64,000 bases of DNA, taken from positions 62,001-126,000 of the forward strand of contig NZ_QTXL01000001.1 in the NCBI RefSeq assembly GCF_003461625.1, written 5' to 3'. Positions within the stretch are counted from its first letter, which is position 1; the number at the start of each line of letters is the position of its first letter. This document shows, in pieces, positions 1 to 64,000 of this stretch. This DNA is from Clostridium sp. AF15-31 (GTDB taxonomy: Bacteria; Bacillota; Clostridia; Lachnospirales; Lachnospiraceae). The translations under genes and the position numbers were made by a program. Below the pieces are notes generated by a model. It was not told the DNA's origin. It was given only the letters and a program-made list of their open reading frames with translations, and made no database searches.

Positions 1-1
1 C

Positions 2-616
2 GATTTGATCCTGTTTGCAGATGAAATCTACGACAGACTGGTTATGGATGGCAGAAAGCATGTTGCACTCGCATCTCTGGCACCGGATGTGTTCACGATC
101 AGCTTCAACGGTCTGTCCAAATCCCATCGTGTAGCCGGTTACCGTATCGGCTGGATGTGTCTATGCGGCAGAAAGGATCATGTAAAAGGCTACATCGAAG
201 GTCTGAATCTTCTGTCTTCAATGCGTCTTTGTTCAAATGTTCCTGCACAGAGTATCGTTCAGACTTCTCTGGGCGGTTATCAGAGTGCCGATGAACTCCT
301 GCTTCCGGGCGGACGAATCTACGAACAGCGTGAATATATCTACAATGCCCTCTGTGACATTCCCGGTGTATCCGTTGTGAAACCAAAAGCTTCTTTCTAC
401 ATATTCCCGAAACTGGATCAGGAGAAGTTCCATATCAAGGATGATGAGAAGTTTGCCCTTGATCTTCTCCGTGAGAAGAAGATCCTGATCACCTGTGGTA
501 CCGGCTTCAACTGTACAGACCCGGATCATTTCCGTATCGTATATCTGCCAAATATCGTGCAGCTTAAAACCGCTATGGGAAGAATTGCTGATTTCTTAAG
601 CTACTACCACCAGTAA
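2..616 (+). CDS. Class I/II PLP-dependent aminotransferase, AlaA-like (5' end outside window)
   Basis: C-terminal half of a fold-type I aminotransferase; the frame is open to the left edge, so the N-terminus lies outside. The segment ADEIYDRL holds the Asp/Tyr pair that contacts the PLP ring. SFNGLSKSHRVAGYRIGW carries the Schiff-base lysine (SK) and the downstream arginine. The LSK-x-x-RVAGYR-x-GW pattern is characteristic of the AlaA (alanine-synthesising) subgroup, which interconverts pyruvate/glutamate and alanine/2-oxoglutarate in the cytosol. The remaining 200 residues include the C-terminal small domain ending in FRIVYLPN, which carries the substrate-carboxylate arginine. It converges with jetC across a 300-bp structured intergenic region. 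Family assignment is firm; the substrate is inferred. Confidence 0.9.
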   Translation, partial: DLILFADEIYDRLVMDGRKHVALASLAPDVFTISFNGLSKSHRVAGYRIGWMCLCGRKDHVKGYIEGLNLLSSMRLCSNVPAQSIVQTSLGGYQSADELLLPGGRIYEQREYIYNALCDIPGVSVVKPKASFYIFPKLDQEKFHIKDDEKFALDLLREKKILITCGTGFNCTDPDHFRIVYLPNIVQLKTAMGRIADFLSYYHQ

Positions 617-645
617 ACCTATTCGAACGCAAGTGTTTTGCGTAA
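616..645 (+). repeat. Short hairpin repeat, first copy
   Basis: Immediately after the aminotransferase stop lies AACCTATTCGAACGC followed by AAGTGTTTTGCGTAA. ACGCAA and TTGCGT form a 6-bp stem. The first 15 bases recur at 789-803, and the second part, with its TCGAACGC prefix, recurs at 855-877. The second locus therefore looks like this sequence split by about 60 bp. There is no U-tract, so a simple terminator is not obvious. Confidence 0.6.
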
Positions 646-758
646 ATGCAGAAAAAGCTTACAGACTATAATATACATGGGGCTATTGTAAAACAATTCT
701 AACATTTTGGTTCTATACCTGCTTTTGGGGTTATAGATCTGTTTGACAATCATATCAG

Positions 759-901
759 AACAAATGCCGAACATACCTTTGTGTAGCAAACCTATTCGAA
801 CGCCGGTTCTTAACGAACTGCTTAAGCAGTGAGTTTAGCACCGCTGCGTGAGAATCGAACGCAAGTGTTTTGCGTAACAAATGGTATGTTCGGCATTTGT
901 T
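759..901. repeat. 143-bp inverted-repeat element between convergent genes
   Basis: Arms at 759-782 and 877-901 are reverse complements with one indel (core ATGCCGAACATACC against GGTATGTTCGGCAT). The interior holds further hairpins: GTTC-TTAAC-GAAC (806-818), the palindrome CTGCTTAAGCAG (818-829) and ACGCAA-TTGCGT (859-875). It sits 17 bp from the jetC stop codon and fills most of the 300-bp gene-free gap with the 616-645 repeat. It could be a MITE-like insertion, a bidirectional transcription barrier or a structured RNA. No coding ORF is convincing here. Confidence 0.6.
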
Positions 902-917
902 TGTACGGTATAACACC

Positions 918-3900
918 TTATATAAAGTCGAAGGTTGCCTGCTGGTAGGTGATGTCCTGATATTCCAGTTCCTCCTGCGAGGTCTTGCTGGTGTAATCGA
1001 CAACAACCGTCTGCTGGCGGTTACCGACCATCTGCTGACCAAGAACGTAGTTCACATCAAATTTGCCGGTGATCGCCGGAGTTGCGCCACGGGCAGGAAC
1101 GATCAACTGCACATGATTAGCTGCAAGCATGGCAAAGATCGGCTCCCAGATATATACATCCTTTGCCGCGCCAAATGGGTTATCAATAAAGATTGTCTTT
1201 GTAGAGATCTCACCCTCCGCACCATAAGAATACATACCTGCAATATAATTGATGATCGCAACCAGGAACTGAATGTAGATACCCTGTGACTGTCCGGTAC
1301 TACCAACCGCTTCTTCATAACGAAGATACCGGCTCTGCTCCTTGATACGCTCTCTCTTATATAGTTTCAGCTTGATCGCATTCATGTCTGTGACCATTAC
1401 GCCAAATAACCGCTTCAATGCAAGACAGTCACGGATATAACGGACACGCTTCCTCTCATCCTCATAGGCATCTGCGCCCTTTACGATATCGTCAATATAA
1501 TCAGACATGCGCTGTGCAAGGAATTCTTCTTTCACATATGGGATCGTCAGATCAACCATACGGATGACTTCTTCTCCAACAGTGATCTTCGATAATTTTG
1601 GAAGCTTCTCAAGCTCGGTCTTTACATCCATACAACGCTGTAAACACTGACTGCAAAAATTCTCCTTGATCGCAACCATATCTTCGATTCCCTTTTCCAC
1701 TCTTTCCTTTTCCAGATCGATATAGGAAATGATCTGTAACAGGCTTTCAAGTAACGCCTTTGCATCATAGTAGTTTTCAGGTATGATGACATCTCTGCGG
1801 ATCGTTTCTGCCATCTCGAATACACCCATTTCACTGAGTGCTTCCGCTGTCTGTCCCTTGAACCGCATCAGTTCATTTCTTGTCTTTTCCAAATTCTTGC
1901 GGCTTCTGTCATATCGTAACAAACTGGTCTCAAATGCCTGTCGCAGCTCCTCTTTTCCGGCTTCTAACAGCTTACCATTTTCCACATTGATGTCATTTGT
2001 ATCTACGATACGTTTTACATCTTTATAAAGCTCGATCATATAGCCCTGCTCTTTGTTACAAGTCTCATATTCCTCTGCGGTCTTCTTATAACTCTGTTCC
2101 AGCTCGGCAAGGATCTGATCGCCCTGTGCGATCGCCTGCTCTGCTTCACTTAGAGAAATCTGTTCTTCTGCATATGCATCTTCACCATAAATCTTTTTCA
2201 GACTGGCAACCGCATATTCGATATTTCCTTCCAATCTGCCGGAAGCCTTTGATACATTCTTCAGTTCTTCCGCCATGGATGCTGATACCAGTTCCAGACG
2301 CATCAATTCATCAGAAAGTGCCTGTAACTGCTGTTCAGATGTGGCAAATAACTGTGTCTGTGCTTCCAGATCCGAGAGTTTCACGCCACGCTTCTCGATC
2401 GTATGCAGGATACGATCCATTGACTGTGACAATGCCTGAACCAACTTCTTCTTATCCTCTACATCCGGTGCATTTTTATTTGCTACTGCATACATCGCCA
2501 TAAATTCTGTCTCCAGCACTTCATCAGAGATCGTAAGGATCTCGATATCCCGTCTGGATACATCTTCCGTTTCCTGTCCAAGTGCCACCTGAATCTTCTG
2601 TTTTGGATCCAGTGACACATCTACTTTTCCATCCTCCGGGTAATAAGGTTTAAAATAATTCTGCCATTTATCCTGTATATCCTGAATACTGTTTGCGATC
2701 GCAAGCATCCGTGCCTCCGTCTCGCTCACAGTTGTATTCCATCTGACTGCATCCCGCTTCAGTTTCTCGATCTGTCCGGTGATCCGCTGTTCTTTCTGAA
2801 CATTCTCCGTATAACGGGATTCTTCCTCAACTGCCAGATCAGAAAGCTCCTTAATACGAAGCAGGATTGATTTGTCTTCCTCCAGCTCATGCAGCTTTTC
2901 TTTTACGGATGCCTCATCTTCTTTCTGCTGGGTGATCCGGCTTGTCCGTTCTGTTATACGATCCTGAAGCTCACGGACCTCATCCTTTTTATTTAACAGA
3001 TCCTGATTCAACTTTCGTTCGATATCTGCCGCATCCAGGTGCCTCTCATCTGCCAGATGACTGACAAATGCCAGATCTTCCCGGTAGGTTGCAAGCTTCT
3101 CATCAATCAGGGATATCTCATCCTCAAGGCCACGAATCTGGATCGTCAGTTCTTCTTTTAACGATTTCAGAATCTCATCGTCTGTGAAATATTCGCCTTT
3201 TCTGCAGACCATAACGGCATTTTCGTTTAAGGTAACTGCCTTTTCAGACAGGTCATCCATATCGTAGATCAAAACCATTTCATTGTCTGTCTGAATCGAA
3301 TCCAGATTGATATCCTCTGCAATATCAGCAAAATTCTTCACAACTACTCCATACGGAAGTGCTCTGTTTTTCTTCAAGATCTCCGACCGCTGCTCCGACT
3401 TAAGTGCTGCCAGATAATCAGCTCCGTGCATCGCCATATGTCCATGTCTGGTCACGATATAATCAATAACTGCCGATGCTCCTGCACTCGGTCCGAATAA
3501 ACGTCCGGATTCCAGATATTTGCGTCTTTCGAGCAAACGGTCAATCTCCTGTTTTCTGGTGATCGTCTCGGTCAGCGTTCCTGTGATCCTTGCATTGATC
3601 GCATCTATGATTTCTTCTGCTTTCTCTACACTATATACCGCCATAATGCTTTCTAACTTCTTAGCTGCCTGACGATATTCCTCTGCATCCAGATGGCTTG
3701 TCTCATATTCTTTTTCCAGTGTTCCCAGACTGTTTTCCGCAAGTGACAACCGGTAACGGTCTTCAAATACCTGCTCCTGATCTTCCCGTATGCTCTCTGC
3801 AAGTGCCTGTAAGGATGCCTCAAATTCTGCTGCCTTTTCTTCGGATGCTTCGATCACGTTTGCCGCATCCGACACAACAAGCAGGGCAACCTGTGAGGTC

Positions 3901-5396
3901 AGTTCGGATATCTTGTTATTTAAGGACTGTAATTTGTCCGAAGCCGCTTTCCGATTATCCCCGGATACAGCCAGCTCGATCTCGCCCTCTTTGATACATT
4001 TCATGCAGTAATCAGCCTCTTTCACTGCATACTCATGCGACTGTTCGACCTCTTCCTTTGCCAGAAGAAGCTCTTTCAAACGCGCATCATCCCGAAGCTT
4101 TCTGTTATAGGCATAGGCCGTCATTTTCTCACGGTCTGCCCCGGTATTCTGTAAGATATGATCGATGATCTTCTGATTCTCGGATAACTGTTTTCTGTCT
4201 TCCAGATAACCCAGATAATCATTGATACTTTCTTTCATATTCATATCCTGCTTTAATGCCGATACCTGTCGTTCATTTTCAGCAAGATTTGCATTTAACT
4301 GTTCTGACTTATCCCTGAGCTCCTGCAGACGGAAACCATCTCTGGTGATCTTCAGATTCTCCAACCGCTTCTTCTGGCTTTCCTTCTGTTCAAATGCAGT
4401 CTGTTTTGCCACAAGCAATTCTTCCAGATGTTCATTTTCTCTCGATGTCAGTTCTTTTCCCGTCACATAGATATCCGCAAGCTGCCTTGTGATATCTTCG
4501 TGTGCCTCGTACTGGTTAATACAGGAATTGACCTTTGCCTGCAAGACATTGATCAGCTCGATCTGATGATCGAAGTTCGCAATATCCCGTTTCTTCTGTG
4601 CCAGCACGTTCAATTTATCCTTAATATCAAGCAGCGTTTCTGCCATCGTGCTCTCATCCCCATCCCTACCGGTACGGGTCAGAAATGCTTTCTCTATGAT
4701 CTCCTCGATCAGCAGATCTTCTACTACTTTTCTGGTCGTCTTATAATTCGTCTCAAAATAAGTACGGACATGACCCTCTGTCTTATTGATTCCACGGATG
4801 ATCTCCCAGTGGCTCTCATGCAGACCATATTCGCTGATGAACCGCTGGTACTCCCCTTTCCGCTCAAATAAGCGCACTTCAAGGCTCATATCCTTATGTC
4901 CAAGCTCCTTAATGTAGGATTTTAGACCACTGTATGTAATTCTTTCATTACCATTTGACAATGGAAGATTAATGATATCGTTCTTATTATAATCCCGATA
5001 GAAAATGCAGTAATTGAAATACTCGATCGCCGCCGTCTGTCCGTCCTGCGATGCTCCCTCGTCGGATTCCTTTGCTTTCCTGGCACAGAAGCCGGTCGTC
5101 ATGTAGCGGTATCCATCCTTGATATCCGCGTCGTCTAATTTCCATTCGATCAGGGAATGAATAGTCGTATTGCCGCCACCATTCCGGAATAATTTCTCGA
5201 TCGGCTGCTTATCATCTAACGTACAATTCGGTATCAGATTCTGAAGCAGAAGAAGCATCAGCACACTCTTTCCTCCACCGTTTGCAAGGTCATAAAGCGT
5301 GTTCTTGCCATACATACGCATCGAAAAATCATCGTACTGCTGTGTACCAAAATTGTATTTTACATTATTTACTCGTATTCGGTTAATGCACGGCAT
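918..5396 (-). CDS. jetC: SMC-like ATPase of a Wadjet/MksB-type condensin (JetC)
   Basis: About 1492 residues, the size and layout of MukB/MksB/JetC ATPases. The N-terminal head has a Walker A motif NGGGKSV around residues 39-45. Long heptad-rich, Glu/Lys/Gln-rich coiled coils flank a hinge in the middle (around the GASAVIDYI segment). The C-terminal head has an ABC-like signature region (STGQSQGIYIQFL) and a Walker B-like TIFIDNPFGAA. The Asp-Asn-Pro-Phe-Gly form is unlike the DE of canonical SMCs. In the family, ATP cycling drives DNA loop extrusion on plasmids or chromosomes. I chose the ATG at 5396 because GGAGGTG precedes it and MPCINRIRVNNVKYNFG is a typical head start; it overlaps the jetB end by 14 bp. 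The usual fourth gene, the jetD nuclease, does not follow. Confidence 0.85.
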   Translation of the reverse strand: MPCINRIRVNNVKYNFGTQQYDDFSMRMYGKNTLYDLANGGGKSVLMLLLLQNLIPNCTLDDKQPIEKLFRNGGGNTTIHSLIEWKLDDADIKDGYRYMTTGFCARKAKESDEGASQDGQTAAIEYFNYCIFYRDYNKNDIINLPLSNGNERITYSGLKSYIKELGHKDMSLEVRLFERKGEYQRFISEYGLHESHWEIIRGINKTEGHVRTYFETNYKTTRKVVEDLLIEEIIEKAFLTRTGRDGDESTMAETLLDIKDKLNVLAQKKRDIANFDHQIELINVLQAKVNSCINQYEAHEDITRQLADIYVTGKELTSRENEHLEELLVAKQTAFEQKESQKKRLENLKITRDGFRLQELRDKSEQLNANLAENERQVSALKQDMNMKESINDYLGYLEDRKQLSENQKIIDHILQNTGADREKMTAYAYNRKLRDDARLKELLLAKEEVEQSHEYAVKEADYCMKCIKEGEIELAVSGDNRKAASDKLQSLNNKISELTSQVALLVVSDAANVIEASEEKAAEFEASLQALAESIREDQEQVFEDRYRLSLAENSLGTLEKEYETSHLDAEEYRQAAKKLESIMAVYSVEKAEEIIDAINARITGTLTETITRKQEIDRLLERRKYLESGRLFGPSAGASAVIDYIVTRHGHMAMHGADYLAALKSEQRSEILKKNRALPYGVVVKNFADIAEDINLDSIQTDNEMVLIYDMDDLSEKAVTLNENAVMVCRKGEYFTDDEILKSLKEELTIQIRGLEDEISLIDEKLATYREDLAFVSHLADERHLDAADIERKLNQDLLNKKDEVRELQDRITERTSRITQQKEDEASVKEKLHELEEDKSILLRIKELSDLAVEEESRYTENVQKEQRITGQIEKLKRDAVRWNTTVSETEARMLAIANSIQDIQDKWQNYFKPYYPEDGKVDVSLDPKQKIQVALGQETEDVSRRDIEILTISDEVLETEFMAMYAVANKNAPDVEDKKKLVQALSQSMDRILHTIEKRGVKLSDLEAQTQLFATSEQQLQALSDELMRLELVSASMAEELKNVSKASGRLEGNIEYAVASLKKIYGEDAYAEEQISLSEAEQAIAQGDQILAELEQSYKKTAEEYETCNKEQGYMIELYKDVKRIVDTNDINVENGKLLEAGKEELRQAFETSLLRYDRSRKNLEKTRNELMRFKGQTAEALSEMGVFEMAETIRRDVIIPENYYDAKALLESLLQIISYIDLEKERVEKGIEDMVAIKENFCSQCLQRCMDVKTELEKLPKLSKITVGEEVIRMVDLTIPYVKEEFLAQRMSDYIDDIVKGADAYEDERKRVRYIRDCLALKRLFGVMVTDMNAIKLKLYKRERIKEQSRYLRYEEAVGSTGQSQGIYIQFLVAIINYIAGMYSYGAEGEISTKTIFIDNPFGAAKDVYIWEPIFAMLAANHVQLIVPARGATPAITGKFDVNYVLGQQMVGNRQQTVVVDYTSKTSQEELEYQDITYQQATFDFI

Positions 5397-6108
5397 CCTC
5401 TTCACCTCCAAGCAGCTGATACAGACGTCCCCTGTATTCTTCAAAATAATTCTCACATAACGCCTTGAACCGATCGGTCGGATAGTAGCGTTCTTCATTC
5501 TCAACAAATAATTTCTGGCTGACCATAAAGTTAAATGTCAGCTTCACATAACCGGATTTGGATGCCTTTGACGCCTTCGTCTTTTCTCCGTCATAGACTG
5601 CATGACTGACCGCCGGAAGCTCATCCCACAGCAGCCCAACCGCTTTAAAGCTCTCTGCCCCGACATCCTCTGCGGAAAATACAGACAACCGCTTCGTCAC
5701 ATCTGCCAGATATTTGTCCGCCTCTTCGATCACCTTTTCCGGCTTGATAAATTCACGGAACTGATAGCTTCCGGAATCTTTATAAAAATACAGCAGGATC
5801 ACATACATGAGGAAATAGCACAGGAACAATTCTTTATTCAGCCGCAGTCCAAGTATGCGCTTCATATCGTCATTTGTATAACCAAATACCCGGTTGCCTT
5901 CACCCGGAGTGATATAAAGTGCTTCGTTGTATTCGTAAATACTCAGATTCAGTTTCTTTAACAGATTGCCTACAATCTCGTAGACCTCTGCATTTCCATA
6001 ATAATCTTCGTACAGAGCACTGTTTTCTCTGCTTGCTTTCGCGATCGTTTTGCCCTGTATCAGTCTGGCGTAGATCTCAATCGCCTTATCCAAATTTCTG
6101 CTGTCCAT
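5383..6108 (-). CDS. jetB: MukE/JetB-like condensin accessory subunit
   Basis: A 241-residue protein between the kleisin-like and ATPase genes, the position and size of JetB/MksE. No catalytic motif is visible. Predicted helices include a hydrophobic stretch around residues 90-110 (FLCYFLMYVILLYFY) that reads as a buried helix rather than a membrane segment. In this family the protein acts as the KITE-like dimer that binds the kleisin and DNA. GAGG lies 7 nt before the ATG. The end overlaps the start of jetC, indicating translational coupling. I believe it corresponds to the DUF6063 group, from memory only. The role rests mainly on synteny. Confidence 0.7.
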   Translation of the reverse strand: MDSRNLDKAIEIYARLIQGKTIAKASRENSALYEDYYGNAEVYEIVGNLLKKLNLSIYEYNEALYITPGEGNRVFGYTNDDMKRILGLRLNKELFLCYFLMYVILLYFYKDSGSYQFREFIKPEKVIEEADKYLADVTKRLSVFSAEDVGAESFKAVGLLWDELPAVSHAVYDGEKTKASKASKSGYVKLTFNFMVSQKLFVENEERYYPTDRFKALCENYFEEYRGRLYQLLGGEEDAVH

Positions 6109-6129
6109 CTTTTTTCCTCACATGTATTT

Positions 6130-7767
6130 TTATTGCAATTCAAATATTATGTTCGTAACATACATATCTGCTCCAACCGGGATCTCCTCAGTGCTGTCAA
6201 AGGTCAGCGTGAAGCGCATATCTTTGTATGGATCAAATGAGATATCCGGAGCATAAGCATCTTCCGAATAAATATCCGGTACGCTTACGGTTGAAATGCT
6301 GTCGGCTGTAGCCTGTGGTATCTGCTGCTCTCCGATGCTGTCCCGCACCTTCTGATATTCCCGAATACTGTCAACTACCAGCTTTTCAAGCATGGTATCC
6401 TGCTTCTTTAACATCCGGCTGATATCATATTCCTTCTTCTGTGCCAGATGAGTAAGGAATGCGTAATAATCGGCATTCTCATAGATTTCTTTTCCAAATC
6501 GTATCTCTAGGAATCCGTTGAATTCTTTCAGGCTGAGCTTCTTCCAGCGGGCAAGCACATCCATCAGTTCAAAGAATAACTTGCCATAGTTTCTGCCGGA
6601 GCGTTCTTCTTCAATCTCGTCCTCGTAACGGAAGTTCGCATTTACATCTTCTTTCTTTGCTGTCACCATCTTCGCCTCATCCTCTGATTTGAGCGTAAGA
6701 AGATTGTCGATCGATGTCATCGAGAACGACTTCGTGATCGCCGGTGCAAATAAAGGAGCAAGAATCATGCCCATCTTATCCGGCCGATCCTCCCTGATCA
6801 TCTTCTGTAATTCTTTTTCAAAGTCAAATACCGGACGCAGACGCTTTAACTTCGCCTTCTGAATGATGTTGTCCGATATATTCTGTAATTCCATGGTGCT
6901 GTTGATCAGATTTCCATGCTTTAATATGGTCTTCTTCAATTCCAGCTCCAACTGACTGATCTCATCCAACAACGTAGAACCTTTTGCCAGATGGTCAAAG
7001 TTCGCTTTCGCAACTGCCTTATCGACCAGTGCCTTGTTCTTCGCAAATAATTTCTGTTCCTCGGAAAACCATTTGCCAACCGTCTTCATATATTTCTCAT
7101 AAGCTTCTGCCCCGGCAAATACATCGTAAGAAAGCAGATCTACGATATCGTCTTTTTCTCTTACAAGCCGGTTCACTTCGCTGTTGATCCGCTTGACAAC
7201 CTCGATACCTCCCTTGAAATTCTCTCCGGTGATCATCTTCTCAAGCAAAACCTGTTCTACATTGATCTTGCTCTCGTCCTTGATCTCCTTGGTATCAAGA
7301 TAGAATTCTATCCCATCCGCAGTTATGTAATAGAGCACTTTTCCATCCGTGATCCGGCTGTCGATCAGTCTGACACGCCCGGTCTTCTTCTGCTTCTTAC
7401 CCGGATCGTAAAATGTAAATTCAAATGCTTTTCCATCATTTCTGATCTTGTCAAATATATATAAGATCAGGTCTGCCATATCCTCGTCCTCGATCTCAAT
7501 ATCGAAATCACGGATCAGTAGCTCTTTTATAAATGCTTCACACTGGGGATATGTGATGTCCCTCTCGTTGAAGTTGTTTTCCTCAATAAAAAAACGCAGT
7601 ACCGCCATGGTGATATATCCCATATCCAGACTGTTATATCGTCCATCCTTGTACTGTGTAAATGCAGTTTCCGATAACACAAAAAACGGGTAGTATTTTC
7701 TTAAGTTATACATTCTCGCATTATGTTCTTCGATTATGTCATTGATCATCACGTACTGCTTTGCCAC
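6130..7767 (-). CDS. jetA: Kleisin-like MukF/JetA subunit
   Basis: A 545-residue, largely helical protein, first gene of the three-gene condensin operon. The N-terminal about 130 residues resemble a winged-helix dimerisation domain (FFVLSETAFTQYKDGRYNSL). The middle (residues 180-320) is amphipathic helix-rich, as in MukF kleisins. The acidic C-terminus around residues 490-530 (DIYSEDAYAPD) is suited to contact the ATPase head. The start is GTG at 7767 with GGGAG about 9 nt upstream. JetB follows after 21 bp. It matches what is annotated as the Wadjet JetA / DUF5716 family, from memory. In Wadjet systems JetA bridges the JetC heads and recruits JetB; with no JetD seen here, the output may be chromosome organisation rather than plasmid cleavage. 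Confidence 0.75.
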   Translation of the reverse strand: MAKQYVMINDIIEEHNARMYNLRKYYPFFVLSETAFTQYKDGRYNSLDMGYITMAVLRFFIEENNFNERDITYPQCEAFIKELLIRDFDIEIEDEDMADLILYIFDKIRNDGKAFEFTFYDPGKKQKKTGRVRLIDSRITDGKVLYYITADGIEFYLDTKEIKDESKINVEQVLLEKMITGENFKGGIEVVKRINSEVNRLVREKDDIVDLLSYDVFAGAEAYEKYMKTVGKWFSEEQKLFAKNKALVDKAVAKANFDHLAKGSTLLDEISQLELELKKTILKHGNLINSTMELQNISDNIIQKAKLKRLRPVFDFEKELQKMIREDRPDKMGMILAPLFAPAITKSFSMTSIDNLLTLKSEDEAKMVTAKKEDVNANFRYEDEIEEERSGRNYGKLFFELMDVLARWKKLSLKEFNGFLEIRFGKEIYENADYYAFLTHLAQKKEYDISRMLKKQDTMLEKLVVDSIREYQKVRDSIGEQQIPQATADSISTVSVPDIYSEDAYAPDISFDPYKDMRFTLTFDSTEEIPVGADMYVTNIIFELQ

Positions 7768-7811
7768 TGTTTCTACTCCCTGTTTTGTGTGCTTTATTTT
7801 CTGTTTTTCTT

Positions 7812-7847
7812 AAAAAATCACGGACACATAACATGCCCGTGATTTTT
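7812..7847 (-). terminator. Rho-independent terminator between the HTH gene and jetA
   Basis: On the minus strand AAAATCACGG pairs with CCGTGATTTT around a roughly 15-nt loop, followed by a run of T. It lies 45 nt upstream of the jetA start and just after the HTH gene stop. It should end the HTH transcript or act as a partial read-through barrier that limits condensin expression. Confidence 0.75.
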
Positions 7848-7892
7848 CAATACCTATTCGCCCATCATCTGTTTAAAAAATAATTACCTGAA

Positions 7893-8084
7893 TCAGTCCT
7901 GCTTTGCAAGATTTTCTTTGTCTACTTTGTAAACCATAAGACGAAGAAGATAATATGGCATTCTTCTATTTCCAAGTTCCCAGTCCTGTACAGTTCTATA
8001 CGGTATCTCGAAATACTCAGCAAATTCGCGTCTGTTCATTCCTGTAGACTTTCTTAATTCTAATAATTCTTCACCTGATGTCAT
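7893..8084 (-). CDS. Small XRE-like helix-turn-helix protein
   Basis: A 63-residue protein with an XRE/Cro-type HTH core: residues 4-40 contain ELLELRKSTGMNRREFAEYF followed by IPYRTVQDWELGNRRMP, with the usual ELR-x-x-x-G-M and W-x-x-G-x-R/P signatures. It has little beyond the DNA-binding domain. AGGAGGG precedes the ATG. It lies upstream of jetABC in the same direction but is separated by a terminator, so it may be a cis regulator of the condensin operon or simply a neighbour. A sigma-A-type promoter lies 130 nt upstream. Confidence 0.75.
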   Translation of the reverse strand: MTSGEELLELRKSTGMNRREFAEYFEIPYRTVQDWELGNRRMPYYLLRLMVYKVDKENLAKQD

Positions 8085-8213
8085 AGTCTGTGTCCCTCCT
8101 GTATCATTCCTATGTGCATTCTTTCTGAAAAAAAAAGAATGCTTTCATTCAATATTATTTCAAAATTCAGCACAAAATAAATTCTACAAGAATCCAACCC
8201 TAACCTCATGTAT

Positions 8214-8242
8214 ATTCTACAATATAACAGTCGGCATGACAA
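8214..8242 (-). promoter_or_regulatory. Sigma-A-type promoter for the HTH gene
   Basis: The minus strand reads TTGTCA (8242-8237), a 17-nt spacer, then TAGAAT (8219-8214): five of six matches to each consensus hexamer with ideal spacing. The predicted leader of about 120 nt contains a 9-bp hairpin (8116-8142, GCATTCTTT/AAAGAATGC) with a T-rich loop. Confidence 0.65.
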
Positions 8243-8318
8243 TAGAATTTGTTAACACATTAAAAAATTTTTTTATATGCGTGTCCTTCTCGATTTGATA
8301 TTTAATGCATTTTGTCCA

Positions 8319-8347
8319 TTGACTTTATGATATAACCGGAAAATAAT
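8319..8347 (+). promoter_or_regulatory. Sigma-A-type promoter for the PPK2-like gene
   Basis: TTGACT (8319-8324), a 17-nt spacer, AATAAT (8342-8347). Each hexamer is one mismatch from consensus and the spacing is ideal. The -10 box coincides with the outer end of the 217-bp palindrome, so transcription would start inside the left arm and the rest of the palindrome would become the mRNA leader. Confidence 0.6.
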
Positions 8348-8558
8348 GAAATTAATTTTTTATATTATACATTGATATGCATGGGATACCTTTAACATTA
8401 CCAATCAGGGGACGCTTCCGCTCGTTTCGGTCTGCAACGGTACTAAGATGCCGCTAATGCGCCATCTAAGGACCGGCGACCTCAAATGCCCCTGCATTGG
8501 TAAGTTAAGATATCCCAACGCATAATTCACACAATATAAAAAAATTAATTTCATTATT
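8342..8558 (+). other. 217-bp long-arm palindrome / candidate structured leader RNA or MITE
   Basis: The outer bases 8342-8413 are nearly the reverse complement of 8487-8558. Matching blocks are AATAATGAAATTAATTTTTT at the ends, then TGGGATA, TTAAC, TTACCAAT and CAGGGG, with single-base bulges. The GC-rich centre holds a second stem: 8439-8452 (GGTACTAAGATGCC) against 8463-8476. The right end stops 4 nt before the ribosome binding site of the PPK2-like gene, and a promoter -10 box overlaps the left end. No ORF inside is credible. It could be a MITE with long terminal inverted repeats or a regulatory leader. It accounts for the gene-free 8085-8576 stretch together with the two promoters. Confidence 0.75.
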
Positions 8559-8576
8559 ACACAGGGGGTGTTATGT

Positions 8577-10049
8577 ATGTTGAATAATCGAATTATGAAG
8601 GAAAAGCCATCGAACGAGGAAATGAATACACGGTTAAAGGCTTTGCAGAAAAAGCTGGTGGCGCAGACGCTGGCTGTCCGGGAACACAAGCTTCCGGTCA
8701 TCGTTCTGGTAGAAGGCTGGGGTACTTCCGGCAAAGGCAGTCTGGTCGGACGGATCATCAACAATATCGATCCACGTTTTTACCGGGTTGCATCGCTGGA
8801 AAAGGTCAGAGAAGAGGACAGACGGAAACCATTTCTCTGGCGATTTGTAAAAGAGATACCGGAAGCCGGCAATTTTGTCTTTATGGATTCCGGCTGGATG
8901 GATCAGCTTACGCGTGAATACGCACACAAAGAATTGTCAAAAAAAGACTACGAGCTTCGAATTGCCAATGTTCGGAGATTTGAACGACAGCTGACCGATA
9001 ACGGCTATCTGGTTGTCAAATTCTTCCTGAACATCTCGAAAAAAGAACAGAAGAAACGGATCCGGACGCTTGCCGATGATCCTGCAACCAAATGGAGAGT
9101 GACCGATACCGACCTGGCACAGAACAAACATTATGACAAATACATGGACATCTTTGACAAATTCTTAGATGCTACCGATTCTTCCCGCGCGCCATGGTAT
9201 ATCATCGATGGCTGCTCCAAGAAATGGGCAGAGCTTCAGGTTCTGGAAATCCTGACCGAGGGAATCGATGTTGCCCTACAGAATCATTCACTGGCAGTTC
9301 CGATCCCGCAGAATGTATTCCCTCTTATGGACATGCCGAAGCTGTCAGATATCTCTTTACAGGACAAGACGGTATCTGATGAAGAATATTCCAAACGTCT
9401 GAAAGAATTACAGGGAAAACTTCGAGAGCTGCACAACAGCATTTACCACAAAAAGATTCCTGTCATCATTGCATACGAAGGTTGGGATGCTGCCGGAAAA
9501 GGCGGCAATATCAAGCGTGTAACAGAAGCATTAGATCCTCGCGGTTACGAAGTATTTCCGATCGCAAGTCCTCTTCCGTATGAAAAATCCCGACATTTCC
9601 TCTGGCGTTTCTTCACCAGGCTTCCACGCTCCGGTCATGTAGCCATCTTCGACCGAACCTGGTATGGCAGAGTCATGGTAGAACGGATCGAAGGATTTTG
9701 CAGTGAAAATGACTGGAAACGTGCTTACAACGAAATCAACGAATTTGAAAAAGAACTGTATGACTGGGGTGCTGTGATCATCAAATTCTGGATACAGATC
9801 GATAAAGACACCCAGCTTGAACGATTCACGCTGCGTCAGAATACACCGGAAAAACAATGGAAGATCACAGATGAGGACTGGCGGAACCGTGAAAAATGGG
9901 ATCAATACGAAACAGCCGTCAATGAAATGCTGCAAAAAACAAGCACCACCTATGCTCCATGGCACATCATCGAATCAGTCGATAAAAAATATGCCCGGTT
10001 AAAAACCCTGGAGATCATAGTTGATGCTATAGAAAAAGCTATATCTTAA
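8577..10049 (+). CDS. pap: Two-domain PPK2-family polyphosphate:AMP phosphotransferase
   Basis: A cytosolic enzyme of 490 residues made of two fused PPK2 domains, as in class II PPK2 (polyphosphate + AMP to ADP). The C-terminal copy is canonical: P-loop EGWDAAGKGG near residue 300, lid ASPLPYEKSRHFLWRF and Walker B-like FDRTWYGRVMVER. The N-terminal copy (P-loop EGWGTSGKG near residue 43) has FMDSGWMDQ where the DRTWY motif should be, so it is probably non-catalytic, as known for this class. I chose the ATG at 8577 with AGGGGG 8 nt upstream rather than the GTG at 8568. The gene ends in a 4-bp convergent overlap with the TagF-like gene. Confidence 0.88.
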   Translation: MLNNRIMKEKPSNEEMNTRLKALQKKLVAQTLAVREHKLPVIVLVEGWGTSGKGSLVGRIINNIDPRFYRVASLEKVREEDRRKPFLWRFVKEIPEAGNFVFMDSGWMDQLTREYAHKELSKKDYELRIANVRRFERQLTDNGYLVVKFFLNISKKEQKKRIRTLADDPATKWRVTDTDLAQNKHYDKYMDIFDKFLDATDSSRAPWYIIDGCSKKWAELQVLEILTEGIDVALQNHSLAVPIPQNVFPLMDMPKLSDISLQDKTVSDEEYSKRLKELQGKLRELHNSIYHKKIPVIIAYEGWDAAGKGGNIKRVTEALDPRGYEVFPIASPLPYEKSRHFLWRFFTRLPRSGHVAIFDRTWYGRVMVERIEGFCSENDWKRAYNEINEFEKELYDWGAVIIKFWIQIDKDTQLERFTLRQNTPEKQWKITDEDWRNREKWDQYETAVNEMLQKTSTTYAPWHIIESVDKKYARLKTLEIIVDAIEKAIS

Positions 10050-12805
10050 TGAATCTTTGTCTTCTGGTAGTCGATCATGACATCATAGATCCGTTCACAG
10101 TTGTCATGGTCGTCAAACCGGAAGAAATCATCGGCACGTCTGCGGTACTCCGGTTTCATCTCGCAGTTATTCTGCATATAAGAAATCAGAACATCGATCA
10201 ATTCGTCGTTGTCCTCGCAGATCTCGCCAAATCCCATCGTATCATAGTGGAAGGTTCCTTCCTCATAATGCTTCGGTATATCGTGATGGTGCAGGTAGAC
10301 CACCGGCTTACGCATATAAGCGAAATCAAACTGAACGCCGGAGAAATCTGAAACCATCAGACTGGATTCCCGGAACACCTTCTCATAATTGACACCGGAA
10401 TGTCCATGAACGGCAACCGCCGGAATGATCTCCACCGAAGGATTCTTATCAAAATCATCGATCTGCGGGCTGACGATCGGATGAAGTACATAGACGATCT
10501 TATAATTATATTTCTTTGCCGCAGCGATCAGACGCTCATCATTAATAAGGCTGTTATATACCTGATAATAGGTTGTCTCCTTAAAAAGTGGATTGTAGTC
10601 ACGGCTCACACCCTCATTCTTTGTAACCGGAACTGCTGCCTGCATCCGCCAGGTCGGGGATAACAGGATCTGCCGTTTATCTTCATTTATAAGTCCATCA
10701 TAACGCGGTACTCCGGTCAGCTTCAATGCATCATAACCCTCATAGCCGTAGATCGGCTTCGACAGATTTTCAATCTCATATTTAGATGCACAGAAATACA
10801 ACCGTGTATTATCTCTCAACCGGTTCTGCGCAACTGCAATCTTCTGGATAGACATACCATGCTGGACACAGGCTACATGGAAGTTCATCAGATCACGGAT
10901 CAGTGCCGAATTGATCGTACCGAAATCATTAAATGCGTAGACGGTAGAGTTTGACACGATCACCATATCCGCATACAAAAATGCATACCGGTGCTTGATG
11001 CTTCTCCGTTTGACCGGCTTCATACCTTCGCGTTCCAGACGTGCATAATCTTCCGATGCCCCATCTGCCAGATAATAGCATTTGATGCCATCCTTCTTGC
11101 TTCTTGCATATTTGTACATGTATTCTGCGGAGTCCCCCGCCTTATATATCTTATCAAAAAAGAGCCAGATCGGACGATGCTTTAAAACCGGCTTTGCCTT
11201 TAAGAACGCCCGGACAATGATAAACTTAATAACCTTCTTCTGTCCGGTTGCAAACATATCCCGCCATAACGTCAGTTCTCTGCCTGCGATCTTCCCATGC
11301 TTTACCGGATCAACCTTCATGATATTGGCTTCTGTCTTATACATATACAGCTTCTTATTGATCTTCCAGTAGCTGTGACGGAAACGGTCGCACAAACGGC
11401 TGAAATGAGAATCGAATTCCAGAGTGACCGGAAGATCCTCTACCGACATTCCCATCGTTTCACCATTTTCAAAGACATCCGCCCGGACTCTTGTTACATA
11501 AGCCAGTTCTGTTTCCTGTCCATATGGAAGCTCCACCCGGATCGTAAATGCCCGAAGCTTGAAGATCGACATACCAAATGCTTTTGTATGTGCATACCGC
11601 TCATTATATTCTGCCGGATAGAAGCGGTCACCGACCAGAACACCAAACTCTGCTCCATTCATCAAAAGAATAGGCGATAACCGTCCTTCAATCGTAAGCT
11701 CTGTGTGATCCTCCATATCTTTATTGTCCATAAACTGAATGTCCGCCGTCGGCTTCGTAAGCTCTCCAATCTGGATATCATTATAGCTGTAGCAGCCATC
11801 TGCAAAATCAAATTCCAGACCGGTGTCCTTATACTTTAAGATCAGCAATACCCATACCAGACAGTCTTCATTCTTCATATCCACATGGTATCCCTGATTC
11901 TCACAAATGATCGAATCATCTATATAAGAGAGCACTTCCCCAAGCCTCCACAAAAAAGCCTCGCCGTCGGTCTCTTCAAATAAATGCTTGTTCAGGTTAT
12001 CGAGATTTGCCTGGATCATATATTTTACAATGAACAGTGCATGCTGCATAACAAGCATCTGCAGGGTTTCCTGATGGATGGACATTTCCTTTAACCATTC
12101 GATCAACTGATCAACGGTATCCTTATACCATGCCCGGTCATAGATTCCTTCAAAAAAGGTCTTATCCCCTTCAAAGCTGTTTTTCAAAGTATAGTCAACA
12201 CCATCGATATAATAGAGCTTCTCATCCAGACAGGCTCTTGCCTGAACCGCAAACAGCCATTTTAATACCGGAAATGATCCCTTTACCAGAACGTCCTCCA
12301 ATGTATGCGCAGGGCTTCCGAATGTCACATTTGCATCCTGTCCGGCATTCTGTATTCCGGCAGAACTACTCTGTATTCCGGCATCTGCGATCTCCATCAA
12401 CTGATTTAACAGGCTTCCCTTAAACACCATACCGAATGGTGTAAATCCGTGCAGGAATCTTAAAATCTCCGTAGAGATCACACCATTTGTAAGCTGCTCA
12501 TAGACACCATGAAATTTCTGATCTCTGTCCAGCTTCTGCGCAAGCCAAGGCGCATGCTTTCCTTTCTCGCGATATGCGGAAAACGGTGCATACATGATTC
12601 CCTTCTTGCCGTTCCTACTCGGTCCGTATTTCTTCGGCAACAGAAAGATATCTCCGTTCCTGTGGTCATCAACAAAGGTCACGATACGCGCAAAATCCTC
12701 ATCTGAAAGGATATCGCCCTCTTCCATCAAAAGGAACATCCCCTGCTCATCAAATTTTCCATGTATACTGAAGCTGTCCGCTCCGACTACGATCCTGTTT
12801 ACCAA
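10046..12805 (-). CDS. CDP-glycerol:poly(glycerophosphate) glycerophosphotransferase (TagF-like)
   Basis: A 919-residue protein. The C-terminal about 380 residues form a CDP-glycerol glycerophosphotransferase (GT-B fold) domain: WLFFDKIYKAGDSAEYMYKY, then SNSTVYAF, VQHGMS, LLSPTWR, YVLHPIV and SDFSGVQFDFAYMRKPVVYL, with the catalytic/CDP-binding His and Ser-Asp. The N-terminal about 500 residues are a long accessory region with no family I recognise. It would polymerise glycerol-phosphate chains of wall or lipoteichoic-type polymers at the inner membrane face. TTG start at 12805 with AGGAGG 9 nt upstream. Upstream neighbours, an NAD-dependent epimerase and LicD, suggest a cell-surface glycopolymer cluster. 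Confidence 0.85.
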   Translation of the reverse strand: MVNRIVVGADSFSIHGKFDEQGMFLLMEEGDILSDEDFARIVTFVDDHRNGDIFLLPKKYGPSRNGKKGIMYAPFSAYREKGKHAPWLAQKLDRDQKFHGVYEQLTNGVISTEILRFLHGFTPFGMVFKGSLLNQLMEIADAGIQSSSAGIQNAGQDANVTFGSPAHTLEDVLVKGSFPVLKWLFAVQARACLDEKLYYIDGVDYTLKNSFEGDKTFFEGIYDRAWYKDTVDQLIEWLKEMSIHQETLQMLVMQHALFIVKYMIQANLDNLNKHLFEETDGEAFLWRLGEVLSYIDDSIICENQGYHVDMKNEDCLVWVLLILKYKDTGLEFDFADGCYSYNDIQIGELTKPTADIQFMDNKDMEDHTELTIEGRLSPILLMNGAEFGVLVGDRFYPAEYNERYAHTKAFGMSIFKLRAFTIRVELPYGQETELAYVTRVRADVFENGETMGMSVEDLPVTLEFDSHFSRLCDRFRHSYWKINKKLYMYKTEANIMKVDPVKHGKIAGRELTLWRDMFATGQKKVIKFIIVRAFLKAKPVLKHRPIWLFFDKIYKAGDSAEYMYKYARSKKDGIKCYYLADGASEDYARLEREGMKPVKRRSIKHRYAFLYADMVIVSNSTVYAFNDFGTINSALIRDLMNFHVACVQHGMSIQKIAVAQNRLRDNTRLYFCASKYEIENLSKPIYGYEGYDALKLTGVPRYDGLINEDKRQILLSPTWRMQAAVPVTKNEGVSRDYNPLFKETTYYQVYNSLINDERLIAAAKKYNYKIVYVLHPIVSPQIDDFDKNPSVEIIPAVAVHGHSGVNYEKVFRESSLMVSDFSGVQFDFAYMRKPVVYLHHHDIPKHYEEGTFHYDTMGFGEICEDNDELIDVLISYMQNNCEMKPEYRRRADDFFRFDDHDNCERIYDVMIDYQKTKIH

Positions 12806-12920
12806 CTGCCACGTCCTCCTGTTTTCTTTATCTCAGACTTTCCTGTAATGCAAATAACTGCTGCTACCATAGAACAGATCGTCCCCTGCAGAAGCAGTTT
12901 CTGCTTATTTCTTCCAATCT

Positions 12921-14009
12921 TTATCTTGTATACTCCATGCTCTTCATCATGCGGGTATACATTTCCTCCAGACCGATCACCGGCTTCCAGCCAAGTGCCT
13001 GAAGTTTATCTGAATTCAAGCGCATATTTACATCCGGTGCATAGCCAAATGTCATGGCGCTTTCCGGTATGTCAAATACAACCTTGATCTCATTATTTGC
13101 CAGTTTCTCTGCAACCATCTTTGCCATATCTCCGATCGTGATATGTGCTTCCGGATGCGCTACGGTATAGGCTTCACCATCATTTCCCTTTACAAGAAGG
13201 AGCAGAATACCCATAACGGCATCTCTGGTATAGCAGTAGTTACCAACGGATTTTCCGGCTGTGTGCAGAACAATATCCGTCTTATTCATAGCAGCCTTTG
13301 CGAACTGTGCAAATACACGATTCTCTTCATAGCTGATACCTGCGCCAAATGTCTGTGACAGTCTTGCAATACGAACCGGCAGCTTATACTCACTTGCGTA
13401 AGAAGAACACATACATTCGCAGAGACGTTTGCCCTCCGGATAACAGCTTCTTGGATTGTGAATATCAATGTATCCCAGATCATCTTCTTTTACATATGGC
13501 TTTTCAGGATCCGGTGCACCAAATGCTTCCATCGATGATATATATACAACACCCTCGGACTGCTTCTCCTTACCAAGGTCTAACATATTCTTTGTACCAT
13601 TTACCGCAGTCATGATCGTCTCCACCGGATAGTCCACAAAGAACTTGGATGCTGTAGGGCTTGCTGCATGTATGATGTAGTTGATCTGTACTTCCGAGAT
13701 CTTCTTGCCATTTGACAGGGTTACAGTCTCATCGGTAACCGGATTTCCAACATCGCCGATCACATACACCAGCTTATCCTTTGCAAATTCATCATAGATC
13801 TTGTCTGCCTTTTCTGCATTTCTGACAAATGCATAGATCGTGATATCAGCATTCTTAACCTCGTTCATCTTAAGCAGTGCCTTTACGATCTGTGAACCAA
13901 CCAGTCCGGTTGCTCCTGTGATCAGGATGGATTTGCCGTATAATTTCTCATAATCTCCACCTGCATTTGCAATATACAACAGGTCCTCTTCTAAAATCTT
14001 ATCTTTCAT
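12921..14009 (-). CDS. NAD-dependent epimerase/dehydratase (extended SDR)
   Basis: A 362-residue extended short-chain dehydrogenase. The N-terminal Rossmann motif ITGATGLVGSQIV (GxxGxxG) lies at residues 31-43, the HAASPT segment near 113, and the catalytic YxxxK appears as SCYPEGKRLCE near 188-198. C-terminal pieces (YCYTRDAVMGI, LNSDKLQALGWKP) match nucleotide-sugar 4,6-dehydratases and UDP-glucuronate decarboxylases. The exact sugar substrate cannot be read. It is oriented with LicD upstream and the TagF-like gene downstream, consistent with nucleotide-sugar supply for a decorated surface polymer. Confidence 0.85.
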   Translation of the reverse strand: MKDKILEEDLLYIANAGGDYEKLYGKSILITGATGLVGSQIVKALLKMNEVKNADITIYAFVRNAEKADKIYDEFAKDKLVYVIGDVGNPVTDETVTLSNGKKISEVQINYIIHAASPTASKFFVDYPVETIMTAVNGTKNMLDLGKEKQSEGVVYISSMEAFGAPDPEKPYVKEDDLGYIDIHNPRSCYPEGKRLCECMCSSYASEYKLPVRIARLSQTFGAGISYEENRVFAQFAKAAMNKTDIVLHTAGKSVGNYCYTRDAVMGILLLLVKGNDGEAYTVAHPEAHITIGDMAKMVAEKLANNEIKVVFDIPESAMTFGYAPDVNMRLNSDKLQALGWKPVIGLEEMYTRMMKSMEYTR

Positions 14010-14120
14010 TTTTATTTCCTCCTGAATGATTTTTATTTATTTTCGTCTTGATATGGAAAACACTTGTACTATTCATGTTGTCCACCGTTTACTCTGTTCC
14101 TTATACAAATATCTATATGC

Positions 14121-14933
14121 TTACTCTACCTGATACATTTTGATAATGTGAGCTTTCCGGTCTTCTTCTGGCGGAAGCTTCATATAGTCGCCGTAAAGGG
14201 ATGTCAGGTAATAGTCTGTACAACCCGGTGCGATCAGCTCTCTGCCGCCAAATGTCACCTTTGTTGGTTTTACATATTCTTCCCTTGGCATCTTCTCCTG
14301 CGGGCCGTAGCCACAGGCAATGCCGCCAACATATTTGCATGATTCAAAATCATATTGTGTACATAACCGGATCAGCTTCTTCACTGTCCGCTTCTTGCCC
14401 CATATCAAATGCGCAAATGGTTTCAGGATCGGCTTCACGATCTTCTTGACCAGATTACCGCCCCGGCCGGTCTTCATCTTCAGATATTGGATGATGCGGC
14501 GATACCAATGTGCCTTTTTATAGATCCGTTCAATCTCGGCATCATCATCCGGTAGTCCGTCCATCGGGAAAATATCCATCCATAGATAAATGTCGTATTT
14601 GTCTTTCGTATAATATTTGTCCAGCCTTGTCCTCGTATCCGCAAGCTTCGTATATGGCTCATCCAGATTGCCAAGGCTTGTTGACAGGAACTTATGCTCC
14701 GGCAGAAACGGCTGCTCTTTGATCACTTCCTGTAATCTCTCATAATCCGGTCGTGGCATCAGAATGTCGATATCATCATCCCACGGAATAAAATCCTGAT
14801 GTCTGACTGCTCCAAGCAGCGTGCCGCCGCACAGATAATACCGCAGCCCATGCTTCTCACACAGATCATGGAACATGAACACCATTGTTTTCTCACGCTC
14901 ATGGATATCCTCAAGCGTCAATAATTTTCTCAC
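14121..14933 (-). CDS. LicD-family phosphotransferase
   Basis: A 270-residue LicD protein. The hallmark YLCGGTLLGAVRHQ followed by FIPWDDDIDILM occurs at residues 34-61, with the Asp cluster presumed to bind metal and nucleotide. These enzymes have a nucleotidyltransferase-like fold and transfer phosphocholine or similar groups from a CDP-linked donor onto cell-surface glycopolymers. The middle is very basic (residues 165-195, GGNLVKKIVKPILK), which may seat it on the membrane. Its position upstream of the epimerase and TagF-like genes supports polymer decoration. Phosphocholine itself is not proven, since licA/licC-like genes are not in view. Confidence 0.88.
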   Translation of the reverse strand: MRKLLTLEDIHEREKTMVFMFHDLCEKHGLRYYLCGGTLLGAVRHQDFIPWDDDIDILMPRPDYERLQEVIKEQPFLPEHKFLSTSLGNLDEPYTKLADTRTRLDKYYTKDKYDIYLWMDIFPMDGLPDDDAEIERIYKKAHWYRRIIQYLKMKTGRGGNLVKKIVKPILKPFAHLIWGKKRTVKKLIRLCTQYDFESCKYVGGIACGYGPQEKMPREEYVKPTKVTFGGRELIAPGCTDYYLTSLYGDYMKLPPEEDRKAHIIKMYQVE

Positions 14934-15053
14934 GTTTTCGTCTCCTCTTTTATGGTATATGCCTGCATTTGCCTTCTATATACCCTTAATATCCTTATGA
15001 ATACCCATTAAAAGTCTCCTTATAATATCAAAAGGGCCTCTGTCTGATCTCCC

Positions 15054-15779
15054 TTACAATGTCAGGAGCTCTTCCGGGCGGCTAATGATATATTCCGCGC
15101 CGGCTTTTTCAAATTCCTCACGGTTTCCATATCCATACAGAACACCGACCGTATCAATTCCGCAGGCATGTCCACCATCAATGTCAAACATCCGGTCACC
15201 GATCATCACGGCATCCTTTTCATGTATCTGTGTCTTAACCTCTGGCTTGGAATCGTCCATCATGACTGCCTCTTCCCGGTCTGCCTGTGGCATATCCGTA
15301 CCTTCCGCATCGGCTTCCTTCAACCGCTTCAGGCACTCTGCGATCAGCACCTGCTTGTCCGAGCCGGTTCCATCCGGGTTGCTTCCTACCACAACATCAA
15401 AATACTTTGCAAGGTCGAATTTCTCAAGTATCTTTTCCGTCGGTGCTGTAGGCTTGGATGTCGCCACTCCAATCTTTGCGCCTCTTTCTTTTAAGGCTTT
15501 GAGTGTCTCTGGGATTCCACCATAGATAGATGTCTCATATAGACCTGTCACATTGTATCGTTCTCTGTACTTCGCTACCAGCCAGAGTGCCTGATCGTGG
15601 TCAACATGACATTTGGATGTAAAGGAATCGTACAACGATGGTCCGATAAATGTCTTTAACACTTTCTCCGATGGCTCCGGCAGTCCGGCTGCATCCAGAG
15701 CATAGCGGATGCAGTTGAGAATGCCCGGCTCGGACTGGCTTATTGTGCCGTCCAGGTCAAATAAATAGTATTTATACAT
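15054..15779 (-). CDS. HAD-superfamily phosphatase, phosphoglycolate phosphatase-like
   Basis: About 241 residues. Motif I FDLDGTISQSE gives the nucleophile Asp and general acid Asp at residues 7 and 9. Motif II is ATSKPT, motif III a lysine in the cap-distal region, motif IV MIGDRMFDIDGG. The helical cap lies between motifs I and II. An insertion of about 25 residues rich in Asp/Glu (KEADAEGTDMPQADREE) precedes motif IV, which is unusual. I prefer the ATG at 15779 because GAAAGG precedes it; a TTG 24 nt upstream lacks one. Likely substrates are small phosphate esters; the true one is unknown. Confidence 0.8.
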   Translation of the reverse strand: MYKYYLFDLDGTISQSEPGILNCIRYALDAAGLPEPSEKVLKTFIGPSLYDSFTSKCHVDHDQALWLVAKYRERYNVTGLYETSIYGGIPETLKALKERGAKIGVATSKPTAPTEKILEKFDLAKYFDVVVGSNPDGTGSDKQVLIAECLKRLKEADAEGTDMPQADREEAVMMDDSKPEVKTQIHEKDAVMIGDRMFDIDGGHACGIDTVGVLYGYGNREEFEKAGAEYIISRPEELLTL

Positions 15780-16008
15780 AGTGTTGCCTTTCTGTCCGTT
15801 CAAAATTCACGCCACCATTGTAGCATAGATCCTTTTTTCTCTCAACAACATTGATGTAATCTTGGGTTATGGGGGGATAAACAGCAAAAATTACCGAAAG
15901 TTACATCCAGACATACCATTTGTTACATTGGCAGTCTTTTTCCTCTTTTTTCTGCTATGCTGTTCCTGTCGACAAAACAGGCGCCGGAAATCATGAGGAA
16001 TAAAATCT

Positions 16009-17118
16009 ATGTATAACCAAAATAATAATAACACCATCCACCAGCTCTTTCCTACTCGCACGGAACAGGAATGTCTCGCTGAGCTTCGGAAGCATCCGCG
16101 AAGCTACTTTGCTTATCAGAACATGTCGCCAGAATGGAAGAACCGCTTTCTGGGGTTTATGGAGGGTAAGAAAACTCTGCCTTTAACTTATGATCCATTT
16201 TTCAAGAAGCTGTTCAACCCGGACATCTATCCGGAACGGCTATCCAGTCTGATCAGCAGTATCATCGGCACAAAGGTAACAGTTCAGTGTATCCTGTCAA
16301 ATGAAGACAGCATGCTGCCGTCCACCTCGCTCCTGCTTCTGGATATCCTTGTCCAGTTGGAAGATGGCTCGATCGCAAATGTCGAGATCCAGAAAATTCC
16401 ATACGCTTTTCCGGGAGAACGTATGTCCTGCTACTCCTCCGATCTCATGCTGCGTCAGTATACAAGAGTGAAAAGCCTGAAAGGAAACGCCTTTACCTAC
16501 AAGGATCTGAAAACGGTTTACACGATCGTGATATATGAAAAAAGTCCGGATGCATGTCTGACTGATGCATTATCCGATATCTACCTGCACCACGGCAGAA
16601 CTGTTTTTGATACCGGAATCGAACTGAAGCTTTTACAGGAATTCTATGTGGTTGCCCTTGACGTTTTCTGTGAAAGTAAGTATGCTAAAGATATCAATGA
16701 ACTTAATGCATGGCTGTCATTACTGACTGCACAGTCGGTCGACGACCTTGCTGCACTGGTATCTGACTATCCATGGATAGAAGCTATCTGCAAGGATATG
16801 TCTGAATATATGTATGATCCGGAGGAGGTGATCACCATGTTTTCAGAAGCACTTCGAATGTTAGATGAGAATACGGTTCACTATATGATCGATGAACTAC
16901 AAAAGGAACGGGATGAAGCGGTAGCGGCTCTGTCTGAAAAGGACTCCGTGATATCCGAAAAAGATGCGGCTCTCTCTGAAAAGGACTCCCTAATATCCGA
17001 GAAAGACTCTCTGATATCCGAAAAGGATGCCGAGATTGCGGCTGTTCTTTCTGAGAAGAACGCAATGATTTCTGAGATCGCGGCTTTAAAAGCACAGCTT
17101 GCCGCCCTCAATAAATAA
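16009..17118 (+). CDS. Rpn-family PD-(D/E)XK nuclease/transposase-like protein with repeat tail
   Basis: A 369-residue protein. The first about 290 residues match the Rpn / PD-(D/E)XK family transposase domain: LTYDPFFKKLFN, the core LLLDILVQLEDGS, NVEIQ (the D...ExQ nuclease signature) and YSSDLMLRQY. Related proteins promote recA-independent recombination or work as phage-related or DNA-spreading nucleases. The tail (residues 300-369) is a perfect-looking heptad series on the theme SEKDSLI, predicted coiled coil. GAGG precedes the ATG by about 10 nt. A strong terminator follows. It stands alone as an accessory gene. Confidence 0.8.
   Translation: MYNQNNNNTIHQLFPTRTEQECLAELRKHPRSYFAYQNMSPEWKNRFLGFMEGKKTLPLTYDPFFKKLFNPDIYPERLSSLISSIIGTKVTVQCILSNEDSMLPSTSLLLLDILVQLEDGSIANVEIQKIPYAFPGERMSCYSSDLMLRQYTRVKSLKGNAFTYKDLKTVYTIVIYEKSPDACLTDALSDIYLHHGRTVFDTGIELKLLQEFYVVALDVFCESKYAKDINELNAWLSLLTAQSVDDLAALVSDYPWIEAICKDMSEYMYDPEEVITMFSEALRMLDENTVHYMIDELQKERDEAVAALSEKDSVISEKDAALSEKDSLISEKDSLISEKDAEIAAVLSEKNAMISEIAALKAQLAALNK
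16918..17040 (+). repeat. 21-bp tandem repeats encoding a heptad coiled coil
   Basis: In-frame units of about 21 bp (variants of TCTGAAAAGGACTCC plus six bases) repeat at least five times and encode SEKDxxI heptads. Near-identical units in tandem favour slippage, so the tail length may vary between strains. Confidence 0.7.
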
Positions 17119-17149
17119 ACTATTTTATAACAATAACACATAAAGTAAA

Positions 17150-17210
17150 AACGCCTGCTGGCTGTATCCATGGAATATACGATATTCCTTAGGTACAACC
17201 AGCAGGCGTT
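17150..17210 (+). terminator. Strong hairpin terminator after the Rpn-like gene
   Basis: AACGCCTGCTGGCTGTA pairs with TACAACCAGCAGGCGTT with one mismatch, followed by ATTCTTTAAA and preceded by an A-run. It can work in both directions; here it ends the Rpn-like transcript before the OPT transporter gene. Confidence 0.7.
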
Positions 17211-17367
17211 ATTCTTTAAACACATCCTACCTGTTTCCTTCTATTTTATTATTTCAGCTTCCATGTCTTGACATATCTGATGAAGCTCTTTTTTCAGATT
17301 TTCTGTGTATGTTTCTGCCAGACTCTGTACATACTAGTGGCATAAAACTATGATTTGAGGGTTGTAT

Positions 17368-19266
17368 ATGAAACAATTTAAACCATATATTCCGGCAGAT
17401 AAGGTGATGCCGGAGCTTACACCTACTTCTGTGATTCTAGGCATTATCCTGGCGATCGTGTTCGGCGGTGCAAATGCATATCTGGGCTTACGGGTCGGCA
17501 TGACGGTATCCGCTTCCATCCCTGCTGCCGTTCTTTCTATGGGTATTGTGCGCATGATCATGCGCCGCGATTCAATTCTTGAAAATAATATGGTTCAGAC
17601 GATCGGCTCTGCCGGAGAATCTCTGGCTGCCGGAGCTATCTTTACGCTGCCGACCCTGTTCATGTGGACAGATGAAAATCCCGATATAAAACCTCCATCT
17701 TTTCTGATGATTGCATTTGTCGCCATCTGTGGCGGACTGATCGGTGTTCTGTTCATGATCCCACTTCGTACCGCTCTGATCGTAGAAGAACATGGTACAC
17801 TTCCATTTCCGGAAGGAACTGCCTGCGCTGAAGTACTGCTCGCCGGAGAAACCGGCGGTCACAAATCCATGCAGGTATTTTCCGGGCTTGGCATCTCTGC
17901 TGTCTATAAATTTATCGCTGATGGTCTGCATTTGTTTCCAAGTGAGATCACATGGACGATTTCCTCTTATAAAGGATCGGGCTTCGGTATGGATGTCCTC
18001 CCTGCGCTGGTCGGTGTCGGCTATATTTGTGGTGCAAAGGTTGCTTCGTATCTGTTAAGCGGTGCTGTGCTTGGATGGTTTGTTATCATGCCTTTGCTCG
18101 TTCTTGTTGGCGGTGACAACATCCTGTTCCCCGCTTCCGTTCCGATCCGCGAACTGTCAGTCGATCAGTTATGGGGAAATTATGTGCGGTATATCGGCGC
18201 AGGCGCGGTGGCAGCCGGTGGTATCTTCAGCCTGCTAAAATCATTTCCGCTGATCGCATCCACATTTGCCAAAGCCCTGAAAGGCTTTGGACATACAGAT
18301 GGAAATTCGCGAACATCCAAAGACATTCCGCTTCCTTATGCAATCGGCGGTATCCTGATCGTAGCATTTGGTCTGAGTGCTTTTCCAAATATTCCGATCA
18401 ATCCGGTCACATCCATTCTGATCATTATTTTCGGATTTTTCTTTGCAACCGTATCTGCAAGAATGGTCGGTGTCGTCGGCTCATCGAATAACCCCGTGTC
18501 CGGTATGGCGATCGCAACCCTGCTATTTGCAACGATCCTGTTAAAGCAAGCCGGCATAGCAGGATACCGGGGTATGACATCTGCCATCTGCATCGGTACT
18601 GTTATCTGCATAATTGCAGCCATGGCCGGAGACACCTCGCAGGATCTAAAAACGGGGTATATCGTCGGTGCAACCCCATATCTGCAGCAGATTGGCGAAC
18701 TGATCGGATCGATCGCATCCGGTCTTACGATCGGTGGTGTTCTCTATCTGCTGAATGCCGCATGGGGATATGGTTCTACCGAGCTTCCTGCTCCGCAGGC
18801 AACCCTTATGAAAATGGTCGTTGAAGGTGTTATGAATGGCAATCTTCCATGGGGACTTGTTATTGTCGGCATTTGCATTGCTGTCGTTGTCGAGATCTTA
18901 GGTATCCCGGTTCTGCCATTTGCCATCGGACTGTATCTTCCGATTTACCTGACAGTTCCGATCATGATCGGTGGTCTGATCCGCCTTTTCGTGGAGAAAC
19001 GCCGCTTTGCCGATGAGGGTTCCCGCGAAACCGTCCGTAATAACGGTATTCTTTTCTCCTCCGGTATGATCGCAGGTGAAGGGCTGGTCGGAATCCTGCT
19101 TGCCGTCCTTGCCGTATTCGGCGTAAGTGATCGGATCAATCTGGGACTTATGGGATTCCATCTTGGAAAATGGGGCGGCTGCCTGTTCTTCCTTGCCCTG
19201 CTTTTCAGTATGATCTACATGATCCATAAAACGAAGGATAAACAATCATCCAATAACACACTTTAA
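17368..19266 (+). CDS. OPT-family oligopeptide transporter
   Basis: About 632 residues with some 14-16 hydrophobic segments. The N-terminal signature AIVFGGANAYLGLRVGMTVS and the segments GSAGESLAAGAIFTLP and FPEGTACAEVLLAGE are typical of the prokaryotic OPT subgroup (TIGR00733-type). It is an integral inner-membrane protein expected to import small peptides or metal-chelate peptides by proton coupling. The ATG at 17368 has GAGGG 7 nt upstream, better than the TTG two codons earlier. The PqqD-like gene follows after 30 bp and may be cotranscribed. Confidence 0.9.
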   Translation: MKQFKPYIPADKVMPELTPTSVILGIILAIVFGGANAYLGLRVGMTVSASIPAAVLSMGIVRMIMRRDSILENNMVQTIGSAGESLAAGAIFTLPTLFMWTDENPDIKPPSFLMIAFVAICGGLIGVLFMIPLRTALIVEEHGTLPFPEGTACAEVLLAGETGGHKSMQVFSGLGISAVYKFIADGLHLFPSEITWTISSYKGSGFGMDVLPALVGVGYICGAKVASYLLSGAVLGWFVIMPLLVLVGGDNILFPASVPIRELSVDQLWGNYVRYIGAGAVAAGGIFSLLKSFPLIASTFAKALKGFGHTDGNSRTSKDIPLPYAIGGILIVAFGLSAFPNIPINPVTSILIIIFGFFFATVSARMVGVVGSSNNPVSGMAIATLLFATILLKQAGIAGYRGMTSAICIGTVICIIAAMAGDTSQDLKTGYIVGATPYLQQIGELIGSIASGLTIGGVLYLLNAAWGYGSTELPAPQATLMKMVVEGVMNGNLPWGLVIVGICIAVVVEILGIPVLPFAIGLYLPIYLTVPIMIGGLIRLFVEKRRFADEGSRETVRNNGILFSSGMIAGEGLVGILLAVLAVFGVSDRINLGLMGFHLGKWGGCLFFLALLFSMIYMIHKTKDKQSSNNTL

Positions 19267-19296
19267 TATCTTCACCCGGAAAGGATTTATTTTCTC

Positions 19297-19710
19297 ATGC
19301 AAAAACGTAATATACAGAACCATATTTCTAACAATGCCCACCAATTTTTTACAGGAAAAACAAAAAAGAGTTTTCTTTCCCATACTGCAAACTACATGGA
19401 CAAAATCCCCTGCATCAACCTGAATTATACATGGGAACAGTCGCCCGATGGGATTGTTGTGATCGAAATGCCACATACCGGATTTTATCACAAGATCGCC
19501 CAGAAATATTTTCACAAACCAAAGAAAAGCCATATCAAACTTGATCGATATGGCAGTACCTTATGGATTCATATAAATGGCGACAACACAGTATTCAATC
19601 TGGTATCCATCATGGAAGAACACTTCCCCGAAGAAGCTCCTGATATGTTAAAACGTGTTATCGCCTTTCTTGAAACACTGGAGAGGGTAAGGTTTATCTA
19701 TTTACTGTAA
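19297..19710 (+). CDS. PqqD-like peptide-chaperone family protein
   Basis: 137 residues. The C-terminal half resembles the PqqD/RRE fold: SHIKLDRYGSTLWIHINGDN, then VFNLVSIMEEHFPEEAPDML and a final helix. PqqD proteins bind leader peptides for RiPP-modifying enzymes. No radical SAM or precursor gene is nearby, so a RiPP role is not supported here, and in this lineage such proteins are often free-standing. It converges with and overlaps the 3' end of the first ECF sigma gene by 9 bp. Confidence 0.65.
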   Translation: MQKRNIQNHISNNAHQFFTGKTKKSFLSHTANYMDKIPCINLNYTWEQSPDGIVVIEMPHTGFYHKIAQKYFHKPKKSHIKLDRYGSTLWIHINGDNTVFNLVSIMEEHFPEEAPDMLKRVIAFLETLERVRFIYLL

Positions 19711-22149
19711 CCCTGTATTAAAATATCCGTATTCCGTGTCCACATTATAGATTGCATAGCAGTCAAGTGCCTCCGGTATAGGCACACTGTAATAATGGAA
19801 ACCTAACCAACGCTGCATCCCTTCCGGCATATCTGCTGTCGGTGCTCCCGGCAGATAAACGGTAAATGTAGTGCCACCAGCAATTCCGTAAAGCTCTGTA
19901 AATGTAGTTATATGACCATTATCATTTGAAACTTCTTTTCCAATCTCATCATCATATGTAAAAGTATCCAACTCCATCGTATAGGTATATTTATCCACCT
20001 GTTCAATATTCTTAAATGTCCCGGAACCACTGGAAACTGAACTGCTTTCATAATTACTGTCATGGAAAGATGCCGTGAATGTTCCATCCGGCTTAATATT
20101 AATACCAGAAGCCCATGCTCCTACTCCGCTTGACATAGTAAAGCTCTCAGGCAGATCCTCCGGCAATGTCATTGCTACCTCTCCTGCATTTCCGGCAGAG
20201 ACTTCTTTCTTATCGGCAGATTTCTCCTGCTTTTTGTCAGATGCCGTTTTGTCCGTTTTTTTCTGTGTGATCTTTCCCAGATATTCCATAGCTTCATCAT
20301 AGGTCATGGCGGTATCATCCAGCGTACCAAGAACCTCCTTGGCTTTATCCTTGCCCTGGCCATTATACATTAACAAGGTATCAAAATTCTTCTGTAATTT
20401 CTTTACCTGCGTATCATACTTATCCTCTGATATCTCAGATCCATTCTTGGTACATGAAACAACCGTTGCCGAATAATCCTCATTTGGTCCTTCTTTTCTT
20501 GCCCAGGTTGTTGCTTTCTGAAGCATACCGGAATCATCTAATGCAAATTTGATATACTGATCCGTATATCCCTCATCTCCGATTCCACTATATGCATATA
20601 AGGTTCCCTTCTTAGTCGTAAACAGATAATAACTGGTTCCGGAAGCGGCATTTATATCCCAGCCACTATATTCTTCCATATCCGTTCCAAAGATTCTTTT
20701 TGCATTTGTTCCGTCAAAGCTATATATATCCATCTGCGCAATTGAAGCTTCGTTCTGTTCCGATCTTACCAGGATCATCTCCGGCACACCATCACCTGTA
20801 ACATCGGCAAATACGATCGGTGTCTGTTCCTCTTTTGCAGTCTTTGTGGAATAATCATATTCATACTGCCAGAAATAATTGTCGATCTGTGTCTTATAGG
20901 ATTCAAGTACCTCTTTGTATGCTGCTTTATAAAGACTTTCATCAATGGCTGCCTCTGTCGTTACCTCTGTTGGTTCTTCCGTTGTAACTTCAGTGGTTAC
21001 CTCTGCCTTTGTTGTCACCTCTGTTGTAACAGTATCATCACTTGCTTCCGAAGTGACTTCTGTTGTTGCATTCTGATCTTTCTTCTTATCCTGTGAGTGC
21101 TTATATGCAAATCCTGCTCCGACCGCACCTCCTACCAGGGCAACGGAAGCGGCTGCGATCACGATCTTGCCTGTTACCGTTTTTATAAATGCCTGTTTTC
21201 CAACTGTAGCTGCGATAGCCTTTCCGCCTTCTACTGCACCAACAGCCGATCCTGCGGCTCCTGCCTGAGTGACTCCTCCTGCTGCCTGTCCTGTGGCTCC
21301 TGCCTGTGCAGCTCCTCCTGCTACCTGTGCAGCCCCGCCTGTAACATTGCCTGCCATCTGCATAGCACCACCATGAATGATGCCGGCTGCAACATTTCCA
21401 CCAATGCCTGCCATCTGCTCAAATACATGCGTAACGATCATATTTCCACGTTCTGCCATAAGCAGATATACAAGAAGACACATCGGTGTGTAGCTGTAAA
21501 GCTTGTAGCCCTTCTTCTGAAGCTCCTCTGCCTTTGCCTTGATATTCTTACGTCCATAATTCAGTCTGGACTTTACGGTGTTCTCGGAACAGTTCAGTAC
21601 TGTGGCAATATCCTTGATACTGTAACCCTCCAGATGGAACATAAGCACACAGATTCTCTGTTCATCCGACAGGGAATCGATCAGCTCCCGCACCATATCC
21701 TGTGTCTCCTGCACGGTACATGCCATCTCCGGCTGTGTACTCATGTTTTCATCTTCCAGATTATACTCAAAGACATCCCCTTCATCATTTTCATTCTGCA
21801 GATCAGAAAACAAGACTGCCTTTTTCTTCTGAAGTGCATTGATCGCAGTATTTGCCACGATGGTACTCATCCATCCCGGAAATGCATTTGCATCCTGCAA
21901 ACTATCTAATCTGGCAAATGCCTTTATATAGGCATCCTGAAGGACATCCATTGCATCCTGCTCATTCTTCATATACTTCATTGCAATGTAGAGTTTATTC
22001 CGATATGTATTCTCATATAAGAACGTAAATCCTTCTTCACGCCCTGCCTTTGCCTGTTCCACTGCCTGTGTATAATCCACACAGCTTCCGCAAAACGGAC
22101 AGTTGTATTCATTCCCCTGTAAATCATTTCCACATGTTCTGCACTTCAT
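19702..22149 (-). CDS. Membrane-tethered ECF-type sigma factor with zinc ribbon and extracellular domain
   Basis: 815 residues, a fusion. Residues 1-25 are a zinc ribbon (CRTCGN...CPFCG). Residues 36-115 are sigma region 2 (TYRNKLYIAMKYMKNEQDAM, FPGWMSTIVANTAIN). Residues 165-215 are sigma region 4 with HTH (LSDEQRICVLMFHLEGYSI, CSENTVKSRLNYGRK). A Gly/Ala-rich stretch follows, then one TM helix near residue 325-350 (GKIVIAAASVALVGGAVGAG), a Thr/Glu/Val-rich stalk and an extracellular part with an FADVTGDGVPEMI motif like FG-GAP/calcium loops. The C-terminal 120 residues look like a separate beta-rich module. GGAGGAG precedes the start. An ECF-type promoter lies upstream of the preceding small gene, implying autoregulation. 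Confidence 0.85.
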   Translation of the reverse strand: MKCRTCGNDLQGNEYNCPFCGSCVDYTQAVEQAKAGREEGFTFLYENTYRNKLYIAMKYMKNEQDAMDVLQDAYIKAFARLDSLQDANAFPGWMSTIVANTAINALQKKKAVLFSDLQNENDEGDVFEYNLEDENMSTQPEMACTVQETQDMVRELIDSLSDEQRICVLMFHLEGYSIKDIATVLNCSENTVKSRLNYGRKNIKAKAEELQKKGYKLYSYTPMCLLVYLLMAERGNMIVTHVFEQMAGIGGNVAAGIIHGGAMQMAGNVTGGAAQVAGGAAQAGATGQAAGGVTQAGAAGSAVGAVEGGKAIAATVGKQAFIKTVTGKIVIAAASVALVGGAVGAGFAYKHSQDKKKDQNATTEVTSEASDDTVTTEVTTKAEVTTEVTTEEPTEVTTEAAIDESLYKAAYKEVLESYKTQIDNYFWQYEYDYSTKTAKEEQTPIVFADVTGDGVPEMILVRSEQNEASIAQMDIYSFDGTNAKRIFGTDMEEYSGWDINAASGTSYYLFTTKKGTLYAYSGIGDEGYTDQYIKFALDDSGMLQKATTWARKEGPNEDYSATVVSCTKNGSEISEDKYDTQVKKLQKNFDTLLMYNGQGKDKAKEVLGTLDDTAMTYDEAMEYLGKITQKKTDKTASDKKQEKSADKKEVSAGNAGEVAMTLPEDLPESFTMSSGVGAWASGINIKPDGTFTASFHDSNYESSSVSSGSGTFKNIEQVDKYTYTMELDTFTYDDEIGKEVSNDNGHITTFTELYGIAGGTTFTVYLPGAPTADMPEGMQRWLGFHYYSVPIPEALDCYAIYNVDTEYGYFNTGLQ

Positions 22150-22214
22150 GTTATCCTGCTCCTCCTGCTTTTTATCTTATTTCTGTAATTTATATATTAT
22201 CTTTATACCTTTAT

Positions 22215-22343
22215 TTATCTGGACTGCCTGTCATGCTCGATCCGGTCAAATAATTCTTTCTTGCGTTCCGGATCGTCCGGCAGCTCCTTTCGTTCTTTTC
22301 TTAACAATGCAACAAACGCGCGCACTGCCTTCCACACATCCAT
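22215..22343 (-). CDS. 42-residue small protein ahead of the ECF sigma gene
   Basis: ATG at 22343 has a near-perfect AGGAGGTG 7 nt upstream. The encoded peptide begins MDVWKAVRAFVALLRKERK, is highly charged (many Lys/Arg/Glu/Asp) and has one amphipathic helix but no clear TM segment. It is 65 bp upstream of the sigma gene, in the same direction and immediately downstream of the ECF-like promoter, so the two are probably cotranscribed. It could modulate the sigma factor; that is inference only. No family recognised. Confidence 0.6.
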   Translation of the reverse strand: MDVWKAVRAFVALLRKERKELPDDPERKKELFDRIEHDRQSR

Positions 22344-22365
22344 ATATCTCACCTCCTGTTTATTG

Positions 22366-22391
22366 GACAGATCAGGTGGGTAAAAAGTTTT
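22366..22391 (-). promoter_or_regulatory. ECF-type promoter, copy 1 (sigma operon)
   Basis: The minus strand reads AAAACTTTTT (22391-22382) and TGTC (22369-22366), with 17 nt between AAC and TGTC. This matches the AAC / CGTC-like architecture of ECF sigma promoters. The same motif occurs at 24039-24015 and 28860-28836. The predicted leader to the 42-residue gene is only about 15 nt. Confidence 0.6.
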
Positions 22392-22452
22392 AAGTTTTTG
22401 GATATTTTTTGCTTTATTATAGCATACCACAAAATCAGGATAACATTATATT

Positions 22453-23541
22453 CTATTTCTTTATCTTTACAGTCTTATATTTGCTCCATGCAGAGTAACA
22501 TTTCTTCTCGCGGGAACCTGCCTTTACATAAGAACGGACACGGACATAATAAGTCTTGCCCTTTTTCAGATCCCAGAATGTACAGTTATTGTAATTCTTA
22601 AATGGCGCATCATATACTTTCTTATTCTTTTTGAATTTCTTATCCGTTGCGATCTGGATCTGATATCCGGTCGCCTTGCTCTTGCACTTCCATGTTACCT
22701 TTAACTTTCCGGATGAAAGATTCTTTACCTTGCTTACAGTGGTCTTCGGAACATCTGTAAATGTCGTCTTAAATGTATACATTCCGGCATAATTTGGATC
22801 AACACTATATGGCCAGCCTTTGGTCATCGTGATGTAGTAGGTTCCCTTTGGCAGGAAAAACGTGTATTTTCTGGTTCCCGGTGTAACCCCTGTCTGAATA
22901 TAGTGAATATCGCCATTTGTATTCTCGATCACAACATTCATTTCCTTGATCTTGCTGTTGATCTGAATGTTCATGTACCGGTTCTTTGTCATCTTCATCT
23001 TATAGATATCTTTTGTCTCGTTAAATGCAAACTGTCCTTTATAGGTCGTACCTGCCTTATAGGTAAATGCCATCGTTTTCTCATCGTTCTGTGACAGCCA
23101 TGACTCGGAACGTGTCTCGCCGGATGCCTTATAAGATGCCGTAAATGTGAACTTGCAGCCGGTATAAAAGCCTGCACACAGAGATAATTTATAATCACCT
23201 GCTAATAATTCTGCCTTATAGCTGCCATTTCCTTCACTGACTGATGCTGTATAGATCTCATTATCATACATATCGCTGACTTTTATATAATTAAGCCCGG
23301 TATGTGTCTTTCCAATTCCCTCCGTCACAATCGCAAGAGAAAATGTACCGGATTTCTTCATCGTAAATGTATACTCATATGTATTCTGTGCATCCTCCAA
23401 CTCGCCACTGTAACTCTGTCCCCATACGATCTGCTGTGGACTGTTTAACACCTCTGCGGATACCTTTCGCGCAGGACTTACTGCACACATCATCACCATT
23501 AAAATTACTGCTAACATGATCTGTTTCATTTTTCTACTCAT
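22453..23541 (-). CDS. Secreted protein with FnIII-like C-terminus (paralog A)
   Basis: 362 residues. An N-terminal signal peptide (basic MSRKMKQ, hydrophobic IMLAVILMVMMCAV, cleavage after KVSA) is followed by two beta-rich modules of about 100 residues that resemble pre-peptidase-type sandwiches (EYTFTMKKSGTFSLAI; IYKMKMTKNRYMNIQI). The C-terminal about 95 residues are a fibronectin type III-like domain (KVTWKCKSKATGYQIQIATD, TYYVRVRSYVKAG). No sortase signal is seen. It lies 30 bp after the small membrane protein gene and shares its ECF-type promoter. Paralogous to the gene at 27659-28738 across its length. Extracellular function unknown. Confidence 0.75.
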   Translation of the reverse strand: MSRKMKQIMLAVILMVMMCAVSPARKVSAEVLNSPQQIVWGQSYSGELEDAQNTYEYTFTMKKSGTFSLAIVTEGIGKTHTGLNYIKVSDMYDNEIYTASVSEGNGSYKAELLAGDYKLSLCAGFYTGCKFTFTASYKASGETRSESWLSQNDEKTMAFTYKAGTTYKGQFAFNETKDIYKMKMTKNRYMNIQINSKIKEMNVVIENTNGDIHYIQTGVTPGTRKYTFFLPKGTYYITMTKGWPYSVDPNYAGMYTFKTTFTDVPKTTVSKVKNLSSGKLKVTWKCKSKATGYQIQIATDKKFKKNKKVYDAPFKNYNNCTFWDLKKGKTYYVRVRSYVKAGSREKKCYSAWSKYKTVKIKK

Positions 23542-23571
23542 AATAATCTGTCCTCTCTTTCTACCTTCTTT

Positions 23572-23925
23572 TTATTCAACTGTTTCAGCATCCATCATCT
23601 GCTCTTTGTATGCCTTACGGATCGGGATGATCGGCAGTCCGATAAATACCATGATCGAGATGAAGAAGGATACCACACCGGTAACAATATCATACGGAAA
23701 TGGTACGATGAGCCAGCCCCATTTGGCGATCTTGCCTGCCATCTTTACCGCAGTTCCAAATCCACCAAAGAAATAGGAAACAATGCCTGCCATAACTCCA
23801 TACCCCATCATAGACATCGGGATCCTGCCACCAAAAATACCGGAAAGGACAAATCCTAAAACGGTTAAACAGGTTGCTCCCAATGCGATGTACTGTGCGA
23901 TTTCGATTCTTCTCATTTTCTTCAT
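23572..23925 (-). CDS. Small multi-pass membrane protein
   Basis: 117 residues with three or four hydrophobic segments: IAQYIALGATCLTVLGFVLS, then MGYGVMAGIVSYFFGGF and IVTGVVSFFISIMVFIGL. N- and C-termini are charged. I chose the ATG at 23925 with AAGGAG upstream; the longer frame to 24030 has no ribosome binding site and runs across the promoter. It is the first gene of an operon with the secreted protein gene, behind ECF-type promoter copy 2. No family recognised; a possible anti-sigma or envelope-stress partner is speculative. Confidence 0.65.
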   Translation of the reverse strand: MKKMRRIEIAQYIALGATCLTVLGFVLSGIFGGRIPMSMMGYGVMAGIVSYFFGGFGTAVKMAGKIAKWGWLIVPFPYDIVTGVVSFFISIMVFIGLPIIPIRKAYKEQMMDAETVE

Positions 23926-24014
23926 TTTTTTATTCTCCTTTTCTTTATCCGAGGAGCATTTCATCCGGAAATTCATCCATAAAAAATGCAACCTCTGTAT
24001 CGTTTCACCTATAT

Positions 24015-24039
24015 GACACAGAGGTTGCAAAAAAGTTTT
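24015..24039 (-). promoter_or_regulatory. ECF-type promoter, copy 2 (membrane/secreted protein operon)
   Basis: The minus strand reads AAAACTTTTTT from 24039 and TGTC at 24018-24015, with 16 nt between AAC and TGTC, then ATATAGG. About 90 nt of leader precede the start at 23925. It is nested in the 137-bp gap after the DUF4143 ATPase gene. Confidence 0.6.
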
Positions 24040-24062
24040 ATATTTTTTGAAATTTTTTTAAA

Positions 24063-25340
24063 TTAATTTTTTAATGCTGTAATCGGCACAACATATACGC
24101 CATCCGGTCGTTTATATGCTGCATTAGACAAACCACAAATAACACACAATATTTTTGCAGGCTTTCCTTTGGGATCTTTTTCAATCTTTTTGTTTATATC
24201 TAATAAACTCTTCGCAGCGTCATCAATCTGATTTGCACCTAATTTAATTTCAAATGCGCACCATTCACCATTACTAAGTTCAACAACTGCATCTATTTCT
24301 TTATTATCATAATCCTGATAATGATATAATGAGGCACCAAACGATTCTGCATATATTTTCAAATCTCGTTCACAAAGAGATTCGAATAAAAATCCAAGTG
24401 TTTGCAGGTCATTGACCAACATCTCCGGTGTCGCATTCAACAAAGCGCAGGCAAGAGAAGGATCACAAAAATGCCGTTTCTCCGCTTGCTTTATTCTAAC
24501 AGATGATCGGATATTTGTTGAAAATGGCATTTGATTATCTATAATAAAAAGTCGTTTGAATATATCCAGATAATCAGCAATAGTATCCTTATCAAGATCA
24601 GTATCATCCATTTCTTTCACATCTCTTGCAAGTGAAGTATTGGTAACTGTAGTTGCTTCGTTTCTCGCCAAAGATCGAAGTAACAGTTTCATTTTCTCCT
24701 TATTACGTTTTACACCATCTATTCTATATACATCATCGTCAATTATGGCATCAATATATTGAATTGGCAAAAGTGCTGCCTGTTCAACAGGTATGTCTAT
24801 ATTACCAGGCCATCCTCCCCGAATAATATACTTAATTAAGTTTTGCAGATTTACTTCACCAGTCATAACCGGAATTATATTATCATTACATAACTCTTTT
24901 AATGAAATTTCGCCAGAGGAATCACCAGATTCGTAAAGGGACATTGGATGCATCTTTATTCTTGCAATTCTTCCTGCACCACTATGCATGATTCCCTTAT
25001 GATTAGGAGTTGCCGATCCTGTTAATATAAACTGTCCCTTTTCTCCTGTTTGATCAACCTTATATCTAACTGCATCCCATAACGGCGGAACTTCCTGCCA
25101 TTCATCAATTAATCTTGGCTTGTCACCATTCAATACCAAATCCGGCGACATTTGTGCCAGCGTTCTATTTTGAAAATTACCTGCAGGATCTCCCATATAA
25201 ATTTCACTATTACTATGGTAAGAAGAAGTCCATGTTTTACCACACCACTTTGGTCCTTCTATACATACAGCACCAAAGCTCTCCAAAAATTGTTCAATTC
25301 TATTATCAATTATTCTTGTTTTATAAGCATCTTTTATCAT
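24063..25340 (-). CDS. DUF4143-type AAA ATPase (paralog 1)
   Basis: 425 residues. N-terminal P-loop EGPKWCGKTWTS near residue 24-35, Walker B LIDEWQEVPPLWDAV, sensor LTGSATPNH, then a DUF4143-like C-terminal half with a PD-(D/E)XK-like signature (YHYQDYDNKEIDAVVELSNG, CAFEIKLG). This family is widespread and accessory, with unproven function. I chose the ATG at 25340, preceded by GAGGTGA; the ORF extension to 25463 is the reading of a 23-bp DNA repeat array and not protein. A distant paralog lies at 60354-61577. Base composition is more AT-rich than its neighbours, fitting acquisition. Confidence 0.85.
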   Translation of the reverse strand: MIKDAYKTRIIDNRIEQFLESFGAVCIEGPKWCGKTWTSSYHSNSEIYMGDPAGNFQNRTLAQMSPDLVLNGDKPRLIDEWQEVPPLWDAVRYKVDQTGEKGQFILTGSATPNHKGIMHSGAGRIARIKMHPMSLYESGDSSGEISLKELCNDNIIPVMTGEVNLQNLIKYIIRGGWPGNIDIPVEQAALLPIQYIDAIIDDDVYRIDGVKRNKEKMKLLLRSLARNEATTVTNTSLARDVKEMDDTDLDKDTIADYLDIFKRLFIIDNQMPFSTNIRSSVRIKQAEKRHFCDPSLACALLNATPEMLVNDLQTLGFLFESLCERDLKIYAESFGASLYHYQDYDNKEIDAVVELSNGEWCAFEIKLGANQIDDAAKSLLDINKKIEKDPKGKPAKILCVICGLSNAAYKRPDGVYVVPITALKN

Positions 25341-25365
25341 ATTTTTATTATCACCTCTAATACGG

Positions 25366-25394
25366 ATTATATACCAATCGGAGAGTTTTGGGAA
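25366..25394 (-). promoter_or_regulatory. Promoter of the DUF4143 ATPase gene
   Basis: The minus strand reads TTCCCA (25394-25389), a 17-nt spacer, TATAAT (25371-25366). The consensus -10 is followed after 26 nt by the ATG. The -35 and spacer fall inside the first 23-bp repeat unit, so a protein on the repeats would touch RNA polymerase directly. Confidence 0.55.
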
Positions 25395-25485
25395 GTATAA
25401 TCGGAGAGTTTCGTAGTTTTCAACCGGAGAGATTCCGGAAATATAATCGGAGAGATTCGGCATTTTCAGTCGGAGAGTTTTTCCC
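25376..25485. repeat. Five 23-bp direct repeats upstream of the ATPase gene
   Basis: The core TCGGAGAG (once CCGGAGAG) starts at 25378, 25401, 25424, 25447 and 25470, exactly 23 bp apart, each followed by T/A-rich and partly conserved bases (ATATAA or TTTTCA at the unit end). A 23-bp period is not a multiple of three, so this is DNA-level repetition. The array covers the -35 region of the ATPase promoter and runs about 90 bp upstream, as cooperative binding sites would. Confidence 0.8.
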
Positions 25486-25498
25486 TTATAAAGTAAAA

Positions 25499-25535
25499 AT
25501 GCCTTCGACTGATTCTTAAAAAACAGCCGAAGGCA
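25499..25535 (-). terminator. Terminator of the second ECF sigma gene
   Basis: The minus strand forms TGCCTTCGGCTG/CAGTCGAAGGCA around an A/T-rich loop, followed by TTTTTACTTT. It lies just after the stop of the sigma gene at 25549 and insulates the repeat-controlled ATPase promoter. Confidence 0.75.
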
Positions 25536-25548
25536 CTCTAATAATTTT

Positions 25549-27330
25549 TTATTTATTCTTTTTTAAATATTTCAATGCATTTGCATAGGACATTTCACAT
25601 CCGTCACTTGCTCCTCCTAAATTTCGAGCTGCCATTATATTTCCTGACGAATCCCTGTTAATATTTGCCAACTGATCATATATGCCATTAGGAGCTGTCG
25701 CCGCCATGTTCTTCAGAACCTCACTATCCACTTCTTGATATATTTCGTCGCGTTTTGTCTGATATTCTTCCCATGCCACAGATATACCGTCCCGTTCTGC
25801 AAGCAGTGCTGTTTCTTCATCCCCCACTTGTTCTGCATGACAGGTCCAGACAATCGGCTGCAGATAATCTCCACTAGATGAAGCCACATCGAATTCTACA
25901 ATCTTATCTACGACCCCAATCTCCGTATCATCACTCTGTCCATCACTGCAAAGTATGTACATCCGGCATCCATTTTCTGAAGCTTCTCTAGTGCAAACTA
26001 ATACATATGGTGTTCCTTCTGCTCCCCATTTGTCCCGGTTCTCATCTGACCTTGTATCAAGTTCTCCACTATAAACCTGTACTGCTTCATTATCTATATA
26101 TGTATATATATGAAGATCCGCTTTATTCGGATCTGATTCATCCTGTGCCGCAAAGATCAGTTCAGGAGTATCATCTCCCATAATATCAGCAACAGTAATC
26201 GCTCTGGCTTCTCCTACCAGGATCGGTTCGTTCTCCCGCATCTGCGAAGTCTGCCATCCATAATCCTGAATTTCCTGTCTATATTCCTTCAGCACCTCTG
26301 TATACGCATCCTGCCAGGTGTTCTGGTTGTGATTGTATATTGCTACACCGGCTGCTCCTCCTGCTACTGCCACTCCGGCTGCCGCCATTGTGATTTTTCC
26401 TGCTACTGTTTTCAAGAAGGTCTGTTTTGCCGCTGTAGCTGCTGCCGTCTTGCCTCCTGCGGCTGCACCTGTTCCGACTGCCGATCCGGTAGCCCCGGTC
26501 GCTCCAGCTGTGACTGTACTTCCCGCAGCAGATAACGCACCTGCTGCTCCACCATGGATCAGTCCGGCACCGACTACACTTCCAACACCTGCCAGCTTGT
26601 CGAAGGTTCCTGCTACCAGCATAGTTCCTCGTTCTGCCATGAGCAGATAGGTAAGAAGTGCCATAGGTGTGTAGCTGTACAGCTTGTAGCCCTTCTTCTG
26701 AAGCTCCTCTGCCTTTGCCTTGATATTCTTACGTCCATAATTCAGTCTGGACTTTACTGTATTCTCTGAACATCCAAGAACTGTCGCAATATCTTTTATG
26801 CTGTATCCTTCAATATGGAACATCAGCACACACATTCTCTGCTCATCCGACAATGAACCGATCAGTTCCTGTACCATTTCCTGCGTTTCTTTCGTTGTAC
26901 ATGCCATCTCCGGCTGGGCTGTCATGTTCTCATCTGCGATCGAATATTCAAATGCCTCCCCATCCTGATCTTCTCTCTGCATATCCGAAAAATTCACTGT
27001 ATGGCGGTCTCGCAATGTATTCCTTGCGGTATTTGCAACAATGGTACTGAGCCATCCCGGAAATGAATTTGCATCCTGAAGACCGGAAAGCCGCTCAAAT
27101 GCTTTCACATAGGAATCATGGAGAACATCCATTGCTTCATCCTCATTCTTCATATATTTCATCGCAATATACAGTTTATTCCGATATGTCATCTCATACA
27201 GATAGGAAAAGCCTGCTTCCTTTCCTGCTTTTGCCTGCTCCACCGCCTCTGTATAATCAACTGCTGCCCCACAGAACGGACAGTTATATTCATTTCCCTG
27301 CAGATCATTCCCACATGTTTTGCAAATCAT
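25549..27330 (-). CDS. Membrane-tethered ECF-type sigma factor (paralog 2)
   Basis: About 593 residues with the same architecture as the 19702-22149 gene: zinc ribbon (CKTCGN, CPFCG), sigma2 (TYRNKLYIAMKYMKNEDEAM), sigma4 HTH (LSDEQRMCVLMFHIEGYSI, CSENTVKSRLNYGRK, identical in the recognition helix), a Gly/Ala/Thr-rich linker, one TM near residues 320-345 (GKITMAAAGVAVAGGAAGVA), and a shorter extracellular domain with VADIMGDDTPELIF. The Thr/Val/Glu stalk of paralog 1 is missing. The ATG at 27330 is preceded by GGGAGG; the upstream ATG at 27360 lacks one. No ECF-type motif is visible upstream of this gene, unlike paralog 1. Confidence 0.85.
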   Translation of the reverse strand: MICKTCGNDLQGNEYNCPFCGAAVDYTEAVEQAKAGKEAGFSYLYEMTYRNKLYIAMKYMKNEDEAMDVLHDSYVKAFERLSGLQDANSFPGWLSTIVANTARNTLRDRHTVNFSDMQREDQDGEAFEYSIADENMTAQPEMACTTKETQEMVQELIGSLSDEQRMCVLMFHIEGYSIKDIATVLGCSENTVKSRLNYGRKNIKAKAEELQKKGYKLYSYTPMALLTYLLMAERGTMLVAGTFDKLAGVGSVVGAGLIHGGAAGALSAAGSTVTAGATGATGSAVGTGAAAGGKTAAATAAKQTFLKTVAGKITMAAAGVAVAGGAAGVAIYNHNQNTWQDAYTEVLKEYRQEIQDYGWQTSQMRENEPILVGEARAITVADIMGDDTPELIFAAQDESDPNKADLHIYTYIDNEAVQVYSGELDTRSDENRDKWGAEGTPYVLVCTREASENGCRMYILCSDGQSDDTEIGVVDKIVEFDVASSSGDYLQPIVWTCHAEQVGDEETALLAERDGISVAWEEYQTKRDEIYQEVDSEVLKNMAATAPNGIYDQLANINRDSSGNIMAARNLGGASDGCEMSYANALKYLKKNK

Positions 27331-27405
27331 TTGTAGCCTCCCACACGCCTGTTTTTTCATTTTTGTATACTTTTAATAGAAATATGTCAGATCCGTTTTC
27401 TCTGT

Positions 27406-27588
27406 TTAGCCTATTATAGCCTTTACTGTACTAACATCCAGATTTGTTATCTCGACAATCTGATCCAAAGAATAGCCTTTCTTATGCATATTTAGTACAA
27501 TCTCTCCAGATTTCATTGTAACGTAGTTCACAGGGGATAGCAAGATGAAGAAAATAAAGGCCAAAAAACTGACATACGGATCAGGCAT
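27406..27588 (-). pseudogene. Possible C-terminal remnant of an Rpn-like protein
   Basis: A 60-codon frame whose last 36 residues (MKSGEIVLNMHKKGYSLDQI, then VEITNLDVSTVKAIIG) resemble the C-terminal helix-turn tail found on many Rpn/PD-(D/E)XK transposase-like proteins. The front half is shared with the terminator hairpin and has no ribosome binding site. Read as a decayed fragment; weakly supported. Confidence 0.35.
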
Positions 27589-27628
27589 CTTTTCTTCCGA
27601 AAATATGATGATCCATATGTCAGTTTTT
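27563..27628 (-). terminator. Long hairpin terminator after secreted paralog B
   Basis: AAAAACTGACATACGGATCA and its near-complement ending TATGTCAGTTTTT flank a 25-nt loop, with T-runs on both sides. It lies 30 bp beyond the stop of the 27659-28738 gene. Confidence 0.75.
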
Positions 27629-27658
27629 GTACTTATTTATGTAGGGTTGTATTTATTA

Positions 27659-28738
27659 TTATTTAATCTTAACAGTCTTAACCTTACTCCAAGAAGAATA
27701 ATAATATTCATCCGGAGTACTACCATAATTATCAATCTTCACATAAGAACGAACACGAACATAATATGTTCCTTTTTTCAAATCAACCATATACATTCCT
27801 GTATATTCATCCTGCTTTGTCTTTTTGCCCTTTTTAAACTTTCTGTCTCTTGCAATCTGGAACTGATAGCCATTTGCCAATGAATTTTTCTTACACCGTA
27901 TATACATCGTCTTATACTTATTATCCGGTTTTGTTTTAGTAATAGTTGGCTTTGGTATTGCAGTTACAGAAGTTCTAAAGGAATACTTACCTGTATAATG
28001 ATAGTCCGTTGCATAATTTACACCACCTCTGAACTTGACATAATATGTACCCTTTGGTAAAAATACTCTGTATTTATGAAGTCCCGCTTCAATATCTGAT
28101 ATACTAACATTCCGACTGCCACTTGTGTTTACCAAATTAATGTTCAGTTCACGGAGCTTACTAGATACCGTCAGATTCAGATACTGACTTTTTGTTACTC
28201 TCATCTTATAAATATCTATATCATCATTCAACGCTAACTGTCCTTTTACAGATTTACCAATCTTATAAGAGGTTGCTGTTCCCATCTCATTATTCTTTGC
28301 CATTGCACGCTCGGACTTCGTTTCCTTAGATGACTTAAATGATGGTGTAAATGTAAAATTACAACCATCCATACCATCTTCCATGCCTATTCTTAATGTA
28401 TAATTACCTGCCAGCAAATCCAGCGATAAACTACAATCTCCCACATTATCAATCCTGTATACTTCTTTTCCTGTTTCGTCCAAAACTGTTATTTCATCCA
28501 TACTGGTAAATGCATATCCAGCATCCGATACCTGAAATACAAAGGTGACATTTCCGGATTGTTTCAAAGAAAATGCATATTTATAACATTTACTTACATT
28601 TATACTTCCACTATACGTACTGCCCCATTTCAGTTTTGTTTCTGCTGCAGACACCTTCTGCACCGGTACTGCCAGCATAACGAATGCTGCTGCCAGCATT
28701 ACAATTAACCCTTTCCATAAGCTCTTGTTTTTCATCAT
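27659..28738 (-). CDS. Secreted protein with FnIII-like C-terminus (paralog B)
   Basis: About 359 residues, clearly paralogous to 22453-23541. Signal peptide (KNKSLWKGLIVMLAAAFVML, cleavage after KVSA), two beta-rich modules (YAFSLKQSGNVTFVFQ; IYKMRVTKSQYLNLTV) and a C-terminal FnIII-like domain (SLANGYQFQIARDRKFKKG, TYYVRVRSYVKID). I chose the ATG at 28738 with AAGGAG 7 nt upstream; the ORF's first ATG overlaps that ribosome binding site. ECF-type promoter copy 3 lies about 100 nt upstream. It ends before the second sigma gene, so each sigma gene is paired with one secreted paralog. Confidence 0.75.
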   Translation of the reverse strand: MMKNKSLWKGLIVMLAAAFVMLAVPVQKVSAAETKLKWGSTYSGSINVSKCYKYAFSLKQSGNVTFVFQVSDAGYAFTSMDEITVLDETGKEVYRIDNVGDCSLSLDLLAGNYTLRIGMEDGMDGCNFTFTPSFKSSKETKSERAMAKNNEMGTATSYKIGKSVKGQLALNDDIDIYKMRVTKSQYLNLTVSSKLRELNINLVNTSGSRNVSISDIEAGLHKYRVFLPKGTYYVKFRGGVNYATDYHYTGKYSFRTSVTAIPKPTITKTKPDNKYKTMYIRCKKNSLANGYQFQIARDRKFKKGKKTKQDEYTGMYMVDLKKGTYYVRVRSYVKIDNYGSTPDEYYYSSWSKVKTVKIK

Positions 28739-28835
28739 TCTTCTTCTCCTTTTCATTTTTGTGATATTTTTATATTACAATAAATATTTACAGATGCAAG
28801 AGAAATATTTTATTTTCCTGCCTTCTACTATATAA

Positions 28836-28860
28836 GACAGGGGCAAATGGAAAAAGGTTT
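28836..28860 (-). promoter_or_regulatory. ECF-type promoter, copy 3 (secreted paralog B)
   Basis: The minus strand reads AAACCTTTTT (28860-28851) and TGTC (28839-28836), with 17 nt between AAC and TGTC, then TTATATAG. It shares the -10 extension TATAG with copy 2. It sits between the surface-protein terminator and the secreted gene. Confidence 0.6.
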
Positions 28861-28924
28861 TAAAGTTTTCAAATTTTTTAAAAATTTTTTTCACCTTGAC
28901 TCATACTGTCCAGATAAAACGAAA

Positions 28925-28959
28925 ACGCCGTCTGTAATATTCCTACCACAAACGGCGTC
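28925..28959 (-). terminator. Terminator of the large surface protein gene
   Basis: ACGCCGT and ACGGCGT pair around a 20-nt loop; on the minus strand TTTTCGTTTT follows. It lies 23 bp past the stop of the 28982-34720 gene. Confidence 0.7.
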
Positions 28960-28981
28960 CTTTGCTTTTACTGTTATTTTG

Positions 28982-31900
28982 TTATTTTGTTACCTTGACC
29001 TTGGAAGATAAGCCTTTGCTCTTAAACAGCTTCTGATAAGAGGAAACCTTCTTCTTAGGTACCTTGATCGTTGTAACCTTGGTTATACCCTTAAACGCAT
29101 TTTTAGAAAGCTTCTTTGAGGTTATCTTTGAAGACTTAATTGTAATTGTCTTCAGCTTCTTACATCCGCTAAATGCCTGATCTCCGATCTTCGTTGTCTT
29201 CGCCGGAAGCGTAATACCGGTAAGAACTTTGCAGCCCTTAAATGCATATGCTCCGATCTCCGTTACGTTCTGTCCCATAGTAACGGTTTTAAGTTTTATT
29301 GCTCCATTGAAAGCATTCTTGGAAATCTTACTAACATTGCTTCCGATTGTAACCTTTGTTACCTTCTTATTATTCTTGAAAGCACCCTCTGCGATCTGTG
29401 TTACTTTGTATTTCTTACCTCTGATCTTCACGGTTGCCGGAATGCTGACAGTCTTAGCCTTTTTATTTACAGGTGCTTTATATGCAACTGTTTTCTTGGA
29501 TGTGCTTATAACCTGAACCTTTGCAGCTTTACTGTCATCAGAAACCACATCCCCCTTCTTGATCGGTTTTACTATTGGTTTTTCCGGTGTTGGCTTCACC
29601 GGTGTTGGCTCCTGAAGCTTTGCGATTGGCTCTGTTCTTGTCTTTTTGCAGACACTGCAGGTATATGTCTTTACACCCTCTGTCTTTGTAGTTGGCTGTG
29701 TTGTAACCTTTCCTTTATCCCATGTATGTCCGGTTGCCTTCAATTCTTCTGTATCTATAACCTCATTACACTCGGTACATCTATATGTGATAGAACCATT
29801 TTTCTCACAGGTTGGCTCAACTCTTGTTCCATTATCTTTGATATGTTTCGTATGTGGTGCCTTAACCTTGATTATTACTACATATTCGTCAGATGTATAT
29901 GCTCTTTCTTCTGTATAAGATGTTACTGTAATTGTAGTCTCACCGCATCCCATTATAGTAACTTTACCGGTCTCATCTACAGCAGCAACCTCCGGATCAG
30001 CCGAAACATACCGTAATGCAGAGAGCTTGGATTCAAGCGCTGTATCCTTTAAAGCCACATCCAGTGTAAATGCGCCATCGCCAAATACCTTCTCATAAGT
30101 CTCCGTACCGGTTAATTCAAGTCTGGTAGTTGGAAGAACCGTTACCGCAATCCTCTTTGTTGTAGAACCCTTACCTGTACTTGCAGTGATAATGGTCGAT
30201 CCCTTGCCTAACGCAGAAATGGTAATTCCATCACAAGCAGCTATCTCTTCGCCGCCTTCTGCGACCTTATAATCAATAACATCTGTTGATCCATCGTTAA
30301 GTTTGGCATCAATCCAGATCTTCTCGCCCTTATAAAGCGTCACCTTATATTCACCGGCTGATGCATCCCACGCAAAATCATCAGAATCGGAAGTAATCGT
30401 AATACTGGTTCCCTTTACATACTTTGTTAATGTAACATTTATGGAATGTGATAATTCAGAATCTGCATAGTAGTTTACTGCACTATCCTTAATTGTTACA
30501 TTAACAGCGATTTCTGCTGTTCCTGCCTTTGAATAGGATGTATCATAAGCAGTCGTGATAACTCCGTTTGATACATTTGCCACGATATTTGACTGATCGG
30601 ATATCTTCTTATAAGATACAGTATATTCATCTGCTGCAAGGCCCTCGATCTCGCCAAATTCTATCTGAAGCTCATGCTTTACATCATTCTGAACTGTAAA
30701 TTCATTTGATCTTACAAGTGCATCGATATCCGTAAGCTTCGCTTTTGCAATTGTAAATGTTGCTTCCTTACTGTTTGTAGTATGAATACCATCACCCTTG
30801 ATCGTAAGTCTACCGGTACCGGCATTCACATTCTCACCATACTCTACCGTATACTGATCATCCGGAACAACTGCGCCATCGATTGTAACTTCGATATTTT
30901 CCTTATCCGGTGTCTGCTGCGTTCCATCATAGGTATATTCGCCATTTACTGCTACTGCTGCCTCTGCAAGATCATAGTATAAGGTTGGCTGTGTGATCAC
31001 TATTGTATACTGGATCACTACTGTTTTCGCTTTATCTACATATATATCTGCTACATATGTTGCCTCAACCGCATTCTGTCCGACTACTTCACTTGATACA
31101 AAATCAATCTGACCAACTGAATTGGTAAATCCCTGTACCTGAAGACGGATCTTATCCTTCAGTGCTGAGATATCACCGACATTCTTACCTAATGCAAACT
31201 TAACAACATGCTCCGCATTATCTACATCTGTAGCAACAAATGATTCGCCGCCCGCAGTAAGTGTGGTCTTTCCCTTATTTAAGCCTGCAAAATCAAATAC
31301 AGTTATTTCATAAGATGCTGTAATATCATCACTGTATCTGTCATCTGCAATATACTGAAGTGTTACCGTCTGTGCAGAAACGCTGTTCATATCATAGCCT
31401 GTAACCTTCAACTCCTTATCAATATCAACCGGTGCAGTCTTCTTATTCTTATAAGTCTTTACTACCTTCAGACCATTCAGATCAAACTCTGCCCCTTTGG
31501 CAAATGCTGTCTTATTTGGGAAACGTTCGATGCTGATCGATTCTACGGTTGATTTTGCTTTTACTGCAAATTTTATCGTCTCACCACGATATTCAGATAC
31601 CGATAATACTACATTGTACTCTCCTGTTTCCTGATTCTTTGTAACATAACTGCTGTCATTTATAATGGACTTGCCATCCAACAGGATATCTGTGATCTGG
31701 AAACCGTCATGTGCAACAATGTTATTAATTGCATATGTACCGGTAGTAGTATCCTCCAGGCTGGACTCATCGATGATCAACTGGTTCTCTGCAAGATTTC
31801 CCTTTGCATTGTAGGTTACACCATCATCAATATCCAGTTCAAGGTATACTGCAATCTCCCCTTCCTCCGGAGTCTGATTCTTTCCCTTTGTGATAACACC

Positions 31901-34720
31901 ATTTCCGGTATATTTACCATTCATAAAGAACTTACCGTAAATATTAGCATTTTCTTCCAGATTAAGAGAACCGTTCAATACAATGATACCATATTCGGAA
32001 TCCATCGCCATTGTTCCCTTAACTGTTAAAGTACCATTGATGATCAACTGTGCATCACTGTCAGCTGCCCAGACAAGCGCACCCGGAAGTACATTATCAT
32101 GCTGTGGATCAACTACAAGTTCAACGTCCTTAGGAATGATCAGCTTGGATGATGACGGTAATTCTAATGTTGTTCCTGCTTTAATATGTGTACTCTTGCG
32201 AATGGTTGCTGTTCCATAAACCTCATATGTCTTTCCTACGAACAGAACAGAGTTAGAAACAGTTCCCAGAACAGGAACATCCTCTGCCTTTGCTCCACAG
32301 ATATTATCACCGATAATTGTAATATCAGAAGCAGATGAGCCATTCAGTGCTCCTACTGCAATACCATTTTCAGCACTGAGGTTGACTGTTGCATCTGTTA
32401 AGACATTTACGTTCTTAACATCTCCTGCATAAGCACCGATCGCCGGACCATTTGCAGCAATAACTATAAGCTTTCCTTTTGTCTCAACGACCTCGCCGAT
32501 AATATTAATATCCCTTGTCTCTGAATTCAGACCGGCTCCGATACCGGCTCCATTTCCTCTTGCTCTGATACTAATAAAACCTGTATTTGAAATATTAATA
32601 TTTGTTGCCTCTGATACAGTATCTGTTGCTCCGGAACCAATACCGGCTCCGTTTTCTGTACCATCGACACTCAGATTTCCTGCATACTCTAAATAAATAT
32701 TGATATTATCAACGGATGCATTCTTACCGGAACCGATACCGGCTCCGTCTGTTCCTGCTGTTACCGTTACAGCTACATTTCCTGAAATGTAAATATCGGA
32801 GGCTGCACCTGCCAGACCGGAACCGATACCGGCTCCATTTGCTCCACCAACTGCTGTTACAGTTCCACCTGATATCATAATATACGATACCTTTGCATTT
32901 GCTCCCGAGCCAACACCGGCTGCATCTGTGCCGCCTGTTGCTTTTTTTACAACACCGCCTGTTACCTTAATCTCTGTTGCTTCTACATCAGATCCGGAAC
33001 CGATACCGGCTCCGCCGTCTCCACCGGTCGCTATTACAGTTCCTCCTGAAATGGTAATACCGGAAGCAAGCTTTGCTTCATCATTTATGTAAGCACCGGA
33101 ACCAATACCGGCTCCGCCAATATTTTTAGAACCGATCGTTCCACTTCCCGCTGTTGCATTTACGATTCCGCCTGCAATCTCGATATTGGCAGCATCAGCA
33201 TTTGCACCGGAACCGATACCGGCTGCTCCGTTTGCACCAATTGCTGTTACGTCTGCATTTTCTGAGATCCGGATGCCATCAACCGGCATATTGTACTGAG
33301 AACCGATACCGGCTGCTCCATATGCTGCATAGCTTTCATTTGATGGCTGTGATCCCCTTGCTTTTATAATTACATTTCCATTTATCTCAATATTTGAAAC
33401 AACCTTTAAGGTTTTGTCTGTACCACCACCGATACCGGCTGCTCCATATGTCGCATTGTTACCGGCAGTTGCATTTATAGTACCTTTTGTCGTAGAAGTC
33501 AGTACCAGCTTACCGCTTCCATTCTTCTGGATCGCTGCATAAGCTCCCGATGATGTCAGATTGTTTGTTCCGTAAGCAGTGATCGTCACGGTCTTACCCT
33601 CTGCCGGATTTACTGTGATCGCTGCCCCCTGAGTATTCCGTGCGATCGTCAGACTACGGATCGCAAGATTCACATCAATATCCCCTGCTGCCTTGATCTG
33701 ACCCTTCATAACCTTACCGGATTTTGTTCCGAACAGGATCATCTCCTTATCAGATTTGATCGTAAGTCCATCCGTCTCCGAATAAGAATAGTCATCTTTT
33801 GTTGCTGTTTCCGCTGTGCTCTTTACTCCAAGCCAGAGTCCATCCTCCAGCTTCGTGTATTTGTCATAGCCATATGGATCAGCGATCGTATTTGTAAATG
33901 TACCATACGCTGTCTCCATACCGGATTTTGACACCGCATATTTTGTAGTATTACTTCCTACCTGATACATACCGGTATTATCATATGAGATCGATACGCC
34001 GGATGTCTTTGACTCTACATATCCCCTATGATATTCACCATCGAAAGTAATCCTTATATCATTTGGAATCACATAAGGTGCTCTCTTACAATAAAGATAA
34101 ATATATGCACCTCCGGCATTTTTATTGAGATCTCCATCAATCTTGTTCCAGTTGCTGTCAACATTCTCGACCCTCTCTGCATTCTGGCTTTTAAGACTGC
34201 TTCCTGAATTTCCTCCGGCATACTGCAGCTTTTTATCAATGTCATTCCAGATACCAAGTGATGAGATTGGATCTCCTGCATTCCTGTCCTTTGTTGCATA
34301 GATGTAGATATAACCGGACTTTGAACCTACACCATCATTCAGGTCACCCGTCTTTCTCTCAACGCTATATCCGTCAAGACTGCTTGATGTACCTGCATCA
34401 CTCTGCCATACAGACCATATTCTTGTATATGCCTGTGCCGGATCTGTGGTCGTCTTTACCCAGATATAATCATTGGATCCTTTTCCACATCCCCTGTTTA
34501 CATTTCCCGCATTTCCATCAATAGACAGTCTTGTATATCCTGCATAATTGGCACTAAATCCCCCAGATTTAATATCACAGATATACAACGTCTGGCGTGC
34601 TGCCGCTTCCGATTTTATATTCGGAAAAAAATCACAAATGCCTGTAACCATTGCAAACACCATAGTTGCAGCCACTACCACTGACATGAAACGCTTCACA
34701 AATTTAATTTTCTGTTTCAA
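28982..34720 (-). CDS. Giant multidomain secreted surface protein (GAGIGSG repeats, Ig-like, MBG, BspA-type LRR)
   Basis: 1912 residues. Signal peptide (FMSVVVAATMVFAMVTGICD). Residues about 60-320 hold two YIYIYATKDR / YIYLYCKR modules. Residues about 430-730 are at least ten turns of a beta-solenoid-like repeat with GAGIGSG separated by 20-30 residues (ISGGTVTA). Residues about 1057-1140 are a Big_4-like Ig domain, about 1250-1330 an MBG-like domain (YTYDGTQQTP), about 1530-1615 a Big_2-like domain. Paired CxxC modules follow at about 1620-1695 (YRCTECNEVI, YTCSVCKKTR). The C-terminal about 170 residues are LRR_5/BspA repeats (IGAYAFKGCKVLTGITLP). No LPXTG motif is visible. Likely an adhesin or glycan-binding surface protein. 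The LuxR-type gene upstream may control it. Confidence 0.8.
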   Translation of the reverse strand: MKQKIKFVKRFMSVVVAATMVFAMVTGICDFFPNIKSEAAARQTLYICDIKSGGFSANYAGYTRLSIDGNAGNVNRGCGKGSNDYIWVKTTTDPAQAYTRIWSVWQSDAGTSSSLDGYSVERKTGDLNDGVGSKSGYIYIYATKDRNAGDPISSLGIWNDIDKKLQYAGGNSGSSLKSQNAERVENVDSNWNKIDGDLNKNAGGAYIYLYCKRAPYVIPNDIRITFDGEYHRGYVESKTSGVSISYDNTGMYQVGSNTTKYAVSKSGMETAYGTFTNTIADPYGYDKYTKLEDGLWLGVKSTAETATKDDYSYSETDGLTIKSDKEMILFGTKSGKVMKGQIKAAGDIDVNLAIRSLTIARNTQGAAITVNPAEGKTVTITAYGTNNLTSSGAYAAIQKNGSGKLVLTSTTKGTINATAGNNATYGAAGIGGGTDKTLKVVSNIEINGNVIIKARGSQPSNESYAAYGAAGIGSQYNMPVDGIRISENADVTAIGANGAAGIGSGANADAANIEIAGGIVNATAGSGTIGSKNIGGAGIGSGAYINDEAKLASGITISGGTVIATGGDGGAGIGSGSDVEATEIKVTGGVVKKATGGTDAAGVGSGANAKVSYIMISGGTVTAVGGANGAGIGSGLAGAASDIYISGNVAVTVTAGTDGAGIGSGKNASVDNINIYLEYAGNLSVDGTENGAGIGSGATDTVSEATNINISNTGFISIRARGNGAGIGAGLNSETRDINIIGEVVETKGKLIVIAANGPAIGAYAGDVKNVNVLTDATVNLSAENGIAVGALNGSSASDITIIGDNICGAKAEDVPVLGTVSNSVLFVGKTYEVYGTATIRKSTHIKAGTTLELPSSSKLIIPKDVELVVDPQHDNVLPGALVWAADSDAQLIINGTLTVKGTMAMDSEYGIIVLNGSLNLEENANIYGKFFMNGKYTGNGVITKGKNQTPEEGEIAVYLELDIDDGVTYNAKGNLAENQLIIDESSLEDTTTGTYAINNIVAHDGFQITDILLDGKSIINDSSYVTKNQETGEYNVVLSVSEYRGETIKFAVKAKSTVESISIERFPNKTAFAKGAEFDLNGLKVVKTYKNKKTAPVDIDKELKVTGYDMNSVSAQTVTLQYIADDRYSDDITASYEITVFDFAGLNKGKTTLTAGGESFVATDVDNAEHVVKFALGKNVGDISALKDKIRLQVQGFTNSVGQIDFVSSEVVGQNAVEATYVADIYVDKAKTVVIQYTIVITQPTLYYDLAEAAVAVNGEYTYDGTQQTPDKENIEVTIDGAVVPDDQYTVEYGENVNAGTGRLTIKGDGIHTTNSKEATFTIAKAKLTDIDALVRSNEFTVQNDVKHELQIEFGEIEGLAADEYTVSYKKISDQSNIVANVSNGVITTAYDTSYSKAGTAEIAVNVTIKDSAVNYYADSELSHSINVTLTKYVKGTSITITSDSDDFAWDASAGEYKVTLYKGEKIWIDAKLNDGSTDVIDYKVAEGGEEIAACDGITISALGKGSTIITASTGKGSTTKRIAVTVLPTTRLELTGTETYEKVFGDGAFTLDVALKDTALESKLSALRYVSADPEVAAVDETGKVTIMGCGETTITVTSYTEERAYTSDEYVVIIKVKAPHTKHIKDNGTRVEPTCEKNGSITYRCTECNEVIDTEELKATGHTWDKGKVTTQPTTKTEGVKTYTCSVCKKTRTEPIAKLQEPTPVKPTPEKPIVKPIKKGDVVSDDSKAAKVQVISTSKKTVAYKAPVNKKAKTVSIPATVKIRGKKYKVTQIAEGAFKNNKKVTKVTIGSNVSKISKNAFNGAIKLKTVTMGQNVTEIGAYAFKGCKVLTGITLPAKTTKIGDQAFSGCKKLKTITIKSSKITSKKLSKNAFKGITKVTTIKVPKKKVSSYQKLFKSKGLSSKVKVTK
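32530..33445 (-). repeat. Dispersed in-gene repeats coding for GAGIGSG
   Basis: On the plus strand GAACCGATACCGGCTCC and close variants recur at least nine times between 32530 and 33445, always in the same frame and coding for Ala/Gly-Gly-Ile-Gly-Ser-Gly turns, spaced 60-120 bp. Near-identity at the DNA level suggests recent expansion or gene conversion. Confidence 0.75.
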
Positions 34721-34752
34721 TCTTATTTCCTCCTTTTTATTTTTCTATATAA

Positions 34753-34769
34753 AAGAGCCAAATGCTCTT
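34753..34769 (-). terminator. Small hairpin between the LuxR-type gene and the surface protein gene
   Basis: AAGAGC-ATTTG-GCTCTT then TTATATAG on the minus strand, 32 bp upstream of the surface protein start. A second hairpin, GTCTGTT/AACAGAC, overlaps the regulator's stop at 34773-34790. Together they could attenuate read-through. Confidence 0.45.
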
Positions 34770-34788
34770 ATATATTAAAGCGTCTGTT

Positions 34789-36291
34789 TTATAACAGACC
34801 AATCTCCCGACCGCGTTCGACTGCCTCCTGACGCGTCGGAACCTGCAGCTTACGAAAGATATTACAACTATGGAACTTCACAGTTCCCGTCTTTTTGCCC
34901 AGTTGTCGTGCAATATCATCATTACTTAAGCCCTGTGCCATCAAACGAAAGACTTTCTCTTCCATCTGAGTCAGAGGTTCATAATATTCATATGGAGATT
35001 TTAAATAATCAGGGAAATAAGTACCGACCGAATATGCAAGTTCCTTAATCTCACTTATGAAGGAATCTTCTTCATATTCTTTCTGATAAATTGCCAGCAT
35101 TTGTACCATACAATTGCCTGTGTCCGCAAGCAGTCTGATATAACCGCACCTTTTTGCAAGCACAATGGCCTTGGAAAGCTCCTCACACATGCCTTCCATA
35201 TTCTTCATCTTATAATATATGATAGCTGACAACATATAGCATTCACACAAATCCATATAACGTCTGCCCGGAATCAACAATGCAATAAGCTGGTGTGTCA
35301 ATACATAGGCAGCCATATATTTGCCTGTCTGTATATAACATCGCACCTTAACCATCCATGCATACATATCCATCATGAAGATGCCCTTATTCTCATCCGG
35401 TGCTATATCATCTAACCAACGCTCTACATCCTGTAGTCGCCCATCATAACAGGCACCAAGACATTCGATCGCATCCAGACTTGAAGTTAATTCATCCCAT
35501 CCCGTAACCTGTATCCGTTTCCGAATCTTTTCCACCAAAGGACGTGCAGCTTTTGTCTGTCCATTTACCAAAAGGATCTTCATCTGAAGTGCAAGTGCCA
35601 CAAACAGACAACGCATATCCTTCTCCTGCTCGATCAACGGAATCGTTCCGGTCACAAGAATCAGTGCTTCAAAACAATTATTGTTCTGATAATACCACTC
35701 TGCCAGCATGATCTCATACACTTTCTGTCCAACACTTCCACCATATAATCGGCATGCGGCTTCTGTTATCCTGTCCTTGCTTTTTTTCAGATATTTTCCA
35801 TATCTTGTAAAGTCGCGAAAACCATTCAGTATACTTGGTCTGCATGCTGAAAGCGTAAGACCCATCACAGGCACCAGTTCTTCTTCAATTAGAAAGCTTA
35901 CGATCCGAAAAAACATTGCATCACTTATATATGGCATGACAAGTTCTGTTTTGATACGACAAATATCCATCATATCATATGTATCCATTTTCACCAGCCG
36001 CGGTGTCTTCCCCATAAACTGTACATATGCTTTTGCCTGACTCAAGTCCCCATCCATAGCAGATAGCAATGCAAGATGAGTAAACAGAACCGGATGTGTG
36101 GACAGCTCTTCTTTTTTCAGCCCGTAGAAATATGCCCGGCACCCCCAAAGCACCGGCATGGAAAATGGTTTCTTCACAAACTCATCAAAAATAATCTCTA
36201 ACAGATGGCCTTCTTTTTTTGCTGTCGCTAATATCAGCAACACTTCTTCTTCCGATCGTGGATAAATTATCTCGTTATTCATTTGTTTCAT
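34789..36291 (-). CDS. LuxR-family transcriptional regulator with TPR-like helical domain
   Basis: About 500 residues. The C-terminal about 65 residues are a GerE/LuxR HTH (PLTQMEEKVFRLMAQGLSND, IARQLGKKTGTVKFHS, IFRKLQVPTRQEAV). The preceding about 420 residues are alpha-helical and TPR-like, resembling the C-terminal half of MalT-type regulators but without the STAND ATPase (no P-loop). Such proteins bind inducers or partners through the helical array. The ATG at 36291 follows GGGGG by 6 nt; one ATG lies four codons upstream. It sits 70 bp upstream of the giant surface protein gene in the same direction and is its likely regulator (inference). Confidence 0.8.
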   Translation of the reverse strand: MKQMNNEIIYPRSEEEVLLILATAKKEGHLLEIIFDEFVKKPFSMPVLWGCRAYFYGLKKEELSTHPVLFTHLALLSAMDGDLSQAKAYVQFMGKTPRLVKMDTYDMMDICRIKTELVMPYISDAMFFRIVSFLIEEELVPVMGLTLSACRPSILNGFRDFTRYGKYLKKSKDRITEAACRLYGGSVGQKVYEIMLAEWYYQNNNCFEALILVTGTIPLIEQEKDMRCLFVALALQMKILLVNGQTKAARPLVEKIRKRIQVTGWDELTSSLDAIECLGACYDGRLQDVERWLDDIAPDENKGIFMMDMYAWMVKVRCYIQTGKYMAAYVLTHQLIALLIPGRRYMDLCECYMLSAIIYYKMKNMEGMCEELSKAIVLAKRCGYIRLLADTGNCMVQMLAIYQKEYEEDSFISEIKELAYSVGTYFPDYLKSPYEYYEPLTQMEEKVFRLMAQGLSNDDIARQLGKKTGTVKFHSCNIFRKLQVPTRQEAVERGREIGLL

Positions 36292-36320
36292 ACATACCCC
36301 CATAACCCTGACGCTTATAG

Positions 36321-36349
36321 ATTATATTATTTATTCCTGTTTTTGTATA
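36321..36349 (-). promoter_or_regulatory. Promoter of the LuxR-type gene
   Basis: The minus strand reads TATACA (36349-36344), 17 nt, TATAAT (36326-36321). The -10 is perfect and the -35 has four of six matches, which fits dependence on an activator at the adjacent 12-bp repeats. Confidence 0.55.
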
Positions 36350-36371
36350 GCAAACCTTTCAGACATAAAAA

Positions 36372-36395
36372 CCAAACCCTTGCCCAAACCCTTGC
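36372..36395. repeat. Perfect 12-bp tandem repeat upstream of the LuxR-type promoter
   Basis: CCAAACCCTTGC occurs twice back to back, 22 bp upstream of the -35 box, followed by GGTTTT. One helical-turn spacing (12 bp) and its position near -60 to -83 suit a dimeric activator; LuxR-type autoregulation is one option. Confidence 0.6.
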
Positions 36396-36449
36396 GGTTT
36401 TCACACCTGACCGGAACGCTTTTTTACAGAACATATTTTGTGAATAAAG

Positions 36450-36481
36450 TAAAAAACGGATCCACCTTCCGATGAACCCGT
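36450..36481 (-). terminator. Terminator of fabV
   Basis: The minus strand reads ACGGGTTCATCGG then a GATCCGTTTTTT end: a short imperfect stem closed by ACGG/CCGT with a U-run, about 20 bp past the fabV stop. Confidence 0.5.
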
Positions 36482-36501
36482 CTATTGTCACAATTGTTTC
36501 C

Positions 36502-37656
36502 TTACATAATATCTACATCTGCACTGTAATCTACACCATCGATCTTAAATCCGAACATATTGTAGAACTCATCCCAGTATCCATCGATATCTGCAAGCTC
36601 TTTTACATTTTCGCTGGTAACCGCATCCCAGTTCTTTGCAACTGCTTCCTGAATGTCATCTGCCATTTCCCAGTCATCCATACGAATAAATCCATTCTCG
36701 TCTGTCTCTGCTTCTCCAGCCATCTTATCAAGGAAAAGTCTTGCCATCTGCTCGATACAGCCCTCATGAACACCCTTTGCCTTCATCTGCTTATATAACA
36801 GCGTGATGTATAACGGAACAACAGGAATTGCTGCACTGGACTGTGTTACAAGTGCCTTGTTGATTGCAATATAAGATGTAACATTTGCAAACTTCTCATT
36901 GATGATATCACTTGATCTGTACAGATCCTTCTTTGCCATACCGATCGAACCTTCCGCATAGATTGGGAATGTGATCTTTGGTCCGATATAAGAATATGCA
37001 ACAGTTGTCACATGCTCTGCCAGAACGCCTGCATCTGATAATGCCTGCATCCAGTCGATCCAGTCCTCACCACCCATAACCTTGATGGTGTTCTCGATCT
37101 CTTCCTCGGTTGCTGCCGGGATATGTGCCATTGTTACTGTATTGTCCTTCAGAACTAAAGTCTTATTGGAATACTCCTCACCTACAGTCTTAAGTACAGA
37201 AGAATACTTATGTCCATCCGGTGTTACACGTCTTGGTGCTGCAAGGCTGTAAATAACCATATCGACAGTTCCAAGATCTGCCTTGATCGTATCAATTACC
37301 TGCTGTTTGATCTCCAGTGAGAATGCATCTCCGTTGATGGATTTTGCATACAGACCAGCCTTCTTTGCTTCTTCTTCAAATGCTCTTGTATTATAGAAGC
37401 CTGCGGTCGCTGTTCTTCTTCCATTGGATTCCTTCTCGAACATAACACCAAGTGTATCTGCATCATAGCCAAATGCAACTGCGATTCTGGAAGCGAGTCC
37501 ATATCCGGTCGATGCTCCGATCACAAGTACCTTCTTTGGTCCCTCAACCTTTGGCTGTGCCTTTACATACTTAATCTGATTCTTTACATTTTCTGCACAA
37601 CCAACCGGATGAGCGGTGGTACAGATATAATCCTTTACTCTTGGTTCTACTACCAT
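36502..37656 (-). CDS. fabV: Trans-2-enoyl-ACP/CoA reductase, FabV/Ter family
   Basis: 384 residues, the family's usual size. The N-terminus (CTTAHPVGCAENVKNQI) and the Rossmann segment VLVIGASTGYGLASRIAVAF near residue 45 match FabV. The catalytic Tyr-(x)8-Lys is present as YAEGSIGMAKK near residue 235-245, the longer spacing that separates FabV from FabI. It reduces the enoyl double bond with NAD(P)H, either in fatty acid elongation or, as Ter, for crotonyl-CoA to butyryl-CoA. The sequence does not settle which. Monocistronic, with its own terminator. Confidence 0.92.
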   Translation of the reverse strand: MVVEPRVKDYICTTAHPVGCAENVKNQIKYVKAQPKVEGPKKVLVIGASTGYGLASRIAVAFGYDADTLGVMFEKESNGRRTATAGFYNTRAFEEEAKKAGLYAKSINGDAFSLEIKQQVIDTIKADLGTVDMVIYSLAAPRRVTPDGHKYSSVLKTVGEEYSNKTLVLKDNTVTMAHIPAATEEEIENTIKVMGGEDWIDWMQALSDAGVLAEHVTTVAYSYIGPKITFPIYAEGSIGMAKKDLYRSSDIINEKFANVTSYIAINKALVTQSSAAIPVVPLYITLLYKQMKAKGVHEGCIEQMARLFLDKMAGEAETDENGFIRMDDWEMADDIQEAVAKNWDAVTSENVKELADIDGYWDEFYNMFGFKIDGVDYSADVDIM

Positions 37657-37748
37657 TTTAATTTTCTCCTCTGATCTTCCGATTTATTCGGACTTTCTTT
37701 CTCGATTTATATTTATACATTCCGTATTAATATCTTTTTTCTGATCCG

Positions 37749-39089
37749 TTACATCTGCGGGTGCTCTTTATTTGCAAACTTCGTGTAATCCTGCATCCAT
37801 ACAAGATCAACGGAACCTGTCGCACCTTTTCTTTGTTTTGCGATGATGATCTCAGCGATACCTTTTTTCTCGGTATCCGGATTGTAATAATCATCACGAT
37901 AGATGAACATAACAACATCGGCATCCTGCTCGATCGCACCGGATTCACGCAGATCGGCAAGCACCGGCTTATGATCCGGTCTGGAGTCAACTGCACGGTT
38001 CAACTGTGACAGGGTAATAACCGGAACATTCAGTTCTCTTGCAAGCACCTTTAATGCTCGCGATGTATCAGAAATAAACTGCTGTCTGGACTCTACATGC
38101 TTGTTCGTGCTCATCAACTGTAAATAGTCGATGATGATAAGCCCCAGGTCGTTGTTCTGTTTTAATTTTCTGCATTTGGAACGCAGGTCGGCTACCGTGA
38201 TCGCAGAATTATCATCTACAAAGATCGGGGCGTCAGCAATAACCTCTGTACTCTCCATGATCTTATCCCATTCATCATCTACAAGCTGTCCCGTCTGGAT
38301 CTTCTGTGAATTAACAAGTGAATCCAGCGCGATCATACGTGTTACCAACTGTTCCTTCGACATTTCCAAACTGAATATTGCTACCGGAATACGCTTCTTT
38401 ACAGCTACATGATGTGCGATATTTAAGACAAATGCAGTTTTACCCATAGCAGGACGAGCCGCTACCAGGATCAGTTCCGATCCATGCAGACCTGTCAGCA
38501 TGTTATCCAGATCAATAAATCCGGTCGGCACACCGGTAACTCTGGTGTTCTGTCTGGATGCAGCCTCGATCTGATCGATAACATCTAATACGATCGAATC
38601 GATCGACGCAAAATCATTTGCACCGTTTCTCTGCTGTACGATCTTGTAGATCCCACTCTCTGCTGTCTCAAGCAGACCATCCACGTCATCCGTATCCAGA
38701 TAACAGTCCTTTTCAACATCCTCACACATCTTGATCATACGGCGAAGCACCGCTTTATCTGCTACGATCTTCGCATAATACTTGGCATTTGCCGAGGTTG
38801 GCACTGCGGCTATGATATCTGCAATATAACTCATACCCGCCACGTCTTCCGGAATATTCTTCTCCCGGAGCCGGTTATTCAGCGTGATCAGATCAACCGC
38901 CATTCCTTCCTTGAACAGCTCAATCATGTTCTCATACAGAATTGCATTCTGTGCACTGTAAAAGTCTTCCTTCGTAAGTATATCCGATACGTCTACGATC
39001 GCATCACGATCCATGATCATAGAACCGATAACTGACTGTTCTGCATCCAGGTTATATGGTTGTTTCTTCCTGATAAATGCGTCTTCCAT
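37749..39089 (-). CDS. dnaB: Replicative DNA helicase DnaB
   Basis: 446 residues. The N-terminal domain (PYNLDAEQSVIGSMIMD) binds primase and oligomerises; the RecA-like C-terminal domain has Walker A AARPAMGKTAF near residue 209, Walker B LIIIDYLQLM and the H4 segment ITLSQLNRAVDSR. A hexameric 5'-3' helicase at the replication fork. The start codon overlaps the rplI stop (TAATG), so translation is coupled in the gdpP-rplI-dnaB operon. No intein. Confidence 0.97.
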   Translation of the reverse strand: MEDAFIRKKQPYNLDAEQSVIGSMIMDRDAIVDVSDILTKEDFYSAQNAILYENMIELFKEGMAVDLITLNNRLREKNIPEDVAGMSYIADIIAAVPTSANAKYYAKIVADKAVLRRMIKMCEDVEKDCYLDTDDVDGLLETAESGIYKIVQQRNGANDFASIDSIVLDVIDQIEAASRQNTRVTGVPTGFIDLDNMLTGLHGSELILVAARPAMGKTAFVLNIAHHVAVKKRIPVAIFSLEMSKEQLVTRMIALDSLVNSQKIQTGQLVDDEWDKIMESTEVIADAPIFVDDNSAITVADLRSKCRKLKQNNDLGLIIIDYLQLMSTNKHVESRQQFISDTSRALKVLARELNVPVITLSQLNRAVDSRPDHKPVLADLRESGAIEQDADVVMFIYRDDYYNPDTEKKGIAEIIIAKQRKGATGSVDLVWMQDYTKFANKEHPQM

Positions 39090-39538
39090 TAGTCAGCCTC
39101 TTCTACCTTTACTGTTAGCTCTGCCTGTACCTGTGGATGCAGCTTGATCTTAACAGTAAATGTTCCCATTGCTTTGATCGCATCCTTCAGCACGATTTTC
39201 TTTTTATCAATATCATAATGCAACTGGCTCTTGATCGCATCTGAGATCTCCTTGGAGGATACAGAACCAAATGCCCTTCCGCCTTCTCCTACCTTGATAC
39301 CGACGGCTACAGATGCCTTTTCAAGCTCTGCTGCCAGCGCTTTTGCTGCTGCAAGATTCTCTGCTGCAACCTTTTCTTCATGCGCTTTCTTTAACTTATA
39401 ATCATTCAGGTTCTTCGGTGTTGCCTCAAGTCCCAGCTTTCTCGGGATGATATAATTTCTGGCATGACCGTCACTGACATTTACCAGCTCTCCTTTTTTT
39501 CCGAGACTCTTTACATCTTCCAGTAAGATAACCTTCAT
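39089..39538 (-). CDS. rplI: 50S ribosomal protein L9
   Basis: 149 residues, normal length. The N-terminal domain [19 protein letters not shown] with [13 protein letters not shown] binds 23S rRNA; the long central helix ([19 protein letters not shown]) joins it to the C-terminal domain ([16 protein letters not shown]). I chose the ATG at 39538; the 15-codon extension upstream lies inside the gdpP end. It starts 1 bp after the gdpP stop. Confidence 0.97.
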
Positions 39539-39539
39539 A

Positions 39540-41684
39540 TTAAATATCTCCTTCCTTGTACATCTCCTCAAGTAAATTGACAAGCTGTTCCTTTACTTCT
39601 TCCTTTGTTGTATTCGTAAACTGTGCGGCTGCAATATTCGCATGGCCACCGCCACCCATACGTTCCATGATGATCTGTACATTTACATCATCGATCGACC
39701 GGGCTGATATCTTAACATCATCTCCAAGCTGTGCAATGACAAAGGAGGCACGCACGCCTGCTATATTTAACATCTCGTTTGCCACCTTCGCTGTCAATAC
39801 GATCGGTGACTCCGGACCTTCTTTCGGTTCAAATACAGATACCGCAAACATTCCGAGAACCATCTCGGCATTTCTGACACCATCTGCCTTCTGTCTGTAA
39901 GAATCAATATCACTCCGGAACATCTTACGGACACGCATAACATCCGCACCGCTTCTTCTTAAATACGCGGCCGCTTCAAAGGTACGCACACCTGTCTTTG
40001 TCAGGAAATTATCCGTATCGATCAGGATCCCGGCATACATAGCATCCGCCTCGGACGGACGCAGCTTAATTTTTTCATCCATGTACTGCAACATCTCTGC
40101 GATCATTTCACATGCAGATGATGCAAATGGTTCTACATAAGAAAGGGTTGCATTGGCAATGACATCCTTGGTCTGTCTGTGATGGTCGAATACAACCACC
40201 GTCTTTGCATAGGAGATCAGCTCCTCACATTCCGTCAGACTTGGATTATTGACATCCACAACAACCAGCATGGTATCAGCATTGATCATCTCGATCGCCT
40301 GCTCATTGTTGATGATCATATCATCCCCATACATACTGTTGGCAGTAAAATTACCATAGATCGGACTGATGGCAGAGGACACTTCATTGATTACGATATG
40401 TGCCTCCTTATTCATGGAATTTACCATCCGGTATACGCCGATCGCCGATCCAAATGCATCCATATCCGGATTCTTATGCGCCATAATGATAACTTTTTCT
40501 TTTGTTTCCAGTAATTCCTTGAATGCCAGTGTCTTAACACGGGCTTTTACTCTGGTTGATTTCTCAGTGCCCTGACTACGTCCCCCGTAATAAGTGATCT
40601 TGTCATTCGACTTTAATACAACCTGATCACCACCTCGTCCAAGTGCAAGTTCCATTGCAGAACGGGCAGCTTCAAAATCTTCTATAAAACTCTTATATTC
40701 CGTGCCCAGACTGATTGAAAGCGTCAATGGAAGATCATTTCCGATATTGATTGCTTTTACTTCATCCAGCAACGCAAACTTATTCTCCTGAAGCTGTGGA
40801 AGATATTTTTTCGGCATGACAAACATGTACTTGTCCTTCTCAAAGGAACGTACAATGGCATCTACGTTTGCCATATATTTATTGATCTTTCGATCGACGA
40901 GAGCAACCAGCAGAGAATGTCTTACCTCTTCCAGGTCATCAAATATCTCATCGTAATTATCAATGTAGATCAGACCAGTCACCAGCTTCTGCTCTTCATT
41001 CTCTTTTGCCAGTTTATTCCGTTCTGTCATATCAAACAGATACATAGCGGTGAAGTTTGTAACTCCTGTATGTTTTTTCCGTTTGATCGTTTTCTTCTCC
41101 TGTGGCTGGTCCTCTGTAACCGGCAGATTCTCCATTTCCTCCTCATGTTCTGAGTTCTCCTGTTCCTGGACACTGTCTACCGGTCCATCCGGATTTACCC
41201 GAATATTCTTAATCTCAACCCTGTACTCTTTTCCATCGTATTCAATATCCGCATGTACCGGCTCATCACACTCACCCGGTATCATCTCATGGGTCAGTCC
41301 CTCAAATACCTGCATCGCAGTCAGACGCATCAGCTTCCGCTTGCTGGTGTTCGTAATATGAGCAAATTCATCATTCGCCCATGCGATCCTGCCTGTCTTA
41401 TCCAGTATCGCATATGGAATCGGGAACTCACGGATCAGATCTTTCTGAACCCGCCCATTTTCCATTGCACGATTTGCATATGCGGCTTCACTGGACACTC
41501 TGGAAGAAATATAAAGGACTATCACCACAACCGAGTACACTGCAGTAAATATGATCCCTACAATTCCTGCAACAACACTGACCGTCAGCATCCAGATATC
41601 ACAAAGTACAAATAATGCGATCACATAAAGCGGCATCTGTAAATATATTTCATGTCTGGTGTCTGTATGTCTGTTATCATTCAT
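39540..41684 (-). CDS. gdpP: Cyclic-di-AMP phosphodiesterase GdpP (DHH family)
   Basis: 714 residues. Two N-terminal TM helices (residues 15-60), a PAS-like domain ([20 protein letters not shown]), a degenerate GGDEF domain, then DHH/DHHA1: [21 protein letters not shown] and FDHHRQT carry the metal ligands, and [13 protein letters not shown] is the DHHA1 signature. It hydrolyses c-di-AMP to pApA at the membrane and thereby tunes potassium and wall homeostasis. The PAS domain is split by a Glu-rich insert (residues 165-200). First gene of the gdpP-rplI-dnaB operon. Confidence 0.95.
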
Positions 41685-41754
41685 GGAGATAATCCTTTCC
41701 GGGCATCCTGAAAAATGCCCTGTCTTTATTCATATTTGTATGTGAGTCTATGAT

Positions 41755-42534
41755 CTATTTCTCATTGTCTTTCTTATACTGACTCATTCTGGTATCAATC
41801 TTGTTTGTAATTCCAAGACCAAATGCCTGCTCATTTTCCTTATACTGCAATAACGCACGGAACATGTATACATCCTCCGGTGTTGTTACCTTGATATTTC
41901 CTCTGTTGCCTTCTACGATATGTGCAACGATATTCTGGCTTCTGATGATCGTACATGCATCTACCATTCCTTCATAACCGGTTGGTGTAGCGCGGACAAC
42001 ATCATGTGCTGCAATGATATCCTTCAGATAGAAGGACTGTGGAGCCTGTGCAGAATAAGTATCCTTTCTTGGTGGCACGGAATCGATCTCGATACCATCC
42101 TCACTGATCATAATCGTTTCATAGCAGGCTGTTGATGTGATCGCATTTCCATATTTCTTAACGGTTGCAATATTGTTTGCAATAACATCATAAGATACAT
42201 ATGGACGAACGCCATCATGGATCAGCACGATAGAATCCTCCGGACACTCTGACTCTGCCATCTTAAGTGCGTTGTAAATAGAATCCTGTGAAGTTGCTCC
42301 ACCTGCTAATACATGCTTTACCTTTGTAAGGTGATATTCATTTGCAAGATCCTCTACATAAGGAATATAATCCTTCAGAACAGAAATATAGATCGCATCG
42401 ATCTGATCATGATACTGGAATAACTGTAATGTATGGATCAGAATTGGCTTTCCATTGATCTCAAGAAACTGTTTTGGGACACCTGCTCCCATTCTTACTC
42501 CGCTTCCACCTGCAAAAATAATTGCTATATTCAT
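41755..42534 (-). CDS. IspD/TarI-family cytidylyltransferase
   Basis: 259 residues. FAGGSGVRMGAGVPKQFLEI is the nucleotide-binding loop, followed by LIHDGVRPYVS, SAQAPQSFYL and GNIKVTTPEDVYMF. Both IspD (MEP pathway, CDP-ME) and TarI (CDP-ribitol) share these motifs. The PKQFLEINGKPILIHTLQLF segment and the neighbouring teichoic acid transferase lean towards TarI; no tarJ reductase is visible, which leaves IspD possible. AAGGAG precedes the start. It lies between the TagB/F-like gene and gdpP. Confidence 0.8.
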   Translation of the reverse strand: MNIAIIFAGGSGVRMGAGVPKQFLEINGKPILIHTLQLFQYHDQIDAIYISVLKDYIPYVEDLANEYHLTKVKHVLAGGATSQDSIYNALKMAESECPEDSIVLIHDGVRPYVSYDVIANNIATVKKYGNAITSTACYETIMISEDGIEIDSVPPRKDTYSAQAPQSFYLKDIIAAHDVVRATPTGYEGMVDACTIIRSQNIVAHIVEGNRGNIKVTTPEDVYMFRALLQYKENEQAFGLGITNKIDTRMSQYKKDNEK

Positions 42535-42676
42535 CTACTGTTTTCTCCTTTTTTCTCTAATTATTTTCATGAAACCGGACTGCCGTCTGGCAATCCCCTC
42601 ACAGAATGTTCCTGTATATACTTACCCCATTCTGCATAGATATATTAATATTATAACGTATTCACAAAAAATTCAA

Positions 42677-43807
42677 CTATAGGTTTTTCACAACCTCCAA
42701 AATCCGCTCCGTTGCCTGTCCATCACACATTTGCATATGGTATTCCAGGCATTCCCGGATCTCATCTGTCCGATTCTGTGTGAATTCCCGGTCTATCGCA
42801 GCCGCCAGCTTCGTTCCATCGGATACGATCTGGCATGGGAAAGAATCATATGGAACATAGAATCCTCTGGCATGGTCAAAGGAATCAAAATCCGGTGCAA
42901 AGAATAAAAACGGCTTCTCATATACCATATAGTCAAATAATACCGACGAATAATCCGTGATCAGCAGATCTGCAACTGCAAATATTTTCTCGGATGGCAG
43001 ATCGCAATTCGACTTCATTCCCTTTTCTTCCAGATGCGGATGCAGCTTGATCACCCAGTAATACCGGTCTGAGGTTTCTTTCATGGCTCTCTGTATTTCT
43101 TCCATTCCACAGAGCGTCGGCATAGCTGCATTTCCACGAAATGTCGGAGCCCACAGGATGACTTTTTTCCCTTTTGCATCTGGATATTTCCGGTAGAATT
43201 CCTCACGGTTTGCCTGATTCCACGCTTCATCATAATAACAGTCTGAACGGCTGATCCCGGTTGCCTGTACAACACCCGGTGCAAGCCGCATCGTCTTTGT
43301 AAATACCGGCACACAGCATAGTGCACTGACGGTCAGCAGATCATAGTTTTTGTAAACCGAACCGCCTTTATACATCTTCGGAATATCCTCCGTCGTATCA
43401 TATCCGCTTTTCTTAAGCAGTCCTCCGGAATGCCAGAGCTGCACAACCTTCGTCTCCGGACGTTTTGTGCAGGCAGAAACCGGAAGGAAATTATCACAGA
43501 TAAACACATATTCGGCGGCCGCATACCGTTTCATAAACTGCTTCAACCATTTTAACAGACTGCCATATCCCATCTTTCCAAAATCAGTGACCCACGTTTC
43601 ATTCTTATACTCTGGATCTCCCTGCAGTGTTTCATACATTTTTCTCATGGAAAAAGGTAGATCCTTATGATGTGCATCGGCAAAAATTACCAGTCCCTTT
43701 TCGACCGGCTTTCCGGCATACCGTTTGTAGAGCATCGGCAGATAGACCTGCTGCATCGCCATTTTCAACACCTGTTTTATATAAAATACTATCTTCATGT
43801 GCTTCAA
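42677..43807 (-). CDS. CDP-glycerol glycerophosphotransferase family protein (TagB/TarB-like)
   Basis: About 376 residues. The whole chain is the GT-B glycerophosphotransferase domain: VIFADAHHKDLPFSMRKMYE, VFICDNFLPVSA, VVQLWHSGGLLKKSG, VILWAPTFRGNA, VIKLHPHLE and ITDYSSVLFDYMVYEKPFLF with the HP and DYSS motifs. It lacks the long N-terminal region of the 10046-12805 paralog. I chose the TTG at 43807 with GAAAGG 6 nt upstream because the longer ORF start lies inside the pgi terminator hairpin; the ATG at 43798 is an alternative. It probably adds a glycerol-phosphate or ribitol-phosphate unit to a polymer primer. Confidence 0.82.
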   Translation of the reverse strand: MKHMKIVFYIKQVLKMAMQQVYLPMLYKRYAGKPVEKGLVIFADAHHKDLPFSMRKMYETLQGDPEYKNETWVTDFGKMGYGSLLKWLKQFMKRYAAAEYVFICDNFLPVSACTKRPETKVVQLWHSGGLLKKSGYDTTEDIPKMYKGGSVYKNYDLLTVSALCCVPVFTKTMRLAPGVVQATGISRSDCYYDEAWNQANREEFYRKYPDAKGKKVILWAPTFRGNAAMPTLCGMEEIQRAMKETSDRYYWVIKLHPHLEEKGMKSNCDLPSEKIFAVADLLITDYSSVLFDYMVYEKPFLFFAPDFDSFDHARGFYVPYDSFPCQIVSDGTKLAAAIDREFTQNRTDEIRECLEYHMQMCDGQATERILEVVKNL

Positions 43808-43833
43808 AATAAACCTTTCGACTATTTTGAAAA

Positions 43834-43869
43834 CCGGCGGCATCCGCGTTTTCATGCGTATGCCGCCGG
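43834..43869 (-). terminator. Terminator of pgi
   Basis: A perfect 10-bp stem CCGGCGGCAT/ATGCCGCCGG with a 16-nt loop, followed on the minus strand by TTTTCAAAATAG. It starts 28 bp after the pgi stop and overlaps the upstream end of the next reading frame, which helped choose that gene's start. Confidence 0.8.
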
Positions 43870-43896
43870 CTTATCGTCATCTTCTATCTAACTTTA

Positions 43897-45252
43897 TTAA
43901 CCATTGATTCTGGAAAGAAGCTCTTTACCAAGCTCTTCATTTCCTGGCTTGCCAAGTAATGCGAACATGTTCTTCTTGTAGCTTTCTACACCTGGCTGGT
44001 TAAATGGATTTACACCAAGTGTGTATCCACTGATACCACATGCAAACTCAAATGTGTAGAACAGCTCACCTAATGTGAACTCATCGATCTTGTCGATGTT
44101 GATCTGGATGATTGGGATTCCACCATCAACATGTGCAAGAATTGTTCCGTTCATAGCACTCTTATTTGCAAAATCTACTGTCTTGCCTGCAAGGTAGTTC
44201 AGACCATCAAGATCACAATCCTCTTCTTCCATAACGATCTCACATGTTGGATGTAACACATTGATTACTGTCTCGAAATGGTTCTGTGAACCCTGCTGGA
44301 TAAACTGTCCTAATGAATGAAGGTCTGTTGTAAAGTCAGTTGCTGTTGGGAATAATCCCTTACCATCTTTTCCTTCGCTCTCGCCGTATAACTGCTTCCA
44401 CCATTCTGCTACGAAATGTAATGCCGGCTCAAAGTTGGCAAGGATCTCGATAGACTTGCCCTTTCTGTACAGAATATTACGAACTGCTGCATACTTCATA
44501 GCATCACTGTCGTCGAAGTTCTCTGCAAGACAATCCTTTCTTGCTGATGCAGCACCTTCCATGAGCTTATCAATATCTGCTCCGCTTACTGCGATTGGAA
44601 GAAGACCTACTGCTGTCAGAACTGAGAAACGTCCACCTACATCATCAGGTACTACGAATGTCTCATATCCTTCTTCTGTAGCAAGTGTCTTTAATGCTCC
44701 CTTTGCCTTATCTGTTGTAGCATAGATTCTCTTAGCTGCTTCTTCTTTGCCATATTTCTCAATTAATTTCTTCTTGAAGATTCTGGATGCAATACCAGGC
44801 TCTGTTGTTGTACCTGACTTGGAAATAATGTTGATAGAGAAATCTCTGTCCCCGATCACCTGTAACAGATGTGCCATATAGGTACTGCTGATATTACTTC
44901 CTGCATAATAGATCTCAGGGGTTTTACGGATCTCTTTATCTACTGAATTATAAAAGCTGTGTCTTAAAGCTTCGATCGCTGCTCTTGCACCAAGGTAAGA
45001 ACCGCCGATACCGATAACTACCAGAACATCTGAATCTGACTGGATCTTAGCTGCCGCTTTCTTGATTCTGGCGAACTCTTCCTTATCATAGTCAACCGGA
45101 AGATCGATCCATCCAAGGAAATCGTTTCCTTCACCAGTCTTGTTTACAAGTGTTGATTTTGCTGCAACAACTTCTTCCTTAATAGCTGCGATGTCCTCAG
45201 CGGAAGCCATACCAGCAACATTCTTAAAATCGAAACTTACTGTCTTTGCCAT
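43897..45252 (-). CDS. pgi: Glucose-6-phosphate isomerase
   Basis: 451 residues, the size of the short bacterial PGI form. [19 protein letters not shown] binds the phosphate end, [20 protein letters not shown] is the SIS-like motif, with [20 protein letters not shown] and the C-terminal [14 protein letters not shown] signature containing the ring-opening Lys. Converts glucose-6-P and fructose-6-P in the cytosol. It stands alone with its own terminator. Confidence 0.97.
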
Positions 45253-45326
45253 TTTATTATCTCTCCTTGCTTATATGATTTTTCAAAGCTATGGATAATT
45301 GTAGCAAAAGGAACCCCCATAATCAA

Positions 45327-46310
45327 CTATTTTTCGAACATTTCATCAAGTGATACAAATCTGTAACCAAGTTCTGTTAAATTTGACAACATTGTATCTA
45401 ACGCCTGCGCATTTGACTCCGACACATTATGCATGAGCGGGATCGCTCCATTATGATAATATTTATCAAAATGCTCGATCACATAATCCTTCCCCGGCTG
45501 ATTATTTACATCATAATCTAAATATGCCATGCTCCAGAAGATGGTCTTATACCCCATATCCTTTGCCAGTTGGAGTACCCTTTCACTGTACTCACCACTT
45601 GGCGGTCTGAAATACGGATCCATCCGGTAGCCCGTGGCCTCCTTCATATAATCGGCACAGGTCTGCAATTCTTCCTTCTGTTTCTCCACACTGATACCGG
45701 GCATGGAAGGATGGGTAACGGTATGGTTGCCAACCTGGTGGCCCTCCTCTTTCATTCTTTTTACCAGCTCCACATTATCCCTGATATACGTCTGTGTAAC
45801 AAAAAAACAAGCTTTTGCATTATGCTTCTTTAACGTGTCCAGTATCTGTTCTGTATATCCGTTCTCATAACCGCAGTCAAAGGTCAGATACATAACCTTG
45901 TCATCTCCTGCATCCTGATCCACATAATATGCATCATACTGTTCGATCGAAAAACTGTGATCGCAGTCACTGATCCCATGATTTTTATCCCGTACAATGT
46001 ACCATGAAAACTTCTTATTGCTGACCGCATCATAATCCCGAAGCAGCGTCATATCCTCCGTCGTCGCCTCTGTCTGGTCTTCTACACCTCCATTATCATT
46101 TCCTCCTTTTCGTCCATCCGTACTGTCATTTTGTCCACCGGAACCATCAGCTGCCTGATTTCCCTCTTTCTGCACCCGACAGTCTCCCGGTGTTGCTACA
46201 TTTCCGTTTTTACCAGCTCTGCTCTTTGCCATTCCGACACAGCCTGTCAGAAACAGACACATCATAATTCCCGAAACTACATACAGTTTTTTGACTGCAA
46301 CCACTTCCAA
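45327..46310 (-). CDS. PdaA-like polysaccharide deacetylase lipoprotein
   Basis: 327 residues. A lipoprotein-type signal (VVSGIMMCLFLTGC) is followed by a low-complexity Gly/Asp/Asn linker (residues 30-90), then a NodB deacetylase domain: MYLTFDCGYENGYTEQIL, ACFFVTQTYI, GNHTVTHPSMP and PYFRPPSGEYS. The TFD-x-GYENGYT form is typical of PdaA-type peptidoglycan N-deacetylases linked to muramic-lactam formation in spores. Here Cys replaces the common Asp/Glu after TFD. The start is uncertain: TTG at 46310 or GTG at 46304, with no ideal ribosome binding site. Expected to be anchored outside the membrane. Confidence 0.85.
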   Translation of the reverse strand: MEVVAVKKLYVVSGIMMCLFLTGCVGMAKSRAGKNGNVATPGDCRVQKEGNQAADGSGGQNDSTDGRKGGNDNGGVEDQTEATTEDMTLLRDYDAVSNKKFSWYIVRDKNHGISDCDHSFSIEQYDAYYVDQDAGDDKVMYLTFDCGYENGYTEQILDTLKKHNAKACFFVTQTYIRDNVELVKRMKEEGHQVGNHTVTHPSMPGISVEKQKEELQTCADYMKEATGYRMDPYFRPPSGEYSERVLQLAKDMGYKTIFWSMAYLDYDVNNQPGKDYVIEHFDKYYHNGAIPLMHNVSESNAQALDTMLSNLTELGYRFVSLDEMFEK

Positions 46311-46365
46311 TTGTTATTTTGGATATAATATATGCTGTTTCTTCTGCTGTTTATACCTATACCTG

Positions 46366-47319
46366 TCAGGTTGTACTGATTCCCTGCAGCAGCTTGTCAA
46401 ATAATGCATCACACGCCGCAATCTGTTCCTCCGTTACCTCCCGCTCTTCAGCCTTTGCGGTCTGTTTCAGAGACTGCTGCTCTTCAACTGCCGGCTGCCG
46501 CCGGTTTTTCTCTGATCTGCGTTGCTCTGGCCGCATTGTTTTTTTCGATTTTGCCGTGATTCTTTCCCGTGCAGGATCAGACTCCTGCATGTTTTTCTTC
46601 TTGCTATCCGCTTCCCGTCCTTTTTTACGCTCTGCTTCTGTCTGTTTCTCGCTCCGTCTGTCCTTCTGCTCTCCCATCTGTGCCAGCGCCGCATCAATAT
46701 CGATCACATTTGGCTCTATAATAGCCGCTGCTGTCTGTTTCAGACCACTCCGGCTTCTGTCTTCTGCTTCCTGTTTACTGCTCTCCATCTGTTTTTCCTG
46801 TTCCCGTTTCAGGCGATTTGCCAGGCTGTTATTCATATAGTTGACAAGTTCTGCTGATAGCATTTCACATTTTCTCCGGGTATTGAATACGTTGTAGACC
46901 ATCTGCATAACCCCACATGCAACAATGCCCCACATGCCAATCTGTGTACTTGCAAATATAGAACTGCCTGTCCGATATTCCCACCAGGTTCCGATCAGCC
47001 CTGTTCCGGCGGCAAGGATCATCATATTACTGCAGAAGCTGTTCCAGGAGCTGACGTAGCTCTTACCAAGCTTCAGTTTATATATGTATTTCTCGACAAA
47101 CGATCTCGTATCCCGGATACCCACATCAAGATACGATAACTCCTCGTACCTTTTTCGTATCTCCACCAGTGCTTTCTTTTTTGTACTTTTCATACTTCCG
47201 ACTTCTCTGACCAGCCCCTTTAAAAATCCATTCATTATCAGCTTTGCTGCAATTCCACATATTCCCGTTGCCGCGATCACATACAAAAAAATACTCTGTT
47301 CCAAAATAGTTCCAAACAT
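46366..47319 (-). CDS. Uncharacterised membrane protein with charged cytoplasmic tail
   Basis: About 317 residues. Hydrophobic segments near residues 10-30 (IFLYVIAATGICGIAAKLIM), about 95-112 (MMILAAGTGLIGTWW) and about 124-142 (GMWGIVACGVMQMVYNVF). From about residue 165 onward the chain is extremely charged (Lys/Arg/Glu/Gln), probably coiled coil and disordered. The ATG at 47319 has GGGGAA at good distance; the ATG at 47325 is too close. No family recognised. It is not obviously part of an operon; the deacetylase gene lies 55 bp downstream. Confidence 0.6.
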   Translation of the reverse strand: MFGTILEQSIFLYVIAATGICGIAAKLIMNGFLKGLVREVGSMKSTKKKALVEIRKRYEELSYLDVGIRDTRSFVEKYIYKLKLGKSYVSSWNSFCSNMMILAAGTGLIGTWWEYRTGSSIFASTQIGMWGIVACGVMQMVYNVFNTRRKCEMLSAELVNYMNNSLANRLKREQEKQMESSKQEAEDRSRSGLKQTAAAIIEPNVIDIDAALAQMGEQKDRRSEKQTEAERKKGREADSKKKNMQESDPARERITAKSKKTMRPEQRRSEKNRRQPAVEEQQSLKQTAKAEEREVTEEQIAACDALFDKLLQGISTT

Positions 47320-47542
47320 AACCATTTCCCCTTTTCAAATAATTTTTCATGTTTTCAGTTCCGATACCCCGCTCCGGATTCAGGGTGGTTCCATTATAGT
47401 TTTGAATTTTTTGATTTTTCAAGCCAAATCACACGACAAATGTTTACCTTTATTTTCATTTTTGGTATACTGGTTTCGATTTGAACCCATTTAAGAATGT
47501 ATATAGTTATTTTGGACTATAATAGAAAAGAGGTAATTTAAT

Positions 47543-47788
47543 ATGGATTACAAAACAAAAGGAACCTGCTCTACTAATATTCATTTTGAAGTAGAAGATG
47601 GAAAAGTTAAAAATGTTTCTTTCACCGGTGGCTGCAATGGTAACCTGAAAGGTATCAGTGCCTTAGTCGAAGGTATGAAAGTAGAAGATGTCATTGATAA
47701 ACTGGAAGGAACAACATGCAGCTTTAAGCCAACATCCTGTCCGGATCAGTTAGCAAAGGCGCTTAAGAATTATCTTCAGGGGGCATAA
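47543..47788 (+). CDS. TSCPD-domain protein (TIGR03905 type)
   Basis: 81 residues. Conserved cysteines and the [11 protein letters not shown] signature: [41 protein letters not shown]. The TSCPD domain is also found at the C-terminus of some ribonucleotide reductases; stand-alone copies are common in Clostridia with unknown role, perhaps metal or thiol binding. AGAGG lies 9 nt before the ATG, with a consensus TATAAT at about 47518. murG follows 4 bp after the stop, so the two are cotranscribed. Confidence 0.85.
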
Positions 47789-47792
47789 ATAT

Positions 47793-48863
47793 ATGAAACG
47801 AATCATCCTTACCGGTGGCGGAACTGCCGGACATGTTACACCAAATATAGCGTTGATACCGGAATTACAGAAGCTTGGATATGATATCCATTATATTGGT
47901 TCTTATAACGGAATGGAACGTAAGCTGATCGAGGATCTGAACATTCCTTATCATGGAATCTCCTCCGGTAAGCTCAGACGTTATTTTGACCTTAAGAACT
48001 TCACGGATCCATTCCGCGTTATTAAGGGTATGGGAGAAGCCAAGAAGTTAATGAAGGAACTGAAGCCGGATGTCGTATTCTCAAAGGGTGGCTTTGTAAC
48101 AGTTCCTGTCGTATTTGCAGCCAAATCCTGCAACATCCCTGTCATCATCCATGAATCTGATATGACACCGGGACTTGCAAATAAGCTGGAGCTTCCAAAG
48201 GCATCCCGTGTATGCTGTAACTTCCCGGAGACAAAGGATATGTTCCCGGAGGGCAAGGCAGTTGTGACCGGAACTCCGATCCGTAAAGAGCTTTTCAACG
48301 GAAATGCAGTTGATGCGATCAACTTCTGCGGATTTACAAACAACAAGCCTGTCATCCTGATCGTTGGCGGCAGCTCAGGAAGTGCCGTGATCAACAGAGC
48401 GATCCGCGAAAATATTGATAAACTGCTGGAGCGTTTCAACGTGATCCATCTCTGCGGTAAGGATAATCTGGATCACAGCTTAGATAACAAGCCGGGCTAT
48501 GCTCAATATGAATATATAAAGAAGGAACTGAGCAGCATGCTCGCTCTTGCCGATCTCGTGATCTCCCGTGCCGGTGCAAATGCGATCTGTGAATTACTTG
48601 CCCTTCGCAAGCCGAATATCCTGATCCCGTTATCCGCTGCTGCAAGCCGTGGCGACCAGATCTTAAATGCGGAATCCTTCAAAAAGAGCGGCTACAGCTA
48701 TGTGATAAAGGAAGAGGAATTATCCTCCGAAACATTATTCGCTGCGATCGATGATGTATACAACAACAAACAGACTTACATCGAAACAATGGAGAAGAGT
48801 AATCTTACAGATTCCACTTCAATTATAGTCGGCATGATTGAGGAGCTGGTAAATAACAAATAA
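47793..48863 (+). CDS. murG: UDP-GlcNAc:undecaprenyl-PP-MurNAc-pentapeptide GlcNAc transferase
   Basis: 356 residues, normal MurG length. [20 protein letters not shown] is the N-terminal glycine-rich loop; further signatures are [41 protein letters not shown] and [18 protein letters not shown]. It makes lipid II on the cytoplasmic membrane face. Unusually, it is not in a dcw cluster here but downstream of a TSCPD gene; this resembles the second murG-like form (longer NxxCGF insert) seen in Firmicutes. AGGGGG precedes the start. Confidence 0.9.
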
Positions 48864-48940
48864 GCACAGCAGCAGTCAAATACAGACTGTTCGCTGCACC
48901 AGTTGGCTTGCAGTTACCAAATGCCGGCATAACGCATATA

Positions 48941-48980
48941 AAAAACAGGCACATATCAAAATGATATATGCCTGTTTTTT
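48941..48980. terminator. Bidirectional terminator between murG and the 155-residue protein gene
   Basis: AAAACAGGCACATATC and GATATATGCCTGTTTT pair almost perfectly with a 5-nt loop, with A/T runs on both sides. It separates convergent genes and can serve both. Confidence 0.85.
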
Positions 48981-48997
48981 ATATGGTATGTATTAAA

Positions 48998-49465
48998 TTA
49001 CTTCGCTGCATTTGCAATCTTTTCATACGCGGCTGTCTTCGCCTGATCTGTAGAAAGAATATCTCCCTTGATCTCCATTACGATATCAACCTGAGAATTA
49101 TTTCGAACTGTAAATGTTACCTTCATCGGCTGTTCTGTATACATCTGATCCATACCTGCTGTTGTCAGATCCATTGTTGCCTTTGAACCATAGAATGTAA
49201 CCATCCAGTCACCATTTGCTTCTTCTTCATAGTACCATGCACAGCTCTTACAAAGTCCTTCAAGTCCTGCACCGAATGTCTTCTCAGTTCCCGGAATCTT
49301 GGTTTTCTTGATCTTATCAACCTGAGTCTTAGCTGTTTCATTTGTACGGTACTGAATATTTCCCTTTACATACATCTGAGATGTTTCCGGAAGAATACAG
49401 TAAATTCCAAAACATAATGCTCCAACAATGATAATTGCTACCAATATCTTCAAAAAAGTTTTCAT
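48998..49465 (-). CDS. Membrane-anchored protein of unknown function
   Basis: 155 residues. One N-terminal TM helix (FLKILVAIIIVGALCFGIYC) then an extracytoplasmic domain of about 125 residues. Two cysteines (GLCKSCAWYY) could bond or bind metal; the WMVTFYGSKATMDLTTAGM segment is beta-rich. No family recognised. The HD-domain gene lies 33 bp upstream in the same direction, so the pair is likely cotranscribed. Confidence 0.6.
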   Translation of the reverse strand: MKTFLKILVAIIIVGALCFGIYCILPETSQMYVKGNIQYRTNETAKTQVDKIKKTKIPGTEKTFGAGLEGLCKSCAWYYEEEANGDWMVTFYGSKATMDLTTAGMDQMYTEQPMKVTFTVRNNSQVDIVMEIKGDILSTDQAKTAAYEKIANAAK

Positions 49466-49498
49466 ATTAACACTCCCATTTCCTTTACACTATTAAAT

Positions 49499-50089
49499 CT
49501 AAAATAGCTCTTTTTCCAACTGAAAGATAAATTCTTCAAGAAGCTGCATACGCTTATTGTATTCCACTCTTCCTGCATCGGTTTTACAACGTCTGATCTT
49601 CGGTTTATTAATCCTGTAAAAGTTTTTAATTCTGTAATATGCTCTCTTATAGCTGGCGTCATCCTCCAGCGCTGTAGCCATTGAATCCCAAAGTACACTG
49701 ACAGCTCCAACCTCATCCAGAAGATCAGCATCCATAACGATACGGCATTCCAATGACAGGTCTGCATCTGTATCCTTTTCTTCATGGATCATAATGATCT
49801 CTCCGATCTTGGCAATCTTCTCCGGATCAACTCCTATGCTGTCAAGATATTCTACTGCAATCTCTGCTCCAACCTCTCCGTGAGGTCTGTTCTCATCCCA
49901 TCCAATATCATGCAAAAGTGCCGCAAGTACAATAATATCCAAATCACCGCCTAATTTAGACTGTAATTTGATCGCCCATCTGTACACGCGCATTGTATGC
50001 TCGAATCTACTTCTAAACTCATAATTTGGCGGTCTGCCATTCTCCGCGGTCTGCGTTTTGACAAACTCAATTACATCAGCGTAGTTCAT
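49499..50089 (-). CDS. HD-domain phosphohydrolase
   Basis: 196 residues. An HD superfamily core: RFEHTMRVYRWAIKL supplies the first His, LAALLHDIGWDENRPHGEVG supplies HD and the next His, MIMIHEEKD-like IHEEKD another, and MDADLLDEVGAV the final Asp. Such proteins hydrolyse phosphoester or nucleotide substrates with a metal pair; the substrate cannot be read. It has its own upstream region of about 190 bp, with an A/T-rich stretch before the SRP RNA terminator. Confidence 0.8.
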   Translation of the reverse strand: MNYADVIEFVKTQTAENGRPPNYEFRSRFEHTMRVYRWAIKLQSKLGGDLDIIVLAALLHDIGWDENRPHGEVGAEIAVEYLDSIGVDPEKIAKIGEIIMIHEEKDTDADLSLECRIVMDADLLDEVGAVSVLWDSMATALEDDASYKRAYYRIKNFYRINKPKIRRCKTDAGRVEYNKRMQLLEEFIFQLEKELF

Positions 50090-50276
50090 CTCTGTTCGCC
50101 CCTTGATATCTACCTTTTTTGTATCTTTCGTACTGTCAGAATATCTGAAGTCCTACTAAATATCATTTCTCCAGAACTTTCCCATAAAAAAAGAAAGTAT
50201 CATTATCTATGATAGCATCTTTTATATAGATTTGCTATATTTTTTTGAAAATTTTATAAATATTTTTATCAAAAAA

Positions 50277-50545
50277 TCCATGCAGTTTTCTCTCGAAATG
50301 CCGCCATAAGCGTTACCTTAGCAGTTAGCTCAGCCCAGGCACCCTCGCGGCACACAGGAGATTCTCCTTAGTGCTGCTTCGTCTCCGACCTGACACGGTT
50401 CGAAGAGTCCTGTTGCGCAAGACCCAGACATCAACGCCACTTACTAAGGGCAGCCCTACAGTGGACATCCCTCAAGAAAACTATCACCCCTGCTATAGCG
50501 GATTGCAGGTTCAGGGCACCGCTACTTCCCCGGTTGCATGGAAAC
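50277..50545 (-). ncRNA. ffs: Large-type bacterial SRP RNA
   Basis: About 269 nt. The 5' part reads GGGGAAGTAGCGGTGCCCTG, then ACCTGCAATCCGCT and AGCAGG, as in Bacillus scRNA; the S-domain helix 8 is GTGTCAGGTCGGAGAC then GAAGCAGCACTAAGG. The tetraloop is GAGA closed by G-C, still GNRA, instead of the usual GGAA closed by C-G. The ends pair (TCCATGCA with TGCATGGA) and a run of T follows at 50276-50271, acting as terminator. It scaffolds Ffh for membrane-protein targeting. tadA lies directly upstream, a common order in Firmicutes. Confidence 0.92.
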
Positions 50546-50623
50546 TTTATAACATATTAAATTGTACGCCATATTTTGACGCATATTTGATTATAAATGA
50601 CGATCGCACATACGTCAACCTGT

Positions 50624-51229
50624 TTATTTTTTTGAGATAACACCTTTCCGCAGGTCTGCAAAAAAGTTCTTCATCAGGCTGCTGCACTCCTCCTGCCGGA
50701 TACCATATACGGTTTCTACCTGATGGTTAAATGCAGGCATATCAAACATATTCAGGATTGAACCGGCACAGCCGGCTTTCTTATTCATACAGCCGATCAC
50801 AACCTTCTGGATCCTTGCCTGTACAATAGCTCCGGCACACATCTGGCACGGTTCTAATGTTACATACATCGTGCAATCCTCTAACCTCCAGTCACCAAGT
50901 TTCTTTGATGCCTGCTCGATCGCAAGCAGCTCTGCATGTGCCAGTGTTGTCTTCTTCAGATTTCTCTTGTTATATCCCCGTGCGATCACCTTATCATCCT
51001 TTACGATCACACAGCCAATCGGAACATCCCCCTGCACATAGGCTTTCTGCGCCAGCTTAATCGCCTTTGCCATATATGCTTCATACATTTTCCTGTCTTC
51101 ATCGGATATCTCCGGTTCTGTCACCTGTTGATCTGCACGTATATCTTTTTCTTCGTCTTCTCTGTTCCGTATATTCTGATCATCATTTATTCTTTGTTCT
51201 ATTACATTTTCTTCTGTACTCTGTTCCAT
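50624..51229 (-). CDS. tadA: tRNA-specific adenosine deaminase TadA with acidic N-terminal extension
   Basis: About 201 residues. The deaminase core starts near MYEAYMAKAIKLAQKAY; the zinc site is TLAHAELLAIEQA (His plus catalytic Glu) and VTLEPCQMCAGAIVQAR (two Cys). It converts A34 to inosine in tRNA-Arg(ACG). The N-terminal about 48 residues are an Asp/Glu/Arg/Gln-rich extension absent from typical TadA (about 150 residues). The ATG at 51229 has GGAG in place; an ATG 30 nt upstream gives ten more residues with a weaker site. Located between the DUF6128-like gene and the SRP RNA. Confidence 0.9.
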   Translation of the reverse strand: MEQSTEENVIEQRINDDQNIRNREDEEKDIRADQQVTEPEISDEDRKMYEAYMAKAIKLAQKAYVQGDVPIGCVIVKDDKVIARGYNKRNLKKTTLAHAELLAIEQASKKLGDWRLEDCTMYVTLEPCQMCAGAIVQARIQKVVIGCMNKKAGCAGSILNMFDMPAFNHQVETVYGIRQEECSSLMKNFFADLRKGVISKK

Positions 51230-51291
51230 CTTCTTCTCCACACCGGCATTCTCCGTCATTCAACCAACATTGCTTTTTGCCGCAATCCTTT

Positions 51292-52392
51292 TTATTTCAG
51301 ATCTACCACCCAGTAACCAAAGCTTCCGGTCTTGATTCTTGTCTCCTTCACCGGTATAAAACGATCAAATCCAAAGATTCCCGCAAGATATTTTTCTTTG
51401 GATGAATACTCTCCCGGCACTCCCAATATGTATCCATTCGTATCTTCTTCATCAAACAGCACCCTGCCGAGCATCAGATATTTGTAGCTGTAAAATCCAT
51501 GTGTCAGAAAGCTGTTCACCCCCAGCCGCCAGTTATCCATGTTCAGCAGTCCGATATCGTTCGGATTGATCTTCACACACTCGATCACTCCATTTTCTCC
51601 ATCCGGACAATTCGGCAGAAGCGGAAGTTTTTCCCGGTTCGCCATCAGTTCTGCTGCCCTTCCGTCTTCTTTCATTGTTTCTAAAACCTCAGCTGCCGTT
51701 ACCCGCTTCTCTGTTTCCTCATCGGTCTGGGAAAATGTCTTTTCATCCGGAGACTCCTCCGTTTCCGGCAAAACGGTTTCCGGGTTGTCTGTATCTGTAT
51801 GTGTCGTTTCTTTCACCTCTGAAGCCATTGTCTCCGCCTCAGATTCGCTGTCCATGTTTTCTGATTCCTCCATCGTCTCGGACACGATTCTTCTCCGATC
51901 ATACTCCGTTGCTGCAACATCTGCTCTTCTTTCCCGTTCAGCTTCTGCTGCCTCCCGCCGGGCAAATGCCTGACTGTAATCCACGATATTATCCGTCCAT
52001 GAGGAGCAGAAAATATCACTTTCTTCTTCGCCCATCCGTCTTATGATAATGCCGCTCCATGCTGTGATCGGCCGACCGGTATGATTGACATTATTCCAGT
52101 CAAAGGTAAAGCAGTCTTCTCCTCTTCCGGATTTCAGGCTTAATTTTCCAAGATACAACACAACCGGAATCATGCTGTCCGGCACAGCCTCCGGATATTC
52201 CTCCGGATCTGCAAGCGTCTCACGATACAGATAAACGGAATACAACCCCTCTTTCTTGACCTGATCCTTAAAATTCACCTGCATCTTGCCCTTCTCATTC
52301 TGCTTCTGCACCTTCGCAAATCCCGTGTTCTCGCATTTGTCATATTCGTGATACCTGAAAATATATGATATAAATCTGTTCCAGTAAACCAT
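51292..52392 (-). CDS. Lineage-specific protein, possibly DUF6128-type
   Basis: 366 residues. The N-terminal about 140 residues form a compact domain (FISYIFRYHEYDKCENTGFA, VPVVLYLGKLSLKSG-like), the middle (residues 145-250) is disordered and highly acidic (Ser/Glu/Thr-rich), and the C-terminal about 100 residues form a second conserved domain (NDIGLLNMDNWRLGVNSFLT, YLMLGRVLFDEEDTNGYILG, GSFGYWVVDLK). No catalytic motif recognised. From memory the C-terminal domain resembles DUF6128 of Lachnospiraceae. GGAGG precedes the ATG. It lies between rsmA and tadA. Confidence 0.6.
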   Translation of the reverse strand: MVYWNRFISYIFRYHEYDKCENTGFAKVQKQNEKGKMQVNFKDQVKKEGLYSVYLYRETLADPEEYPEAVPDSMIPVVLYLGKLSLKSGRGEDCFTFDWNNVNHTGRPITAWSGIIIRRMGEEESDIFCSSWTDNIVDYSQAFARREAAEAERERRADVAATEYDRRRIVSETMEESENMDSESEAETMASEVKETTHTDTDNPETVLPETEESPDEKTFSQTDEETEKRVTAAEVLETMKEDGRAAELMANREKLPLLPNCPDGENGVIECVKINPNDIGLLNMDNWRLGVNSFLTHGFYSYKYLMLGRVLFDEEDTNGYILGVPGEYSSKEKYLAGIFGFDRFIPVKETRIKTGSFGYWVVDLK

Positions 52393-52518
52393 AGATACCT
52401 CCGTCTCTTTTTTCTATCTGACATTTTTTGTCCGACAGGAAGTCATGTCTGCGTCCGACATTCTCCCCGAAAGACAAGCCTTACTTGTATCTATGCATTT
52501 TTACTGTAACTTATTCCT

Positions 52519-53382
52519 TTATTCTTCGGAAATAATATCACTTAACTTTGCAAATTCTGCCAGCGTTAAACTTTCTCCCCGAACATTTGCGGCAAGTCCC
52601 ATTTTTTCCAGAGCTTTCTCCACCTGTGCTTTTGAATATGGAAGCTCCGGGCTGTTTGCGATTCCATTCTGTAACGTCTTTCTTCTCTGGTTAAAGGATG
52701 CCCGGATCAGCTTGAACATCAGACTCTCATCCTTTACTGTCACCGGCGGCTCCTTATATCTGGTCAGCCGTATCACCGCAGATCCTACACCCGGTCTTGG
52801 GATAAAACAGTTTGGCGGCACATTTGCGGCAATATACGGTTTTGCATAATACTGGACTGCAAGTGACAACGCACCATAATCTTTCGATCCCGGTCCTACC
52901 TGCATCCGGTCTGCTACTTCCTTCTGTACCATGACCGTAATTGACTGTAATGGTACATGACTTTCAAATAAGCCCATAATGATCGGAGTTGTAATATAAT
53001 ATGGCAGATTGGCAACGACCTTGATCGGCTTGCCTGCATTTTCTTCCTCCACCAGCCGGTTGATATCTAACTTCAATATATCTTCGTTGATAACGGTTAC
53101 ATTATCATATTCTGCCAATGTTTCTCCAAGGATTGGGATCAGGTTTTTATCGATCTCAACTGCGATCACCTTTCTGGCTGACTCTGCCAGATACTGTGTC
53201 ATTGTTCCGATTCCCGGTCCGATCTCCAGTACCAGATCGTCCTTCGTAATTTCTGCCGCATTTATAATTTTTGTAATCACATGGTCATCGATCAGGAAAT
53301 TCTGACCGAATTTCTTCTGAAATGCAAACTCATATTTCTTTATTGTCTGTATCGTAACCTGCGGGTTACTTAATTTCTCCAT
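52519..53382 (-). CDS. rsmA: 16S rRNA (adenine1518-N6/adenine1519-N6)-dimethyltransferase
   Basis: 287 residues. FAFQKKFGQNFLIDDHVITK is the KsgA N-terminal signature, VLEIGPGIGTMTQYL the SAM-binding motif I, VIAVEIDKNL motif II and VVANLPYYITTPIIMGL the catalytic NLPYY motif. It dimethylates two adenines in helix 45 of 16S rRNA during 30S maturation. Downstream of tatD by about 57 bp in the usual order, though the customary rnmV gene between them is absent. Confidence 0.96.
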   Translation of the reverse strand: MEKLSNPQVTIQTIKKYEFAFQKKFGQNFLIDDHVITKIINAAEITKDDLVLEIGPGIGTMTQYLAESARKVIAVEIDKNLIPILGETLAEYDNVTVINEDILKLDINRLVEEENAGKPIKVVANLPYYITTPIIMGLFESHVPLQSITVMVQKEVADRMQVGPGSKDYGALSLAVQYYAKPYIAANVPPNCFIPRPGVGSAVIRLTRYKEPPVTVKDESLMFKLIRASFNQRRKTLQNGIANSPELPYSKAQVEKALEKMGLAANVRGESLTLAEFAKLSDIISEE

Positions 53383-53439
53383 GTCTTGTCCTCCATCTAT
53401 GCATTCTTACGCTTTCATCTTATCACGCAGTCATTCTTT

Positions 53440-54234
53440 CTACGCCTCTGCCTGCATATTTTCTTCCATTCTGTACAACTTCAGGCTGTTCTTAAATGTC
53501 ACGTCATACACTTCTTCTTCCGTAACTCCCTTTAATGCTGCGATCTCTTTTGCCACATAAGGAATATTAAGGGCAGAGTTCCGTTTTCCACGGAATGGTA
53601 CAGGTGACAGATACGGCGAATCCGTTTCTAATACGATACTGGTAAGCGGAATGGCTTCCACTACTTCTTTCAGCTTACGTCCATTGTTAAATGTCACTAC
53701 GCCGCCAACGCCGATATAATATCCCATCTTAATATATTCTCTTGCAATCTCTGTACTGTATGAAAAACAGTGAATGACGCCACCGCAAAGTCTTCCCTGC
53801 ATCTCTTTCATGATATCCATGGTATCCTTTGCCGCATCCCTGCTGTGGATCACAACCGGAAGCTTCAATTCTTCTGCCAGCTCCAACTGCTTTCGGAACC
53901 AGTGGATCTGCACCTCTTTAGGAACATCCTCATGGAAATAGTCCAGTCCGATCTCTCCAATCGCCTTTACCTTCTCATCTGTTGCCATCTGCCGATACAT
54001 CTCGATCGCCGCATCTGAAAGCTCCGGTGCATCATCCGGATGCGTTCCGATCGCTGCATAGATAAAATCATATTGATGCGCCAGTTCGACAGATGCCTTT
54101 GAAGTCGCAATATTAGCTCCTATATTCATAACATACCGGATATCCTGTCTCTGAAATTCTTCTAATAACTGCTCTCTGTCTGTATCAAACTGCTCATCAT
54201 CGTAATGTCCATGTGTCTCAAATATCATCTTCAT
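53440..54234 (-). CDS. tatD: TatD-family metal-dependent DNase
   Basis: 264 residues. A TIM-barrel amidohydrolase fold with FETHGHYDDEQFDTDRE (first His pair), AIGEIGLDYFH (Glu), VIHSRDAAKDTMDIM, GGVIHCFSYS and IVLETDSPYLSPVPFRGKRN (final Asp). It acts as a 3'-5' exonuclease or deoxyribonuclease on damaged DNA. A small conserved protein gene ends 13 bp upstream, suggesting coupling; rsmA follows. Confidence 0.93.
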   Translation of the reverse strand: MKMIFETHGHYDDEQFDTDREQLLEEFQRQDIRYVMNIGANIATSKASVELAHQYDFIYAAIGTHPDDAPELSDAAIEMYRQMATDEKVKAIGEIGLDYFHEDVPKEVQIHWFRKQLELAEELKLPVVIHSRDAAKDTMDIMKEMQGRLCGGVIHCFSYSTEIAREYIKMGYYIGVGGVVTFNNGRKLKEVVEAIPLTSIVLETDSPYLSPVPFRGKRNSALNIPYVAKEIAALKGVTEEEVYDVTFKNSLKLYRMEENMQAEA

Positions 54235-54247
54235 ATTCCTCGGTCAT

Positions 54248-54646
54248 TTATTTTCTCAAACTGCTCCAGTCTGTATGCTTCGCTGCATCCCATTCTTCTT
54301 TCCGGCTCTCGTACTGCTCATTGAGCCAGTCTACCGCTGCAAGTTTTCCTTCTTCCGAAAATGGAAATTCCTTTGTCAGCTTCTTTTCATCATCCGTATT
54401 CTCGTAACTGAACGGCTCCGGCCAGACCGTTGCCATCAGAGTTCCTGCATCCTGTACTTCTTTTGGTTTAAAAAATACATTTTCAAGGGGATTTCTGGCA
54501 AGGCGGAACCGCATGCCCTGATAACTTCCCTTAAATGCCTTTCCATACAAATAATAATTAATATGATAAAATGTTGTTTCTTCAATCTTTGGTGTGTCAC
54601 CCATATCTCTCATCTGCCTTTCATCTGCCGGCACATTTTTCTTCAT
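54248..54646 (-). CDS. Conserved hypothetical protein upstream of tatD
   Basis: 132 residues, soluble, with aromatic-rich N-terminal half (FYHINYYLYGKAFKGSYQGM, RFRLARNPLENVFF) and a charged C-terminus (AVDWLNEQYESRKEEWDAAK). No catalytic motif or family recognised. It sits 13 bp upstream of tatD in the same direction and is likely cotranscribed with tatD-rsmA. Confidence 0.6.
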   Translation of the reverse strand: MKKNVPADERQMRDMGDTPKIEETTFYHINYYLYGKAFKGSYQGMRFRLARNPLENVFFKPKEVQDAGTLMATVWPEPFSYENTDDEKKLTKEFPFSEEGKLAAVDWLNEQYESRKEEWDAAKHTDWSSLRK

Positions 54647-54764
54647 TCTTTTAAGTATACACTACTAAGATCAGCATATGCAACCAACTGTTGTCATTCT
54701 TTACGCCAATCGGCTTCCTTTATGCCACACAATTCATCTTTTTCTTGCCAGTCAATCCCCATGC

Positions 54765-54830
54765 AAAAAGACCCTTATCCACATCGGTTCTTGTATATCT
54801 GCTTCCGCTTCTGTGAACAAAGGTCTTTTC
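54765..54830 (-). terminator. Terminator of the DegV-type gene
   Basis: The minus strand has AAAAGACCTT and AAGGGTCTTTTT closing a loop of about 40 nt that can fold further, ending in a T-run. It lies 20 bp after the stop at 54851. Confidence 0.55.
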
Positions 54831-54850
54831 TATGAAAATCTATATTCTGT

Positions 54851-55729
54851 TTATGCTTCGTCTTTTACCGTAAAAATAACTCCGGCTACCTTTGGTCCTG
54901 CATTCGAAGCAACCGCTGCTCCGATCTGGAAGAAATCGTCCGGCGCATAACCAACCTTTTCTGTCATCTTGGCAGCCAGTTCATCCCTGCATACATCATC
55001 GCATCCATATACGATCTGATATGGCGAACCCGGAAGCATCTCTGCTGCTGAGACATCTGCCATTTTTGCCAGTAATTTCTTCTCGCCGCGGCATTTGAAT
55101 GCTGTAACGATCTCATTTGCCCATATCTTCATGATCGGTTTTACGCCAAGTGCATCACCGACCAGTGCTGCTGCACTTGGAATACGTCCCGATTTTGCTG
55201 CATATTTCAATCCATAGATACCGAAGTAGATCCGTCGCTTCGGAAGAATGTCTGACAGATAAGCAGTGATCTCATCCACTGTTTTTCCTTCTTCTGCCAT
55301 CTTTGCTGCCTGCACAACCGGATATCCATACTGACCGCTATATCCAACACCATCAAAGATCTGAATCGTTCCTTTTCCTGCATACTCCGGATGCTCCTCA
55401 AAGAATTCATTCTTTGCCATGACTGCATTATCATGGGTAGCAGAACCCTTTTTATTGATGCTGACAAATATAATATCTGTATATCCTGCATCAAACTGCT
55501 CCTTATACAGCTCGTCGAACTGGAATGCTGTGATCTGCGCCGTCTTTGGCAGCTCGTTTGGATTTTCCTCCATTAACTTATAAAAACCGTCATTGTCAAA
55601 ATCGACTCTGCTCATATAAGATTTGTCACCAATCGTTACCGGAAACGGAAGGATTAATATATTATATTTCTGTTCCTCAGCAATCGAAATATCACTAGCT
55701 GAATCTGTTATGATCCTGATCTTGCTCAT
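54851..55729 (-). CDS. DegV-family fatty-acid-binding protein
   Basis: 292 residues. KIRIITDSASDISIAEEQKY is the DegV N-terminal signature, ITAFQFDELYKEQFDAGYTD carries the TSQPS-equivalent region as KTAQITAF, and GLKYAAKSGRIPSAAALVGD is the SGRI motif. DegV/FakB proteins bind a fatty acid for the FakA kinase, which feeds exogenous fatty acids into phospholipid synthesis. No fakA is in the window. Confidence 0.9.
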   Translation of the reverse strand: MSKIRIITDSASDISIAEEQKYNILILPFPVTIGDKSYMSRVDFDNDGFYKLMEENPNELPKTAQITAFQFDELYKEQFDAGYTDIIFVSINKKGSATHDNAVMAKNEFFEEHPEYAGKGTIQIFDGVGYSGQYGYPVVQAAKMAEEGKTVDEITAYLSDILPKRRIYFGIYGLKYAAKSGRIPSAAALVGDALGVKPIMKIWANEIVTAFKCRGEKKLLAKMADVSAAEMLPGSPYQIVYGCDDVCRDELAAKMTEKVGYAPDDFFQIGAAVASNAGPKVAGVIFTVKDEA

Positions 55730-56058
55730 AGGTAAAACCTCATCTTTCTATTTGTAAACCGGCACTTCAAAACTCTTATACACTCTACTAATTTCAAGTT
55801 TCAAAAATGCCTGTATCCCTTAACTTTTTATAATATAGATGATTCAAACAGCAAATGTCAATCGTAGTTTCTATATAGAAAAGCCATGGTTTTCGGGGCT
55901 TTGTAACATGGTTTGAAAGACTAGATATTTTTTTACTTTTTCATACAGAGTTCCCTATCCCGCAATAAATTGTGTTACAATAAAATCCATAAACAAACTT
56001 GAAAAGCAGCATTGCATGTGATTCGCACATGCAGGCAGGTTACATAAGGGGATTGCAT
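55730..56058. other. Divergent promoter region
   Basis: 329 bp without a gene between the divergent DegV-type gene and the membrane protein gene. A/T-rich, with TACAAT near 55976 as a plausible -10 for the rightward gene. The rightward leader has a perfect hairpin TGCATGTG-ATTCG-CACATGCA at 56013-56033. Nothing else is evident. Confidence 0.45.
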
Positions 56059-56712
56059 ATGTTAAATTTAAAGGTAAATGATCAGAAACCACCTAAGAAT
56101 AAACCGACAATCGAAACAGATCTCTCTGAAGCAGCAGAGAAATCTGATCCTCCATATTCACAGGAATATTTTGATCTGATGGATATGATCGACAATACCG
56201 ATAAACAGATTGATTATTATAAAATGGTATATACCGCCGAGATCGACGGACTTCCTAAGAGGAGGCACAGTCTGAAAACACATTTTATCTATAATGTGAT
56301 TTTCTTAATTCTTCTGCTTGGATATGATTATTTTCATCTTACAGTCATTGTTATGGGTGGAGGAATGATCCTGCGGACGATCACAGGTTTGATCGCTTTG
56401 GGTGTTTTAATTCTTGCTACTATATACATGATCGGTCACACCATTCGTGCCTATATTCTTTACCAGATCAATATGCTTCCCGATTTTATGACAGATTACC
56501 TGCAAAAGTATAATATCCATACCATGGTGGAGGAAGAAGCCTATTGCAGAAATGTTCTCCGACAGATGTTAGCATATGAAACAACACTGGCTCATATCAA
56601 AAAAGCAGCTCCGAAAACAACAACAGAGATCAACGCTGCTATAAGCGAGATCTCTGCTATGAATTTTGATATTAAAGATTTCCATTATAACGCCGGTCGG
56701 ACGATAAAATAA
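56059..56712 (+). CDS. Uncharacterised two-TM membrane protein
   Basis: 217 residues from the ATG at 56059, preceded by AAGGGG 8 nt upstream. The N-terminal about 75 residues are charged and cytoplasmic; two TM helices follow (HFIYNVIFLILLLGYDYFHL and ITGLIALGVLILATIYMIG), then a helical C-terminal domain (TMVEEEAYCRNVLRQMLAYE). No family recognised. It stands alone, convergent with pncB. Confidence 0.6.
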   Translation: MLNLKVNDQKPPKNKPTIETDLSEAAEKSDPPYSQEYFDLMDMIDNTDKQIDYYKMVYTAEIDGLPKRRHSLKTHFIYNVIFLILLLGYDYFHLTVIVMGGGMILRTITGLIALGVLILATIYMIGHTIRAYILYQINMLPDFMTDYLQKYNIHTMVEEEAYCRNVLRQMLAYETTLAHIKKAAPKTTTEINAAISEISAMNFDIKDFHYNAGRTIK

Positions 56713-56742
56713 TATATATTTTCTGATCTGACCATTTCTGCA

Positions 56743-58194
56743 TCAATGTCGGCTGTTTAACAGCTTCTGTTTCAGATCATATAACGGTTTTGACAGATCG
56801 ACAAATACCTCCTGTGGATTTACCAGTCGTCTGGTCTCATCCCAGAGTGTATTCAGTTCTTTCTGGCAATACTCGCGGATCTCCATCGTGGATGGATTCT
56901 GATATACGCACTGTCCCTTCAAGAATACCGGGACAAGCATCTCACGGATCTCATAAGAACCACCCGGAAGTGTCGAACGCTTCCATGTAGCCATCTGGTC
57001 AAATATCTCCAGATCCTCCGCTTCATTATATGTCTCATCGGAAAGTGTGATCAGATCCGCCTTGATCTTTCCGGTCTCCTTATTATACAGACGGAATACC
57101 GTCTTATTTCCTGGATTTGTGATCTTCGCCGGATTCTCTGATATCTTGATCTTCGCTGTGAATTCTTCATCCTCCGGTTTCTTGATCGCCGCAAGCTTAT
57201 AAACACCGCCAAAAGATGGATTATCTGCTGATGTGATCAGATTGGTTCCAACGCCCCATGACGTGATCGCTGCACCCTGATTCTTCAAACTGTTGATCAG
57301 ATATTCGTCCAGATCAGAGGATGCTGCAATGACTGCATCCGGATATCCCGCTGCATCCAACATTTTTCTGGCTTTCTTAGACAGATATGCAAGGTCACCG
57401 GAATCCAGACGGATTCCATATCTGGTCGGCATCTTTCCCTCTGCCTTCATCTCATCAAATACCCGGATTGCATTTGGCACACCGGATTTCAATGTGTCAT
57501 ATGTGTCAACCAACAATGTACATGTATCCGGATATAATTCTGCATATCTCTTAAATGCTGTATATTCATCCGGGAAGCTCATGATCCAGCTATGTGCATG
57601 TGTCCCAAGTACAGGCACGCCGAACTGCTTACCGCAGATTACATTTGAGGTTCCGACACAGCCACCGATAACTGCCGCCCTCGCACCGAAGGTTCCGGCA
57701 TCCGGTCCCTGCGCACGGCGAAGTCCGAATTCCATGATACCATCCCCTTTTGCTGCATAGCAGACTCTGGATGCCTTTGTAGCGATCAGACTCTGATGGT
57801 TCACAATATTTAACAATGCGGTCTCAACCAACTGCGCTTCCATGATCGGTGCAACCACCTTCACAAGTGGCTCATACGGAAATACTACAGAACCTTCCGG
57901 AATCGCATAGATATCACCTGTAAAATGAAATCCTGCAAGGTAATTCAGAAATTCTTCATCAAACATATTCAGACTTCTTAAGTAATCAACGTCTTCATAG
58001 GAAAAGGACAGATTCTTGATATAGTCGATCACCTGTTCCAGACCACAGGCGATCGCATAGCCGCTTCCGGATGGATTTTTTCTGTAGAATGCATCAAATA
58101 CAACGATATCATCTGCTTTCTCACGGAAATATCCCTGCATCATCGTCAATTCATAGAAGTCTGTTAATAAGGTAAAATTTCTCTTTTCGTCCAT
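56743..58194 (-). CDS. pncB: Nicotinate phosphoribosyltransferase
   Basis: 483 residues, the long Gram-positive form. LLTDFYELTMMQGYF at the N-terminus, VFDAFYRKNPSGSGYAI, FGLRRAQGPDAGTFGARAA, GTHAHSWIMSFPDEYTAF with the catalytic His, and IRLDSGDLAYLSKKARKML, TSWGVGTNL binding phosphate. It makes nicotinate mononucleotide from nicotinate, PRPP and ATP in NAD salvage. Cytosolic. Maf and aminotransferase genes lie upstream in the same direction. Confidence 0.95.
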   Translation of the reverse strand: MDEKRNFTLLTDFYELTMMQGYFREKADDIVVFDAFYRKNPSGSGYAIACGLEQVIDYIKNLSFSYEDVDYLRSLNMFDEEFLNYLAGFHFTGDIYAIPEGSVVFPYEPLVKVVAPIMEAQLVETALLNIVNHQSLIATKASRVCYAAKGDGIMEFGLRRAQGPDAGTFGARAAVIGGCVGTSNVICGKQFGVPVLGTHAHSWIMSFPDEYTAFKRYAELYPDTCTLLVDTYDTLKSGVPNAIRVFDEMKAEGKMPTRYGIRLDSGDLAYLSKKARKMLDAAGYPDAVIAASSDLDEYLINSLKNQGAAITSWGVGTNLITSADNPSFGGVYKLAAIKKPEDEEFTAKIKISENPAKITNPGNKTVFRLYNKETGKIKADLITLSDETYNEAEDLEIFDQMATWKRSTLPGGSYEIREMLVPVFLKGQCVYQNPSTMEIREYCQKELNTLWDETRRLVNPQEVFVDLSKPLYDLKQKLLNSRH

Positions 58195-58281
58195 ATCTCT
58201 GTCCTCCTGCCTTTCTTTTTTCAGCAGTTTATAATCTCTACTATTCTATCATACATGATCGGCACATCGTTTTCTCACACA

Positions 58282-58899
58282 TTACTGCCCATATAACATC
58301 TCATTTAACTCATGGTACAACCGGGAAAGCGGAAGTCCGACAACATTGTCATAACTGCCCTTGATTCCTTTCACAAACAGGCCACCCTGTGTCTGTATCC
58401 CATAGCTTCCTGCTTTGTCAAACGGATCTCCCGTCGCAAGATATCCGACAATCTCCTCATGCGTCATCGGATAAAATGTAACCTCTGTATTCTCGTAAAA
58501 TGTCTTTGTCCGGCATTTCTCTCCGTCGTAGTACATAATAGAAACACCTGTATATACATTATGTGTCTGTCCTGACAAACTATTCAACGTATTATATGCA
58601 TCGTCATAATCAACCGGTTTTCCAAGGATCCTGCCATTTAATGCGACGACCGTATCGGAACCGATCACGATAAACGGCTGTGTCTCTGCTTCCGTACCGG
58701 CACGATCTGTACATACCTTTTTATATACATTTTCTGCCTTTCTCCCGGCAAGCTCCATTACCATATCCTTTGGAAAACGGATATCGGTAGCTTCATCGCA
58801 GTCACTTGGCATAACAGTAAATGTATAACCGACTCTTTCAAGCAGCTCTTTTCTTCTCGGTGAATTCGATGCAAGTATGATCGGAATCTGTGTAACCAT
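58282..58899 (-). CDS. maf: Maf-family nucleotide pyrophosphatase
   Basis: 205 residues. IILASNSPRRKELLERVGY is the N-terminal SxSPRR motif, IGSDTVVALNGRILGKP carries the catalytic Asp, and the C-terminus has GSYGIQTQGGLFVKGIKGSY. Maf proteins hydrolyse dTTP/UTP or modified nucleotides to monophosphates. The upstream aminotransferase gene ends 15 bp away, so they form an operon. Confidence 0.93.
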   Translation of the reverse strand: MVTQIPIILASNSPRRKELLERVGYTFTVMPSDCDEATDIRFPKDMVMELAGRKAENVYKKVCTDRAGTEAETQPFIVIGSDTVVALNGRILGKPVDYDDAYNTLNSLSGQTHNVYTGVSIMYYDGEKCRTKTFYENTEVTFYPMTHEEIVGYLATGDPFDKAGSYGIQTQGGLFVKGIKGSYDNVVGLPLSRLYHELNEMLYGQ

Positions 58900-58914
58900 G
58901 ATGTTCTCCTTTGA

Positions 58915-60111
58915 TTACTCCATCTCTTTTGCAAGCTTCATTGCTTTTTCAAATAACGGAAGTGCGCGTTCTACCATCTCTGTTGTGGTACAGTAAGCAA
59001 GTCTCATATGTCCCGGACACATAAAGCTGTCTCCCGGTACCAGGATCAGATCCAGCTTGCTGGCTGTCATACGACAGAATGCATTTGCATCCGCGATCGG
59101 AGTCTTTGGAAACATATAGAAGGTTCCGCCCGGTTCTACACACTCATATCCCATATTTGTAAGCTCTTTATATAAAATATTCTTATTCTTCTCATAGATT
59201 GACAGGTCAGCTGTCTTATCGATCACTTCTGCCACACCAAGCTGGATCATGGATGGCGGACAGTTATGTCCTGTAAATCTGGAGATCTGACCACACATCA
59301 GAACGATCAGCTTCGCATCCTTACATTTCGGATTTACCGCTACATATCCGATACGCTCACCCGGAAGGGAAAGTGACTTACTGAATGAATAACAGCAGAT
59401 ACTGTTGTCATAGAAGGATGAAATAAATGGTGAATCCGTTCCTTCAAATACGATCTCACGATAAGGCTCATCGGAGATAATATAGATATCATGTCCATAT
59501 TCCTTCTGCTTTTCTTCCAGAATTGCAGCCAGCTTCTTGATCGTCTCTGTTGAATATACGATACCGGACGGGTTATTCGGAGAGTTAATAAGAACTGCCT
59601 GTACATTTGGATTTAAAAGCTCCAGAAATGCATCAAAATTGATCTGGAAGGATGTAATATCCGCCGGCACGATCTTAAGCACCGCACCTGTTCCGTCAAC
59701 ATATGGAACATACTCAGGGAAATATGGAGCAAATGTGATCACCTCATCTCCCGGCTTTGTTACACAACGAATCGCATGTGCGATCGCACCTGCTGCACCG
59801 GAGGTCATGAAAATATCATCTGCTGTATATTCCATTCCAAATCTTCTATTTAAAGAATCTGCAACCGCTTCTCTGACGGACATAATACCAAGTGTCGGAC
59901 TGTATCCGTGAAGCGTCAAAGGATTTTCTTCTTTTAACATCCGTTCCAATGTCTCTGTAAACTCCGGACATACCGGAACAGAAGGATTGCCGATCGTAAA
60001 GTTATATACATTTTCCTTTCCGATCTCTGCAGCACGTTTTGATGCATACTGCGCAAATTCTCTTATTATAGAACCTTTGGTTGTCATATCTGCATATTTT
60101 TCCGAAATCAT
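58915..60111 (-). CDS. Pyridoxal phosphate-dependent aminotransferase (class I)
   Basis: 398 residues. Cofactor-site pieces: TSGAAGAIAHAI, INSPNNPSGIVYS (the NNPxG motif), IISDEPYREIVFEG (Asp and Tyr) and CCYSFSKSLSLPGERIGYVA with the Schiff-base Lys, ending in HMRLAYCTT with the substrate Arg. It resembles aspartate/aromatic type aminotransferases of Clostridia. The donor and acceptor cannot be fixed. Upstream is the first 150-bp repeat, whose hairpin would stop read-through from the ATPase gene. Confidence 0.9.
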   Translation of the reverse strand: MISEKYADMTTKGSIIREFAQYASKRAAEIGKENVYNFTIGNPSVPVCPEFTETLERMLKEENPLTLHGYSPTLGIMSVREAVADSLNRRFGMEYTADDIFMTSGAAGAIAHAIRCVTKPGDEVITFAPYFPEYVPYVDGTGAVLKIVPADITSFQINFDAFLELLNPNVQAVLINSPNNPSGIVYSTETIKKLAAILEEKQKEYGHDIYIISDEPYREIVFEGTDSPFISSFYDNSICCYSFSKSLSLPGERIGYVAVNPKCKDAKLIVLMCGQISRFTGHNCPPSMIQLGVAEVIDKTADLSIYEKNKNILYKELTNMGYECVEPGGTFYMFPKTPIADANAFCRMTASKLDLILVPGDSFMCPGHMRLAYCTTTEMVERALPLFEKAMKLAKEME

Positions 60112-60170
60112 ACCTGTTATCCTCCGTCTGTTGTGAATTTAATAATGGAAGTATACCGCCGAAAAGGCAA

Positions 60171-60321
60171 AAAAACAAGTGGTAATAAATCGGGGAAAAG
60201 ACTTATTACCACTTGCAAAAAATGAGGGGAGAGAGGATTCAAATAAATGAAAAACTCTTACAATACATAGTATATAAGGGATGTGTGTCTAAATTGTGTT
60301 TATTTTCTGATGTGTTTATAA
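60171..60321 (+). repeat. 150-bp direct repeat, left copy (with interrupted mini-ORF)
   Basis: Matches 61699-61849 with only about a dozen differences. Order on the plus strand: A-run, hairpin CAAGTGGTAATAA/TTATTACCACTTG (60176-60215), A-run, GAGGGGAGAGAGG ribosome-binding-like stretch, ATG at 60247 and a 24-codon frame ending at TAA 60319-60321. Codon 8 is TAG here (60268-60270). The homology stops at the frame's end. On the minus strand the hairpin is a good terminator for the ATPase transcript. Confidence 0.8.
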
Positions 60322-60353
60322 ACAGATTCTGCATTCTATTTACAAATTCTTTA

Positions 60354-61577
60354 TTATATTGTCCAGATCGGAACAATGTAATTTTCTGAATCAACAGCTG
60401 AAAGTTTCGGACGCATACAGATGATTGCTCCTTTTCCTCTTGGAACTGCTCCTTTATCCAGAATTCTGAATGCCCTGGTCAGTTCACTTCCTGGATTTAC
60501 TGAGCGTTTTATCTCTAACGGATGCACCATACCATCACTTTCAATCACCATATCAATTTCATTACTGTCTTTATCTCTGTAATACCACATAAGGCATTCA
60601 TCCGCTTCATTTTGATATGTCTTCCGAATTTCGGAAACAACATAATTTTCCAGTATTGCCCCATTAATCGCCCCGTTTTCAAGTATTTCCGGAGTTGTAT
60701 ATTTTGTGAGATACGAAACCAGGCCTGTATCAAAGAAATATAATTTTGGTGTCTTAACTGTTCTCTTTAACAGATTATTAGAATAAGGACGTAAATAAAA
60801 AATAATATCGGACTTCTCAAGCACCTGCAGCCATCGTTTAATTGTCTCATCTGAAACGCCAACATCATTTGCTATATCATGTATATTTAACATTTGTGCA
60901 CACCTGCATGCTGCAGCTCTTACAAAGTCCATAAATACAAGTTTATCAACATTTGTAATCAACTCTGATACATCTCTGTCAATATATGTTTGAATATAAC
61001 TAGAATAAAAAACATTTCTGTCTTTGTATCGTCCACTTCTATAACCCGGCATAGATCCCATCCAGATTCTCTCATATAGCTCCGGCAACTCCACCTTTGT
61101 TCCATTTTTGCTTCGATGCTTTAATGTTTCCAGATCAACACTAAACTTAATATTCTCGCCTGCTCCATACAACTCATGCTGTGACAAAGATGACATGTGA
61201 ATAATAGCAGTTCTTCCCGCCAAAGATTCCTGTGCAAGCTCCATCATCCGAAATGCCTGCGATCCGGTCAACCAAAATGATGATGCCGGTGCTCCATTAT
61301 CTATCGCCATCTTAATATATGGAAATAATTGCGGAGCATATTGTACCTCATCTATTAAAATCGGAAGATCATGCATCTGCAAAAACATAGCAGGATCTGT
61401 CTGTGCCAGTTTCCTTTCTTCCAGATCATCCAGGCTCACCACTGTCCTATTCTCATCCATTAATTTTTTAAATAAAGTTGTTTTTCCAACCTGCCTCGGT
61501 CCTGTAATTAATATACAGGAATAGTCTTCTGCTAATTCTTTTATCTTTTTTTCTAAATCTCTATGAATATATTCCAT
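60354..61577 (-). CDS. DUF4143-type AAA ATPase (paralog 2)
   Basis: 407 residues. P-loop ILITGPRQVGKTTLFKK near residue 22-36, Walker B LPILIDEVQYAPQLFPYIK, sensor WLTGSQAFRMME, a winged-helix-like middle (INIHDIANDVGVSDETIKRW-type), and a DUF4143 C-terminus with PD-(D/E)XK-like YYRDKDSNEIDMVIESDG and HPLEIKRS. Function unproven. AGAGGTG precedes the ATG. Bounded by 150-bp direct repeats and next to an integrated element, so it is probably a recent arrival. The operator-like palindrome upstream implies tight control. Confidence 0.85.
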   Translation of the reverse strand: MEYIHRDLEKKIKELAEDYSCILITGPRQVGKTTLFKKLMDENRTVVSLDDLEERKLAQTDPAMFLQMHDLPILIDEVQYAPQLFPYIKMAIDNGAPASSFWLTGSQAFRMMELAQESLAGRTAIIHMSSLSQHELYGAGENIKFSVDLETLKHRSKNGTKVELPELYERIWMGSMPGYRSGRYKDRNVFYSSYIQTYIDRDVSELITNVDKLVFMDFVRAAACRCAQMLNIHDIANDVGVSDETIKRWLQVLEKSDIIFYLRPYSNNLLKRTVKTPKLYFFDTGLVSYLTKYTTPEILENGAINGAILENYVVSEIRKTYQNEADECLMWYYRDKDSNEIDMVIESDGMVHPLEIKRSVNPGSELTRAFRILDKGAVPRGKGAIICMRPKLSAVDSENYIVPIWTI

Positions 61578-61592
61578 ATATCTGCACCTCTT

Positions 61593-61648
61593 TTTTCGGC
61601 CAAAATAAGATCAAATCTTATTTTAGCCGAAAAGTAATAATTTATCAA
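61593..61648 (-). promoter_or_regulatory. Promoter with 41-bp operator-like palindrome for the ATPase gene
   Basis: The minus strand reads TTGATA (61648-61643), 17 nt, TAAAAT (61625-61620). A nearly perfect palindrome at 61593-61633 (TTTTCGGCCAAAATAAGAT and its complement, one mismatch) covers the -10 box, the start site and the leader up to the ribosome binding site. It could bind a dimeric repressor or fold in the mRNA next to the AGAGGTG. Confidence 0.7.
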
Positions 61649-61698
61649 GAATAAAGAGCCGCATACGACTCTTTTGCACCCAAACAATATTATAAAAC

Positions 61699-61849
61699 AA
61701 AAAACAAGTGGTAACAAACCGGGGAAAGATTTATTACCACTTGCAAAAAATGAGGGGAGAGAGGATTCAAATAAATGAAAAACTCTTACAATACACAGTA
61801 TATAAGGGAAGTGTGTCTAAACTGTGTTTATTTTCTGATGTATTTATGA
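61699..61849 (+). repeat. 150-bp direct repeat, right copy
   Basis: Second copy of the 60171-60321 unit, with the same hairpin (61704-61743), the same GAGGGGAGAGAGG and the same mini-ORF, here uninterrupted. On the minus strand the hairpin would terminate the recombinase transcript. It ends 25 bp before the recombinase stop codon, so it lies at or next to the element boundary. Confidence 0.8.
61775..61849 (+). CDS. Candidate 24-residue small protein in the right repeat
   Basis: ATG at 61775 with GGGGAGAGAGG 10-12 nt upstream; product begins MKNSYNTQYIREVCLNCVYF and ends in LMYL, with a hydrophobic, Cys-containing C-terminal half. The left repeat has the same frame with changes GAA to GAT, AAC to AAT (silent), TAT to TGT and CAG to TAG. 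The repeat homology ends with the stop codon. No promoter is obvious on this strand. It may be a genuine mini-gene or a leader peptide; small size keeps confidence low. Confidence 0.4.
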   Translation: MKNSYNTQYIREVCLNCVYFLMYL

Positions 61850-61874
61850 AGATCATAAACAAAACTTTATAAAA

Positions 61875-63755
61875 CTAACACAACCTGTCTGCCCGCCTCA
61901 GTCGGTCATTTTTTGCGGACAGTTCAATACATGCCCTTCGGTTCCTCTCCCTACTCCTGCGTTTGCTCTCGTTTGATTTCTCCCTCTGTATCCTCTTAGC
62001 ACAAGCGGGACAATACTTTGATATTCCAGAGCTGGGGACGTATTCAACACCGCACACCGTACAATTTTTAGGCTTTAACGCCGTCCACCGCTTTGTGGGT
62101 GTGATATGTAATTCACCGACAAAGCCGATGAATTTATAGTAAATCTTGATTTCCTGCCTTACTGTCCCGTCCGCAAGTTTCTCACGTTCCGAAACAAGTA
62201 TCTTGTCTATGAGTGCGTTTATGATGGTTGCGTCCAACTCTTTCAGCCCCTGATAGTTGCGGATTAGGGATAGAAAGTCCCTCACGCCCTGCGATTTCTC
62301 ATAGCTGTCATTGAGCGTTTCCGTTACCTCTTTCAGCCGTGCTTCAATTTCAAGCTGCTCTTTCTGGTATTTCCCCGACATCATCTCAAAATTCCGCTCC
62401 GTGATACGCTCCATTACCTTGTCCTCATAGAGAGAGGAAAACAGCCTGTCAAGCTCCGCAAGGCGTTTGTTCAGCTTCTTCTTTTCTTTCTCTAATGATT
62501 TCGCCCTGCTCTGGTCTGTTTCCGTGAGCCGCCTTTCTATGGCTCTGACCGCCTTTTCATCATTGACCGCCATATCCGCAAAGCGGTTGATGTCGGCAAG
62601 GACGGCATTGAATAAGTCCCTCGCTTCAATGCTGTGTGCGGTACACATAACATTGCCATATCTGCCATAATTATTGCAGGTGTATTGTACGCAGTCGATG
62701 ATGTCGGGGCGTTTCCTCCTGTTGGCACTCGCCGCCCGCATCGCATAGCCGCAGTCCGCACACTTGATAACGCCCGAAAAGATATTCTCAAATCCCCCTG
62801 CGTTCTGCTCCCGCCTGCGGCTCGTCATAAGCTGCTGTACGGTGTCAAATTCCTCCTGCGTGACTATCCCCTCATGGGTGTCTGGTATCACTTCCCATTC
62901 TTCGGGCAGCTTAGAGGGGCGTTTCTTGCTTTTCATGTTGGCTGCAATCCGCTTGTAGCCTGCAAGGTTGCCCGCATATATCGGGCTTCTTAAAATGCCC
63001 CTCACGCTGTTCTCGCTCCAAATATAACGGTTTTCCTCGTTATCCTCAAAGTACCGCTCATAGCCTGTTGCCCCTTGCTCCACCGCATAAGCGGCAGGGC
63101 GTAGGATATGCTGTTTGTTGATGTGCTTGCGGATTTTGGCGATGCCGTTGCCCGCTAACGCAAGGTCGAATATCTCCCTTACCACATGGGCAACTTTGTC
63201 ATCTATCAGCAGATGGTTGTGGTCGGCAGGGTCTTTGACATAGCCATAAGGGGCTGTTGTTCCCATGAATTTCCCCTGCTGAAACCTCGCACGGTACGCC
63301 GATTTTATCTTGACTGACACATCGGCAGAATACATTTCGTTTAGGATGTTGCGGAAAGGCGTGATGTCCATAGCGGATTTGTTTAAGGTGTCCACGCCGT
63401 CATTGACCGCTATATACCTCACGTTATGCTCTGGGAAAAAGACTTCCAGATATAACCCACAATCAAGATAGTTCCTCCCCAGACGGGATAAATCTTTTGT
63501 AATCACGCAGTTTATCAGCCCGTTTTCAATGTCCTTAATCATATTCTGGAAACTTGGTCTTTGGAAATTTGTTCCAGAGTAGCCATCGTCAACATACGTT
63601 TTTGCTAAATGCCATCCCTGCCTTTTCACATAATCCGTGAGGATGGATTTTTGTGTCGCAATGCTCGCACTCTCGTTATCCGTGCCATCGTCCTTTGATA
63701 AGCGGCAGTAAATGCCGACTTCATAAATCTTGTTCTCCGTTCTTATTCCTGCCAT
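61875..63755 (-). CDS. Large serine recombinase (TnpX-type)
   Basis: About 626 residues. N-terminal resolvase domain: YEVGIYCRLSKDDGTDNESA (the nucleophile Ser in CRLS), VDDGYSGTNFQRPSFQNMIK, ITKDLSRLGRNYLDCGLYLE. Recombinase domain (YGYVKDPADHNHLLIDDKVA, RGILRSPIYAGNLAGYKR), zinc ribbon (IKCADCGYAMRAAS with later CNNYG...C), then a long coiled coil (residues 420-500). The C-terminus carries a further zinc-ribbon-like CTVCGVEY/YCPACAKR and a basic tail. It catalyses integration and excision. The ATG at 63755 has GGAGG in place; an in-frame start 36 nt upstream has none. Confidence 0.92.
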   Translation of the reverse strand: MAGIRTENKIYEVGIYCRLSKDDGTDNESASIATQKSILTDYVKRQGWHLAKTYVDDGYSGTNFQRPSFQNMIKDIENGLINCVITKDLSRLGRNYLDCGLYLEVFFPEHNVRYIAVNDGVDTLNKSAMDITPFRNILNEMYSADVSVKIKSAYRARFQQGKFMGTTAPYGYVKDPADHNHLLIDDKVAHVVREIFDLALAGNGIAKIRKHINKQHILRPAAYAVEQGATGYERYFEDNEENRYIWSENSVRGILRSPIYAGNLAGYKRIAANMKSKKRPSKLPEEWEVIPDTHEGIVTQEEFDTVQQLMTSRRREQNAGGFENIFSGVIKCADCGYAMRAASANRRKRPDIIDCVQYTCNNYGRYGNVMCTAHSIEARDLFNAVLADINRFADMAVNDEKAVRAIERRLTETDQSRAKSLEKEKKKLNKRLAELDRLFSSLYEDKVMERITERNFEMMSGKYQKEQLEIEARLKEVTETLNDSYEKSQGVRDFLSLIRNYQGLKELDATIINALIDKILVSEREKLADGTVRQEIKIYYKFIGFVGELHITPTKRWTALKPKNCTVCGVEYVPSSGISKYCPACAKRIQREKSNESKRRSRERNRRACIELSAKNDRLRRADRLC

Positions 63756-63808
63756 ACTGTAAAACCTCCATATCTGTCCTAACGTTTTCATGTTCCATTG
63801 CGTACATT

Positions 63809-64000
63809 CTAAGCGGACAGCCCCTCATTGTCGAAGGTGTCGCCCTCGGCAATCTTCTTCCGAATATCCTCGGAGATAATCGGGACAAACGCTTCTGCAA
63901 CGGTCTGTGTGCCGATATATTCTCGACTGATAATCATTTGTACTTGCCCTTTTGGCACAATACGCTTTCTTCTTCCAGTTGTTTTCCTATCCTCGCCCAT
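63809..64000 (-). CDS. Small element-borne protein next to the recombinase (possibly partial)
   Basis: 63 residues from an ATG exactly at the window edge, so an upstream extension cannot be excluded. The basic N-terminus GEDRKTTGRRKRIVPKGQVQ is followed by MIISREYIGTQTVAEAFVPI and an acidic tail. Similar short proteins often sit upstream of the serine recombinase in Tn1549-like elements, with unknown function. The recombinase start is 53 bp downstream. Confidence 0.6.
   Translation of the reverse strand: MGEDRKTTGRRKRIVPKGQVQMIISREYIGTQTVAEAFVPIISEDIRKKIAEGDTFDNEGLSA

Follow-up and report, generated by a model that had tools for sequence, protein, structure and literature searches.

The locus analyzed here, a 64-kb stretch of DNA that in its entirety is termed the window, raises the question of which sigma factor, if any, reads three similar motifs located on its minus strand, and which genes these motifs serve. 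We propose that sites 1-3 are probably promoters (about 84% probability, judged from sequence comparison) recognized by the membrane-anchored ECF sigma factors whose genes lie beside them. The features discussed below are listed in Table 1.

Table 1. Positions of the sites, genes, and hairpins within the window.
Feature	Position	Strand	Description
Site 1	22366..22391	-	ECF-type promoter AAAAC-N17-TGTC; ends 22 nt 5' of the 42-aa ORF ATG
Site 2	24015..24039	-	ECF-type promoter AAAAC-N16-TGTC, 5' of membrane protein/secreted protein A genes
Site 3	28836..28861	-	ECF-type promoter AAAAC-N17-TGTC, 5' of secreted protein B
Sigma 1, 815 aa	19702..22149	-	Cys-rich (zinc-ribbon-like) N-terminus, ECF sigma2 + sigma4, outer domain
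Sigma 2, 593 aa from second ATG	25549..27330	-	Layout as in sigma 1
42-aa ORF	22215..22343	-	First gene 3' of site 1
117-aa membrane protein	23572..23925	-	Gene 3' of site 2
Secreted protein A, 362 aa	22453..23541	-	N-terminus resembling a signal peptide; domains rich in beta-strands; fn3 at C-terminus
Secreted protein B, 365 aa	27659..28756	-	41% identity to secreted protein A
Terminator-like hairpin stretch, secreted protein B/sigma 2 gap	27555..27632	-	-33.4 kcal/mol, z -7.6; U-run ends 3' arm
Inverted repeat around site 2	23987..24029	-	Minus-strand RNA hairpin then AUUUUUU; predicted start in loop
Terminator-like hairpin	28922..28961	-	3' of upstream 1912-aa gene; insulates site 3
Possible extended -10 (TGCTATAAT)	22416..22424	-	Upstream of site 1; consensus match only

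Three motif sites in the window

A pattern scan of the 64-kb window recovers all three sites where the sequence-only reading had placed them on the minus strand, as AAAACTTTTT-ACCCACCTGATC-TGTC at 22391-22366 (site 1), AAAACTTTTT-TGCAACCTCTG-TGTC at 24039-24015 (site 2), and AAACCTTTTT-CCATTTGCCCC-TGTC at 28860-28836 (site 3). Site 3 is better read with its start at 28861, as AAAACCTTTTT, and when realigned the sites share AAAAC-[TC]TTTT...TGTC, in which AAAAC and TGTC are separated by 17, 16, and 17 nt. The gap of 16-17 nt that had been claimed is thus correct when counted from AAAAC, but not when counted after the 10-mer, where it is 12, 11, and 11 nt. The proposed ECF promoter geometry, an AAC-type -35 and a (C/T)GTC-type -10 located 16-17 nt apart, is seen at the window sites and is also kept in other genera, and the gene positions bear out the placement of the sites 5' of the genes for the 42-aa ORF and sigma 1, for the 117-aa membrane protein and the first secreted protein, and for the second secreted protein.

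The pattern of the sequence-only reading occurs at no fourth place in the window (four regex rows, two of which overlap at site 2) and is rare in 200 dinucleotide-preserving shuffles of it (mean 0.01, maximum 1), while the tighter AAAAC-N-TTTT-N11/12-TGTC yields three matches in the window versus none in 200 shuffles. The T-tract is thus the carrier of the signal, since bare AAAC-N16/17-TGTC is ordinary in the window (5 observed versus 3.73 expected).

The genome-wide scan suggested as a check gave a divided answer. The near relative G001 (2.96 Mb) contains exactly four tight matches, which are the three orthologous sites (site 2 identical, sites 1 and 3 each with one spacer difference) and one site 5' of a secreted-protein operon, versus three for a reversed-pattern control; in 13 whole genomes TAAAAC-N-TTT-N12/13-TGTC gives 20 matches versus 24 for the control. 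Raw counts therefore do not exceed the control (in G001 alone they hardly do), but placement stands out, as 13 of the 20 matches sit at sigma loci, and because only placement beats the control genome-wide, the regulon looks small. Among five genomes of the genus to which G001 belongs, three contain the tight pattern and two lack it; outside G001 itself there are four matches versus seven for the control (three versus one in G154 alone), of which only the C12 match of G154 precedes a gene, encoding a lipoprotein, and the other three lie inside or antisense to ORFs. A one-mismatch motif, tried as a route to more targets, returned background only against the reversed control on both strands (36 versus 96 in G001, 36 versus 92 in G154, and 42 versus 134 in G027).

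Sigma factors and neighboring genes

Sigma 1 joins in a single chain a zinc-ribbon-like N-terminus, sigma2 and sigma4, one predicted transmembrane segment (hydrophobic residues 321-339), and an outer domain. The sigma factor scan places PF04542, PF08281, and NCBIfam TIGR02937 above cut-off and the Pfam scan lists no sigma region 3 at E <= 0.1; with sigma2 and sigma4 present and sigma3 absent, the protein is an ECF (group IV) sigma factor, and none of the 25 best NCBIfam hits listed reaches an equivalog cut-off. No known anti-sigma domain is recognized past sigma4, where a conserved K-L-Y...P...L segment and the hydrophobic segment are found. In an AlphaFold model of residues 1-360 (mean pLDDT 62.8, pTM 0.36) sigma2 and sigma4 are confident, and because the modelled linker is disordered, autoinhibitory docking cannot be claimed. 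Of the 7991 candidates scored, 1532 resemble the sigma at E <= 1e-20 and are of comparable length; the membrane segment was examined in 17 homologs together with both window copies.

Sigma 2 is 56-88% identical to sigma 1 per 50-aa block over the first 250 residues and 6-28% identical in the outer part, and region 4.2 is nearly identical in the two. Two inputs may hence feed one regulon, as the sigma copies share the DNA-reading head and differ in the outer domain. The sigma 2 gene is without such a promoter site and sits 3' of a strong terminator-like hairpin.

The 42-aa ORF has no match in Pfam or NCBIfam at E <= 0.1, and no anti-sigma family was matched in the seven proteins scanned with Pfam (the two sigmas and five neighbors); the 42-aa peptide and the 117-aa membrane protein could be unrecognized regulators. 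Secreted protein A is modelled well by AlphaFold (mean pLDDT 90.4), and its best PDB match is 5iku, collagen-binding domains (TM 0.25/0.37), but the structure matches amount to generic beta-sandwich/fn3 likeness and no function is assigned from them. Its relatives at E <= 1e-3 occur in 37 of 150 genomes, mostly through fn3 domains only, and nearly all of the 16 loci in a contig scan align to the C-terminal part only and were set aside; among the matches listed, near-full-length relatives are found in G001 and G003 only. The matches being mostly fn3, the sigma factor was taken as the guide to relatives. The best sigma of G003 is distant (31%), and the motif has no match upstream of the secreted protein A relative in that genome.

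Conservation of the site at orthologous sigma loci

Conservation in relatives, which had been named as a check, was assessed with the unchanged pattern of the sequence-only reading at 13 orthologous sigma loci from 12 other genomes (151.8 kb), G001 being too near the window for an independent test. There are nine matches, all on the sigma strand (30 shuffles, mean 0.1, maximum 1), of which seven lie 5' of sigma itself or of the leader of its operon and two 5' of the next genes, and the AAAAC-TGTC spacing is 17 in every one even though the pattern permits 15 to 18. With one looser match counted, a TGTC site is present at 8 of 12 testable orthologous loci, representing seven genera; the remaining four comprise two loci in G189 and one in G138 at which no site was found, and G294, which has CGTC. 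Moreover, the site-bearing membrane-protein genes of G363 and G036, which belong to different genera, are homologous (E 5e-22), and the former adjoins its sigma gene while the latter lies 171 kb from its own. The earlier proposal of autoregulation and control of neighboring envelope genes is borne out to this extent: given the conserved site at orthologs and these homologous membrane-protein genes, autoregulation together with a small envelope regulon is well supported as a prediction from sequence.

A more distant sigma group has AAACC-N16-CGTC instead; a search of 11 of its loci gave eight matches, every one on the same strand as sigma (shuffles, mean 0.77, maximum 3). One position in region 2.4 is N in nine of nine TGTC sigmas and D in five of six CGTC sigmas, for which the Fisher p of 0.002, calculated with sigmas lacking an assigned site left out, is not a true probability because the sequences are related. 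Among the uncounted sigmas this position is N in sigma 2, in G353, and in both from G189, and R in that of G138. In Tt-RpoE1 the D makes contact with -12G, and altering -13 had little effect (PMC3397946).

Weighing the explanations and biological significance

The sites could be ECF promoters read by a different ECF sigma of the same cell, with the local sigma genes as mere targets. Nine related genomes with a match do hold sigma-like candidates, not confirmed as ECF (12 to 35 in eight and four in the ninth), and the second local sigma lacks its own site, but we consider this unlikely in that the site tracks orthologous sigmas across several genera and the -10 type varies with sigma subgroup. 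It is highly improbable that the sites are chance AT-rich matches and that housekeeping sigma-A promoters drive the genes: the upstream DNA is homopolymer-rich, an extended -10 lies just 5' of site 1, and genome-wide totals are no higher than for the control, but the tight pattern is missing from all 200 window shuffles, the site is conserved 5' of sigma in other genera, and no strong sigma-70-type match is listed just 5' of the three sites on the same strand, the nearest (site 3) scoring 9/12. The extended -10, TGCTATAAT, is a possible basal sigma-A promoter by its letters; it is absent from the list of sigma-70-type matches.

Site 2 has a further complication, as its TGTC falls within the stem of a terminator-like hairpin whose 15-nt arms (23987-24001 and 24015-24029) are 93% complementary and, in the minus-strand direction, run into ATTTTTT (-27.7 kcal/mol, z -5.4). 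The site might then be only the terminator of the upstream unit and no promoter, which its odd spacer of 16 would fit. The stem that holds TGTC could also be conserved for another reason. We think this improbable, however, since the hairpin leaves TATAAAACTTTTTT outside the stem unexplained and the next gene begins 90 nt further downstream. The 50 nt around TGTC fold at -24.7 kcal/mol at site 2 and at only -1.2 to -13.9 kcal/mol at the other 18 aligned sites, and hence the motif is independent of a strong hairpin; at several of these sites, such as site 1 and G027, some or all of TGTC is paired in a weaker one.

If sites 1-3 are indeed promoters of the adjacent-encoded sigmas, sigma 1 would be tethered to the membrane through a transmembrane segment of its own, and sigma 2 would probably be tethered likewise and, given its nearly identical region 4.2, read the same sites. 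A signal at the outer domain would free or expose sigma2-sigma4, with proteolysis as the most likely means, and RNA polymerase with the freed sigma would start at AAAAC-N17-TGTC. Site 1 would thereby yield more sigma 1, site 2 the small membrane protein and secreted protein A, and site 3 secreted protein B, and in G001 the fourth, unlinked site would serve the secreted-protein operon.

SigW, SigM, SigX, and SigV of B. subtilis use promoters with an AAC-type -35, a GTC-type -10, and a T-tract, much like the sites described here, but, unlike the fused form, they are soluble and are paired with separate anti-sigma proteins. They are related to the present sigma2/sigma4 part by NCBIfam matches and by the solved SigW structure, 5wuq. 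Tt-RpoE1 of Thermoanaerobacter tengcongensis activates its own gene in vitro from the promoter tGTTAC-N16-CGTC, its anti-sigma factor being encoded by the downstream Tt-tolB; both systems have a -35 with AC at its end and a -10 of the GTC type, whereas the window has TGTC as -10, AAAAC plus a T-tract as -35, and no recognized separate anti-sigma gene (PMC3397946). IutY (ECF243) of Pseudomonas putida and ECF48/52/53 of Actinobacteria carry a C-terminal membrane-bound extension and thus likewise unite a sigma factor, a transmembrane segment, and an outer domain in a single polypeptide, but they differ from the sigmas of the Lachnospiraceae-like hosts here, in which the Cys-rich zinc-ribbon-like part is N-terminal and no known anti-sigma domain is recognized after sigma4 (PMC8999054).

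ECF autoregulation is already known, and no description of the sensor-fused sigma family or its motif was found among the papers listed in searches of open-licence literature. The locus offers a testable promoter, a target set, and a likely wiring for an apparently uncharacterized membrane-anchored sigma family of gut-type bacteria. Because each site can be matched to its sigma in different genera, the regulon could be tested with a single reporter strain and a single truncated sigma, and the TGTC/CGTC split is a natural series for how ECF sigma factors choose the -10. More tentatively, and at somewhat less than even odds, gut Lachnospiraceae may have the whole path from outside signal to transcription within one protein, made up of an outer domain, one membrane helix, and an ECF sigma with its own conserved promoter (TAAAACTTTTT-N12-TGTC). 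In the present genome the gene would be duplicated so that one set of promoters answers to two different outer domains, and one promoter would be nested in a terminator such that sigma-driven transcripts would start in the loop and escape while upstream read-through would be stopped.

Promoter-like sites and gene order in the window

The sequence-only reading placed three motif sites on the minus strand, and these are confirmed here, each with a T-tract directly 3' of AAAAC or AAAACC. They are the sole matches to the tight pattern (AAAAC-N-TTTT-N11/12-TGTC) in the 64 kb, with none in 200 shuffles, and the initial pattern (AAAMYTTTTT-N10-13-TGTC) averages 0.01 matches per shuffle of the window sequence. 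The bare AAAC-N16/17-TGTC occurs at no unusual frequency (5 observed versus 3.73 expected in the window), and hence the signal is AAAAC, T-tract and TGTC at fixed spacing. The ATG of the 42-aa ORF is 22 nt past the end of site 1, so a start 7-8 nt past TGTC would give a short leader with the ORF's ribosome-binding site. Basal expression could come from a candidate extended -10 lying upstream of site 1. No AAAAC/TGTC-type site was found upstream of sigma 2 by the window pattern search or locus comparison.

Features of the locus in minus-strand order
Feature	Coordinates	Description
Terminator-like hairpin	28961-28922	3' of 1912-aa gene
Site 3	28861-28836	minus; AAAAC-N17-TGTC
Secreted protein B	27659-28756	
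Strong terminator-like hairpin	within 27632-27555	
60-aa ORF	27406-27588	ahead of sigma 2
Sigma 2	25549..27330	593 aa
AAA/DUF4143 gene	25375-25489 (repeat, around gene start)	23-bp repeat (AATCGGAGAGTTT...), four to five copies
Site 2	24039-24015	minus; AAAAC-N16-TGTC
Inverted repeat at site 2	23987-24001 / 24015-24029	minus-strand RNA: hairpin then AUUUUUU
117-aa membrane protein		
Secreted protein A		
Site 1	22391-22366	minus; AAAAC-N17-TGTC
42-aa ORF		
Sigma 1	19702..22149	815 aa
Sigma 1 linker repeat	21250-21328	39-bp tandem repeat

The locus resembles a secreted-protein and sigma unit duplicated in tandem, as secreted proteins A and B are alike (41% identity) and so are sigma 1 and sigma 2 (in 50-aa blocks, 56-88% identity up to residue 250 and 6-28% for the outer part). 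The 60-aa ORF is probably a gene remnant; its C-terminal 32 residues align to a 62-aa ORF in the near relative G001 with a single mismatch. Most of the AAA/DUF4143 gene is missing from G001. Secreted protein B and its counterpart in G001 diverge strongly (50-aa blocks at 40-76% identity), yet the DNA 5' of the gene is little changed (differences at 1/26 positions in the site, 4/119 upstream and 8/79 in the leader), which suggests that the coding part changes fast or has been exchanged. Sigma 1 is 98-100% identical per block to that of G001 over its first 250 residues, and 48-98% over the linker and outer part (19702-21400).

Conservation of the site among relatives

Of 397 family genomes searched with sigma residues 1-243, 21 reached E <= 1e-40. 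With G001 excluded, along with sigmas at or below 42% identity, the orthologous set comprises 13 loci in 12 genomes (151.8 kb). The initial pattern, fixed before its use on these loci, has nine matches, all on the sigma strand, versus a mean of 0.1 and a maximum of 1 in 30 shuffles. Seven lie 5' of the sigma gene or its operon leader (genomes G027, G381, G417, G363, G332, G318 and G130) and two 5' of the next two genes in G363, and AAAAC to TGTC is 17 nt in all nine, although the pattern permits 15 to 18. A somewhat looser site lies 5' of the leader gene in G036, whose product, a lipoprotein of 117 aa, shares 68% identity with the leader product of G381 from the same genus; gene order suggests that leader and sigma share an operon in G417, G381, G036 and G130. 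G353 is untestable, as its contig starts 131 nt 5' of sigma, G294 has AAAC-N17-CGTC at -169, and no site was found at the two G189 loci or G138 among the orthologous loci searched. This gives a TGTC site at 8/12 testable loci (7 genera), CGTC at 1/12 and none at 3/12.

At whole-genome scale, TAAAAC-N-TTT-N12/13-TGTC has 20 matches in 13 genomes (at least one in 9/13), 13 of them at sigma loci, but the total does not exceed the 24 of the reversed control in the same genomes. The remaining seven include two in coding sequences (G001 2547151; G130 contig C74), three ahead of a same-strand gene (G001 2810087; G381 C179; G036 949269) and two of unclear placement in G381 (C140, with 750 nt to the start of the next ORF of at least 50 aa, and C115, with no following ORF seen). 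The G036 949269 site, 171 kb from the G036 sigma, is 5' of a membrane protein gene whose product is homologous to the membrane protein that follows the second site in G363 (E 5e-22 at 28% identity). Likewise, a site in G154 lies ahead of two lipoprotein genes, and the product of the second shares 57% identity with the lipoprotein that follows the third site in G363; a search of G154, which is 79% complete, turned up no close sigma (best 39%). These shared targets indicate that targets, and not sigma alone, retain the site.

In G001 (2.96 Mb), the nearest genome, the tight pattern has four matches, the three orthologous sites and 2810088, but the reversed pattern has three, so the count by itself says little. 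The 2810088 site is 5' of four consecutive genes (364, 734, 631 and 282 aa) whose products look secreted from their N-termini, the third having an fn3-like stretch (24.3 bits, just under the Pfam cut-off of 25) that shares 52% identity with the one in secreted protein A. Between this fourth site (locus L068, 5089-5114) and the gene there is a sigma-A-like promoter (TTGACA, 16 nt, TATAAT). Sites 1-3 differ from their G001 copies by two substitutions over 77 nt, each within a spacer, and this near-identity, extending over much of the locus, makes G001 weak independent evidence.

The -10 element and the sigma proteins

Nineteen sites (3 from the window, 16 from relatives) align as TAAAACTTTTT...ccTGTCt.A with a 17-nt spacer at 18 of them and a 16-nt one at site 2, a count partly due to selection as the patterns picking most of them permit only 16 or 17. 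The alignment leaves out the three G001 copies, coding or antisense matches, and one G353 match within a hairpin 6.8 kb 3' of sigma, and keeps both unclear G381 matches. At 11 loci (137 kb) of distant sigmas of like layout, the initial pattern has two matches, both on the opposite strand, and AAACC-N16-CGTC has eight, all on the sigma strand (shuffled mean 0.77, maximum 3), with a CGTC-type site 5' of sigma in 5/11. A related membrane-anchored sigma group (loci L070, L071, L073, L118 and L119) carries an upstream motif of its own, of the AAAC...CGTCTAGG type, with CGTCTGG as the L119 variant. One region-2.4 position is N in 9/9 TGTC sigmas and D in 5/6 CGTC sigmas, and seems to correspond to the D in the DXXR motif of Tt-RpoE1, for which PMC3397946 gives mutational evidence of a role in -10 recognition, although there it contacts -12G, not -13.

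Sigma 1 and sigma 2 both have Pfam sigma-70 regions 2 and 4 above cut-off, a Cys-rich N-terminus (C-x2-C...C-x2-C), a single hydrophobic segment (sigma 1 residues 321-339), found at the matching place in 17/17 homologs examined, and a long C-terminal part. Across 37 sequences the segment directly after sigma4 (L217, P222 and L229 invariant) and the G-K pair opening the membrane segment are conserved, and the linker between is variable. Similar proteins number 1532 (E <= 1e-20, among 7991 candidates scored), and names given for such proteins, among them those of the best 120, would point to Coprococcus.

Site 2 and the proposed mechanism

The -10 of site 2 sits within the 5' arm of the inverted repeat. 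Its fold in a 50-nt window (-24.7 kcal/mol) compares with -1.2 to -13.9 at the other 18 sites, some with weaker hairpins spanning TGTC (e.g., site 1 and G027). The predicted start, 7-8 nt past TGTC, is in the hairpin loop, so transcripts from a promoter at site 2 would carry a single arm and escape termination, whereas those reading through from sigma 2 would be stopped. Alternatively, but less likely, the repeat may mark site 2 as a terminator only.

The ECF-type promoter reading, with autoregulation and control of the secreted proteins, is supported by comparison with relatives at the sequence level. We propose that sigma is most likely held at the membrane until a signal frees it, by analogy with IutY, for which section 3.5.3 of PMC8999054 gives proteolytic release as the characterised route; no docking of the linker onto sigma was seen in a structure model. 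Once freed, sigma would boost production of itself and of the secreted and membrane proteins. No description of a fused sensor sigma with a paired promoter in Lachnospiraceae was found in the open-licence literature searched. ECF autoregulation is of a known kind, and this fused sensor form with its paired promoter in the Lachnospiraceae is a variant of it.
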